NCBI GenBank assembly: GCA_021904315.1
Contig: CM038917.1
Span: 1,674,001 to 1,738,000, forward strand
Origin: Sphagnum magellanicum
Lineage: Eukaryota > Streptophyta > Sphagnopsida > Sphagnales > Sphagnaceae
Reading direction: 5' to 3'
DNA length: 64,000 bases
Part shown: positions 1 to 64,000 of the stretch, one piece after another
Numbering within the stretch: position 1 is the stretch's first letter
Layout of the letters: each line of letters begins with the position of its first letter
Made by a program: the position numbers and the translations under genes
The notes under the pieces: generated by a model
What the model saw: only the letters and a program-made list of their open reading frames with translations
What the model was told of the DNA's origin: nothing
Database searches by the model: none

Positions 1-3000
1 CCCATTGAACTTTCCAAATTGGGTCATTGTGTTTTCCAGTTTCAAACCCACTTTGTATGATTGGCCCCTCCTTTGGATTTCTTATGTCATAGATTGCCAC
101 ATTCCCTGAGTAGAATCCAGCTGCAAAAGCACATTATTCCATTTTTTGGGTCACTCTTCAATCCACTTTTTATAATTGCTATCTTCCTTCTGTTTGAACC
201 AGTGTTGGTTTGATATCAAACAATGTTGGCTTGATCATACCAGCCTGGTCCTACTATTGGGTACCATTTAAAAATTTCATACCAGCCCTGTCGTGGTATG
301 GGTCCTTTTAAAAACTTTCATACTAGTCTGGTCCTGTTGTTCGGTCCAAGATTGTTTTTTGGTTAGTATGAGACAGGAATATACCTGATATTGAACTGAT
401 GTAAAACTGGTAAAACTCTCTACATTAATTATTGGCACCTTAGGATATTGTTATCTTTGTTATTGGAAGTCAATATTAGGATCATGAAGTGACGCAGTGC
501 CTAAATGCATCAAGTGGTTAAGAAATGTATTGTGGTTTTGTTCTTAAAATGTTTAAGGGAGTAGGGAATTGTTTAAAACCAGTTAACATTCATTGTTTTA
601 GTGATTAAATATTTATCAACTACTTGGTTCCATCTCCCACATTCATTTGTTTTCTAATAGGAAAGGAACCTCACCAGCTAGAAGACTTGGACTTGCTATT
701 GCAAAATCAAGGGTCAAAACTCCAGATTTCGTAGTAATCATTGCATGTGGATACCGTGGATTCTTCAAAGACCAAAATGCAATCATGCCTCTTTTTTGTA
801 TACCAAATTCAAATTGACCATAGCCCACAGCTAGCAAGTGTTTATTTGTCTACAACATAAATCAATAGATCACATTCAGGATAATATATTTTTCTTCTTG
901 AATTGTAGCACGTGAATAAATTTATGTCTATTATTATCTCAGTATAAAAATCAAGAATGTTGCAAAATGGCACTAATAATTTCTAATCAGATAAGCTCGA
1001 CTTCCATAAGTAAACCCACTATGCCAACTATTCACATGATCAATATAATTTGGACAAAATCATTTTCCGGGTGTCATGCATTATTAGATTGATGTCCAAC
1101 ACTATCAAAATTAACCAAGTCATATCCGTGAAAACATGCAGACAATGGGCATATATATTGTCCAGAAACACATAAACAAAATGTCACATATTTATTGTTC
1201 AATATTAGGTTTTTTTTGTATTGGTTATTTGTTTGTTGGAAACCCACTTCAATGTTAGTTTTGGTAGTTTTAGGTTCCAATCTAGTATCACACAACAAAA
1301 ATGATATGTAAGATTGCAAGATTTTTTAATTGATTATTTGATTGCTGGAGTATGCTAACCTTGTTCCAAGCCATGCAACTAACATTTCGACCTTCTGTAA
1401 CATCAGATTCGAAATTCCAAAGCCCATGGACAGATTGAGTGGATGGCTCTATTGTTGGCAAAATAACTTTGGGCTCAAGCTCTGGCTCTGGCTCTTCCTT
1501 TAGTGGCGGAGGAGGAGGAGGAGGAGGAGGAGGAGGAGGAGGAGGAGTAGGTGGTTTCTTGACAACAGGCTTCCCGTCTTTGTCAAGCTCTACAGGTGGT
1601 GGCGGTTCAGGAATAATCTCCCTTGCCCTAAAGTCGCAAAATTCCAGTAGCTATGCCCCCCATAACATGAACATAATAGAAATTCAAACTGTCAGTTTTG
1701 GTTCTTTAAATATTCCAGAATCAAAAGAACGCCAGTACTGGTTCTTTGAAAAAAAATCAGAATCAAAGAACATGGGGTTTCAGTTATTTCAAAACCCTTC
1801 AAGGATTGATGGTTTTCATGAAAGAATTGGCAAAGAACCGGTGATGCTTTAGGCAGGTGTTTGAGTTTTTCATATGTTTTCAGAACCGTGGTTATGTACC
1901 AAAACTGTTTCTTTGAATTACTTTGACAATCTATAGTGTAAGTGGGCATATACCCAGATTCATAACCAATGAGCATCTGTCCCTCAACTTTAGAACCACC
2001 CAACACTGGTTATTACAATTTTGTATGTTGCTTAATGCACAATTCACATGCATTTATGTGGGACACAAAACAAGACTAAAACATTTTTGGTTAGGTACTA
2101 ATGATGAATTGGAGGAGGAAATGTTTGCATTAGACACGGAGGAAGAATAGAATGATGCACCAAAGACTTTGTTTTTGTACCATGTCGTGATAAGTATTGA
2201 GCACAATAGCACGTTCGACCATTTCAAGAGCTTTAAAAAGACCCGTGAGCTTGCTTAGATCAGGTTGAAGTTCTACTGGTTTCACGATTTCAGAAGCTCC
2301 AACTTGGCTATCAATCGCGCTCCCCAGAGCCGTTCCCAGAGATTCAGGGCTTGCACCTCTGAGATATTCGTCCAACCCTTGTGTTTCCCCACTTATTGAG
2401 ACTCTCCGAGAAGCTATACTCCAGGATGGCCTTTTCGATATTTGGCCTCCACTAGCTGAAGGTCTTCGAGATAAACCTCCTATACTCATTGATCCCTTCC
2501 TTGAGATTGCACCACCCCCACTATTTGATTGTCGCCTTGATACCTGTTCATCAAAATCCCTATTCCCTAACTACCTTTTGATCACTTAGAATAAAAGGAA
2601 TAAAACCATATAAAATTTTGCTTTTTTAACATCACCAATTCATGTATATCACCATAAAATCTTGATTTTTTTTTCTTCAAACCAAATGAAGGCTCGTACC
2701 GATGGACTTGGTAGTGATGACAAAGGTGCACTTGGCTCTTCTGCTGAAAAAAGCTCGCTTAAGAGAACAACTGTTGTGGTTGGGTTTGTGGTTTTAGTAT
2801 CTTTGCTTCCATGAGGTACCACCTTCCATGGTTGGTATTGATCTGGCTTTACCTTGCCTCCAACCGAATCTGCAATATCCCAAGAATTCACCTGTTGCAG
2901 CATAGCAATCAGGGTTTTTTTCTCCCCAATTTTGTGATATTGAAAAATTTGGTGAATTAGTGCAAAAAATTAGCAAAATTAGCTGAATTTCCTAGAAGAA

Positions 3001-6000
3001 CAAAAAATTCTCAAATTTTTAAATTGAGAAAATGATCAAAGTTGTCAAAAGAGAAAAAAAAATTAGCAATTTGAATTTAAAAACTAAGAGTAGATCCACC
3101 CACACCCAGTTTGTGGGCCTCTACCAATGTCTACCACATTCAAATTTGTGTGCAAAGTATTTACCCATCCTCAACAATAGACATAAAATCTTGGATACTA
3201 GTGTAGAGCAAGAATCAGTTAAATATCATTGCAGGGGTGATCATTGTTACTATCAAATCAAACCTAAGCATATTTCTATACAATCTCTTTAAAAGAGCAC
3301 TCTATCATTTACATATATACAAGTCCAAACTCATTTGCCACTATGTAAAGATTGGAGTTCTTCCAAATTACTATGTACAAGCCATTATATGGATGCTACT
3401 TGACTTGCTCTAAAATACCACATGGGTTTTACATATGTCTTTTAACATATTACATTTAAAAGTAAAATTCCAATCATGCCCAAAATTTAAGAACTCAGAC
3501 AAGCATATGAAATCCATATTTTTGCTTTGAAACATTCAAAACTTTGCAATGAGAGTCGTGTTCAAACTTTTGTTATCCCATTTAACATGGGTAGGATACA
3601 TCTATGGAATGTGGAAAATTGGATGGGAAATAAATCACCAATTTAGCCAATAATAATAATGCAATAGCAATGTGTGCCAAATGCACAAAGAAAAAATCTT
3701 TCTAGGGTTTCAACAACAGAGTACTTAAATTCTTTTCATAATATTCAAAACTTTCAACCCAAAATTACTTCAATCAACTTGTTTAACACTAAATTGAAAG
3801 GTAATACATATTGCTTATTCTTTTGGGCAAATTAAATAGTAAGTCCAACATAATATGTCTTAGTGAATGTTTAACTACTTGTAAGGTCATCAATTTTCTT
3901 TGCTACAATTTTATGGGCTAAATTTAATTGACGATTGATCAACAAGGAGTTGCAAGAACTTGACTTGTATAATGAATTGGCTAATCAATTAGATAATTTT
4001 AAACTAGCTTTTGCTGGTCCTAGAACTCATGCGGGTTGTTCAATTTTGTGACAAAGAGGACCAGGAATTTACAACTAAGCATATTTATAAAAGATCAAAT
4101 TTGAGTAATCACTTGTATGGCATATGATTGAGTAGACAAGATGGATGCTTGGGATTCTTTATTCTTTTGGAGGCTGAATAATGTTTGACACATGTTGGGT
4201 TGATAGTTATCACTTCCTTTCTTGAACTGCATTTCTCCAAACACACATGCACAAAATTAACATGAGAGTGACGATTACCAGAACTGGAGAAAAAATGAAC
4301 AAAGTTAAAAATTGCTAGACATTGGGTACATATTAATCCACATATTAATTCACTTTGAAACACCGAGTTGCATGTTAAATTTGGGAAATTCTCACAATAA
4401 TTGAAGAAAAATTTCGATTTGCTTTAAGGGATGACATGATGATCATTCAAGGTCCTTTAGAAAATGTACCGACAATAATTCTTCATAATGGGTATTTCGT
4501 GAAAGAACTTGGTTAATTGTCTCAAATGCCATGTTTAAGTTGTTCCCTCTCATGCTCAAAAGCACTTGATTGCAACTTTCTGTAATATGTACTGGGATCG
4601 GATATTCCAATTCCTGCCAATGTAAATTCTTGAGATTAGTATGCATGATGACTAGATATACGTGTGATTCCTTTATCGCACTTTATCAATTTCTGACATT
4701 CTAGAATTTGAGGAAAACAATTTGTTTTATTCAACTACATATACAATACTTTTTTTCAAGTAATGATTTTTCGGTGGCGAATCCCTTAACATTAGAGTCA
4801 CCTACATTGACCTTCGAGGTTGAGTGTCTCACAAAGAGATAGGTTTTCTACAATTCAAGACATCATAAACTTAAGTCGAGAACCTAACCCAAAAAAAAAA
4901 ACTTTCACATGATTTTTTCACCTTGGTAGCTGGAGTTAACTTAACAACTGAATTACATTTCAAAGCAAGATGCAAAAACTATTTCAGGTGACAATTAACA
5001 TGGGTGCATTTTAACCAATGAATAAAGATACAGTCCCAATCAAATGCTAGCAATATTATGCACACACCATTAGAAGAAAATGAAAGTACAATGTTACTTT
5101 TAAATTTCTTTTTCCATTAGATCATCTTAGAGAGTGCTAGAAGCAATTGATTGGAAAGGTTTAATACCGGTTCTGTTGTTGGAGTGATTATTGGAGCATA
5201 CACAGCAATGACTTGGAGCTTTGGGGTTGGTGTTGTATCAAGATTTACTGATGATGATCTAAAGCTTCTAGATTTTCTGGAGTCTTGCTCATCGATATCA
5301 AGATCAGGCCCGAGGTCAATTGTCTCGGGTGTTAAGCTCCCTGCTGTGCTCGTGACTGAAAACCCTGTTCGACTGTACAATTGTTTCTTTTGTAAAGCCC
5401 AATTGGCAAATTAATCTCAAAATCTGCACCTTAAAAATTTAGTGAATTGTCCCATCCATAGAAGGTGAAAAATTTTAATTGATAAAATGTAAATGAATTT
5501 GTCCATTGGATGTAAAATACGCTTTCAACACATACTCTTAACAAAAGAAACGCATACTTGTTTAGTTTTAAACAATAATTTGATGCTGTTATTAATGGTA
5601 ACAACATTCTGAACTAGCAAAACCACTTGGATTTCAATATAAATCTAGTAAGGTGAAAAGGAATAATGAAGAGAAAAGTTGCTTTAGTGTATTTCAATGG
5701 ATACAAAATTCAATATTACTTGATGTCACAACCCGTTATGTACAAATAAAGTGAGAGCAATTTGGTAGAAAAATCTCGAGCTAAAATAACATTAAAAAAA
5801 AGAGCATGCTTTCTCATTCAGAAATTGATTAGAATATCAAATTGATTAATTTGATGAGAATATTTTCATTTTTTTCATTATTAGTAGTACATAGAAAGAA
5901 AAGGGGCAACAATTCAAAATCATGTGTTTTCATGTAACACCCTAAAATCCGATGATTTGGAGGCAACCAAAAGGGTTGAATGATTTGTTGCAAGGAAGGC

Positions 6001-7937
6001 TTACCTATAAATTGGCACAGAATGCTCCAAATCTGAACCTTGAATGGATTGGGCACCAGGTTCAGCCCAGAGCTTATCAGTTAATACTGTTGGTTGCAAT
6101 GTCACCAGTGGTTTTGGTGTAACATCTTTCCCAAATTCATTGAACACCTTAACAAATGACCAAAAATAAAACAATATGTAAATGTCTTACCAATAATCAT
6201 TGTGAATTTGGACTTGGGTCCTTTCTTTTTTTTCTTCTCTTGTTCCCTTGCCGGGCATTTTTCATTTATTATTTATTTATTGTGAATTGGAAACCAAATT
6301 ACACAATGGTGTTGGCTTGAGTTTTGTCAATGCCTTCCTGTTATATGCAAGGTTTCATGGTCCAGTTTTGGTTTCTTTTGGTCGACAAATCTTTTGCAAC
6401 CTAGCAATTTTTTGGGACAAAATTGTGGAAAAATCTGTTTTTCAGTGCAATGTCGACTAAATTTGCTGTTTTGAAAGAAAAATTTGCTAATCTTTTGACT
6501 GCATAAATTGAAAAAAAGTCCTTGCTTCCTCCAAATGTTTTGGTAAAAAGACCAGACATGCTTCTGTGACAAAATATTCATTTTTTTCCCCTCCTTTTTT
6601 GGGGTCAACATGCTGCAAAAAGTTGTCACAGAAAAAAACGCTGGTTCCACCAATGAATTCAATAGAATGCACAATTTTGATGGTATGCCCATTTTTTTTA
6701 GGTATAAAATATTTATAAGTTGATCTTGATTTAGGAAATTTGGTACTACCTGCATGACTTCATCTTGGCCCTTCTTTTTTTTGCTTCGAGGAAGTCGCGA
6801 TGATCTATTACTAGTTCTGCCACACGAAGAATCACCATGTCAAGCTTATGATTGGTTTACACTTCATGTCATTGCATATGATATAATTGAATTTTCATGA
6901 CTTTGTTACAATTCTGTGTTTTAATCAATTCCACATATTCATTAAAGATCATACTGTCATATATTTATTCTAGGTGAAACAATAGTAATTGTGTCATAAT
7001 ACTCAATTGGGTTGCCATTTTATCCTCTCATGATCAAGGTCAAAAGAAAAATTCAAGTTTGAAACTACGACATTGAAGAATGTGTACGAAGTGTAACTAA
7101 GGCATGTGCAATTGTGAACAATAAACTTTCGACATATTATACATTTTCTTTCACAAAATGCCATGAGCAAAAATGATGCATTCTTCAGCTCCAATTGCCC
7201 TCATCTGTGCAATTAGTAGTGAGCTGTGACATTAATTAGTATTAATGTCTTTGTATAAAACGACAATTTATTTGTTCAATCTATTTTGCAAAGTGCATAC
7301 ATGGGCAAAAGCACATGTATGGGCAAAAACATGTGCACTAGTGGTTTTTTTCCCCAAACAAAATTTGTCATGTTTTCAACCAAAAAATTGGGATTAAAAT
7401 TTTTTTTTAATTTTCTAATGTGAATTTGACTAATTTTGGAAATTTTTGGGAAAAAATAGCCAAATTTTGGATAACAGAAAAAATTGAAAAAAACCCTAAT
7501 GTACAGCCAATGTAGTGGGATAAGACACATGCTAACAAAAGTTGAGAGTGGGAAGAAAGTTTGATGAATGGGAATGAAAAGGGATTATACCGTGATGAGA
7601 AAGAAATTTGAGAACTTCCAGATTGGCGGTGTGATGATGGGTATAATGTGGAAATTCTTGAACCTCCTCCACCTGCTGCCTGAGCAGCAGCAGCATCTGC
7701 TTGAGCTTTTGCCAAATTAAATTGATTTCGATAACTTTCCCGTTGTCCTAATGGTAATGTAGGTAACGGTACACTAGCTTGTAATTTATTTGGAGATCCT
7801 GGTTTTTCTCCTTTAGAGTCTTTGTCTCCCAATGATGATGCTTTTGTGGAATTGATTTGCTTCCCTTCATCTTTTTTTGTATTTTGAGAGTTGACATTCT
7901 TCTTCGTCGTGGAAGAAGGCTTTGTATTTTCTGTCAT
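1..7937 (-). CDS. DNAI4: Axonemal dynein intermediate chain, DNAI4/WDR78/IC138-like (5' part, 11 exons)
   Basis: WD-repeat intermediate chain of the two-headed inner-arm dynein (I1/f) of motile cilia, acting in the sperm axoneme. Exons by splice signals and homology: 7591-7937, 6750-6816, 6005-6147, 5168-5372, 4470-4613, 4113-4226, 2700-2891, 2181-2543, 1360-1650, 675-849, <1-120. All junction phases agree, giving about 720 codons before the left edge. Family landmarks are VFNEFGKDVTP (exon 3), KKGSDNYQPN (exon 6), LEMVERAIVLNTYH (exon 8), LWNFESDVTEGRNVSCMAWN (exon 9) and LLAVGYGQFEFGIQKRG (exon 10), leading into the WD40 propeller with VAIYDIRNP in exon 11. QKRG and WSLKNP favour DNAI4/IC138 over the outer-arm chains DNAI1/2. 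The start is the ATG at 7935-7937; the frame upstream offers only a GTG. The N-terminal 115 residues are low-complexity (Lys/Ser/Ala). The 3' end lies outside the window. Family call firm; first exon boundary less so. Confidence 0.88.
215..345. repeat. Short imperfect tandem repeat in DNAI4 intron 10
   Basis: A unit of about 60 bp built on CATACCAGCCTGGTCC followed by a TTTAAAAA(C)TTTCATAC stretch occurs roughly two and a half times, with scattered substitutions. It lies wholly inside the intron between the exons at 675-849 and 1-120. No coding signal. Confidence 0.5.
1508..1548 (-). repeat. GGA/TCC microsatellite coding a polyproline tract in DNAI4
   Basis: Uninterrupted (GGA)n on the plus strand; on the coding minus strand it reads as CCT codons, about 13 prolines. 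It lies in exon 9 just before an acidic stretch (EEPEPELEPK) and the first propeller segment. Because the unit is three bases, length changes keep the frame. Confidence 0.85.
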
Positions 7938-8104
7938 GCTATTGATGTTGTTTCCAAACCCGTGCCAATCAAGAAACAATCTGACCACCTCAAATCTTCC
8001 AAATTCAAAACCCTAATCCTGTTTTTGCAGAATTTTTTTCACTTTGTTTGGCTCATGATGCTTTTTGGAAACAGTTCCAAAAACAATTCAACATGGTTTT
8101 GATC

Positions 8105-9430
8105 ATGATTTGAGGGAAGTTTTTGAGATCTTGAGTTATAATATTCCCTTGTGCAAAATTTTGCAACGGCTAACCCACTTGCACGTATCTAGCAAATGAG
8201 AATGAGATGATAAAAAATTGCACATAGATAGTTTTAGAAGAACAAATATGGGGATTCAAGTTTGGAGAGAATTTCTTCACCTTGAGTTAATAAGCTTAAT
8301 AAGGTAGCATATGTTTTGAGAAGAAAAATTCCACCAAGTTCTCACATGCAAAATTAAACTAAATTTGAAGTTTGTAAGGAAAAAAATTAGTTGAATGTTA
8401 AAGATCACCAAGGATCAATTAAACTGATGGAATTGGGCATCACCAAAAACAAAGCCACTCATGAAAAAATAATATGAAACAACATAATAAGAAATTAAAA
8501 CCCCTTCTACACCAAAACTTGTAGGTGTAGGAACAAGAAGGTAAAGAGAAAGAAACAAGATTTCATGACAAAGTGTCCAACAAAAAAAAGGATTAATTTA
8601 TTTTATATTGAAACTTGTAGCTAAGACAATAATAGTAGAACTAACCATGAAGGATGGATCTCAAAAGAGCAAATGAAACAACCTAACTCAGACTTAAAAC
8701 CATAAAGTTGGATATCCTAAAGATTTGCTCAAAAGTTTTTTACATACTAGATGATGGCACTTTATGCCTTGGAATGGGTGTGGCCTGGGCCATTCCGAAT
8801 ATGCAAGACAAGAGTTCACTCAGCCCATTCCAGCAGGTAAGACAAGGGTTGGGCTTGACGGTTGTCTTACACATTGGAATGGGCCAGGCCTTGTCTGTTC
8901 CAGAATGAAACTCTAATCTGCCAACACCTTACCGTTTAGTTCCTTGAACTATGGAATTGTCAAGCTCCTGCCCATTATGTTGGGTAAGGTGCCAGTTGAG
9001 CCCATTAGGGCAAATTAGGTGACGCACCCAACATAATGACCACAGGTGAGATCATCCCACAATATAAGGTGTGGGAATGGCAGATTCACGAATTAAAAGA
9101 ACTTCATGTTCAACAGACACATTCTGTTCACTAAAACAGATTCATTTTGATCACTATGATGAGTGAATGATCATCTGTGGAAGATTATGTCATATAATGT
9201 GGTCAATTAAATGACATATAATCCGCCACCCCAGACCCTTAAACGTGACAGAATAGGGCCATTTTTGTGAGGTTAATGGTACTGTTGGCTGTGATGTGGG
9301 TGGTGTTGTGAAAGAGAGAAATGTGATGCTGGATTTTTCTGGTGGCTTGGTGGGGATGGCATGGATAAATCATGGGGAGAAGCAAAGGTGAATGCATGAG
9401 GAGGGAAGATAAAAGCCAGCGTCTTATTGA
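8105..9430. other. Intergenic DNA upstream of DNAI4
   Basis: No convincing gene. At 8755-8905 the motif TTGGAATGGGCC and relatives recur in both orientations. At 8968-9035 an inverted repeat CATTATGTTGGGT / ACCCAACATAATG encloses about 40 bases, as in a small MITE-like element. The stretch should include the DNAI4 promoter, but I recognise no specific regulatory site. Confidence 0.4.
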
Positions 9431-9432
9431 CT

Positions 9433-9783
9433 CTAAGTGGAACTTCCTCCAAAACCCAAATACCCTACTACTTTGGCAACTTCAACACTAATTATATTAT
9501 TTTCAGAAATGTTAAATTTTTCAATAAATGTTTTCCTCAGATGACAAAATTTGTGAAGGAAAATATTGAATCTTCGAAGAATATTCTCTGTTGAAATGAA
9601 TCTTGCTCCACAATTTGGGTCAATGAAGGCATGAATATCATAAGCTGTACAATCCAACATGAATTTGAAGTTCATAGAAGTTGTACCATTCCTACACAAT
9701 CCCAACAAAACCATTGCAACACTTTTTGTGTAATATAACAATGCTTCAACATGCAGTATTGGCCCAAAACTCAAAAGGATCAA
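9433..9783 (-). other. Unrecognised open frame, possibly a decayed retropepsin region
   Basis: Open for 116 codons on the minus strand. I recognise no family with confidence. The segment HAFIDPNCGARFISTEN resembles the pattern around the active site of retrotransposon aspartic proteases (hydrophobic-hydrophobic-D-x-G-A-x-x-F-I-S), but the D-S/T-G triad is not intact and there is no adjoining reverse transcriptase. It may be a chance frame. Given only because it is the longest unexplained frame in this interval. Confidence 0.2.
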
Positions 9784-10512
9784 TGATGAGATATTACACC
9801 TGAGTGAGTAGATTACATTTTTGCTGAATTGGAATTCTCTGGGAATTCTCCAACTTCATCTTCCTGTCCAATGGAGTTGGTACTTGAGTTTAGGGTTTAC
9901 TGGACCCCCGCACCCACCCTTGAATTCAGTAGATGATCGATGGTACTGTAGTTCCTCCACACTGACCACACAAGTATGTTTCATTACTTCAAAAGACCAT
10001 GTCAGCCTTCCTGGGGAACTTAAAACCACTGAGTTGGAACCTTTTGTCAAACATTCAACGTCACAAATTTTCAGAGAACATGTAGTGGTAATAGACGGAA
10101 CTGAAAACACCAGCAGTTAGAGCTGCATCTTGAAATGCATCATGGTTTGCATATGGCTTGGCATCTAGAAGGCCTTGTTGGTTGATTGAGCACAATCACT
10201 GTGAAGCCATGGCCTACTGAATAGTTATTTGTCACAAAGAGTCAATGGAAGCCCGATCCCCTGGTACATGCTCCCAATAAACTAGTTGCTTATCTTTGAG
10301 CTCAAGCAGTGGCAACTTCTTTAGCAGAAAGAAGATTGGATAACTGGTTTGTGTAAACATCTGGTTGGATAAAGTTGTCAGGTCTTTGGAGTATCTCCAG
10401 AGTTGCTACCCCTACAAAGCACCAAAAAGTACAGCTTTGAGAAGCCACATGCCAACAGAGGACAAAGAAACAATCTCTGTCTCTGTCTCTCCGTGTGTCT
10501 GTGTCTTTCTAA

Positions 10513-10710
10513 AAGCCCTATCATACAGAGAAGTGGAAATATTCAGACGATCTGAAACATATGCAAAGCTGGTGGTGAAGCCCTATTCCTACAGCAAAGT
10601 GGAAATGTTCAGACAATCTGAAACATAAGCACAGCTGGTGGTGAAGCCCTATTCCTACAGAGGAGTGGAAATACTCAAAGGATCTGAAATATGAGCACAG
10701 TTGGAGGTGA
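10513..10710. repeat. 65-66-bp tandem repeat, three copies
   Basis: Copies begin at 10513, 10578 and 10644, each starting AAGCCCTAT and containing TGGAAAT, TTCAGAC/TCAAAGG, ATCTGAAA and AGCTGGTGGTG. They differ by about 10-20% by eye. The array abuts the decayed last recognisable exon of the phosphoglycolate phosphatase pseudogene, and may have helped disrupt it. The open frames crossing it (both strands) are repeat artefacts. Confidence 0.8.
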
Positions 10711-10734
10711 ATTACCAGGGAGAACAAGCAGAGT

Positions 10735-11653
10735 TTTGCAACCACAGTTCTGCCAAAAGAGAATAATATCAGTATCCCATCTAGCCCATGATTAAAGTAA
10801 GTAGCAAAGATAAGTGGGGCCTGGTAGAGGAGAGAGGAGTACAGGGCCTCCAATGTAACTGATGCCAGCTTGCTTGAGCTCCAACTGGATTCCAGCTTCA
10901 CCAACAATATAGACCTGGTATGTGTTCAAAATTCCCCCAAAGAACTAATACATTAAAAATGAGTGACTAAGCTTGCTGTTTCCCCAAATGGAATAGTTTT
11001 CATGAACTTCGTTGCCCATCCCTTTGTGTTCAGGAAGGAGCACCCAGATTCAGCTGTTCATGTCCAGACAGTCATGCAACTTACCTTCTTGTCAGAAGGG
11101 AAGTTGATTGATTCCAAGTAGACAGCTGCTGCAAAGGATGATGCAAATATCTCCTCCTGCACCATGGCAACCACACATTGATGCCCTCACCAGTGTCATA
11201 TTGAACAAAATCCAAGAAACATACCATGCAATCAATTTAACATACATATATTATTGGTAAGGTCTCCCAAGAACTTTTACAGTGAATTCTGCTATATACA
11301 TACCTCAGTCACATTGCGACAAAATGACTCAAAACTTTTGTCCATACTGCTTCCTTGATTTGGTGGAGTTATTGGGTCACAAACACCAATCTTTTGCCCT
11401 CCCAAGCCCAAAGGAGGTCATTCTTATGTTGCATGTCAAGAATGAAATTTCCAAATTCCAGCTCATGCAAGAAAGATCAAAATTTGCACAAAACTATTGA
11501 ATCACATGTGTCCATGACAGTGCAAAATTGAGAGTCCACAAAAGAATTCCTGCCAGAGGTGCAGCATGGTGGAAACAGAACTCGCCATTGCAGGCAGCAT
11601 ATCAAGAGTCTCTTGGACACCATCAACAAGCTTGTCACCCTTCCAGATAACAC
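10735..11653 (-). pseudogene. Phosphoglycolate phosphatase (PGLP-type HAD phosphatase) pseudogene
   Basis: PGLP removes phosphate from 2-phosphoglycolate in the chloroplast, the first step of photorespiration. Recognisable exon remains, in order: about 11588-11653 (VIWKGDKLVDGVQETLDML), 11304-about 11405 (GKRLVFVT..NNSTKSRKQYG), 11085-11156 (EEIFASSFAAAVYLESINF), 10843-10914 (VYIVGEAGIQLELKQAG), and about 10735-10795 (DTDI..QNCGCKTLLVL). Splice sites and phase are kept, so this is an unprocessed copy, not a retrocopy. It is dead: an extra base after GTG ACC breaks the VTNNST motif, another extra base follows KF, and the roughly 120 residues between the fourth and last segment are missing, as is the N-terminal part with the catalytic aspartates (FDCDG). 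Family recognition is from memory of conserved PGLP motifs; I am fairly sure. Confidence 0.75.
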
Positions 11654-11699
11654 CTGTTACATATGAAACCATGAGAAGCAGTGAGCTTATTTGAGTGAC

Positions 11700-13420
11700 T
11701 ATAATCTAACAAATTTGACCCGTTCAACTTTGATGATTTCTTCAAATATAGAGGTTGTGAAATGTCCAATTCATGTCCAGTCTTTTGATAAGTAAGCATG
11801 AGTTCAAATCAGAACTTTTCACTCAAAGAAAGACTTTCCCGAAATCTGCGTTCTTCAGCATCTTACTGCATTTTGTCATCAGGATGCATTGCTGACAAGA
11901 TGGTGAACAATGCCTACAGTGTAGGTCCAGAGAAACATCTGAGTGCTTATTGATCAGCTACAGTTGGACTTACAGGATGATCAATCTGTATGATATCACA
12001 AAGAATGCAGTGTCTCTTAATGGAATCCGCTGTCTGCATCTAAGTTGCACTTCTCATGCTCAGAAATTCATGCAGCTTATGAGTAAATATGAAAGTCATG
12101 ATATCTTCAGAGAGCCATCAGGCCATGTATAACTACCATGTGCAAAGCTCCAGGCAGCAGCTTTTAGAAGCATCAAAGACAAAATGGTTTGGACTAACTT
12201 ATTTTGTAAAACTACAATGATCCATATGACAAGCACAACAATTTCTGACAGGAGAAGACCTCAAACGAAAGAAAACAGAAGGGAAAGATCTGAACCATCA
12301 CAATAAAAAATGGTCAATGAGGTTTGTAGCATCAGTCCAAAATGGCGCTGCAGGTGTCCCTGTGAAGTTCATCCCCCAACTGGTGCATTAGTATACTCAC
12401 TGCTCACAAAACAGTTGTGCTTCTCAACATGTGCTGCTTATCCGCTCTAGACTGGAATGTTTTGCACATCCTGTTTCTACTCAGGAGATGTCATATGAAT
12501 CAGGAGAAGAACGCACCAGTAGGTAGAAGTGCCATCCTCTTCCACAGATGCCTGCATCATTACAGATCAAATATTCCAAAAAGAAGTGCACGCATCAGAA
12601 GCAGCAGTTTCCAACAAACAGAATCAAGACTGTTTTCTTTTATTGTTCCACATTGCCTCTTCTGATCCCTCCCACTTCATCACTCTGTTGCACATGTTGA
12701 CAATGAATTGGACGAATTCTGAGCATTTGCTTTCAGGTTGCTATCTTTGGTAGGCATTGCAGAAGGAAAAAAAGGTTTGCTTCTGAGTTTTAGTTCAGGC
12801 CACATTCCCAGAGGTAATGTCAAAAGCCCAAAAAGTCTGGCCACATGAAGAGACTATGCTCACAAAACCTTGATAAGTGATCAACAGCGAACCAAGAAAT
12901 AGTCTTTTGTTCCTGTGAATTCTTCAGCATTGATGTTCAAAGATGAAGAAGACAGTCAGGTGTCCTGACACAAAACTCCAAGATTACATCCAATGGTCTA
13001 AAGGAAGTGGATCCTGTTTTCAGTATCAGAAGTTTACAATGTCTGCTGACTCTGCACAAAAGCCCCACCAGAAGAAGATGATGTGAATCAAGGTCCAAAC
13101 ATGACAGTTTCTGAGAAACTGATTCAATTACAAATCTCACAAAGGCTTACAACCCTGAGGGACAAACTGCACATGCTCTAACCTCATATCTCTATCTTAC
13201 ACATTGACAATATTTGTTGTCTGTAAGTGCTAAGTATAATCCTCTATTTTAGGCAGTCTGTTACAGACTTTCTCATGAAGAAGAGGATGGAAGCAAGCTG
13301 TTTGAATCTATGAATTTTGCAGTTTACATACTCTATGTTCGATGAGTGTGAAGTGCTTGGGAGACTTGAAAACAAACTAGATAAATGTTATGGTGTACTC
13401 TGCCACCTGCTAAACCTCTT
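11700..13420. other. Gene-free stretch between PGLP pseudogene and LON2 (includes LON2 3' UTR)
   Basis: No supported gene; short open frames on both strands lack homology and codon pattern. Base composition is less AT-rich than the 21-29 kb interval. The part adjoining 13422 should hold the LON2 3' untranslated region and polyadenylation signals, but no single site stands out. Confidence 0.4.
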
Positions 13421-13421
13421 G

Positions 13422-16400
13422 CTATAACCTGGATGCTGGCTTCCAAGGACACCCGCCTTCAAAAGCCTGGTGCAAAACATCCTCCATCCTTTTTGCCAGC
13501 AATATCTGATAACATAACTGCCACCAATGAGAATCTAAAGAGCCACAAGCTGAGGTGTAGACAGACAGTACTGCTTGGAATATGCTGCATTACAGTTGGA
13601 TTAGACAACACAATTCAGCAGCAATTTCTTGGAAGAGAATGATGTTTTCTTTCAGAAGACTGCCTTCAGACATTTTGAGGTCAGAAAATGTTACCTCCAT
13701 GTTGGCAAGGATGGCAGCAGGCACCTCTTGTAGATCTTTTCTATTGCGTTCTGGCAGTATCACTCTCTGTATTCCACAGCGATGTGCTGCCAATATCTGT
13801 GAAATCGGTAAATGTCAGGAACAATGTTTTACTTGGTGTTAAGCAATTAGTGTTCGTGTCAGAGACTTTGCAATTCAATGGGTGACATGATTTCAGCTAC
13901 TCTTCATCAACTAATCACAAAAGACTGCTGGTCTGCCACAGAAGATGTGACCATTTCTGTACAATTGCAGAGAAATCTCCACGATAACACTTTAAAGGTA
14001 ACAGTTGTGTAAGTTCCAGGGAAACCAACCTGACAAGAACGAGTTCAGTCAAAACCTCATGAGTGTCAATGACAAAGCATGACAACCAACACAGTGAAAA
14101 TAAGTAGTCTGTCCAGTACCTTATCCTTGACTCCCCCAACAGGAAGAACAAGCCCTCTGAGAGTCATTTCGCCTGTCATGGCTGTATCAGCCCGTACACA
14201 GCGCTTTCCAAATAGAGACACCAAGGCAGTGACTAATGTCACGCCTGCAGATGGACCGTCTTTTGGAACTGCACCAGCTGGAAAGTGGATATGTATGTCA
14301 CGGTCTTTGAGGAGGCTCCCTGCTTCAGCCACTGCCAACTTCAGCTCTGCAGCTCTTGCTCGAACCTACTCCAATGCAAACTCATTATTAATCTACATCC
14401 AATCACAAACACAGACCTTCAAGCTTGGACTCCTCAGGGCTAAAGGATACATGGTGAATAACTTTATACAACCCTCACAGACTTCAAAGCCAGAAACTCT
14501 GGAGCATGTTTTTAGGGAGTTTAAGAGTTCACCCAGGTCAGAGCAATTTGTGCTGATTCTTTGATGACATCTCCTAGCTGTCCTGTCAAATGTATGTCCC
14601 CCTTTCCAAGCATTGCAGTGGCCTCCACAAACTGGACCTCACCACCAACTACTGTCCATACTAATCCTACTGCAACACCTGGAGTTGCCACTCTCTCAGC
14701 TGCCTCCTTCCCATCAAACCTTGGTGGCTGCATATCCACAGACGACTTGTCAGCCAATTTCAGAGCCTCACCACATCCAGGCACTGAAATTACAACCCAC
14801 TCCATGCAGAACAAATGCTGAATTGAACTCATACCCCACAAGCAATGACTGTTGGATGCAAAAACCGGTGACAAATAAGAAAATATCCAAAAGAAAGGCT
14901 CCCTAAATATCCCAGTGAAATAGTGGGGAATTCACAGCCATGTACACAGCATACTCTTACCATAGTTTGCTTATTGCCTAAGGTGCTGAAACTGACAGAG
15001 TCCATGCATCTATATTGCACACAGCCTCCCAAAAGAAGTATATTCTGTGGACAAAGCTTTCTTCTTGTCTTTCACTCATTATCACTCAGTTGGGACCACA
15101 TGCACAAGTGAAATATAGATGCAAATTCCACAAGTGTCAACTTCAAGAGTGAAAGGTAATGACTGGGTAGAGCTTCACCCCTAGCACAACTTCAAGCATT
15201 GCCTCATCCACAAGCAAAGGCTCTAGATCTGTCATGGCACTGGCAACTTCTCGACCATGAATACCCACAGCCTCCACTTCCATTTCTACTCCACCCCCAT
15301 CTCCAAGCCCTCCTCTGCCTTCCCCATGATCCATCAGTGAGACCTCTGGTATCATGTCCCCTGTCACCCTCCTCATTGACTGCTCCCTCTCTGCGACTTT
15401 AACTGCTGCTGCTCGAGCTAGTGCTGCCAAGTGACGCTCCAAGTTACGCACCCCTGCCTCTCTGGTGTATCGCTGAATTGTGAGCTCGACCATAGGCTTA
15501 CACATCCCAACAAGCCTGGTGTGAACTCAAATATACTACCATCAGGTCAATCCTATCTGATCTGGGCAGGATGTAGCTTTCGAGATTGACCTCATAGTTG
15601 ATCTAATGAGGGTAATATATAACAAGGAATTCTCAACTGATGACCCTCTCCCTCACAACTCCAGACCAACAATGGTTGAAGCAATGAAGCCTCACAACAT
15701 GTTGATATCATGAGCACTTGTCAGAGCAGGACATCAGTAAATTCAACTGTGAGCAGCAGATTGCAACCCTGATCATGTACCATAAAACCTAATTACTGCT
15801 CAAACCACAACTAATCCTCCTTTGTCTAGGATTTCTACACTCCTGAATACAGCAAGACAATCATCTCAAACTCAAAGATTGAGCTTGTCCCATATAAAAC
15901 TCAAGACAAAGGAGAAGCCAATAAGGCATCAGCTTACCTCTGGAATCTTTATGTGTTTGTTTGTGATGCCATGCTGCTCGAGGACACGGGGTATAAGATG
16001 TCGCATGGCAATATGCAACTTCTCCTCTGGTGTATAACCAGGCAGCTCAATAACCTCCATTCGATCTAAGAGAGGTGCTGGCATGGTCTGGACTCTGTTT
16101 GCTGTCGCAACAAACACCACCTTTGATACATCGAATGGCACATTGAGATAGCTGATTCCAATCTGAATTAAAGATTGCTTCAACTTTCAAAGATAAAAAA
16201 TCAGATGTAGATACCAGAAATATATCATAATGTGGCAGGATACTGATCATTGAATGTCTTGTTCTGTTCAGGGTCTAGGACTTCAAGCAGAGCTGAAGCT
16301 GGATCCCCACGCACATCAGCCCCTGTCTTGTCTATTTCGTCCAATAGCATTACAGGGTTGTTCACCCCAACTCTCTGCCATCCACAAACCTCAAGCCAAA

Positions 16401-19400
16401 ATCCATTTAGCTTTCAGGAAACACACAAGAATTGGAGACTCTTAGACAGGTCACAGATTACAAGAACAAATGGAAGAAACATCTACCTTGATGCCCTCGA
16501 TAAGCCGGCCTGGCATACTTCCTATATACGTTCTGCGATGTCCTCTAATGTCAGCCTCATCTTTCACCCCACCTAGTGATAAACGGATGAATCGCCTCCC
16601 TAGTGCTCCAGCAATTGATGATGCCAGTGAGGTTTTGCCCACTCCTGGTGGCCCCACAAAGCAAAGAACTGGTCCTCTAGCATCTGGCTTGAGCTGCATG
16701 AATTCCAAATTTTGAGAAAATTTCAGTCTCATCAAAAAACCTGCACAACTTCTTTGCCCATCTTCTCATTCTAGCTAGTATGCAAAGCTGCTATACTAGG
16801 AAACAGATAAACAAAATCAATTCTAGAGTGACAAATTACACTAGTAACATGAAACAGACCTTGCGGACAGCCAGATATTCGATAATGCGCTTCTTCACTT
16901 TGCTAAGGCCATAGTGATCACTGTCCAGTCGATCTTTGGCAGCCACAAGGTCAATCTCCCGCTCCTCACTACTGATCTGCCATGGCAGCTCTGCTAGCAG
17001 CTCTAAATAAGTGCGTGAACTGCCATATCCCGGTTGCTGTGGCTGCATCTTTCTTAATCGTCTGCATCAAGTGTTCTATTAGTTGTAATCCCATCACATA
17101 ACTGAAGAATACAAAATGCTCAACACAGCAGTCTCCAGAACCACCAACAATCCTTGGGTACTATCCCTACCTACCATGTAATGGAGCACAGAGCTGTCTA
17201 CTTCTCAATTCACATGACAGAAGCCCATCAGATTCAATTCTTTCAGGTTGAGGATGATGTAAACCACCAAGACTGGCAGAAAACCTTGAAGTCTTTAAGG
17301 TGCAGTTTTACTTAAGTCTATGCTGTTAGTGACAGCAAATAAGCTTCAACAACTGAAGTACCTGAGCTCCCTTTGAGCATGCTTCCAGACATTGGCAGGC
17401 ATACCAACACTTTGCATCTTTCTTTCTAGTGCAACAATATCATCTTCATCATCATCATTATCCCCAAGCTCGTCCTTTATGGCTCTTATCTGTTGAACCA
17501 GTCTTTCTGTCATTCTCATTGGTCCTTCTGGAACTGATATTCTGCATAGATGATCATCTGTAAACATGCAATTGCACACAACTAAACAACAAATCAGATA
17601 GGGCATGGTTGAAGCTTTGTACCTGCTGTCGAAGAACGTCTTTTTGGGACTTGGATAGGTGTCCTTCCACCTTCATTGATATTTTCTCTGCTACTCTGAG
17701 AGTCTGCAGAAAAACCCAAAAAAGCTACTTGCTTGTTACTATCCACAGACATCCATTAGAAGAACACACACACCAAATACTGCATCCAGTAGAGCAAAAC
17801 ACACCTGAAGATGACGGGTAATGATCTCAGTAGCTTTTAAAAGACGCTGCCGAAGGTCTACAGCATCAAGCATGGCAAGGCGCTGGTCAAAACTACCCTC
17901 AAAGCTTGCGACAAAAATGTCTGCCAACCTGTGTGCTGATGCAGTCTCCAACAGTGCCTTGGTGCGTTCAACTGCCTTCAGCTTCTGATTGAACAAAAGC
18001 ATCCCAAAAACAAGTAACAGAATCATTGGATAGCCTTCAACTTCCAGGCCACACATGCATTCTGGCACACAGAGTTCTATCCTGCCAACACTCCTACTGA
18101 AGGAGCCTATGCAGCATGATCTAGAAAATCTCTGCATTCTGTTCATGCAAACCAATGCAAGAGAAGGCAAACTTTGGAATGCAGAAGAGGAGAAAAGCAG
18201 TAAGCACCGGCTCAAGAAGAGAGATTAAATCTCCTGCCACAGATTTGAACTGGCGTGCAAGTACTTGCACCTCAGGATCTTTCTCAGCCTGTTCCATCTC
18301 TAGACCAAAAAATCACAACCGCCCCATACCACACCCAAACACTCAGCCTTCTGCTTTCTGCTAGGTGAATGAACATTTTGCAATGCAATAGGTACTGTGT
18401 TCTTCACCACTAAGTCACAACAATGATATGCTTCAAGTATGAGGCAACTTAAACCAGAAGACCAGATGGACTCCAAACCCTAATTTTATAGAGATTCAAA
18501 GCAGACAGCAAATTATGAAGTACCAGCTTTGGTGGAGTCAAGCTGTGTCACTCGAGCAGTATTGTATAAATCATGCACATTGAACTCTTGCACACCAAAT
18601 CGGCACCGCCCTTCAAGAATCACAGTGTATGTCACACGGCTGGTGGGCTTCTCCATGTGCTGCTGTAGTGCAAGTACTCTAGCCGCAACTCCCCTAATCC
18701 ACATAGATCCAAGAATAGCATACAAGTTCACTTGACTTATCCTCAAAGATTTCCTTCATGACTTTCAATCTCAGACCTTTAAATGCAACTAGAATCAGCC
18801 CTTAGAAGAGCCCCACAGCAATGCTCGTGACAAAAACTCAGGAAAGAGGTAAGTACCTTGGGTGCCAATGAATAGTTTCATTTGTTTGTCTGCCCACTGG
18901 GGGTTGTAGATCTGAAGGAGGTGGTGCCACCACAGAACTCTCTCTCTCCCCACCTCGAGTAACCATGCCTGTACCAAGCACACATCTTCACTATGTTGTG
19001 TACTATCACTATGACCTTGATGGTATGTTGCTGCCAAAGCTATGATGGCTCATGAACCAGTTTATCTTGAATATGGTTGAAACTGGGAGAACCATCATCA
19101 GAAAATCTGATATTTTCCCATCACACAATGCATAAATTTGGTTTCACACAGTCAAAGTTCTTGCCTTCCTGTAGAAATTGCAACATGGAGGCTCTTGGAG
19201 ACAAAGGCCGATCAGACGCCTGACTATCATGCATTGGCACAACACCAATCAATCCCTTGAGGTCTTCCTTCTGCCATAGTTCCTGCTCCACCAACTGCAC
19301 ACTACACACCGAAATGCCCCCTCCCTCAATACGCTCAATAGCCACAGTTTATGTGCACAACAAAAAGAGCATATATAAATGTAAGGATTTACACATGGTC

Positions 19401-20357
19401 AGAGCAACCCCACCAGTGCACTGCATAGTGAATTTTGGATGAAGTCAAAATATGCCAGTTTTGCTCAGCAAAATGGTTTTGGCCCAGCATTTTAGCACAG
19501 GAAGCTGAGGCTGGAAAAAGGCACAGCAAAGCCTAACACCTGCTGTTGATTGGCTAAATGATTTGATTGGTCCAGGTGGGTTGCTATTAGAAGTCTCCCA
19601 CCTTTTGCAGTCCCACTTTCAGTTTTATGGGTGGGGTTGGGAATAAATAAATAACTAATCTAGGATGTGAGCAATACTGTTGCAGGGCAACATATTGAGC
19701 ATGGGTAGAGATGGTCTGAGGGAGTTCACATGATGAGCAAAACCTCTCTCTGTGTGGCAGCAACAAGGATGAGTAGAACTTTCAGGACTGAAAGAAACCA
19801 CAATCTTGTCCCCAAAATGCTGGAGGTAGAATTGCAGGCCAATTCTCCAAAGCCTGCAAAGAGTAGTAATAATGTTGTGGCCTCCAGAACATTCCCAAAT
19901 TATAGCAGAGGCATGATGAGGAGGTCAACAACACATCCTCCTTGCAAAATGGTCATGGACACAAGTCTAGCCACTTTCCAAACTTGAAAATTCTGTACAA
20001 ATTTTTCTTCTTCCGCTCATAATTGTGCTTTATTTGCACGAGAAAGCGAGAGGAATAACCAGAGAACTTCTTCCCGCCTCACATTTTCTCTTCACTGAAA
20101 CCCGGTACTCAGTTCCACAGATGCTCTCAATTGCGGCTAGCAACAAATCCTCCGGGCGGAAGGGAAGAGGAAGAAACGGGGAGCAGATGGGGATGGGAAG
20201 AAGAAGAAGAGGGAGGAAGATGAAATGAGGAAGAGGAGAAGGTGTGCTACCTGGCAGCTGAAGTGCAGCGGACGCCGACCACGCCTCCAGGGAGAAGGAC
20301 CTTGTTGCGGGAGGGTAGGATGGCGATGGTGGAAGGCAGCTCGAAGTGCTCCGCCAT
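13422..20357 (-). CDS. LON2: Lon protease homolog 2, peroxisomal
   Basis: ATP-dependent Ser/Lys protease of the peroxisomal matrix, which degrades damaged matrix proteins and supports matrix protein import. Seventeen exons: 20251-20357, 19165-19301, 18857-18968, 18524-18693, 18208-18299, 17805-17984, 17623-17703, 17362-17489, 16860-17061, 16487-16693, 16244-16374, 15938-16151, 15179-15496, 14533-14727, 14120-14365, 13695-13796, 13422-13505. They sum to 2706 bases: 901 codons plus stop, every junction in phase; Arabidopsis LON2 is of similar length. N-terminal LON substrate domain (exons 1-8), then AAA+ with Walker A GPPGVGKT (about 417-424) and Walker B VMLLDEID (about 480-487), then protease domain with catalytic Ser in KDGPSAG (about 797) and Lys in GGVKDK (about 838). 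The C-terminus SRL is a type 1 peroxisomal signal, encoded in a final 84-base exon too short to be found as an open frame. Start is the ATG at 20355-20357 opening MAEHFELPS. Intron 2 seems to use a GC donor. Nothing suggests loss of function. Confidence 0.95.
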
Positions 20358-20487
20358 CACTGTACTCACAACGCAATTTCCGGAAGCAAAACAAGAACGA
20401 GTGCAAACAGAACCCGCACGCAAACATACGCACTAATGCGCACACACGCAAACAGCAGCGACGACAAACAGCGAAGAGCCAGAGACG

Positions 20488-20645
20488 GAGAGCTTGGCGG
20501 TCCCCGTCCAACGGACTACTAAAAAGGCAGACTGTAAGATTACCCGATAGGCTTAAAAACTTCTGAGAGCATGGCGGTCCCCGTCCATCGGACTAATAGA
20601 AGGCAGTTTTTAAAACTTTACCCCATGGGCTACAAACTTCGCTCG
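20488..20645. repeat. 77-bp direct duplication in the LON2 5' flank
   Basis: Two copies beginning GAGAGC(T/A)TGGCGGTCCCCGTCC at 20488 and 20565 and ending near AAACTTC. They share most of their length with modest divergence. They start about 130 bases upstream of the LON2 start codon and could lie in its promoter or 5' leader. Confidence 0.75.
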
Positions 20646-20848
20646 ACAAAAACATAGTAGCTGAATTTTAGGGTTGATTATCAGTGTCGGGCGGCTCTTT
20701 GAATTTTTAAAGAACTGCCCGTTCTGGTTCTTAGCTAGACAAAAACATATGACACTCGTCGATAGCTGAATTTTAGGGTTGATATCAGTGAGATCGGGCT
20801 GTTCTTCGAGTTTTCTTAGAACTGCCCGTTTTGGTTTTTTCAACATTC
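20645..20848. repeat. Second direct duplication, about 93-107 bp, upstream of LON2
   Basis: Copies start GACAAAAACATA at 20645 and 20738; both carry TAGCTGAATTTTAGGGTTGAT and AGAACTGCCCGTT. The second copy has an extra block containing GACACTCGTCGA. The two duplications adjoin. The minus-strand open frame across the block is an artefact of the repeats. Confidence 0.75.
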
Positions 20849-20934
20849 CATACGTAATCAAAGAACTGCTAGTTCCAGTGTGACAGGGAATTAGGGCTTA
20901 GGTGTTGAACAAACTTTCTTGAGAAAGTTTTGGG

Positions 20935-20973
20935 ATTAGGGTTTAGGGTCCTAATTCAGCTAAACCCTAAACC
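20935..20973. repeat. Short interstitial telomere-like motif, head to head
   Basis: ATTAGGGTTTAGGG on the plus strand is followed 11 bases later by TAAACCCTAAACC, so G-rich and C-rich telomere-type units (plant TTTAGGG) face each other. Only about two units per arm. Such telo-box pairs also occur by chance or in plant promoters. Confidence 0.5.
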
Positions 20974-20974
20974 T

Positions 20975-22160
20975 ATGAGAATTAGGAGTTATTGAGGAAC
21001 CTTTGGATCAGTCGCAGTTGAAAGGATCTATAGTTTGGATATGCTTTCAAACTTTGTGAAGCTGAGAGTGTTTGGGATGCTCTTCTAGGTTATGATGATG
21101 CTGGTGTATGTTTTTGGGATTAGTACCAAAGGGGTTTGTTGTGATGGAATTATTTCAAGGACTAATAAGATAGCCCATGAGAGCAACTTCAAAGTGTTTT
21201 TAATCCCATTTGTGTCTTATGACATAAGACTTTGGATCTGTCCAAATACACAGAAAGTTAAAGAACGCTTTTGTTCGACCTTACCCCCACACTCTTGGTG
21301 AACTCATGCAGACTACGAACACGGTTGCCCTGGCCAAATTTGTGGCATGCTGCCAGTATCAGAGGACAATCTGTCCTCCATGATCTACCTTTCGTCTAAT
21401 GGACTCTCTGGTCCCAAATGGACGTAAAATTGTAAATAGTAAACAGATTGTTGTTTGAATAAAGGGAGAAGGTTATTTGATGTGCAAAACTTTGTAATTG
21501 CATATGTTTTGTTTTGTGTTTACTGTTATTTGTGCTTATGAGATTGGGCAATACATTTTTTTATTATTTTTGTTTTTGTTACATTAGTTTTTCAAAAAAA
21601 TTCAAAATAAACTTGGGTTGATAATTGATGGGTATTTTCCCTCATTTTAAGAACCACCCAACATTGGTTGATATTTTCACATTTGGCTTACATATGTGTA
21701 AGGTAAAATCCAAGGGCAAAGGAATTATTGAAACAAGGGTGCATGAGGCAAGAGATGCGCTCAATTTTTGTAATGCTCTTCCCTATGTGCTTTACATGGT
21801 GTGAAAAAACAATGCAACCTTCAAAGAGTGAAGCTTTATGTTTATAATAAAACTCATGATGAAAATTGAACATTTGCCATGAAAATAGAATGCCTATTCA
21901 TGGGGTAGAGCAATATTTTTGCATTATTACATACCTTTTAGTTACATTACAAAAATTTCAAGAAGTATTTACCAATGTTGGATGGGTTTTAATTTTTTTA
22001 GAATCTTGCCAGGTCTAGGTTTCAAGAGCTTTTTTGGTACCTAACCTAATCTTTTTAACGGACTTGGGGAGGGTTTAAAAAAATTGGAAAAAATAATTTT
22101 CGTCAAATTTCAAAGTGCCAGTTTTCAAACAATTCATACTAGCCAATTTTCAAAGGTGAT
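20975..22160. other. AT-rich intergenic DNA, nothing recognised
   Basis: Short open frames only, with no recognisable domains on either strand. From about 21.5 kb onward base composition becomes strongly AT-rich, marking the shift from the LON2 flank to repeat-derived DNA. Confidence 0.4.
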
Positions 22161-22735
22161 TTTTAGGCAATGGGTATCAAAAGTTTTCTTATTTCATAAA
22201 TTGTAAATTGTTTAATTTTTTCCAAAAAAATTAAAACAAAAATTGATTCAATTCTACGAAAAATATATATGTCCAAGAGTTCATCCCATTCAAAAGAACT
22301 TTCAAATTCTTCTAACTCCTTTGCAAAATCTAAATCCTTTTCAATTAGCTCCATCAAATTGGAAAGTGGTTTATAATCAAGATTTTGTGCATTTGGCTAG
22401 TTTTTGCTCATAGATATCAATCTCTCTAAATTTTTTGATTATAAACAACATCTTTTCAAGTTTATAAGTATCTTTATTAAAGAAAACAAAATTTAGTGTG
22501 AATTTGTGACTCAACAATCTTTAGGATTTGGCAAACCAAAAAAACAATAATAGGAAACATGGTTTTATGTTTTGCCCACCATTGAAAAAAACACTTAATT
22601 CTTTTTAAATCAATTTCGTAACATCTAAAAGTCAACATTTCCCTTTTAATAAGTTTAGTTATTAATTTATTGGGAGTTTTTTCAAAATGATTTAGATCAG
22701 AATCTGCATTTGGGTGAAAACATGACAAAATGTAT
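22160..22735 (-). pseudogene. hAT-family transposase C-terminal remnant
   Basis: On the minus strand two broken frames read through the hAT C-terminal dimerisation region: CFFQWWAKHKTMFPIIVFL followed by CQILKIVESQIHTKF, then after several stops MELIEKDLDFAKELEEFES and FEWDELLDIY. The WW..H..MFP...FL..QIL.IV.SQI pattern is typical of the plant hAT C-terminus (usual form: PLQWW...FP.L..LA...L.I..S....E). The rest of the transposase is too decayed to follow above 22.75 kb. It is unrelated by position to the larger hAT at 50-62 kb. Confidence 0.6.
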
Positions 22736-25690
22736 AATTAAAAATATTTGTTAGTCTTTTTGTTAAGTGAACAAAAAGTAAGACCAAAACCCATCACAAA
22801 ATTGTTATATATTCAATTTGTTTAGTTGAATGATAAATAACAAGATATTAATTTTTTCATTATTACGCATTAATTTTTAAATTTTGCATTATAAGAGTAG
22901 ATTTCAAATAAACTTTTCTAAATGCAAGTAGCTTTTAAAACCTACTTTCTACATGTAAAATTTAATTCAAGTATGTGTCAAGTATATTTTACCAAGGGAA
23001 TGTAGATTTGTTTTTTGGTGATGCCATTGAATATACAATGATTTTTATGCTATAACTTCATACAAAGTAGGTTTGAACACCATATTGATTAGTCAATTTC
23101 AAACATACTTATTCCCTACTTTTATTCTTCCAATTTTTTTGAAATTTTGTAATTGATTTACAATAAACCCAATTGAAGGTTCAATCATTTCAAAATGAAA
23201 TTTAAGTAAAATTCTAATTTACTTTCCTGTGTTTCTGTGAAAAATTGCCTTTTTTGAAACTTAATATTTTTTCGTTAATTTTTTTTTAATACTTTACTAT
23301 GCTTCCACCCATTTGTTGTTTGATTTACATGACTAAGTTCAAATTTTACCATTGGGTGTACATAATGATAACATTTTAAAAACATAGGATTTAATGATCA
23401 TCTATCATATTCTTCAACAATGTTCACCCCTCTTCACGACCAATAAAAGAAGATATTAAACAAAGGCTTTTAAACCTAGGATCTAGCATTAAACATAACA
23501 TGTTATGAGATTTTTTTCTTTAAATTTTCTTGAAAAAGAAAGGAATGATTCCAAAACAACACAAACTTCCTTTTTAATATTAGTAGCAAATAATAATAAC
23601 TCAAAGGTAATTCTGAAATCATCATCATCAATCAAAATAATTTGGGCAAATGGGTTTGTAGCAAAACCTTACATTTTAAAGAAATGGTAATGGTAGACTA
23701 CAATGCATCAAATAGTAACCAGTGGCTACTAGATTGGTTCAAAACACATGCATTCACAATAAGAGAAAAAATAATCAACAATTATTTAAAAAATGTGCCA
23801 AGTAAAAAAAGGGGGGCAACCTGCCATTAATTCTAACAATATTTTACCGACTATACCAAAGGATAATAACATCCTTGAATTGCAAATCTTGGAACATAAT
23901 GATTTTGCTAGCAAACTTGCAATAATTAAACAACTGTTAAATATGTATCAAAGCAACATCATTGAATAAAAAGAGACTTCAATTATTATTTTTTTGTAAA
24001 AGATAAAAAATTCACCTTGTCTTCACTAGAATATTTAATTTTTTGAGCAAATGTTCAAATTAAAACAAATGTTGTTCCACTCTTGTTTACCATTCCCTAA
24101 CTTCTTAGGTCAAATTATATGTTTTTACAAATTTGATTGGGTAGAGTTGATAAAAATAAACCAAAGGTTTTTGCGCACCTTTTCATTAATTGTAACATAC
24201 TTACATGCTTTAGAAAAAACATGGCCAAAACATATATGTGTTTTGGAAACTTTCATCTAAACTTAAAACTTCACATTTGACAATTGATTTCAAGGCAATT
24301 ATCATTATAGTTAAATTTGACCCTTCATCTTTCACATATGAAATAATTTTTAAAAAAATCCATATCAAGTAAACAATTATGTCAAATTAATAGCCAAGAT
24401 TTAACTAATAGTTTCTATTATTTCAAATAGCCCAATAGTCATTTGTTTAGGCTTTTAATCAGATCTTAAAAAGTTAATTTCAAGAGCAAAAATATCATGT
24501 GCCCCCTTGGACATCTATAAGTCAAAACTTGTGGTTGTAGATATATAATCTCCCAATTTTGGCAACATATATTTTTTTCATTTTTTCCACCAATTTAAGT
24601 AATTATATTTCATGAAAAAAATATTTTATTAAAGGAAGACAATTCAAAGACATAGATGTAAAATTAGATGCTTAAACTAAACATTTTCCACAAATTGCAA
24701 AGGCAATTGATTTTTCACAATTAAAAGACCAAAGTCCTATAAAAATTCTTTCTACTATTCATCATTTTTTTAAAAAGGAAATTTCATAGAAAAAAACTTA
24801 GATATTGCACTTCCTGAAACATTTATTCTTTTTTGTTGTTAGTTGTTTTTTAATTGGTCTTCTTACTAGAGTTTTTTTTTTTTTTCAAAAAATTTGACAA
24901 TTATTGCAAAGTCATTATCCACATGCTTTTAAAAATTGGTATACCATATGTCTTAAAATATGTTATAATCATTTTTCTTTTTTTTGTTTGGATTAAAAAC
25001 ATGGACAAGATTGTTGAAACAAAGCAAACATCTCATGATTTGAAAATTTCCATTATCAACTTCTTTATCATCATGTACATAATAAAAAACCAAACAAATC
25101 GCATTCCTATTGTGACCTTTCTATATTTTCCTTTGATTATGCAATGTTTGAAGGTTTTTTTCCATTTCATTCCTTTCATTATGAACAATTTTTTTCTACA
25201 TTAATTTGTTCTACTATACTTTGTTTTGTTTGAAAGTTGACATTAAAATTTTTAGTTTCCATATTACATTCATGTAAACTTTCATTTTCACCCCTAATTA
25301 TCATCACATTTTCATTTTGACTTGATTCCATTTCTTACAATATGTTAAATATGTTAAAGGATAAATAGAAATAAGTATAAAATTTACCAAAATTATGGGT
25401 TTTGATTTCATTTATCTAATCTACCAAAGGAAATCAAACTAAAAATACAAGCAATTTCAAACAACTAAGATGCTTTTAGTTTTTTAATCTACCCAAAGAA
25501 CATCAAACAAAAAATACAAGAAATTAATAATAACCAATACATTTACAAGAATTTACAAGATTATTGAAGGTTTAGGATTTAAGATATGAAAAAAATGTAA
25601 AAGATGGTAAAAGATTTGAAAAAATATGTCACAAGGTGATTTGCAAGTATGTTTCTACTCTTGCACATGACAAAATATGTACAACATGTC
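22736..25690. other. Strongly AT-rich intergenic DNA
   Basis: Poly-A/T tracts and many stop codons in all frames. The longest open frame (about 116 codons near 24.9-25.2 kb, plus strand) is rich in Phe/Ile/Lys as expected from AT-rich sequence and has no recognisable domain. Probably the worn-out body of the neighbouring hAT element and other repeats. Confidence 0.4.
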
Positions 25691-25839
25691 TATTTAAAGT
25701 AAAAACAAAACCTGAAAAATTTGAAAACAGGCACTTGAAATAAAATTAAGACAATAGAAATTGAAAAAAATACAACAAAAAGAAACTCCAAAAAAAAATT
25801 AGAATTTTTTGATGAAGTAGCAATTTGGAAACCTAAATA

Positions 25840-26370
25840 ACACCAACAAAGCACATCAAGGAAGCACCAACAAGGAACAATAAAGCACAACAAGGAAATG
25901 CCAATAAATATTAAGGGTCAAAAAGGTACTTAAGGTAAAGAGGCATCGACAAGGACTAATAGAACATAGCAAGAAGGCGCATACGGACATTGACAAAACA
26001 CATCAAGGAGGTGCAGATGAACACCAATAAAACAAAGCCTCTTACGAACACCAATAGAGCATAACAAGGAGGTGTGAACAAGCACTGACAAAGCACATCA
26101 AGGAAGTGCAGATGAGCACCAACAAAACAAAGCCTCTTACGAGCACCAATAGAACACAACAAAGAGGCGTGGATGAGCACCAACAAAAAACAACCAAGGA
26201 TGTGCAAATGAACACCAACAAAATAAAACATCCTACAAGCACCAATACAACACAACAAGGAGGCATGGATGAGCACCAACAAAGCACAACCAAGGGGCAT
26301 TGACGTGCACCAACAAAACAAAGTTTTCTACAAACACCAAAAAAACAAAGCCTCCTACAAACACCAAAAA
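25840..26370. repeat. Minisatellite with 95-96-bp higher-order unit
   Basis: A CACCAACAA-based unit of about 32 bp is arranged in threes, giving a higher-order period of 95-96 bp: the mark CATCAAGGA(G/A)GTGCAGATGA and its relatives recur near 26001, 26096, 26191 and 26287. Because the period is close to a multiple of three, several minus-strand frames stay open and read as Cys/Leu/Val-rich repeats; I do not regard these as proteins. Confidence 0.8.
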
Positions 26371-27044
26371 GGACATTGACATAGTATCCAAATTATTTTA
26401 AAATATTTTTATTAATTTAAGAAGACATCATTTTATCTATTGGCATACAACAATCCACTACAATTATAATAATGTAAAAACAACAAAACTCCAAAGTTGT
26501 CATTTGTAATTTTTTTTCAGTTAAACACTCCTTTTTAGTAACCTAATCGTGAATGGACCTTCAGATTAAATCTATACATCATACTTAATATGATTAATAT
26601 AAAAAAATTTAATAAATATATTATATGGATTCATATGTTTAAATTAAAAGTTAATAGTAAACTTATGATATATTGGAAGCAAAATTGTACAATATAAAAT
26701 TTTAAACCAAATGAAGGTTGAGGATATGAAAAATATTATATTATATTTATTACTGAATTAACCACCATGGTTTTTCCATTTACAAATCATGTGTTTGAAT
26801 TTAATTTTTCCAAAAAATGATTATTGAAATGTTATTCAATAAAAAAATCAAAAATGTATATTTTGAAACTAATTTACATATATTTATAATTCTGTACAAT
26901 ATTGAATGAATTTTATGAATAAATTTTCAATTTTTTTCCTTTTGGACAAATTATCAATAAGATATAAATTATCAAATTTGAGGTATAATGTTTAAATGAA
27001 ATATGGTCTAACTAAAATAAATATTAAATTATTTTACAACAAAG

Positions 27045-27190
27045 TGGGGTGGCTTGGTGGTAAAGGAGTTGAACTCCATCCTTGGGGCCCAATGATCAAA
27101 CTTCACAAATGACATTTGTTATGGTCAACATTGGAATATTGATCAAGTATTCTATACCTACTTATATTATTTAAGTTAGGTGGTGACACA
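27045..27190 (+). mobile_element. SINE-like, tRNA-derived element
   Basis: Begins GTGGGGTGGCTTGGTGGTAA, containing an RNA polymerase III A-box-like TGGCTTGGTGG at 27050-27060, and about 35 bases later a weak B-box-like GATCAAACT (27094-27102). Layout and head resemble plant Au-type SINEs. The 3' limit is uncertain; no clear target duplication was found. Confidence 0.45.
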
Positions 27191-27199
27191 TGTCAACAA

Positions 27200-28990
27200 T
27201 TGATAGGATGGAAAATAATGAAATTAAAAATATTTTATTTAATATATTATATATTAAATATATAATAATAAATATTATAAATTTTAAAATGTTACCCAAG
27301 TTTTTGGGTCCAATTTGTAATAATTAAAAAAATTAAAAAATGATTAAACTATCATTAATGATTTCACATATGTTTTTTATGACTAATGGATGAAATGTGC
27401 AACATCATATCTTAAATGATTATTATCCTAAACAATTCGTCCATAATGACTTTAGGGCTATTAATCATTTTTGTTTTCTATGGTTGGAACAATAATGTTT
27501 TTGATTTTATTGTATAACATCAACATGTTAATGTGCTTTTTCACATCCATGTAGGTCGTTAGGTGAGAGGAATGAAATAATCCATGAAAAAGTACATGTT
27601 ATCGTGCATGTTCATGATTTTTTTGAATAGGTATTGAAATGATATATTTTTTGAACATTAATTTTTTGAATTACAATGTTACATATATACAAAATGGAGC
27701 ACTTGAAAACATAGAATCAGGACAAATCCAAAAAATTATCTAAAATGAAAACAAGGCAAGATTTTCAAATTGTGAACTTCTATACCTGTAAAGAAAATTA
27801 TTCAAAGAAATCTTTCGTACTCTTTCATTTTTTCAAGTAGGTGAAAATTTTAAAAATGGTATGAATCATGAGTTTTAAGAATTCATGGATGAAATGTGCA
27901 ATCAAAGAATTGATTAATATAATTATATTCAAACTTGAAGTATACCCAATAAGTTATATTTCTTGAATAATAAAATGAATAATTAATATTTGATGTTACA
28001 AATTATTTTCATAGGGTTAAACAAATGAAGTTTCTTATTATTTTTAGGTTTACATGAAATTTTAATTATTGATCGAATAATTGCCATATTATAAACAAGG
28101 TTCATTGAAAGTTTTTTTTTGATGTAGTTTCATTAGTGAACATTATCAAAAGACATAAATAAATTAGAGACATGTTTGTGGACACTATCCATTTTTCAAA
28201 ACATTTAAAAATACTTTTGGCTATTTAATTAGTGCCCAATCAAAATTTGACCTTTTCTTGAATTTATTTTGAAAAATGGTGAAAGAAATTCAAAAACATC
28301 AAAATTTTCATGGATTTTCCCTTTATTTTGAAAATGTCATCAAAATGTGAAAAATTGCCACTAAACAAAAAATAATAATTACAAGTTCTAAATTCCAACG
28401 ATGATGATTCATTGTAATTGGTTTAGGTAAAACAACTTTAGATTCCATAAATCATCCTTTGAACAAGAATTTCGAATTTGAATATATTTAATTGATTTTC
28501 AAATGAAAAGGAATGGAAAGGTATTTTTTTGGATATGTGTTTTTTCAAAGATGTTTTTTCAACACTATAGTCATAAGTAGATTTTCAATACCTTTTGCAC
28601 CAATTTGCATCCCATTTATTTTCAATTGAGTTTGAATTGAATTGCATGTGAATCTACTCAAATTTGAATTCAATTGAATCTCATATCAATTCAATGAAAT
28701 TCAAATTCCATTCCATGTATTTGAACTAAATTTAGGAATTTGAATTGAATTGAATTCAAGTTGCATGCAATGTCATTCAATAGTTTCATTCAAATGGAAC
28801 TCAATTTCTAGAAATCAATTTTTTTTTTTAATTTTTTTTTTCATTAGTTGATGATCATTGGTAGTGCACAACAACATAAAGCCCAAATAAATGGTAACCC
28901 CCCAATTTCATGTGACAATCTCTGAAACTACAAATCTAATATAATTTCAAAATATGATAAGCTTATCTTTTAAATAGGACATATATACTT
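27200..28990. other. AT-rich intergenic DNA 3' of the receptor kinase gene
   Basis: No supported gene. At 28612-28805 the words GAATTGAATT, CAATTCAA and AAATTCAA recur on both strands, giving a degenerate palindrome-rich patch. The stretch next to 28994 should carry the kinase 3' untranslated region. Confidence 0.4.
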
Positions 28991-28993
28991 GAA

Positions 28994-31900
28994 CTATCTT
29001 GGAAACAATGTGGAAGATTCTGACATATTTGAATCGGTTGGTGAATTACTACCAACCTGAAGTGGCTTAAACATGACATTAGGGAATTGTTGGTTGTTAC
29101 TATCATTAAATGTCTCATATGAAACATCGAGTGACTTCGCCTTTTCTTCGATCTTGATTGCTTCCTTTAGGTCACACACCACTTGTTGCATAGTTGGCCG
29201 ATTTGTGTTGGCAGGTTCAATGCTCAACATTGCTGTTTCTGCTACTTTCCACATGCTCTCAAGTTTGAAATCGTTGTTCAATGCCTTGTCAATTATGGCG
29301 TGGATATCACCTGATACTAAATAAGGCCTCACCTACAAAATAATTAACACTTCAAATTAAAAAAAATTATAGTATCTTTCCCCAGAAGTCATGAGGTACA
29401 ACTTTTGCAAAATTGCAAATGGACCATCAAATTTGAATCCTAGTATAAAAATGAAAGATTCAAGGTTTAAGGTGAGACATCCTAGATGATAATTGATATG
29501 TAAACATAATTGCTTCATCTTGGATGTAGCAAATTGACTTCTTGAATACAATAATAACCACAAATACTGATAATATATTAATTGAAATCTGTTATATCTT
29601 GAAGTTTTTATGTGATACCAAATTCAAGCATAATGTAAGTGTGATCGTAAAAATCCTTGATCAATTGTCAAACCTTTTAGAAACTGAACAAAACCTCAAT
29701 TTCTTGATATTTTTTAAAAGGTCATATTTGAACTTCAACTAGACTAAAAAGATTGGGAAAAGCTGTTTGAGGTATAATTCTTCATTGTACTGCAGGACCT
29801 CACTTTCTGAATAAACGAGTTCTACATGGTTGCTGCATCAAGCTTCTTGTTTGACCATTAAAGGAGCCTAGTGCTTTTTTCTAGTTCAAGTTTTTAATTC
29901 AAAAATTCTCATGGAATTTCCCATGTATGTGTGATTAGTGATTAGCACCTTCCTAGACAAAATCTTCAAAAATTCTCAATTTAATCTTATTGTTTTTGCA
30001 TAAACATTTGTTGTGTACAGAAGCACAACTCACCCATTGCCCAATGTTCCATTCTCTCTCATCATGCAATAATTTGTTGATGGGTGGACGCCCGCAGATC
30101 AACTCAAGTAACACAATTCCAAAGCTGAAAACATCACTTTTGTCCGTCAATTGTTGCTTCATGTAATATCTGGACAATGTCAAGATCAAAATCAGTCAAA
30201 TGTTGTATCCAAAAATTTAGTGAATATTTTATATTTATGAAAAGTTTTAAAAAAAACTTGGAGATAGTATTATAGATATTAAAAAAATTGTACCATAATT
30301 CCAAATTTGAAATTAAGAGATTTTTTAAATGATTGATAATTAGGAAATAATTTTACTCTTGTTGGGTGAAAAAAAAATTTCAACAAAAATATTAGGATTA
30401 TTTTGGAATTTCTATTCTAGTGTAAATTCAACTATTTTTTCTAGTTTTAAGGGAAAAATTTCCAAAGTTTTTATATCAAAAAAATTGAAGAAAAAAAACT
30501 GTTACAAAAGTAATGATTTGAGAAATAATGATAATTTCAATGTGAGGCACATACTCTGGGTCAAGGTAACCGGCTGTGCCTTTGACCACTGTGGAAATGT
30601 GAGAAGCGCTGTCTTCCATGGTCATTTTGGAAAGCCCGAAATCAGCAACTTTAGCAACCATTTTGTCTGAAAGAAGAATGTTGCTAGTCTTTACATCACG
30701 ATGGATTATTGGACGTGGGCAGCCTGTATGTAAATACTCCAATCCTGTGAACAACATTGGACCCACATTGAATTGATCAAAATCTAATAAGATGGAATGC
30801 ACTAATAACCTTCCTAACAACTTTTTTCTTGCAGACTTGATAAATGACATGATACCAATGAGATGTATGTTTTAATAGATGTTAATTAACCAGTCTTCCA
30901 TTCCAATGGCCTTGTATCAGAAAACTAACTAGCACAAATGGAATGCTATGAACCTTGGGCAGAATTGAGGGCTATGTTTAGTCGTGTCATCCAGTCCAGT
31001 GGATTACTTATTGCCTTTGGAGTGCCTGAAATGTCCAGTCCAATTTCACATGCAAATTAGCACATACTTCATACTTTGCAAACAACATGGATCAAGTTGC
31101 ACTGAAGGCAAATAATTTGTTCAAAACATCAGTTTCATAGTGTTCAATGGATTATGGAACATGGTAAGTCGCTATTCTGTTAGGTGGTAATGGGTTCTAC
31201 CATGGCTTGTTCCACATTGTAAGCCATCAATTAGCAAATGTTTGATTAATTCTAAGATTAATGAAAAAAGAAAAGTGGAACTAACGATAGCTGTCTGTTT
31301 TCCAAAGAAAAAGGCTGTAATAGATCCTAAAACGGACACGAAAACTGGTTATGTGTAGGGCAAAACTCTAAGGCAAGGCGTTCCCAAAATAAGGAGTCTA
31401 AGATGAGCTAATAATTGACTTTAGCACGACATTTTGGGAATGTTTCTCACCCCTGAGATTTACCCATTGTAAAGCATGAGATAAACATTATCATAAACTT
31501 AGAAATATATAAATCATGAAGTGTAGGAGGAGATAGTTCTTACACCTACACCTTAAAAGTGGGAGGGACCTTACACAATAAGTAGGCATAATTCCTCTCC
31601 TGTTCTCAAGGAGAAGGTGTAAGATACTGTATCTTCTTTAGGAGGGATATTTCATGGACGAAAGGTGCCCTTGAGATACACTATGAAAATTTTCAAATGC
31701 TTTACTTGGAGGAAATGCTCAAGAGCAAGGCATTCCTGAAATAAGAGCTCACCCAAGGCAAAGTTGAGGACATTTATTTTCGGAATGCCTTGTTTTGAGG
31801 GTGTTAACCTACATAAAACGTCAGCATAATTTTTCTTCCCATGATATCCATTAAGGGTATCATGGGAAAAATGGCAAAAAAGAGATGAAGCATTTCAAAA

Positions 31901-34044
31901 AGTGAAATGCCCATTGGAATGCCCAATCATTTACAAAGGGCAAATTCCGCTTGATGATGTGCCCTCCAGATGCAGTAAAAAAATTCTGCTGGTCTCTATA
32001 GACATGAACACTCATTGTCATGGTGTTGAATGGATAGAATGATGATCACTTCATATCAAACATATAACTAATGTATTGCAAAGTAATAAAATTGACTATG
32101 ATTCATAAGTCATACCATAAAGACTTTCACGAAGAGTTCCATTTGACACATACTCATATATCAATATTTGCTCCCTGCTTTCTTGGCAATAACCAACCAG
32201 AGACACCAAATTTTTGTGGTGCACTTGACTTAGGAGATGAACCTGCAAAAAGAATGAAAAACAAGGCTGATGATCTACTAGTCATTTGAGCACAATTTCA
32301 AAATTTTATTTGGAATATTCAATGACAAAAATGATCAATTCTGAACAATTCAATTCATTATGGAACTTGATACTTGTATAGGCAAATGTAAGTGTTTGCA
32401 TGTTCACTTCATCGGAATGTACCTCATTAGAAAACTGAGAATCCTCTTCATGCAAAATATTGAGAATCAACCTCTTAACTGCCACCTCTCGAAGGATCTT
32501 TCCATCGCTGAGTTTTCCATAGTACACACGAGCAAAGCCACCTTCTCCCAGGATCTTTTCAAAATTATTTGTTGCATCAATTATCTCTCGAAGTGAGTAT
32601 CTTTTTGCAACTTGTGCGCTATTTGATTCTTCTAGACCTTCAATTCCGCCAGTAGGTATGCAATTCAAAGGGGAACACCATTATTTCCAAAGAGCAAAGT
32701 TTATACTTATGTGGATCAAGGTACACAGGAAGTTCTTTCTTAGGTCCAAGTCAAGTTCTAGTTTGTAATTATACCCAAGGTTTTTAAAAGTGGTGCATTT
32801 TTGCAAGTTGGTGGGAAAAAAAGTAAGGAAGAATATGCTAGCTGTATTCTCTCTTTTAAAAAAATAATTCATCAAGAAATCGATTGGAAAAGGTTTTTGA
32901 AAACATATTTGCCAAGGATTGAGGATGTTTTAAATTTAGGCCAATTTGCCAATTAAAGGGTTGCCTATTACTGTACCATTTTAACATGACTAATTTTCAT
33001 CAGTTCAATTCACAAGCACTTGCAAGGTGATCACAAATCCTATCCACCAATTACTTGGATTTTTTTTGGAGCACACTAGAGTTAGCGAAACTAAGGACCA
33101 GAACACTTAGTTTGGCTGAAACTGAGGGCAAAATGCAAAAAAAGGGGCAAATAAGGTACCCTATTTTAGAAGCGGTGGTTATACTGGTTTTACTACCATT
33201 GTTAGTGGTAAGAGTTTCAACCTGAGTTCTCAATTTGTTGAAGGTACCTTCACTTCAGCATTCATTACTGTTGTAATTTAGATTAGTGTTTTTCAAATTA
33301 TGTGCACTTAATATGACAGCCTTTATAACCCTTAGTTCTTTCCTGAAAATAGCCAGTTCTTTGAGATTTCTGAAATAACCAGAATGGTCACCTTCTTCAA
33401 AATTCTGATTTTTTTCACCAAATCAGAACCAGTGATTATCTGGTTTTGAAATGTTTAAAAAAAACTGGTGGTTATTATCAGGATCAAATACCTGAAAGAA
33501 AAAGTAAAACCTGTCCCAAACTGGAGTACATTAGTGAAGTGTAATCACTGGGCAATTAATCTATAGAGTTTTTTTTTAATCAAGAAGTTGATATCCTACG
33601 ATGTGGAATTGTTTGCAAGAACATATTGTTAGATTTCAGTTCAAAACATAGAAAGCACATACCTGGTGTTCTTATAAAAGGGTACGGATGCCTGTCACTA
33701 AATTTCTTGCAAAGCTCAGTGACTATATTATGTCGGACCAGCACCAGGGTGATTACTGTGACAACTAACAAGCCTCCAATTGTAGCTCCAATTATGGCTG
33801 GTACGTTACTTTTATTCTTTGGTGGTGATGACAATGGTGGTGATGACAGTGGTGGTGATGGTGGGGGTGATGGTAGTATTACTGTCTCCGGAGACATTGT
33901 AGACTGAAATATTACTGTCTCCGGAGACATTGTAGACGGAAATATTTCTGTCGCCGGAGATATTTGTTCCTGACTCATGATGCCGCTGACACAGGCTACC
34001 AGAAAGACCCCTGCTATCGGCAACATCAGTGACGACTCTGCCAT
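28994..34044 (-). CDS. Receptor-like protein kinase with short Pro/Ser-rich ectodomain
   Basis: Probable plasma-membrane Ser/Thr receptor kinase; ligand unknown. Exons: 33663-34044, 32423-32637, 32116-32242, 30954-31025, 30551-30744, 30034-30156 (or 30169), 28994-29332. With the 30156 acceptor all junctions are in phase: 483 codons plus stop. Residues 1-24 look like a signal peptide, 25-80 are a Pro/Ser-rich ectodomain with two STMSPETVI repeats, 83-103 a membrane helix. The kinase has GEGGFARV (about 158-165), [25 protein letters not shown] and a C-terminal [16 protein letters not shown], closest to the malectin-like/LRR class I kinases, yet no malectin or LRR region is encoded. Start is the ATG at 34042-34044; the frame above begins with TTG. 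The proximal acceptor of exon 6 would shift the frame; the distal one removes three residues after DPEY. Likely functional but not certain. Confidence 0.82.
33870..33955 (-). repeat. 33-bp tandem repeat coding STMSPETVI in the kinase ectodomain
   Basis: ACTGTCTCCGGAGACATTGTAGAC plus GAAATATT occurs twice in tandem and a third, altered copy (CTGTCGCCGGAGATATTTG) follows. Each unit of 33 bases codes 11 residues and includes the palindrome GTCTCCGGAGAC. It accounts for the SPETVI and SPATEI repeats between signal peptide and membrane helix. Confidence 0.8.
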
Positions 34045-34386
34045 GCTCAACTCTAGCTTCTGACTAGGACCAACCGCTGCTGCTGTTGCTGTTCACGGAC
34101 TTCACAAAACTATAGTCTAAGAACTGAAAGAGGAAGAACGCTTTTTGACAGCTGAAGAAAACTCCAGTCTAGATAGATAACCAATGGAATGTGCAGCACT
34201 AACTTACTCCTGAACAACAAGTCCAGAAGAGCTGATAACAAAACCAGGATCAGGCGTCAAGTAGTAGTGGAAAGACTCTGGTGTTATAAATTGCTGCAAT
34301 CAGAGCACAAAAAGGCCTTTATTTGATAGAGGAGCGACGGTGTGCACAAGATGTGCAACAGGCACTGCACCCTTCATTCGCCTTGC

Positions 34387-34705
34387 TACTTTAGTGCAAT
34401 GGCTGTCCAACGACAATTTGACAAGTTGCCTGGAGGCAAAGCATTTTTTATTAGATATATCCGGAGTCGGAAGAGATGAACCAAGCATTTATGTTGTGTG
34501 CATTAGATTCAATGCAATGGGATGCAAAGTCAACAGTCTACTTTAGTGCAATGGCTGTCCAACGACAATTTGACAAGTTGCCTGGAGGCAAAGCATTTTT
34601 TATTAGATATATCCGGAGTCGGAAGAGATGAACCAAGCATTTACGTTGTGTGCATTAGATTCAATGCTATGGGATCCAAAGTCAACCGCTTACTTTAGTG
34701 CCTTG
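34387..34705. repeat. 152-bp tandem duplication upstream of the receptor kinase
   Basis: TACTTTAGTGCAATGGCTGT starts copies at 34387 and 34539, and TACTTTAGTGCC starts a truncated third at 34691; the period is 152 in both steps. The two full copies differ at only a handful of bases, so the duplication is recent. It lies 340-660 bases upstream of the kinase start codon. Confidence 0.9.
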
Positions 34706-35004
34706 GCTCCACTGTCCGGATATTATGCCTTGGATATCTAGTTGCACCACTTTTACAGTAACTGCAGTTAGCTACGTTGCCTTCTGAAATGCACAACATG
34801 TGTACTTAACCACACTAGTTTCAAGCAACTGAAAGTAGCACCCCTGAAGTAAACTAGTGGAGCCCATTTTTACCGATAGCCAAAAGTACCCAGTCCCACT
34901 GCTCTAGTTTGAGCTCACTGCTAGAAATAGTCCCTAAATAAGGTAAATCGTTGTGTCCAATGTCAAGTGTTCATTTATATATAAGCTTAAGGAAACCTAT
35001 TAGT

Positions 35005-35095
35005 TAACCTATTATTTGTTAGGTGTAAGTCCGAGTTCGGGGCCTCAACCACTTGGCGTCTCTGATGGATTAAATGATACAAATGAGATCGGAGG
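35005..35095 (-). mobile_element. tRNA-derived SINE-like fragment
   Basis: On the minus strand GACGCCAAGTGGTTGAGG resembles the A-box region of tRNA-Ser/Leu-type genes and of SINEs built from them, followed closely by CCCCGAACTCGGACTTACAC, a plausible B-box region. The two boxes are too close for an intact tRNA, and no anticodon arm can be folded by eye. Confidence 0.35.
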
Positions 35096-35099
35096 GTAT

Positions 35100-36640
35100 T
35101 TTCACAAGAGCCCTATGAATTATGTGGTCTTGGATTTCTTGTGCAACTCTAGCTCACCTTTTTTTTTCCCAAAATAAATATTGCAGCTAGTGAGAACCGG
35201 CATTTAGGTTGCAATAGCCTGTCATTGTGCCCTTTATTAGTACCCAACATATTTATTAAAAAACAATTCCCCAATAACAGGGCAACACTAGCTTCAATGC
35301 CTTGATTGTTTTTATAAAAAAATTGTGGACTCTCAGAAACTTTTTCAAATTCCCATCTAGCAATTAAGTAGTTTCAATGATATTCAATCAGCCAACAAGG
35401 GCACAGTGACTTGAGAGCCTTTGGGTGAACCCAAGCTAGTCCATTTAAATTATTTCTAAACATTACAAATATCCCATGCTTAGACTAAATCAGAGTGTCT
35501 GAATTATTTATAAAATATCCATTTGATAGCACTAAAATTGTAATGTATTGTGATATCATTCTTTAAATGGGGGATTAAAGATGGTTAATCAACTAATAAA
35601 AATTATGTGAATGAAAGTCCAAATATATAACTCTTTGACATACATGTTAAGAAAAAAAACATTAAAATCCATTAACAAATGATTACGATGCGAACTTTTG
35701 AAAAGGTCCAATTTAAAACATTCAAAAGTTTTTTTTTTTTTGGGTTAAATTTTTTCACATTTTAAAATTTATTTTAATTTTCCTTCAATATATCATATAT
35801 GAAATCCTTAGAAAACATCCCAAACAAAATTCATAAACAAAAAATGTATCTAAATAAAGCTATAAATAAAAGAACCAATCCATTTATTCCCCAAAAAATC
35901 AACAAGGCAAGTTTTTCTGAAAAATTGAAATTTTAAACCCACTAGTTATTGATTTCACTATCAAAGTAATGCCCCAATAATCAATTTACCCAATTATTTG
36001 CAGGGTAATAACCATTAGTTGTGCATAAGGGTTGGTTCTCAAATACCCGACTTGAAATTCATTGGTCATATTGCCGATGTAGGGTACATTATAAATTCAT
36101 TTTCATTTTCATTTTTATTTTCTGTTTTTTTTTGTTTTTTATTGTAAACATATGTAGGGTAATCAAGATTGATAACCTACCTTGGTGAAATTCCCAATAA
36201 TCCAAGTAGGTTATGAAAATTTGAATATTGAACAATTGATGCAATGATTTTCTTTGACGAATTCTAATCATTTTGCGAAAAAATATTTTCAAAAAAATGC
36301 ATTCTGTCACAAAACTTCCTTTTTTTTGAAAATTTTTGCCACAATTGCCTGCAATATGAAAGGTGTTTTAAGGTTTAATACTTCCAAATTTTGAAGACAG
36401 ATCACAAAATTTGGCTTACTATACTTATGGACTACAGCCATTTGAGCAACACCACAAAATTGGAAAAAAATAAAAAAAATGCTAAACATCCGGGTAGGTC
36501 ATCAACCTAATTATCAAAAAAAATCAATAACAAACTTGCAAGTTATTTATAACTGGGGTGTTAACCAGGTGTTTTCCTCACTAATCGGCCAATACTGGTA
36601 TCTGGAAGTGTTCAAACTGTATATGGAGGGTACATTATAT
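35100..36640. other. AT-rich intergenic DNA, nothing recognised
   Basis: Numerous poly-A/T tracts and short frames without homology on either strand. Possibly old repeat sequence; no terminal repeats found. Confidence 0.4.
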
Positions 36641-36648
36641 TAACGAAT

Positions 36649-36693
36649 GGGTTTAGGGTTTAGGGTTTAACCTAAACCGTAAACCTAAACCCT
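36649..36693. repeat. Interstitial telomere-type repeat, head to head
   Basis: About three TTTAGGG units on the plus strand (GGGTTTAGGGTTTAGGGTTT) run straight into complementary CCTAAA-type units (AACCTAAACCGTAAACCTAAACCC), forming an inverted pair. The orientation, G-rich then C-rich, is the one expected of two chromosome ends joined or of repair that inserted telomere sequence. The tract is very short. Confidence 0.7.
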
Positions 36694-36699
36694 CTTATC

Positions 36700-37670
36700 C
36701 CTCTTGTAAAAGTGCAGGGGTATTATTACACCTACTCCACTATAGGTGTAAGATCTTTCACACTTTTTTCCAGAGCATGTGTGACTTCTGTCCCCTCCTA
36801 TGCCTTGTGAACTGCATATGTTCAAGATTCATGATAACCTTCAACCTTGTGCTTTAAAAATCTTGTGGGAATGTCGTTTACCCAAGTAGTAGACATTCCC
36901 ACAACATGCGGCCAGTCCTATATGATGTGAACACATAAAACACATGTAATGTAACCTCCTACACAAAGCTAATATTGTGTAGAGTGCATGCAGGGTCAGT
37001 TAACAGGGGCTCTTTAGGAGCACACCCGAGTAATTTACTTCCTGTTGATTCCCCTACTGTGCAGTAAATTGTGGGCAGGCAATGGTTGTTGCCACCTAAG
37101 GTAAACAAATAAAACAAACCATCTGGCTGCTCTTTTCACCTGTAGTTGTGACCTGATTATGTATACACCTACCTGTTTTTTTTAACAGTTACACTGATGA
37201 CTGGTTGGTCACCTTCAGCTTCTTGAGTGAGGCAGCTCAGTGGCCAAATTAAACCAAAGAGATGTTAGATTTGGAATCAGAGACCATGATTTTGTCTAAT
37301 CATGGGATATTTATAATATTTAGAAACAATTTAAATGATTTTTTCTATTTTGACCATGGCACCAATGTTGATGCTCCTTCATCCAAGGCATGTATTTATA
37401 ATGTTTAGAAGCAATAATGTTTATAAATGTTTTTACCACAGTACCACTGCAGGTGCTAGTTCATCCAAACCCCTGATTGAGGCCTCTTGGTGCATATATT
37501 TAACCTGCAAAATCTTAAATTTGGATTCGAGACCCCCAGCCCATTAAATATTAAAACTCAGGATACTTGTAATGTTTAGAAATGATTAAAATCAATGCTG
37601 TAATCTATCTAGAGCATCAATACCCACAATCAGACTTGGATGACCCTTATCCAGGAAAAACATTTGGACA
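36700..37670. other. Intergenic DNA with short repeated words
   Basis: No supported gene. TACACCTA/ TAGGTGTA inverted words near 36726-36755 suggest a small hairpin, and (A/C)TATTTATAATGTTTAGAA(A/G) recurs at about 37305, 37392 and 37565. Function not evident. Confidence 0.35.
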
Positions 37671-37674
37671 AAAA

Positions 37675-37894
37675 TGTATATATATATATATATATGAGAG
37701 TGTCACAACTAGATATGTAATATGTAATTTCCCCTAATCAAAAAATATATATATGAGAGTGTCACAACTAGAGTTTTCTACATTCCCCCACAGTTATTAC
37801 ATAATAATATGACACTCTCAATATATATATATTTTGATTTAGGGGAAATTAGTTGTGACACTCTCATATATATATTTTTTGATTAGGGGAAATT
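37675..37894. mobile_element. MITE with 45-bp perfect terminal inverted repeats, nested in a related copy
   Basis: The left arm 37726-37770 (AATTTCCCCTAATC ... GTCACAACTA) and the right arm 37850-37894 (TAGTTGTGAC ... GATTAGGGGAAATT) are exact reverse complements over 45 bases. Further partial arms occur at 37677-37712 (TATATGAGAGTGTCACAACT) and 37811-37850 (GACACTCTCA ... TAGGGGAAATT), so two related elements seem overlaid. No coding capacity; superfamily not determined. Confidence 0.7.
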
Positions 37895-37899
37895 TTTTA

Positions 37900-38870
37900 T
37901 TTTGAAATAAAAGTCCACCAAGTTCAAATGGTAATTTTGTAATTTTTGGAAATTTTTCATTTCCCTATTACCATGGTACCTTGGGAGCTTTGAAATTTTT
38001 AGAAATGTTGAAAGTTTTGGAAATTATTTTTCTCAAAGAACTTTTTTTTGTTAGGAAAATATTAAATTGGTCAAAAATATTCTATTTATTGAAATGAAAA
38101 TGTCATAATTAATTAATTAATCAACAAACATCAAATACGTTGCTGAAGTACTAATTACAACCTATATATGAAGGAGGGGAGCTAAATGTGGCTAACAACG
38201 CCTTGTTCATTTAGTTATGATGTAATTATGCATACTTAACCTAGAAATAAAGCTACAAAAAATTAAAAAAAACAACCACCCATTACTACAAATAAGTGTA
38301 GAAAGCTGCCTATTTGCAATAGATAAGTGCAGGCACAAGAGAATCAAAAACATGATGAATATGAGTTTCAGACTTGATGGATTAAGGTTTAAAACAAAAA
38401 TAAAAAGACAAGTAGTTACTGTTGACGTTGCACAACATATATGTGAACAATTTCTTTCAAGTTTCTTTCTTTTTTGCTCAACAACCAATATGGTGGTGTT
38501 ATAATTCTACCACTAAGAACCAGCTAGAGCACACCATAGCCACAAGACTTTGGATGGAGCCCAAGCTCAAGAATCCCCAAATGGCTTTTTTTTGTTGATT
38601 GTAAGTCCTACCACAGTGCCAAAATAAGCTCCCAAATCCTTGGCAAGTCTCAGGAAGTTCAACTAGGCTTGGTTATAACTCAATATGTATTTCTTTTTCA
38701 GTATGAAACACACACAAGATGTAGAGTTACATCTTGCACCTCACCATTTCATTGCTCAATAAAATGTATCCAAAGCCCTGTGGCAAAGCAACCAATAAAT
38801 AGTTCAGATTAATGAAAAGAATGGACAATTGATTTTTAGACACCATTAAACCACAATGCACATTAGGCAC
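37900..38870. other. Intergenic DNA 3' of the CACTA fragment
   Basis: Short frames on both strands without recognisable domains; a 93-codon minus-strand frame near 38.2-38.5 kb is Leu/Ile/Phe-rich and could be coincidental. It may contain the remaining CACTA terminus, but I saw no CACTA-starting inverted repeat. Confidence 0.35.
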
Positions 38871-38874
38871 ATAC

Positions 38875-39560
38875 CTCGTTCTTTGAACTCTTTCATCATT
38901 AGAATCTTCACGTTCATCCCACATTAAATCTTCAATTTCATTTCGACTCAACGTCAGTGCCCCTCCTATTTCCCTTTCATCCTCATCCTCTGAGATGTCA
39001 TCACTAACATCATCTTCTTCTTCTTCACATTCAAGCCCTTCATTGGTCGCTGAGGATTTGGGGGCTCAATCACCAGCAAGAAGGCCGACCACTTCACTTC
39101 CATCAATCCATGCCTTAAGACCTTTCAAAAGCTTGTTAAAGATTATATGGCATTTTGGATTGTCTTGCAAAACAAAACTTCTTTTGGGGTTAAGTCTATC
39201 TTTTGCAAGAAAGACTTGTTCAACTTCATTCGAAAATACGAAGGGTTGGTCACTCATACGGCTATCCCCAAAATTTTTGGAGGTGTCGATTGAACAGAAC
39301 AAGCAATCTTCCAATCGAGCACTGTTGCGAAACCATTGCACCTTTAATAATAAGGTCTTGAAACTTCTAAAATCCACTTCCAAAATCTCCTCAATTATTC
39401 CAACATAATCAACCTCTGAGCCATTAGGCTCTTCTTTAAACCGACAAGCAATGCAAGAATCACATGTGGTTCGTCGTTCATCAACATGATGCACTCGAAA
39501 ATGCTGCCCATATGACCACATTGCAGGGTAGCTCTGTGCAACAAAGCTGCATCCAACTAC
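38875..39560 (-). pseudogene. CACTA (En/Spm) transposon TNP2 C-terminal remnant with DUF4216-like region
   Basis: Minus-strand frame from about 39521 reads WSYGQHFRVHHVDERRTTC, then VDYVGIIEEILEVDF, LLKVQWFRNSARLED and FVFSNEVEQVFLAKD, the layout of the DUF4216 region in plant CACTA TNP2 proteins (YGxxEEIxEL ... KCxWF ... PFxxxxxAxQVFY). After a TGA near 39066 (GCAGGTGATTGAGCC) the same frame continues through an acidic stretch (CEEEEDDVSDD, RNEIEDLMWDERED) to a plausible donor at 38875. Only the C-terminal third is present; no transposase core or terminal repeats were seen. Confidence 0.65.
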
Positions 39561-39652
39561 ATTGTGCTTAATCTGCAGCTTTCCCGGACGAGCAGCAGCA
39601 GCACGTCGTTGCGGCGGTTATTAGCTACTTCGCCACGGAAAAACAACTTGCA

Positions 39653-39735
39653 ATGTCTGCATCATCATCGTCGTCGTCGTCGTCGTCGACGCCAGTTCAT
39701 GATCTCCGCTCCTCTTCTTTTCATCATCGCGGAGG
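39653..39735 (+). other. Possible orphan first coding exon with poly-Ser stretch
   Basis: ATG at 39653 opens MSASSSSSSSSSTPVHDLRS and ends at a good donor (GGAG|GTAAGA). Ser-rich, as in some chloroplast transit peptides, so it might be the first exon of the Rossmann-reductase fragment at 40706; the phases of the two exons do not match directly, so another exon would be required. Weak. Confidence 0.3.
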
Positions 39736-40386
39736 TAAGACAATTCTCTCGTTAATATATCAATCGAATTTTGATCATTATCATTTATCATTCCTCTTCT
39801 TCTTTTCTTCTTGTTTTTGGTTCGTTTTCACGATGCCGCAACAAAATCATGGATATAATCATCATCATCATCATCGCGCAACAAAGATAGGTGAACTTTC
39901 CTCTTCCAACTTTGCACTAGTTTTCTTTCTTTTTTTTCCGGTGTTTTTTTTTTTAGTCTTCAATTAGGATTTATGAAAGCTTCTGCAAGTGTGCAAGACT
40001 TGTCTCTTCACGGAGTCCTAAAATTATTTTTTTCCAGTAGGAGAAGAAGAAGAAGGAAATAGGCAATTTTGTCTTATCTGATGAAGAAAGAACGCTAGGA
40101 GGACTGCATGTTTTGTGAATCCACTTTTGCATGTGTACGGGTTTGGTGGCTTGGAAAGAAGAATGTTACAGTAGTGATCTAGGAGGTTCTTCTGTTTATT
40201 TCGGCTGGAAATATTGTTGTATTCATTCCTGCTGTGCACTAATTAAAGCATGAATGAGAACATCAGTCTCACTCTGCAGCAAATTGTTGTATGAAAGCAT
40301 TCTCGTCTTTCTGTTGTTGTTCTTTCACCATGGTTTCTTTAATAAAGGCAAGAGTGCTAACTTCTGTTCTGTCTGACCATTTCAGT

Positions 40387-40434
40387 GATGATGATGATGA
40401 TGACGATGATCTCTCTCTCTCTCTCTCTCTCTCT
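40387..40434. repeat. Adjoining GAT and CT microsatellites
   Basis: (GAT)n followed directly by (CT)n with about ten CT units. On the plus strand it reads as poly-Asp then Ser/Leu; this is not evidence for a protein. Confidence 0.85.
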
Positions 40435-40705
40435 GGAGTCATTGCAACCCCCACTGTTGTATGGATCCAGTTGCAGAAGGACATTTGACTAGTCAGACAC
40501 TAGCAGTCAGTATCTGTTACTTGCATGTTCTTCCCACCATCGCATGTTGTTTCAGTGCTCGGAATGTCAGTCCAATTTGTTCTCTTTTGTGTTTGGAATG
40601 GGGTACTGCCTTTTTCAGAGATCTCCAATTCTTTGCAGGGTATTACTGGAACATGTATGGAAGAATTATTTGTTTTGAGGTTAACTTGTGAACTGGTGAG
40701 TACAG

Positions 40706-40926
40706 GGTAGTAAGAGGTCATCTCTTGCAAAAGCAGAAACCGGTACCAATAGTCCCCTCATGAACTCAAGCAACAGCAGCAAGACAGTGCTTGTGGCTGG
40801 AGCAACAGGTGGCACTGGCAAGCGCATTGTGAAGGAGTTACTTTCAAAAGGCTTTCAGGTGCGAGCAGGTCTGCATGACCTGCAAAGGCAAAGGCTGCTC
40901 TTCCAAGCAGTGACAACCTCGAGTTT
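40706..40926 (+). pseudogene. NAD(P)-binding Rossmann (atypical SDR) exon fragment, frameshifted
   Basis: Acceptor TACAG|GGTAGT, then a frame with SSLAKAETGTNSPLMNSSNS followed by KTVLVAGATGGTGKRIVKEL and LSKGFQVRAG: the dinucleotide-binding GATGGTGK motif of chloroplast NAD(P)H-binding proteins related to Tic62 and At2g34460. Near 40871-40882 one base is missing; afterwards the homologous frame (PAKAKAALPSSDNLEF) runs in another frame to a donor at 40926. The rest of the enzyme is absent: sequence of a different gene follows within about 100 bases. Hence a gene fragment, not a gene. Confidence 0.7.
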
Positions 40927-41006
40927 GTGAGTCCTTTCACTATTTCCTGAAGTCCCTGACAAGGGTTGTGTGAGCAGATTAACACATTGAAAACACATTG
41001 TGCAGA

Positions 41007-43131
41007 AAACACATTGGTCCTTGTTTGTGCCCATGAAGCTGTTTGTGATGTGGGAGGGCTCAAAAGAGGACGACGGGGATAGAGATTGTGTTATGAAACA
41101 TGCAATTGATTTAGCTCCAGACATGATGGTGGGCAACTACGATGCAAGCTCAGACCCTGACATGAAAGAGCAGGCAAATTTGCAGTGGGCACAGGGCAAG
41201 GCTGGTGAGGACCGAGTTCATGTTGTGCTGTCTGAGGAGCATGGATGGCTGTTCGTGGGGATTTACGATGGCTTCAATGGCCCCGATGCACCTGACTTTC
41301 TCATGAGCAATCTTTATACTGCAATCTACCAGGAGCTCAAGGGCCTTCTCTGGGATCAGGATGACATTGGGTTTAATAGTTTTTGTCCTGGAGGAAGCCC
41401 AGAAGAGAAAGAGGCCTCTGGAGCTGTAGACTTCCCCAGTGTGGTGGGATCAGATGTTGAGGGAGATGATGAGATCCAGTGGCAGCAGCAGGGATCTTGT
41501 GGCAATAATTCTCTTTGTCAACAACTAGATTCAAAGCCCTTGGATCATTGTGTGGCAGAGTTCTGAAGGCAACAGTATAATCAACCATGTAGATCATCCT
41601 CCCATCAGGACCCTGGAACTTGTAAATGGTCATAGGGACAGAGGATGCAAGAACATGGAGTTTTTTTATATTCCATGTGTAGAAGAACTTCCTGTGCAGA
41701 AAGTGAATGGAGCTGCTGCTGTTGCTACTGCTGCCACACATACTAATCTGGTGGCAACAAATAACCAGCTTACTACTGATCACAATGTGATGCAAAATGG
41801 CAACTTTTTTGACCTGGGATGTGTCCTTGAAGAAAATGGGAACTTGGACCATGTATGTCAAGCATGTTTGTGGTTAAGAAAAACAGTGGATGATGACGAA
41901 GATGGACACAATTTTCCAAGGGAGAATATTAACTGTGATTCGCACTCTGCAGTGCCAGGAGGAAACTGCCACAGTTCAAATGTGAAGAAGCCTTCAGTCT
42001 GTAGGACAGCTGTAGAGATGTGGGAGGATTCTGAAGGAGTACTTAATGAAGGCACTCTAGGAGAAAATGTGGAAGCAAAACACAGCCCCCACCTAGATTT
42101 AAATGGGTGTAGAGGAGAGGAAAGGATAGAGACATCAAGGGACATTGATTTTCTAGAACAAAGGATAAATTCGGAGCATACAACTTCAGAGCAGGCAGCT
42201 TGTGGTGGTACATTTGAGAAACCTCAACCTGTGGACAGGCTGCAGCAGAAAAAGATGAGAATCAGAGGAGATATTGAAGATGAATCATCAGTAAGAAGAC
42301 CAATGGATCCTCTGGCATTGCAGGAATTGCAGGATCGCCACACCCAACAACAACCAGAGTTGTTGCAATGCAGGTATCCTTACCACCCACAACACATCCT
42401 GAGATTTTATCAGCTTTTACAATTTGCTTGGTCCAGAGATATTACCGAGTTTCTGCACAGTTTCAGAAGAACTCTGTAAGAATTTCCTGTCGCTTGTACA
42501 CATCTCATTTCTATGCATCTGAGTCTGTGAATTGAATAGTGCAAACTGCAGAAAAGCATCTGAGATCTATGATTGAACTAACTGTGATAGCTGTTTCAAT
42601 ATGTGGGATATACTAGGTGTGAGTTGAAGCAACAGAGACTGGAGGCTGAGAAACAACTGACTCAGAAGAAACTCCAGCTCAAGCAGCAGGAAGCTCAGGA
42701 CAATGAGAGGAGCTCAGTGGATCATGGTGCTGTGTTGGAAGCCCTTGAGCGTGCACTCAAAGCAACTGAGGCTGCCTTCTTAGAAATGGCTGACAGGTAG
42801 TTAGTTTTCTCCCCAGATGAAAGCTTTCTCCTCTGCCAAAAGTTTTGGGCTTTCAGTGCTTATTAACTGCCTGTCTTAGCAAATTAACTGCCTGGGCTCT
42901 TTTCCTTAAGTGTAATTATGCAGTTTGCTTGGTTAGTTTGATCCTATACAACAAGTTCCCTTCTTCATGGTCCTCACTTTTATCTCAAACAAGATGATGC
43001 CTTGATTGGCAGGCTTTTGCATGAAAATCCAGAACTCATGGTCATGGGATTCCATGTGCTTGTCATGCTCATGAAAGATGAGGATGTATATATCATGAAT
43101 GTTGGGGATAGTCGAGCAGTTGTTGCTCAGC
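41007..43131 (+). pseudogene. POL/PLL-type protein phosphatase 2C fragment
   Basis: Reads [39 protein letters not shown] and [15 protein letters not shown], the first PP2C motifs of the POLTERGEIST-like family (plant stem-cell and hormone signalling phosphatases). The frame then shifts by one near 41555 and continues to a donor at 42475; exons 42617-42796 (VDHGAVLEALERALKATE) and 43013-about 43131 ([30 protein letters not shown]) follow in phase. It is cut at both ends: most of the long N-terminal region is missing, and right after GDSRAVVAQ the homology stops, so the later motifs with the remaining metal-binding aspartates are absent. It cannot make an active phosphatase. Confidence 0.75.
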
Positions 43132-43161
43132 AACATTCAAAGAGCTGGGGTTCTCTTTCCC

Positions 43162-44344
43162 ATGTGGGCCATGCACGCACTGAATGTGCAAAAGTTTATG
43201 GACAAAATCAAGTTCAAACCCGCTGAGCAGTACCAAGCTGGTAAGTCAGACCCATCCTCCACCTATTCTCTCTGATTATGCTGCATCTAGAATTTTCTGA
43301 GGGTTGTAAGAATCTGGGTGCTTTGTGATTGAGGTTTTTGTGTGGTAATGGTTTGCACAATTTTTTTGGCAGCTAAGGCATCTCACCAAGAACCAAATGC
43401 TGATGTTTCTGTAGTGAGACTGTGATGGACCAGTTAGTGCGGTGTTGAAATATCCGTTTGTGAAAAAGATGGGAAATGGGACCTTTGCAACCCATTACAA
43501 AAAAGGTTTTCATTGGGGAATTGGAGGCTACAGGTAAGAATAACTCCAACAACTCCATCCTTGAACTACTGATCATCATTCAATGCTGATCTCCATGGTC
43601 ACACAATTGCATGCTGCAAGTTGCAAGTTGCAAGTGTGCAAAGATCAATGAATACTGTCATGACTAAGTCTCAGCTTGATCTCCATTTTGTTTTTGCAGA
43701 CCCTACGTTCAGTACACTGGCATGTATGCCACACAAGAAGGAGCAGCCAGGTAAAAGAATCTAAGATCCCATCAATCATTTTCCTCCTCATGAGGTTCTT
43801 TGAGAACCTTGTTTGAACTCACATGCATTTTTTGTGGAATATGAATCTCTCAGATTCAAACCCTAGTAGTATTGAGCCATATGCTGCAGCTTCTTGATGC
43901 TTCAATTTCTGGATTTATTGATTTGTGCAATGCTGTTTACCACAAGGTTATGGCCGAAAACATGATGTGTCTAGCTCAAGATATCCTTGACACATGTTGT
44001 GTGAATGCTGCCCATTACTGCACAGCAAGCTGCCATTGATAACTACATTTCTTCCTTCAAACCCTAGTGGTGTATTATATGTACAAACTACAACTCCTAG
44101 CGCAGGAGGCCTTTGCAAACAATCATGTCTTCAGCTCGTGGGTGGTTCCATGATGAGCTTCTCAATGTAAAACACCAGCAAGTAACGATGTCAGATTCAA
44201 GCTGTGCAACTGAGTGCAGATGATCAGCAACTTCTTTTGCTCATATATTCTCTGTCTTTTGGTGTTGACAGATGCGAAAACTCTGGGCGTTGTAGAAGTG
44301 GTGTTGTTGAAATTGGAATTACAGATGCAATATTGCAGGTGTGA
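43162..44344 (+). pseudogene. Fragment of an unrecognised conserved-looking gene
   Basis: Exons inferred from splice phase: 43162-43240 ([20 protein letters not shown]), 43373-43533 (VLKYPFVKKMGNGTFATHY, KKGFHWGIGGYR), 43700-43750 (PYVQYTGMYATQEGAAR) and possibly 44272-44344 (CENSGRCRSGVVEIGITDA, then stop). Codon pattern and three matching splice phases argue for real coding ancestry. One extra base between DVSVVR and CDGPVSAV in the second exon breaks the frame, so the copy is probably dead. I do not know the family. It begins within about 30 bases of where PP2C homology ends, in the same orientation. Confidence 0.5.
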
Positions 44345-44679
44345 ATGCTCATGCTTCAATTCATGATTCTCCATTTCATGTCTTTTAGGTTTTCAGGATC
44401 AGGAGCTGATGATTCGTATTTGTGGTCTGTGTATTCAACTGCAAGATTGAGAGCGAGCCAGCCGTTGTGAGGTGGATGTAGACAAAACTGTTGTTGGGAC
44501 CACATTGTTAGGGTGCATTAATGGTAAACTTAGTACATACAATAGAAGACAGCTTTGTTGATGTACAATACAGTAAAGCTTAGTCTTCACTAGGGTGGAT
44601 TTGTATGTGAGCATTTCGCCTTGTTGGTTGCTTGGTGATTAGAGGACACTAGTCAATGCTAGTGACCACCAAGGCACTA

Positions 44680-44970
44680 ATGTGATACTTTTTGTTAAGT
44701 AAGGTGAAAAAAGTTTGGAAATAAAGTGTAATGCTTTTTGTTAAATAATGTGGAAAACTTGAAGGAAAATAGTGGGATACTTGTTGTTAGCAATGAAAAA
44801 AAATGGGTTACTTTTTATTAAATAACGTGAAAAACATTTGAGGAAAGTGAGATACCTTTTGTTAATAACTTGGAAAACTTGAGAGAAAAATGTACGATGC
44901 TTTTTGTTAAATAATGTGGAAAACTTGAGGGAAAATAATGGGATACTCTTTGTTAATAATGAAAAAAATA
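44680..44970. repeat. Degenerate tandem repeat, about 40-bp unit, about 164-bp higher-order period
   Basis: Variants of GATACTTTTTGTTAAATAATGTGGAAAACTT repeat about seven times. A longer block containing GCTTTTTGTTAAATAATGTG and a GGGATAC stretch recurs with an offset of about 164 bases (near 44732 and 44896). The minus-strand open frame here is an artefact of the array. Confidence 0.7.
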
Positions 44971-46265
44971 GTATGAGCATAGTGCAGTCTAACCTCCATG
45001 TTACAAATGTGAAAATTTCATAGAAACATGTGAGATGGTGTTGAGGCAAAAATGTGGATATGAGTCAATATTTTCACGCAGTTTATCATGCTTCTATATC
45101 CCACACTTTTGCCACACCTCTAACCCATAAATTTCCCATGTCTTGCTACAGATTTGTCACATATAGTCCATGATATGAATCATCAAAAGCGTGGCAATAG
45201 TGAGGAAAATCTATGGGAAAAATGTCAAAAACTACTCCAAATGTTGTTGTGTGGTTGTTGTTCCAATAAAAGACAACACCTACTTTTCAAAGTTTTCATT
45301 GTGGTTGGCACGCTCTCCATGCATTAGGAATATATGCATATATTTGCATTCTGGAGATCCCCATGAGGTGTGGTATTCATTAAACAATGGTGGCCACAAT
45401 ATTAGCTTTGGAAAATGCACTACAGGGCTCACCGTTCTTGACCCAAAATTCAAATAGAAAGCAAATTTTTAGCCAATAGACTTGCAGTACAATTGGTGGC
45501 GACTTGTACCGACCACCAACAACATTTCATTTCATTGTTCAGTAGGTGGTATGCATTGGTAGTCAATGTTTAAAAACCCAATCTTCAAGCAGATGCAAAT
45601 CTTCTTCCCTTCCAGCTCTGCGAGTCTACTGGCATCATATACACCTTTGCTTATTTACAACCCAAGAATGCATCGTGTTGTGTCTGTTCATCCTGCAATG
45701 GTGGTTAATAGTCTTCAACATTTTTGGGATAAAAATTTGTTATAATTTTCCATTTAAGGGCATCTCCAACGGTGCTCAGTTTGTGACCCTGAAAATATAT
45801 TTATGGTATCCAAGTTTTGGTTGTTTACAATTTTTTCCAAAAATACCCATAAAACTAACACTGAAAATGGGTGGAAGGGTAGTAATAGGAACCCATCCAA
45901 ACCAATCGAACTATCTAGCCAATCAACAGCAAGTGTGAGGTTTTGTTGTGCCTTTTACCAACCTCAGCAAACTGTACAAAAATGTTGGGCCAAGACCATT
46001 TGCTGCACCAAACCGGCATGTTTTGACTTTTTTCATCTATTTTAAAAGTATAACTCAACCTAGGATTTGAACCTAGAAAAATACGCCCAATTTGCGCATT
46101 AAGTGGAAAGGAGATTGGTAAAACCAATCAAAAGAATTGCACATAGTGCATATTAGATTACAATGATACATGTGTTAATATTTCAATTTACAACAATGTT
46201 CACATTTTCTAAAAACCATGGCAACAAAGGTTGTATGTCCGAAGGTTGAAAATTGTTAACAATTT
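44971..46265. other. Intergenic DNA, nothing firmly recognised
   Basis: Short frames without domains. GGGCATCTCCAACGG at about 45759 resembles the outer sequence of some plant DNA-transposon termini, but I found no partner repeat. The stretch 45975-46100 has no coding pattern. Confidence 0.3.
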
Positions 46266-46267
46266 TC

Positions 46268-48245
46268 AATTATTTTCGACTTGTGACTCTAGATAACATT
46301 ACATACACCAATCCTCGTGCAAAAGATTCACAAATATGTATCACCACTTTGGATGATATCGTTGCACCTTTGGATTTGTGCCATGTAATTGCATAACCTA
46401 ACATTAAAGGAAATGGTGCTTTGTAAAAATGTCCTTGAGAATCATATTTGTTTTGAATTGATTTTTTTCGAACTATTTGCACGTATCCTAATGGATTGAG
46501 TGCAACAGAAATGCTATAAACATTATTTTCCGAATCAAACTCCAACTTTGTTACAATTCCAATGGTTCCATTTGCAGCACCAACTTTTAAATCAATGTTT
46601 TCAGTCAACATAACCAATGCTCCTAATGCAACATGTTGCATGTGATTGAATCTTTTATTGTTCACCCAAGATTGAATGTGTTCAACATTCCTTGCATTTG
46701 TCTCCAATTGAATAACATAAATTTGGTCAGCTAGAAATTTCTTGTGAAGAATCAAATCGTCGTAATAATCAACGTCCTTCCGATGTGCGCAAAGTATTGT
46801 TGTTTTGTTATCAATGTATTGTTCTACTAAATCTTCATCAATGTAACAATTGTTTAAAACTGATGAAATTTCTTCTTCTGTTGGTGCTCAACAACGGATT
46901 ATGTTTAAAAAAGAACAATATTCTGGATCTTCAACATGTCTTATTGAAGTTTCCAAAGTATGATATGTTGTAGAATTCCAATCAATCACATTATAAACAT
47001 AATGTTTTTGGCAATAATTTTCTGTGTCTGACAAATGGCAATGACATATTACTGGAAGTTATGCATGATCGCCCACCAAAATCACTAACTTATAATGATA
47101 TGGTTCATTTGTATCATTTTCAATTTGTCGTAGTCTAGTTTCAACGCTTTGCAACAATGTACTCGTCATCATTGACATTTCATCAATAATGATAATGTTA
47201 GCTTCTTTGAGAATTTGAAATTCAACAGTTAATTATTGTAACAGCGGAACATATCCTTTGCATTGTATATGAAATGTGTTATGGACAGTTAAAGCTTTTG
47301 AATTAAGCCTTGATGCTGCGCATCTTGTTGTTGTAGTAAAGATAACTTTTTTTTTCAATAACATATAATATTCGGTCAAATATTGAATGAAAAATGTCTT
47401 TCCACTACCAGGAGTTCCTGACATAAAATATGTTCACAAATAATGAATATGCATAACTATAAGAATAATTGATTATAAAATTTAATAAATATGCATAATA
47501 TTTTGTAGAATTTGTCTTTTATAATGTAAATATAAAAATTAATTACCATAATATATCTTTCATACGTGTAATAGATTTATGCATAACTTTTGGATGGTAA
47601 TTATTTAATATTTGAAATGAAATAAAATGAAATAAGTCATGTACTTGAAATGACATGCAAACCATTTGTTTTAGAACAAATGATGTTGAATATATGCATT
47701 TGTTCATGTGACAAAATTTTATTTTCCAAAGAATCACCAACATCATGTATCCAATAATTTGGATCAACTAGACCAATTTGTGATCCAACACATGTAGCAT
47801 CAATATTGATATTGATTGGTAAATTTTGTGAATTCTCAAAAGGATGTTTCTCCAAAAGCTTGTTGTATATTTGATTTTGCTTCTCATGATCATATAAGTT
47901 TCTTTTCCCATATTCAGATATGAGGTCTTGCAAACAATTAAAAGTTTTCACAATACCACGAACAAAACATTCATGATAATATGATCCTGCTAGATTTGTG
48001 GGAGATATCAATTCGCATTCTTTAAAAAAAGCAACATTGTTTAACAATATGTTGAAAAAAAATGGTTCAACATGTTTGCTAAGATTGAAGTCTGTGAACT
48101 GCACCAAGTGTTCACTTTTATATAAGAAAAACCCTAATTTATCTTTGCCCAAACATGTCTTCTTCTTCAATTTTGTTGTTGTGGAGAAAAGAGAAGGGCC
48201 CTCAAGCTCGGGTGACCTCGTCCTCACTTCTCCAGCAGATTTCAA
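46268..48245 (-). pseudogene. PIF1-like DNA helicase pseudogene (Helitron-type or related)
   Basis: Minus-strand pieces in order: 47637-48245 (ININIDATCVGSQIGLVDPN, LSHEQMHIFNII), Walker A GTPGSGKTF at about 47410, CAASRLNSKALTVHNTFHI, Walker B-like IIIIDEMSMM, ILVGDHA*LPV, DNKTTILCAHRKDV, and the C-terminal ALGALVMLTENIDLKVGAAN ... GYAITWHKSKGATI ... YVMLSRVTS. This is the PIF1/RecD superfamily 1B order as found in Helitron helicases. Stops at 47233-47235, 47059-47061 (the Gln of GDxxQLPPV) and 46888-46890 each fit a single C-to-T change. About 210 bases between the first piece and Walker A contain stops (intron or small insertion). No replication-initiator (Rep) domain seen. Confidence 0.75.
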
Positions 48246-48519
48246 AAATCAAAATCCCCAATTCAATGGCCAATAGTTTTTTTGAAGTTTGCTAAGTGCT
48301 GATCAGCCAATTATCCACTAGGGAGAACTTGTGGGAAAGTCCCAACATGACTGATCTGAAAATGGATACCCAAGTCAGTAACAGGAGGTTAGGGACCTCA
48401 ATCTTTGGGGTGTGGTCTTGGACAAAGTCTTGAATAAGGTCATGTTAAAGAGTATGCATGTGTTGTCAAGGCTCTTACCCCCTTTGCCCGGCCCCAGCTT
48501 CATCTGAAACCATCAGTGT

Positions 48520-50275
48520 TTAAGTGTTTCATCTCTCACATTTGTCCTCCCCTTGCCAGAACTCCTTACTATATTTTCAGCTCGACTCAAACTTGGAGTT
48601 TTCCCTGGATTTCCTTAGGTTGGTCTTCATTCGATTGTCGCATCATTCAACTGGTGATCCTTTGAATATGATTTTTGAGCACTTGCGAGACCTTTTTGAC
48701 CTTAAGGATTCAACCAACGGCTTCTCACAACTTTTCCAAGTGTATTCCCCTGTTGATTTGGGTCATATCTCAAGGTCCATTCCAGGGGTTCTTAACATTA
48801 CTAGACTTTTGGCTTTGGCCAAGCCTTTCAAAAGCATTTGATTGATTATAGCGAGTGAGGTTTTATACCGGTTGGTGAACATAGCTTTATGTTTACAATT
48901 TCATGACTTTTTTTTCACATTGTCACCACATCAATTTGGCCATCAATTTGGTGTGGCAATTAGGGGGTGTGAGGCCGTGGTTCATGACGTTTGAACTATT
49001 TTAAACATCCATCCCTATTGTGTGGTATTATAGGTGGATGTTAAAAACACCTTCAACACCATCTTTAGGAGAACCACCTTTCCATAACTTCATGCAATAG
49101 GAAGCTAGTTGTTTCAATTTTTTCCCTTTGTTAGATCCTTTTATGCCCAACAAGTTCCCCTTTTCTTCAGCCACCATTCCCCTTTGGAAGATATGTCAAT
49201 CATCCACTCTTTAAAGGGCACATGCCAAGGCAATCTACTTGTTGGACCTTTTTTTTGTGCTAGCTAATTTTCGTCCATTGTGGTGTCTAAGTTCGCTTGT
49301 GGACAACACTGACACCATTAGCTTTTATTGTTCATATTTTTTTGGCCACTTTTTTTTTTAGTTGGCTTTTGTGGGGCTCATGGTCCAATCGCGCAAGTGT
49401 TCAACTTGGTCACCTTCTAGTTTGTCTTTTGGTTTTTCTCTTCCAACTAATTTTTGTTGCCCCTTGGATGGTATTTGGGTTTTGGGCATCCCATTTGGGT
49501 CTACTTCTTTCTTTTTTTCTTTTTTGCAAGATGCACCAAACAAGGATGTTTGCCTTGCAAAGGCACTTTCAAGGTTAAAGGATGTCTAAGTTGCTTTTGG
49601 GATCATCTTTCGGTGTTTTCCCCAAAGACCCTCCTATTTACTACATTGTTTCCCTCCATTATTGGCCTTTCAATGTTAGTTTGTTTCCTTCGACTTGGTC
49701 CCCATGCAAGTTTTTAAGAGACTCTTGAGCCAAAGCTCCTTGGATTGCCCACATGCCCTATTAATGCATTAACATGTTTTTTCTTCATCTCTCGTGAAGG
49801 GATTAGCCTCATTCCACATAACTAATTGCGACTAGCAATCTATTTTAGGAATTAGGCACTTATAACATCTACCATCACCACCAAATTCCTATTAAATCAT
49901 AACCCATTTTTATTAGAGGTGATAAGTGTTGGTAGTTTTGGTTCACTTTCCTTCCAAGCCCATTTGAAGTTGGTGTCAAAACCCCTTCCCTTAGACATAA
50001 TAACATGCATTCCTTCATTCATATAATTTGCAAAAGAAGATCAAATTAACTTTAAGAAAACATTTCAAATAGATTGCACAACCATTCTTTCTTCAGCATC
50101 ATTTCTAACATGGTTTCTTATTCGCACCATACATGTTTGAAGTTTTGCGTGGGCCCAAGGGCAAGTGCTTGGCTATTTATCTCCCTAATCATTCCACCTT
50201 TCCACCTAGCCTTGGATGTTTTCTCCTTTGTGTTGCACACCAAGCTAGGCCTCCCCCATCCTTTAGTTCTTGGGG
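48520..50275 (+). pseudogene. LINE-like reverse transcriptase, 5' part of an element split by the hAT insertion
   Basis: Heavily decayed plus-strand frames in family order: SPVDLGHISRSIPGVLNITR, EVLYRLV, HQFGVAIRGCEAVVHDV, catalytic motif A-like VDVKNTFNTIFRRTTF (about 49034), motif B-like GTCQGNLLVGPFF (about 49220), motif C position reading VDNTDT in place of A-D-D (about 49303), then LVGLMVQSRKCSTWSPSSL-type segments, PNKDVCLAKALSRLKDVQVA, and FVLHTKLGLPHPLVLG up to the break. Many stops and shifts; long inactive. The frame stops exactly at the 8-bp target duplication 50268-50275 and resumes at 62338. Confidence 0.65.
50268..50275. repeat. Left target-site duplication of the hAT element (TCTTGGGG)
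   Basis: TCTTGGGG at 50268-50275 matches 62330-62337 exactly. Eight bases is the standard duplication made by hAT transposases. Confidence 0.85.
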
Positions 50276-50289
50276 CAGCCTTTTTTTAA

Positions 50290-52330
50290 GGTTTTTGGAA
50301 TTTCGAGTAGGTGGTTCTTACAAATACAATTTTAGTGCATATTTGGTGAAATTACAAATTTTGCATTGTGCAAATTTTAGCTAAACTAAGCTTGAACAAA
50401 TAGAAAATTGGTTGTGTGTAAGAAAAAAATTTCATTACAAGTTGGCAATATATGCCAATTTATAGCCACACAAAGTGGTGATGTTTACAAAGGCTAATCT
50501 AAAATTTGGTTATGGGGCCTTTGTATTAAAGAGCTCTATGACAATGCACTACTATAGTTTTGTGTTAAAATCTCTCAAGCATGTATGAAATCAGGCCTTT
50601 TTCATTTTAGGGTGACTATCACAATAAGGTGCATTCACAGTAAAAGGAGCCAATAGGCCCTAGGTGCATGTCCTTTCTAAGGACTATGTTTTTTCAAGTT
50701 TGAAACATGGCTTCCATGTTTTGGATAGGGCCCATTATTAAATGATAATGCCAACTTCAAATGTTTAATTCACATATGTTTCCATGAATTTTCAAACAAT
50801 ATGTAATTAAATCTATTTTTTAAGGATAAATTTTCATGTAAATCAAATGTGTAGATTTCAACAAAAGTAAACGTGTCAATATTTTTTTAATAATATGTGT
50901 TTCAAACCTTCGATGATACATTATACATTGACTTTATCAAACTTACTTTTCTTTAATATCATTCCAAATGGAGTGGAACATATTCACAAAAAAAACAAGT
51001 AATGTTATATAACACATTCAATATTCATGAAATTGCAACCTTGCCTTTGTTTATAACAAAATACATGTTTTTTTATTTTGAGGAAATTTTTCAAATTATA
51101 TAGTTTTAATGATCAAAAGCACATTTAGACACTAAAAAATGATTATCATGGATAATTCAAATAAGACATATATTCAAATTTTTAATGATACCATGTTTTC
51201 ATAATTATCAATATATGATCATCCATAATTTTTCAAAATTAATGATTTAGCTTCACATAAGATAAAGGATGTTCAAAATTTTAACACCTTGTACACATCG
51301 AACTGTCCACTTTTTACTATACACTTTATGACTAATCAAACATATCAAAATTACACAAAATTCATTGTCATGAAAATTCATAAGTATACAAACATTTTAA
51401 AAATGATTTCATTAAATTATAATCCTTAAAACTCATGTAATCATTTTTCAAAATCATGGGGTGCAAGATTTTTTGTGTGTACACACAGTCCTTGGCTCCT
51501 TTTATTGTGAATGCACTCAATAGGAGTTTGTGGACATACATACATATGATCTCAAACCCATAATCACAAACCTTTGGATTTACACTTCAAACTCAACCTT
51601 CAAGGCTCTAATTTAAACATTCAAACTTAAACAATTAAACCTCAAAATTTTAGATAGAAAGAAACAAATCTTCAAACATGTAAACACTTAAACATAGAAA
51701 CAAAAACAAACCTTCAAACAAATAAACATTCAAGCACAGGGACAAAAAAAATAGAAATACATATAAACCTTCAATTTCAAACACACAAAAATGGTAGACA
51801 TATAAATAGACCTCAAATTTCAAACACACAAAAATGGCAAATATGTAGACATAATTTCAAACTTCAAACACTTAGACATTTAAGCACATGGACAAAAATG
51901 ACAAACATATAAACAAACCTTCAAATTCAAACACTTACATTCATACCTTCATGTTGATACATTTAAACACATAGACATTTTGTAAAACAAACCTTCAAAC
52001 AAATTCATTTTTAAGACACAATGGCATCTACCTTAAACACACCTTCAAACTCAAGTAGACAAACCTTCAAAATTGGACAAACAATTACACATTCAAACCT
52101 TCAAACTTTGATTCAACTTTTAAACAAATTCAAAGTTGTAAGTTCAAACACAATGGCAAACCTTGAATGACAAACTCAAACATAATGAAAAACCTTCAAC
52201 AATAATTTCCTTAACAAAAAATCACCCAGCTTTAGCCTAAAGGTGTCATCACTTAGACATGGCCCTAGATAAAATGTTGTCATTGGAATTTAATTCAAAA
52301 CTCGCTTAGGTTTTTGGTCCTTCTAATAAT
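50290..52330. other. Non-coding left arm of the hAT element
   Basis: AT-rich, no coding pattern. From about 51550 to 52200 the words CAAACCTTCAAAC, ACATTCAAAC and CAAACACACAAAAATGG recur irregularly, a degenerate satellite-like patch. Subterminal repeats are common in hAT elements and may bind transposase, but I cannot assign binding sites. Confidence 0.4.
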
Positions 52331-52335
52331 AAAAT

Positions 52336-52706
52336 TAAACATCACACAAGAAGGTGTTAAAAGTGTAGAATGTTTAGGAATACATCCCAACAATAGTGTG
52401 CAAATGTTCATTGAGGCGGTTCCTCAATCTTGATTTCATAAAAGAAAAGGTAGAAATTTTTTTTTCATCCTCCACTAACCTCAACACTTGCATTATTACA
52501 ATCTTTGCTAGTTTGAAAATTTTCAAAAATGAATGCCTTAAGATCCAAGAAGCCTCCAATGTCCACCAAAGTTGTGTCAAAGGATTAACATGAAATGGAA
52601 CTTCCATTGCTACAACAATGTTGGATTTCATAGTAATCTTGAATATGCTAGATTGCATATCTACAACACTCGCAAAAAGAATGGATAAGTTCCAAGCATC
52701 ATTCAA
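52336..52706 (-). pseudogene. hAT transposase, C-terminal dimerisation region
   Basis: Minus-strand frame reads MQSSIFKITMKSNIVVAMEV, PLTQLWWTLEASWILRHSFL, then LRLVEDEKKISTFSFMKSRL and RNRLNEHLHTIVGMYSQT. The S.VEDE(R)xFSTLSFMKSRLRNRL pattern is the conserved hAT C-terminal dimerisation motif of the DUF4371/ZNF862-like plant group. It is the end of the transposase whose earlier parts lie at 53.5-56.1 kb. Confidence 0.75.
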
Positions 52707-52969
52707 TGCAATAATGAGATTTAATCAATTACATACGATAATAAAAAATTTCTTTTACATCACCTTGAAACCAATAATAAAGATAACATATCCTCGTAAC
52801 ATCCATCAAATGAAATGCTGGAAATCTTGCAGTTAATTCCAATGTGAGCAATTCAACTATAGCTACAATAGATTTACATTTAACTCATGAAAAATGTGTT
52901 GCATCACAAGCTTAAACACATACACACATGGTAGACCTTAGATTTAGTCCATTTTCAAGATCAAATGTT

Positions 52970-53175
52970 CAATGGCAACAAACTTGGTAGCACCTACATG
53001 TCTACCACTAGCAACAAACCATGGCAACACTTACATGTCTGCCATAGGCAACAAACATGGCAACACCTACATGTCTGGCACTAACAATAAACCATAGCAC
53101 CTATATGTCTGCCACCGACAATAAACCATATTGGCAACACCTACATGTTTGCCACTAGCAACAAAATCCTACATA
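52970..53175. repeat. 45-bp tandem repeat within the hAT element
   Basis: About five copies of GCAACACCTACATGTCTGCCACTAGCAACAAACCAT-like units, each with the core CTACATGTCTGCCA. It separates the transposase C-terminal remnant from the central part. Confidence 0.75.
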
Positions 53176-53539
53176 AAAACTTTTTAATATACAACAACAA
53201 ACTTGTAGCAAAAAATATGTGTGTACAAGGAAGTCTACCTTCAAATGGTACACCTACATTTATGAACAACATAATGTGATAAAGCTACAATAGTAACATC
53301 CTATAATAGAAGTAACAAACAAATACCAACCAACAATTAAACAAAAATTCCATTCCAGTGTCTAGAATTGAAAAACATTCCAAGATGAAATCAAAGGACA
53401 ATTTGAAGATAAAAACTTGAGCATAATGATTTTGCAACATCCACGATATTGCTAAAAATCTTTCTAGAAATTTTTATCTTTTCACCATGGTCATTTGAAC
53501 ATGTAGCCTAGAAAGAGTAAAATAGGATTCAAAACACAA

Positions 53540-54510
53540 AAGATTCAACACCCGAGGTGTTGAAGTCCAATGAATGTGCCTTCCATTTCAGGTGCATTGT
53601 GTTGTGGCTACAGTCCACCAAATCTAAGAATTCTTTGAAAACATCTGACACATACTTTGTGTCAAGATTTGAATAGTGGGAATAGAGCTATCCTTGGCAA
53701 ATTTTAGTGGCTGCAACATAATCACAAACAAAAACATTTCACTTTTGCACAAATATGATTAGTGCATGGATTGTTTCCAGCATAGGCAACAAACAAGATA
53801 AAGTAATTAGCAAATTCACATCACAAAGGAGCTCAAAGTAAACCTTGGGAGCCATGAGAAATGGACTATTTTCAACCATTTTTGCAACTAATGGCATGTA
53901 CATTAACATAACTCGTTTTGCCAAACTAAACATGTTCATCTAACATGTTTTGACATTCCATAAAATCTTGTTCCCCTTCATTTTTATCAAATTTACAAGC
54001 TTTGGAAACTTAGTGTGCCTTTTGGGGTTATGGAAAAAAAAAATAATAAAGTGACTAGGGCAAATTTTCTATGCGCTTCACAATAGGAGTCTGAAATAAA
54101 ATTTGCATTGTTAAATTGGTGTGATGTGCCATGCAATGAATGCCTTCCAAATGGAGGGGCAAACTTATTTTGGATTTAGCAAATAACACCATTTCGCACC
54201 CCCTAAAAAACATTGACACCGTCATCCCCAAAAGACATCAATTTTCCAACAACATTTACATTAGACACACCCTCCCCTCTTCTTTTAGAGCACCTACGAT
54301 AATCTTAGTTAAATTATTTGAGCCCCCACCTTCAGTGACTTGCTCTATATAAATAAGAATAGGCAAGCGACACCAATCTTGAACCACATAGGAATGAATT
54401 GAAATCCATGATTGGTTATCAATTGTAGTGACCTCATCACAAAAAAGGGAAAGATATCTTGAACTTGCAACGACCTCTTTCATATTCTTAATCATTTGCT
54501 TATGTAGACA
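53540..54510 (-). pseudogene. hAT transposase, central catalytic region (broken)
   Basis: Beginning just inside the solo LTR: MIKNMKEVVASSRYLSLFCD then EVTTIDNQSWISIHSYVVQD (first catalytic Asp in CDEVT), KLMSFGDDGVNVF (second Asp region, usual form FGADGVNVFQG), a shifted segment GIHCMAHHTNLTMQIL (conserved H-C-x-A-H), and KRVMLMYMPLVAKM further on. Several stops and at least two shifts. The RNase H-like layout and motifs match DUF4371-containing hAT transposases of plants. Confidence 0.75.
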
Positions 54511-55425
54511 TTTGATGTTGTAACCTTAGCCTTGGGCTCACGACCAAGGCAAGGGCTTGCAATGTTGCGGGCCAAGAAGGAAGCCCGGGAATGAAGGAAA
54601 GTGTGAGGGAATGAACCCTCACACTCCCAAAGGAGCTTCCACTTTGGGAGTTAGAGTCCCGGTGGACTCTCGGTGGACTCCCGAATGTTTAGAGAGTGAT
54701 CGCAAGGGTCAAAGCCCAATGGCTCGAAGAGTTATTTATGCCATTGGAAAGCTATTGAAAAGTAGATGTCTAAAATGGGCTCGCATCACCCATTTAGACA
54801 TTTGAAACACAAGTTATGGCCAAAAGAAGGGCCGGGAGTCAAATTGGCAGTTTAACTCCCGACCACTAAAAGTTGGGAATCGACCTGATTTCCTTGTGTG
54901 CAAGTGGCGTGCGACATACCATTGAAAAGATTTTGACAAGGGCTACAACTTTGTTTTAGACCTCATTTTAATCAGAGGTTTGCACACAAAGTTATGGGGC
55001 CCCAAAGTCGCGAGAGTCCTAACTTTGGCGATTTCGGGACTCCCACTTGGGAGTCCTAGGACAAAAAGTCATTTGGATGTGGGCCTTGTGGAGAGGCATA
55101 GAATATACTATAAAGGGGGAAGGTGATGGTTTCCCCCAAGTCCGGGCCATGGTGAGTCTTGTGAGTCTGAGTTTGCCCGTGGCTTGTCTTAGCACCAAAA
55201 GTGCTCCAACTATGCACTAACCACCTTGTGTTGGTTTTGTGCAAGTCCGTGTGAGTAATTCATGTTTGTCACTTTTCCTAGTCACATTTCGAAGCTCTAG
55301 CACACCCCTCTACCCCTTCAAAGTGTTGCGAGCCAGGGAACATGCCCCAACTCCTTGTTTTTCCGATGTCTTTAGTTTGGACTCACATTTGAGTCCATTA
55401 AAGAGCTTGGGGGTGCATCATTTGA
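54511..55425 (+). mobile_element. Solo LTR, 905 bp, with 5-bp target duplication TTTGA
   Basis: LTR 54516-55420 begins TGTTGTAACC and ends GGTGCATCA (TG...CA), flanked by TTTGA at 54511-54515 and 55421-55425. It interrupts the hAT transposase between its zinc-finger N-terminus and catalytic part. It is less AT-rich than the hAT around it and has no coding capacity. A plausible TATA-like stretch (ACTATAAAGGGG at about 55108) points to transcription on the plus strand. It differs from the chromovirus LTRs nearby, so it comes from another family, possibly Ty1/copia or Ty3; not determined. Confidence 0.85.
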
Positions 55426-56062
55426 CCATAACCCAACCAGAAGAGTCATTCTAGTGATTCTTTGGCTTCATGAGAACATTTAGAAAAGAAAATAACGATT
55501 TCATAACTTCAAACTCCAACATAGGTGTGCCATGTTGCAATAGATGCAAAATAATGGCAAATTATTCCCTTTTTATTCCTTTCTCCCCCTTGAAACCTCC
55601 TTGAATCACATGTTCAACAATTGTGATACAATTTTGTTGAGAATAGGTTACCTCATTTTTTGCACGATTGCACTTTTTGTCGACATAAAATTCCCCTTAC
55701 TTCTGGCCCAAATGTGGCATGTCTCAAACCGCCTTAATTTTTCCTACATGCTTTTTAAAAGTGTCAAATTTTAACCCCAAAATCACATCCTTCCCCTTCG
55801 CAATTAAACAAACAATGCATTTACCACAATGGATTTCACCAAAATCATTTTTTAACATTTTGGCCCACAAAAATTGTAACCCATATTTCATTGCACTTGC
55901 AAGATACATCATAGTTTCTTTTTTGCTTCTTCGACATGAGTTTGTTAATCTCCTTTGGGAGAACATGGACCTCAAACAAGTCAAGTGCAAAAGGAACGAA
56001 AATTGGTAGTCTACTCGAACATACAATTGCACTATTAGGTTGCTACAGCTTGAATCCAAGTT
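55426..56062 (-). pseudogene. hAT transposase, N-terminal BED-like zinc finger region
   Basis: Minus-strand frame reads YLASAMKYGLQFLWAKMLKN, DFGEIHCGKCIVCLIAKGKD, VILGLKFDTFKKHVGKIKAV and continues through stops toward KCNRAKNEV-like sequence. The C-x2-C ... H pattern with W/F before it is that of a degenerate BED zinc finger, which binds transposon ends. This is the transposase 5' end; the start codon is not identifiable. Confidence 0.65.
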
Positions 56063-56323
56063 CGATTCTACTTTGCTACCATTAGACCTTACCTCAGAAA
56101 AGGAGATAAATCAACAAAATCAACTCGATTTTAAAAAGAAAGGTAACACATTATCTACCATTTTGTGCTTCCCTATCGGTGCTATCAAAAATTACATCAT
56201 TCATTCACATTTAGCGCACAATAGATACTTGAAATTTCTAGAACAACAAACCGCCAAATGTACACAATAGAAAAAAAAATGTTCCAAAACAATTGAACAC
56301 ATTATGACGTGTGCTCAAGTGAC
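56063..56323. other. hAT 5' segment before the chromovirus insertion
   Basis: Remaining upstream part of the hAT element on the minus strand; no coding signal. The chromovirus target duplication CATTG occupies 56324-56328 and 61797-61801. Confidence 0.5.
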
Positions 56324-56328
56324 CATTG

Positions 56329-56684
56329 TGTTGCAGACGGCAACTCACACAAGACTCGGAATAACACTCTAAGCTCCAAAACTAGAACTAGTAACACTCA
56401 AAGCGAGAAAGCTAGAAGAGCAAGTACAACTGGTGTTGACGAAAGTGAGGGACAATGTCTCGAGGCTCTCTATTCATACTGTTAGGACGCTACTGGGAAA
56501 CTCTAAAGTTGGAAAGTTGGCACCGCCTCCAAGTTCGGAAAAGTCCGCACCATCACCGTTATTGTCACATCCGCGACATTTAGGGAGAAGTCCGCACCGT
56601 TTCCCAGTTGGGAAAAGTTCGCACCGCCTCCCAGTTGGGAAAAGTCCGCACCGTCACTGTCCGTCACCGTCACGTCTGTGACAT
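56329..56684 (-). repeat. Chromovirus 3' LTR
   Basis: 356 bp; on the element strand it starts TGTCAC and ends GCAACA. Preceded on the left by the duplication CATTG (56324-56328). Contains two to three 27-bp tandem units with CAGTTGGGAAAAGTCCGCACC. Pairs with 61442-61796. Confidence 0.9.
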
Positions 56685-56699
56685 CACCCCCCCCCTTCA
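56685..56699 (-). promoter_or_regulatory. Polypurine tract of the chromovirus
   Basis: On the element strand TTGAAGGGGGGGGTGA lies immediately before the 3' LTR, the expected primer site for plus-strand DNA synthesis. The eight-G run is clear. Confidence 0.75.
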
Positions 56700-56819
56700 A
56701 GCAACGAGTTCCCACGAGTTGTTCTATTTATCTTATAAAAAACAGAAACAAAAATCTATTACAAGAAGTCCATGGGTACAGCCTGATTTGGTGCTAGTGT
56801 TGATCCAGACGTGTTGGAT

Positions 56820-59800
56820 TCAAATATCTTTGGCACTCGGTTTTGTCGGGTATTGACGATGAAATTTTTTGATCATTTTGGGAGCGTTAGCAAGATTAGT
56901 AGCCGGTTCCCAAGTTCGCTCGCTTACTTCATAGCCCTGCCAATGTACAAGATATTCTAATCTCCTTTGATTGATGCAGGAGTCAATGATCTTAAAAACT
57001 TCAAATTCTTCTTCTCTGTTGATCTCGATTAGTGGCGGAGGTGCTGGCAACCGTCCTGGAATAGTCGATTTTCTATACGGTTCAAGCAAGGAAACATGAA
57101 ACACTGGATGAATTTTCATAGATGATGGCAGGTCCAACATGTATGCTACCTCGTTGATTTGCTTACTCACGTGAAAAGGTCCAAGACGACGATAGTCAAG
57201 TTTGTCACTTGGTCGGCGAGTCTTCAAATTGCGACGTAAAAGCCAGACTTTATCTCCAACTGAGATGTTCGGATTTTGCTTTCGAAATTTGTCTACATTT
57301 CTCTTCTGCCGCTCTTGAGCTTCTACAAGCCTTGCCTTCATGTCATTGTGGATTTCCAAAAGTCTGGTGACCAGATCTTGCGCAACCGGATTCTTTGCCA
57401 AACTCAAGTTCAAAGAGTCAAATCATGGATGATGTCCATAGTTTGCGAAGAACAGAGTTTGGTGGATGGACTCCTGAAATGTATTGTTATAGGCAAACTC
57501 TGCGACTAGAAGTAGATCCACCCAATCGTCTTGATGGTAGTTGATGAAGCACCTTAAATACTGCTCTAATACTTGATTCACTTATTCGGTTTGTCCATCT
57601 GTCTGAGGATGATACGCTGATGATAAATTGATCTTCATTTGTAAGATTTTGAACAAGGATTGCCAGAACTTGGACGTGAACTGCGTACCACGATCAGAGA
57701 TGATGTCGTCGGGAAGTCCATGATATTTGTACACATTCTCCAAGAAAAGTTGTGCCGTTGCTTTACCTGTGATAGTCTTGTTGCAAGGAACGAAGTGTGC
57801 CATCTTTGTCAAGCGGTCCACCACAACAAAAACTGAATCAAAAGATTTGGACTTTGGAAGGTCCACAATGAAGTCTATGGATGTCCATGGGGTTTTTGGA
57901 ATCAACAGCGGTTGAAGTAACTCGTATGGCCGATGATGAGGGATCTTGGATCTAGAGCAGGTGTCACACATTGTGACATAGTCCTTCACGGTTTTCCACA
58001 TTTGGGGCCACCAAAAGTCTCTGGATATCAGCTCCATAGTCTTGTTGTAACCAAAGTGTCCTGCTGATGGAGAGTCGTGTCGAGACTGGAACACTCGGAG
58101 TTGGCATGGACCTTCAGGGACATAAAGTAGTCCCTGGTAGTATAACAACCCATCCTGGAACTGGAATCTTGGATCAGCATCATGCGATCTGGAAACCTGT
58201 GAATTGGAAGTAGGTTGATTCGGGGATTCTAAATCTATAACCTCTGAGCCTGGACTTGGAAATCCTTTAGGATTGAAAATGTCGGCATTGTTCTTCAATT
58301 TCAAGGCCAAAGGGTCGAATTTTAAACTTACTCGGATATCTTGGAGAAAAGATGCATCCACCGAAGTTGTGGTGCGCACACTCTTCAGCTGAAGTTGCTT
58401 AGGCTTGATAAGGGTAGTCTTTTGTTGGTCGTAAGCTGCATCTCCTTCCCTGGGTGCAAGATACACTCGTCGGGAAAGAGCATCGGACCGAATTTGCTTG
58501 GAACCAGGGCGGTACGTGATGACAAAGTTAAAGCGCGAAAGCGATATGCTCCAACGAGCTTGTCGTCAATTCAATACCTTGGCAGACATGAAGTATTCAA
58601 GGTTCTTGTGATCGGTGTAGACCGTGACCGGATGTTGAGCTCCTTCAAGAAAATGACGCCATTCTTGGAACAAGTTGACAATGGCTAAGAGCTCCTTGTC
58701 GTGGATCTCATAATTGATCTCGGCAGCAGTAATTTTTCGTGAGTGAAACGCGATAGGATGGAGGCGTCCGTCTTTGTCGGGTTGTGAAAGGATTGCTCCA
58801 AGGGCAAAGTCAGAAGCATCCGTTTGCTTCTGGAAACTAGGATGCGTCAGAATAGGTGCCATTGTAAACGCCTTCTTCAGAGTTTCAAATGCTTGGTCTG
58901 CTTCCGCATTCCACTCGAGCTTGTCTTTGCGAGTCAATCGGGTCAATGGAGCAGTAATCTTGGAATAGTTTCGGATGAAGATTCGATTGAAGTTTGCAAA
59001 ACCGAGGAAGCATTGTACGTCTCGAACAGTAGCCAGTTTCTTCCACTCAGTGACTGTCCGAATCTTCTTTGGGTCCATGGATAGACCCTCTCCAGAAATG
59101 ATGTAGCCCAAGAATTCGACTTGGGGTTGGTGGAAAACACATTTCTCCAGCTTGGCGTATAGTCCAGCAGTGCGTAGCTTTTCCAATACTAGCCGGACAT
59201 GGTTGATGTGCTCTTCTTCATTCTTGGAGAAAACCAATATGTCGTCGAGATAACAAACAACAAAATCATCTAGAAATTCTCGGAATACGTCATTCATCAA
59301 ATGTTGAAAGATGACAGGTGCATTGGTAAGACCAAAAGGCATGACATTGTATTCAAAGTGTCTATACCTAGTTCGGAATGTCGTCTTCCATTCGTCACCT
59401 TCCTTGATACGTACTAGGTTGTATGCTCCACGAAGATCAATCTTGGTGTGGATCTTTGCTTGACCGAGTTGGTCAAGAAGTCTTGAAATAAGCGGCAATG
59501 GATACCGGTTCTTGATTGTGACCTTGTTTAGTCCACAATAGTCCACGCACATCCGAAGGGAGCCGTCTTTCTTCTTGACAAATAGGATAGGAGCTCCAGC
59601 AGGTGACTTGGAATGTCAAATGAAGTTCTTCGCGAGATTTTCATCAAGGTAATCTCGCAATGTAGCAAGCTCGTTCTGGGAGAGGCTGTAGATTGGACCA
59701 AAGGGAGGTTGCGCACCTTCTTGGAGTTCGATGCCACAATCATAAGGTCGATGCTGAGGAAGTGTATCAGCGTTCTTCTTCTCAAACACGTCTCGATACT

Positions 59801-60460
59801 CTTCATATTCTGCTGGTAACTTGGTTGGTTTTTGAACAGGTTGAGATGTCGGAATTGCATAAATTGCAAAGATATTTCCATTCTTGGTAGCCCTCATAAA
59901 GGCTCGAGCACCGACCATCAATGGAACTTTGACCGCAGACCCTTGGACTTGGTAAGGATATGGGTTTGGGACATTTCTAGGGTGTCTAGACGAAACATGA
60001 GAAGCTATGGTTCGATATGTTAATTTTCGCTTTTCCCAATCTATATCCGGGTTAATCTTTTCTAACCAAGAGAGACCTAAGACGAGAGGATTAGAAGGAG
60101 AACTAATGATATTGAATACAATAGTACTTCAGTGCCCTTCTAGGATAATGTCTAAGGGTTTAGTTTCGTGAGTGACATCTCCTGAAATCAAGGGCCTACC
60201 ATCGATAACCTCTACTGTCACAGGGCATTTTTTAGGGACTATAGGAAGATTATGACGTTTTACAAGATTTTTATCAATAAAACAAGCAGAGGTTCCGAAA
60301 TCTAACAAGGCTTTAACTTTTATGCTATGTGGATGAAAATCTATTTTAAGTGGGATATTAAAACAACGAGAAGGTTCAAAGGATAAAATAGGACCTGATG
60401 TCATGGCAACATTTGTCAGCCGCACGGTCCCTAATGTGGCTGGCTGCTGTCGTTTTCCGA
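56820..60460 (-). pseudogene. Chromovirus Pol (PR-RT-RNaseH-IN-chromodomain), broken
   Basis: One frame from about 60460 to the stop at 56820. Protease near 60290-60320 reads LLDFGTSACFID, with Phe where Asp-Ser/Thr-Gly is expected. RT carries [34 protein letters not shown] and the catalytic YLDD (about 59245). RNase H has [12 protein letters not shown] and [10 protein letters not shown]. Integrase has an H-H-C-C region (CDTCSRSK) and catalytic Asp/Asp/Glu in VDLPKSK, SDRGTQF and DGQTE. The chromodomain EVFKIIDSCINQRRLEYLVH then WQGYEVSERTWEP ends the protein. Stops occur near 60127, 59614, 58567, 57583 and 57420; those I checked fit C-to-T or G-to-A changes. Described only; not reconstructed. 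Confidence 0.9.
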
Positions 60461-61417
60461 CTCGATTTCCTCGTGTCTTGGCTCAGAAGTGCTTGACGTG
60501 TACCGAAATTTGTGCGCCTTTGACCCCTGAGGTTTCAAAGGGCAGTTGTTTAAGTTGTGGTCCTTGCCTCCACAATAAAAACACAAGTGCTCCTTGCGAC
60601 ATCGTTCTTTCTCTTCTTCGGTTAGCTTCCTAACTCTCGAAGTGTCGATTTGCATGGGCTCTGGGGTCGAAGTGCTTGAAGATGTTTGGCGGATTGGAGC
60701 TGTGTAATCTGTTCGATTTGATCCAAAGAGCAATCGTCGCTCCTATCGTTGCTCAAACAGCCGGTTGTCGCAGTCGATTGCTTGAATAATGGCTTCCGAC
60801 AGAGTAGTTGGTTTGGGCAAGTTCAGCAACAAGGTTTTGATATCGTTGCGGAGTCCCCATTGAAACATGGTGATGAGAGCCGTGTCGTTCCAATCGAAGT
60901 CACATGCAAGTTGTTGAAATTTTGCAACATATGCTGAAGCTGGGCGCGATCGTTGTTACAGTGTTCGAAGTTTTGTTGTTGCTATAAGGGCTCGATCTCT
61001 CTCTCCAAACGTTCTGCTGAATTCTTCCAAGAATTGATCAAGGTCTGCCAAAAGTGGAGAATCTTTCTCCAATAGTGACGAAAACCAAGATAACGCAGTT
61101 CCGGTGAGCAGTGATCCAATGAGTCCAACTTGTGTTTCTTCTATTGCGTATCTGTGTGGTTGGAGACGAAAGACAAGTCGAACTTGATTGACAAAATCTC
61201 AAAGTTTTGTACGATCTCCGTCAAACTTCTCTGGCAAGTTTACTCGAGGTTCTTTTGGTGCTTGTGGAACTGGATTTGCTATGGAAGTTGGAACATGGAT
61301 TGGAGCGCGAGCAACTTGGAGATGTTCCATGGCGTTTCGTAGGTTGGCATTCTCTTGTTGTAGTTGTTGCAGCATGGAAACCACGTCATGCATCTAGATG
61401 TTGGAAGCGTCACCCAT
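60431..61417 (-). pseudogene. Chromovirus Gag with CCHC zinc knuckle, broken
   Basis: ATG at 61415-61417 lies only about 25 bases inside the 5' LTR. Recognisable parts: LQQLQQENANLRNAMEHLQV coiled-coil start, PRVNLPEKFDGDRTKL, the capsid-like TALSWFSSLLEKDSPLLADL, and the nucleocapsid knuckle CFYCGGKDHNLNNCP (C-x2-C-x4-H-x4-C) at about 60545-60590. Stops at about 61396, 60985 and 60741 break it. The Gag frame ends with TAG at 60431-60433; Pol uses the -1 frame. Confidence 0.85.
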
Positions 61418-61441
61418 CTTGGTAGTGGACTCTCGTCAAAC

Positions 61442-61796
61442 TATTGCGGACGGCAACTCACACAAGACTCGGAATAACATTCTAAGCTCCAAAATTAGAA
61501 CTAGTAACACTCGAAGTGAGAAAGCTAGAAGAGTAAGTACAACTGGTGTTGACGAAAGTGAGGGACAATGTCTTGAGGCTCTCTATTCATATTGTTAGGA
61601 CACTATTGGGAAACTCTACAGTTGGAAAGTTGGCACCGCCTCCAAGTTCGAAAAAGTTCGCACCGTCACTGTTACTGTCACGTCCGCGACATTTAGGGAG
61701 AAGTCCGCACCGTTTCCCAGTTGGGAAAAGTCCACACCACCTCCCAATTGGGAAAAGTCCGCACCATCACTGTCCGTCACCGTCACGTCCGTGACA
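61442..61796 (-). repeat. Chromovirus 5' LTR
   Basis: 355 bp, partner of 56329-56684; ends in GCAATA where the other LTR has GCAACA. Followed on the right by the duplication CATTG (61797-61801). By eye about 24 of 355 positions differ between the two LTRs, all but one of them transitions. Confidence 0.9.
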
Positions 61797-61801
61797 CATT
61801 G

Positions 61802-62329
61802 ACAATAATCTTCAAATAGATGAAAACACAAATGAAGGTAGCTACAAAGGTCCTAGTGCACATTACATACCTAACTTACTATATTTGAATTTGGTGATCG
61901 CATCAATTTGGTGATAATTAATGCACACCCACCACTACAAGCCACCACTACATTTCATAATCACAAGTCCTTCATTGTTGTAACTTCAACTTCTAGCACT
62001 CATTGTTGGAAGTGATGATGGTTGGAAGTGGTGCTATCCATAGTAATGGCGAATAACAACAAGAAGGTTTCATGTCTTGTTGGTGAATCCTCCATCATCC
62101 ATGAAAATAATGGGTTATAAACCTAGATATAATGGTGCAAGGTGGCAATAGTGGTTGCATCTCAACCAACTATAGCAGGCGATTTAGTTTAAGGTTTATG
62201 ACATAGTTCGACAATTGAACACAACGTCATTAATGACATATGGTGATTTTACTTTATTTTATTTTATTTTTTCCTTTGATAGATTTTTTTGGTCATTTTT
62301 TGGCAATTTTTCACCAATAAAAAAGGTTG
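61802..62329. other. Right terminal part of the hAT element
   Basis: Non-coding; ends in the right terminal inverted repeat (about 62308-62329, CCAATAAAAAAGGTTG on the plus strand). Confidence 0.6.
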
Positions 62330-63716
62330 TCTTGGGGTGACCCATTGCATTTGTGGCCAACCTTTAATTTATGTAAAAACCCACCTTCTTTGTTATTCCC
62401 ATGGTGGGGAATGGATTACATTCCACAATGTGGTTCGAGATGTAGGGTTTCATGTTTCACATGAACAAACCCAGATCCTTTCGGATACAATCATAATCAA
62501 ATGAGCCAACACTAATAAAAAGGATTCAACCATAAATGGGCCTTTTTTTAACATTTTGACTTTTTCATACAAAAGATGTTTTGAAGGATTGTTTTTACAA
62601 CATGTTTTTAAAATATTTATAATTCCCCTAATAAATTACATTACTTGTGTTAACTCTTTTTGAATAAATATGATTTTTAAGAGTGTACAAATTTTATGTG
62701 ATTTTATATTTCGTCTTGAAAAATAATCATAATCTCAAATCATTTAAAAATATGATAATTACTTTAAACTTTAATTTTTTGTATCATACACATTATGACC
62801 CATTTACATCTAACAAATGACTTTTGAAGTTTGAAATTTCTGAAATTATATTTTGAATTTTTAAGAATTTCAAATACTACAATTTTAAAATTATGAGTGT
62901 TTTTCATTTGTGGATGGTTAGCTATCATCATTTCAAAATATTCCCATCAAGTTTTTATATCAGTAAAATCCTTAGCCTAGTGTTTTATAAACTAATTTTA
63001 GGTGTTAAAATTCAAAAATCTTTTACTAAAACCAATTTGTTAAATTAAGTTATTTTTTAAAAAATTCTTGAGCATTCATATAAATCATTTAGCACAAATT
63101 TCCTTGATCAACATGACATTAAAGTGCCATTACATAAATATGTTTTACAAAATTGATAGTTTTTCAATCATCCAATGTGGTTTTTGGTTTCTTTAACTAT
63201 GATCACACCCTTCCACCCCCTTCCCTTCAGTCTTTTAGTCGATGGGTTGACATCATGTTGTCAACTAATAACATTCGCACCTTGGCTAACATGGTCATTA
63301 TCAATCCCACCCAAATACTTTTGGTTTTTCGAGTTGCTTCATCTCGTGAGGTGGTCACAACGGTAGTAGTTCAAGCAAAGGAAGGATTTTATCATGATTG
63401 GCACCCAACATACATGTTTCTTCTCCTTGCTAATAGAGGTTTTGGGTGCTTACACTAACAAGTGAACAATTTTTTCACCAATGTGCTAGCATGGTACAAT
63501 TAGCAAAGGGCATTGGTGGCCCTCCTTTGGCAATTCTATGTGCTTTCTATAGGCAAAGGAGTGTCCATAGCCTTGCAAAAAACACGAGGTGTTTTGATTC
63601 TGAAGCACGTCATCATTGAAAGTGACGGTTCTTCTAGGCTTAATATGCTTTCAGGTTTCCCTTCCTTTTCCTTCTCCAATATGGTTCTTGCAACTTGTGG
63701 GGGCTTTGGAACATAA
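62330..63716 (+). pseudogene. LINE-like element, 3' part (continues 48520-50275)
   Basis: After the TCTTGGGG duplication (62330-62337) the frame resumes as VTHCICGQPLIYVKTHLLCY then SHGGEWITFHNVVRDVGFHV, and, after shifts, RWVDIMLSTNNIRTLANMVI, VASSREVVTTVVVQAKEGFY, FGCLH and LIL..V..SDGSSRLNMLSGFP to a stop at about 63714. The conserved HCICG...H.L.CSHGGE pattern (a Cys/His motif C-x-C...H...C..H) and the RVDI.LS...R.LADVVI segment follow the reverse transcriptase in this family of plant elements. Decayed by many stops. Confidence 0.6.
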
Positions 63717-64000
63717 TTTGTTCCTTTGCCCCTTTCTAACCCCCTTTGGGTTTTTGCACTTATGACTTGGACTTGGGTGTTCTCTGTTTGTTCTTGCTTT
63801 TTCCCCTTTGTTGAATGCTTTGTTTAACAAAGTTTACTGGGGTTTCATCATCATCAATTTCCCAAATTTTGGGCCTCAAAAAATAAAACAAGAATATCTA
63901 TTGTTGCTTTTTAAATTTTGTGATGTTGCCACATTGGTGACCATTGTGGATATGAGGAATCAGCCAAATTTGGCTATAGGTCAAATTGGAACATAGAAAA
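63717..64000. other. Sequence 3' of the LINE frame
   Basis: Probably the LINE 3' untranslated region; no poly-A tail or further gene can be recognised before the window ends. Confidence 0.35.

Follow-up and report, generated by a model that had tools for sequence, protein, structure and literature searches.

Insertion of hAT superfamily DNA transposons generates 8-bp target site duplications, as described in the portion of PMC3942097 available to us. LINEs with a restriction-like endonuclease (RLE), such as R2, NeSL and Utopia, carry an LP pair ahead of a zinc knuckle, followed by residues in the order D, D and K..Y (available portions of PMC5678591 and PMC4640811). The RLE clades are named in PMC4640811, the available text of which places none of them in land plants and contains neither "moss" nor "Selaginella". 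At the locus described here, a decayed LINE whose tail may be of this kind is interrupted by a hAT-like transposon, which in turn holds three other mobile elements. The window, meaning the whole 64-kb stretch of DNA that was analyzed, corresponds to bases 1674001 to 1738000 of contig C11, and the genome searched comprised 438,994,042 bases in 31 contigs. In the history that we consider highly probable, a cut-and-paste transposon, hAT-like and some 4.8 kb long, would have entered an existing LINE copy once, duplicating 8 bp of coding sequence (TCTTGGGG), and would then have remained in place and decayed. Three later insertions would have followed, namely an 892-bp inverted-repeat element (duplication AATA), an LTR element of which a solo LTR is left (TTTGA) and a Gypsy element with a chromodomain (CATTG). 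The features are collected in Table 1.

Table 1. Components of the nested insertions, with positions in the window
Feature	Position	Strand	Basis or remark
Left part of decayed LINE (RT-like stretch to linker)	48500-50275	+	Translation read by eye; 48500 is approximate
Target site duplication, left copy (TCTTGGGG)	50268-50275		Single equivalent in paralogous LINE copies
hAT-like DNA transposon, including later insertions	50276-62329		Alignment with C3 paralogue; ends common to other copies
Left terminal inverted repeat (CAGCCTTTTTT)	50276-50286	+	
MITE-like inverted-repeat element, 892 bp	50627-51518		Duplication AATA at 50623-50626 and 51519-51522
Transposase-like C-terminal remnant, 116 aa open	52377-52724	-	53 database relatives at E ≤ 0.001
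Transposase-like remnant (..LFCDEVTTIDNQSWISIHSYVV..)	54259-54510	-	Translation; open to 54525, entering the solo LTR
Solo LTR-like element, 905 bp, TG..CA	54516-55420		Duplication TTTGA at 54511-54515 and 55421-55425
Gypsy LTR retrotransposon	56329-61796	-	LTRs 56329-56683 and 61442-61796; duplication CATTG at 56324-56328 and 61797-61801
Right terminal inverted repeat (CAACCTTTTTT, as read on the minus strand)	62319-62329	-	
Target site duplication, right copy (TCTTGGGG)	62330-62337		
Right LINE part, VTHCICGQ.. zinc-knuckle-like stretch	62338-62477	+	43 matches in 40 scored places, own included
Separate repeat, about 0.7 kb, inserted in LINE	~62478-63164		67-74% match to other repeats
LINE C-terminal part, restriction-like endonuclease-like	63210-63455	+	Relatives P0001-P0004; motif comparison with available part of PMC5678591

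The transposon and its later insertions together span 12,054 bp, adjoined on both sides by an exact TCTTGGGG, and the inverted ends match at 10 of 11 bases. The duplication and matching ends to which the first-pass annotation had pointed are thus present. We scanned all pairs of exact 8-mer duplications lying 1 to 20 kb apart for 11-bp inverted inner ends with at most one mismatch. This pair was the only match in the real 64-kb window, and 20 first-order Markov resamples gave 18 matches in total, with at least one match in 13 of the 20. By themselves, the duplication and the inverted ends are at chance level and not significant; because they prove little alone, relatives had to decide on the insertion. 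Across the whole genome, the pattern CARCCTTTTTT was uninformative: it occurred 1888 times forward and 1952 times in reverse, and its reversed control 1429 and 1423 times, respectively. A comparison with Rfam gave 0 matches.

When the element is removed and one copy of the duplication is kept, a 128-aa open frame spans the join; with the element present, the LINE frame reaches a stop 4 residues further on. The restored LINE frame that the first-pass annotation had described therefore holds locally at the join, but the upstream LINE part contains stops and frameshifts, and the separate repeat interrupts the LINE further downstream. Searching with window positions 62330 to 62520 yielded 81 candidate places, of which 40 were scored; these contained 43 matches, counting that of the window itself. 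From the 39 other places we fetched the 20 that ranked 2 to 22, omitting C6:25882701, and aligned them to both flanks with one duplication copy, using the 400 bases from 49876 to 50275 as the left flank. Uninterrupted LINE copies, for which the same annotation had proposed to search, were found throughout: in all 20 fetched copies the match crossed the join with no insert and covered 15 bases or more to its left and right, and in 11 of them the frame stayed open across it for 15 or more codons in both directions. No gap lay within 7 bases of the join in 19 of the 20, the exception being L049, which had a small gap at the join itself. L045 had a 17-base gap near the join on its left side, just 21 bases matched to the left of the join in L052, and in 13 copies the match began within the first 11 of the 400 bases on the left. 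The pre-insertion site is visible in these relatives elsewhere in the genome.

The joined frame was also compared with 124 related proteins, 4 from a first search and the best 120 of 209 from a second, which used a profile of same-genome LINE copies that were all continuous at the join. At least one protein match was identical to a fetched LINE copy. Among these 124 proteins, which are related and not independent samples, 120 matched the 128-aa frame at E ≤ 1e-5 and 118 aligned over the join by at least 10 residues, 109 of the latter being gap-free within 10 residues of it. A simple pattern search of the 124 showed that the spacer between LGLPH and HCICG was 7 residues long in all 46 proteins displaying both motifs, as it is in the joined window frame.

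The best relative of the transposon, C3:18881652-18886204 (4,553 bases), aligned piecewise with window positions 50281 to 62329 at 77 to 86% identity and ended at the same last base. This C3 paralogue lacks all three blocks occupied in the window by the 892-bp, solo LTR-like and Gypsy elements (Table 1), and the short duplications flanking those blocks are single in it (AATA; TTCAA for TTTGA; CACTG for CATTG). A tandem array near 53077 to 53353 is also some 0.3 kb shorter in the paralogue; in the window, a short imperfect tandem array with units of about 36 bp occupies positions 52974 to 53173 inside the transposon. The flanking duplication of the C3 paralogue matches at 5 of 8 bases (ATCTACAA and ATTCGCAA), a relative at C2:6801756-6806967 has an exact 8-bp duplication (AAGTCCAC) on both sides, and the flanks of the copy at C3:6206585-6212837 give no clean 8-bp duplication. 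The duplication is thus exact in 2 of 4 copies, those in the window and on C2.

The ends recurred in other copies, as the first-pass annotation had proposed to check. The left-end search scored 40 matches, counting that of the window itself, and 33 of them started within 8 bases of the left end. With the right end, 13 matches were obtained at 11 places; 3 places besides the window reached the last base and 2 more reached base 525 of 530. Five further right ends, that of the C3 paralogue and 4 others, stopped at the same boundary, 2 of them having changed last bases and being judged by eye. The last bases read GGTTG in two, AGTTG in C3, and GATTA and AATTG where the boundary was set by eye. The insertion is real and its borders are exact to the base.

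If the two parts of the LINE were unrelated pieces joined by a rearrangement, the 8-bp match would be a coincidence, and the duplication and ends are indeed as frequent in the Markov resamples. However, the LINE is continuous in all 20 fetched copies (19 of them gap-free at the join) and in 118 of the 124 proteins, the C3 paralogue terminates at the same base as the window element, and the empty-site copies contradict such a junction, which leaves a rearrangement with a negligible probability. There is strong support for a single insertion into the LINE frame that predates the LTR elements within it. Alternatively, one or more of the three inserts might already have been aboard when the transposon reached the LINE, the C3 paralogue being the one other copy read through its length. 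In that paralogue, nevertheless, all three sites are empty, and a transposon enlarged to as much as 12 kb by its load would in general be expected to move less readily; an arrival with passengers appears very improbable. We conclude that the order from LINE to transposon is well supported, most likely followed by the three others, which would have entered after this transposon copy had landed here. The first-pass annotation had given the order as LINE, hAT and two LTR elements; the order stands, but the later insertions number three, the 892-bp element having been missed. None of the three is nested in another, and therefore we give no order among them. Because of the duplications, we infer cut-and-paste movement with an 8-base staggered cut. 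Counting against this history of insertion and decay in place are the duplication of the C3 paralogue (5 of 8 bases), the copy at C3:6206585-6212837 with its unclean flanks, the gap in L049, the 21 bases in L052, the identity of only 77 to 86% between the window element and the C3 paralogue, the chance-level frequency of the duplication with its inverted ends, and the lack of Pfam, PDB or Foldseek matches to a hAT transposase. A literature search, limited in extent and no proof of absence, found no description of this nest or of these families. The locus is a case of ordinary transposon nesting that is unusually well documented. Having several nested mobile-element events recorded to the base at a single place helps with relative dating and with the annotation of a plant genome whose element families Pfam covers poorly.

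With the three inserts and their duplications subtracted, the transposon proper measures about 4.8 kb, so that of the 12-kb hAT insertion described in the first-pass annotation the insertion and its borders are upheld, whereas the length of the transposon itself is smaller and profiles did not confirm hAT. The element is like members of this superfamily in its 8-bp duplication (all 8 bases in the window and C2 copies, 5 in the C3 paralogue), its size of a few kilobases and its decayed coding remnants on the minus strand, and it may be like them in its short inverted ends. The window element starts with YAR, (C/T)A(G/A), and so do those copies for which the left end was read. In addition, the motifs CDEVTT.., HCMAH..NL and EDE..FS.LSFMKSKLRN in the open pieces may resemble those of hAT transposases. 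It is unlike them in that the ends read CARCC, with C as the fifth base, versus the hAT consensus YARNG, with G at position 5, and in that TCTTGGGG fits neither of two target consensus sequences, that of Ac or that of Buster elements.

Profile searches did not bear out the hAT transposase remnants that had been reported from the first reading. No Pfam match was obtained for the open window pieces 52377-52724, 53742-53939, 54259-54525 and 55727-56110, or for 50773-50886, which lies within the 892-bp element. Eight open pieces of the C3 paralogue, in which the counterpart of the 54259-54510 remnant is open, gave no credible Pfam match either, and nor did 25 aligned C-terminal members, including 23 database relatives picked from the 53, among which two chance families were each matched by one member. 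For the C-terminal piece, a PDB sequence search gave no match, and Foldseek with a low-confidence model of that piece gave nothing significant (one match at E 3.4). The insertion history would be the same if the transposon came from another superfamily that makes 8-bp duplications, such as P, Merlin, Novosib or Zisupton, and both the failure of any curated hAT profile to match the scanned open pieces or the 25 aligned members and the C in place of G at the fifth end base are in its favor. Set against this are the (C/T)A(G/A) ends, the hAT-resembling motifs and the 8-bp duplications that are exact in two of the four copies, and we regard a different superfamily as unlikely. The assignment is based on the 8-bp duplications, the YAR-type ends and these motifs, and we use the label "hAT-like" and not "hAT."

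Parts of the host LINE lie on both sides of the insertion. In its upstream part, RT-like stretches were read by eye in translation, the pieces being too broken for a profile. In the tail, an LP pair precedes a Cys/His knuckle, and a domain with the order D..D..K..Y follows; the separate repeat sits between the knuckle-like and endonuclease-like parts, where the protein P0003 reads through; repeats resembling it at 67 to 74% are found in L010, L011 and L040. Compared with the knuckle and the PD-(D/E)xK-like domain with KX2KY in the available part of PMC5678591, the order and some residues fit but the spacing differs, the window knuckle being approximately CxCx9Hx2C versus the published CX2-3CX7-8HX4C. 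The endonuclease-like part gave no profile or PDB match, its structure model was of low confidence, and bacterial and archaeal genome contigs scanned with one LINE protein yielded nothing confirmed. At the motif level, the tail appears to resemble that of an RLE LINE, which we treat as a lead. Plant L1 elements use an APE enzyme. It is a speculative and rather doubtful proposition that the host belongs to an abundant LINE lineage of land plants in which the target is cut by a restriction-like endonuclease rather than by APE, and that the transposon represents a hAT branch too divergent for the present Pfam models. An RLE-type LINE in a land plant would, if true, be notable and would bear on the survival of early-branching LINEs in land plants.

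Many fragments of these plant elements (P0001-P0177) are present in a genome and metagenome protein collection, in which they are called "hypothetical protein" where named; our guess is that they originate from peat samples. To the left of the LINE, a Pif1-type helicase remnant lies on the minus strand at 46273 to 48248 (Pfam Pif1_2B_dom at 46273 to 46887), possibly derived from a Helitron.

The 892-bp element has 25-bp arms with GGGTGC..GCACCC-type ends, and 38 other scored genome matches were found for it (38 of 40 matches were to this element and not to the rest). Among 15 other copies with both ends found, the 4-bp duplication, lying outside ends of the GG..CC type, was exact in 8, matched at 3 of 4 bases in 5 and was poorer in 2; terminal inverted repeats and a duplication of constant size across copies mark the element as MITE-like. 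A further copy of the 905-bp solo LTR-like element is present in L015. The Gypsy element matched the Pfam families rve, Integrase_H2C2, SH3_Tf2-1 and Chromo, and with an integrase and a chromodomain between 355-bp LTRs and a 5-bp duplication it shows nothing unusual for a chromodomain Gypsy LTR retrotransposon. Its LTRs differ at 24 sites, giving a Kimura distance of 0.072, which would correspond to about 3 to 5 million years at rates from other plants that may not be those of this plant. Of the 24 differences, 23 are transitions, an excess that suggests methylation decay.
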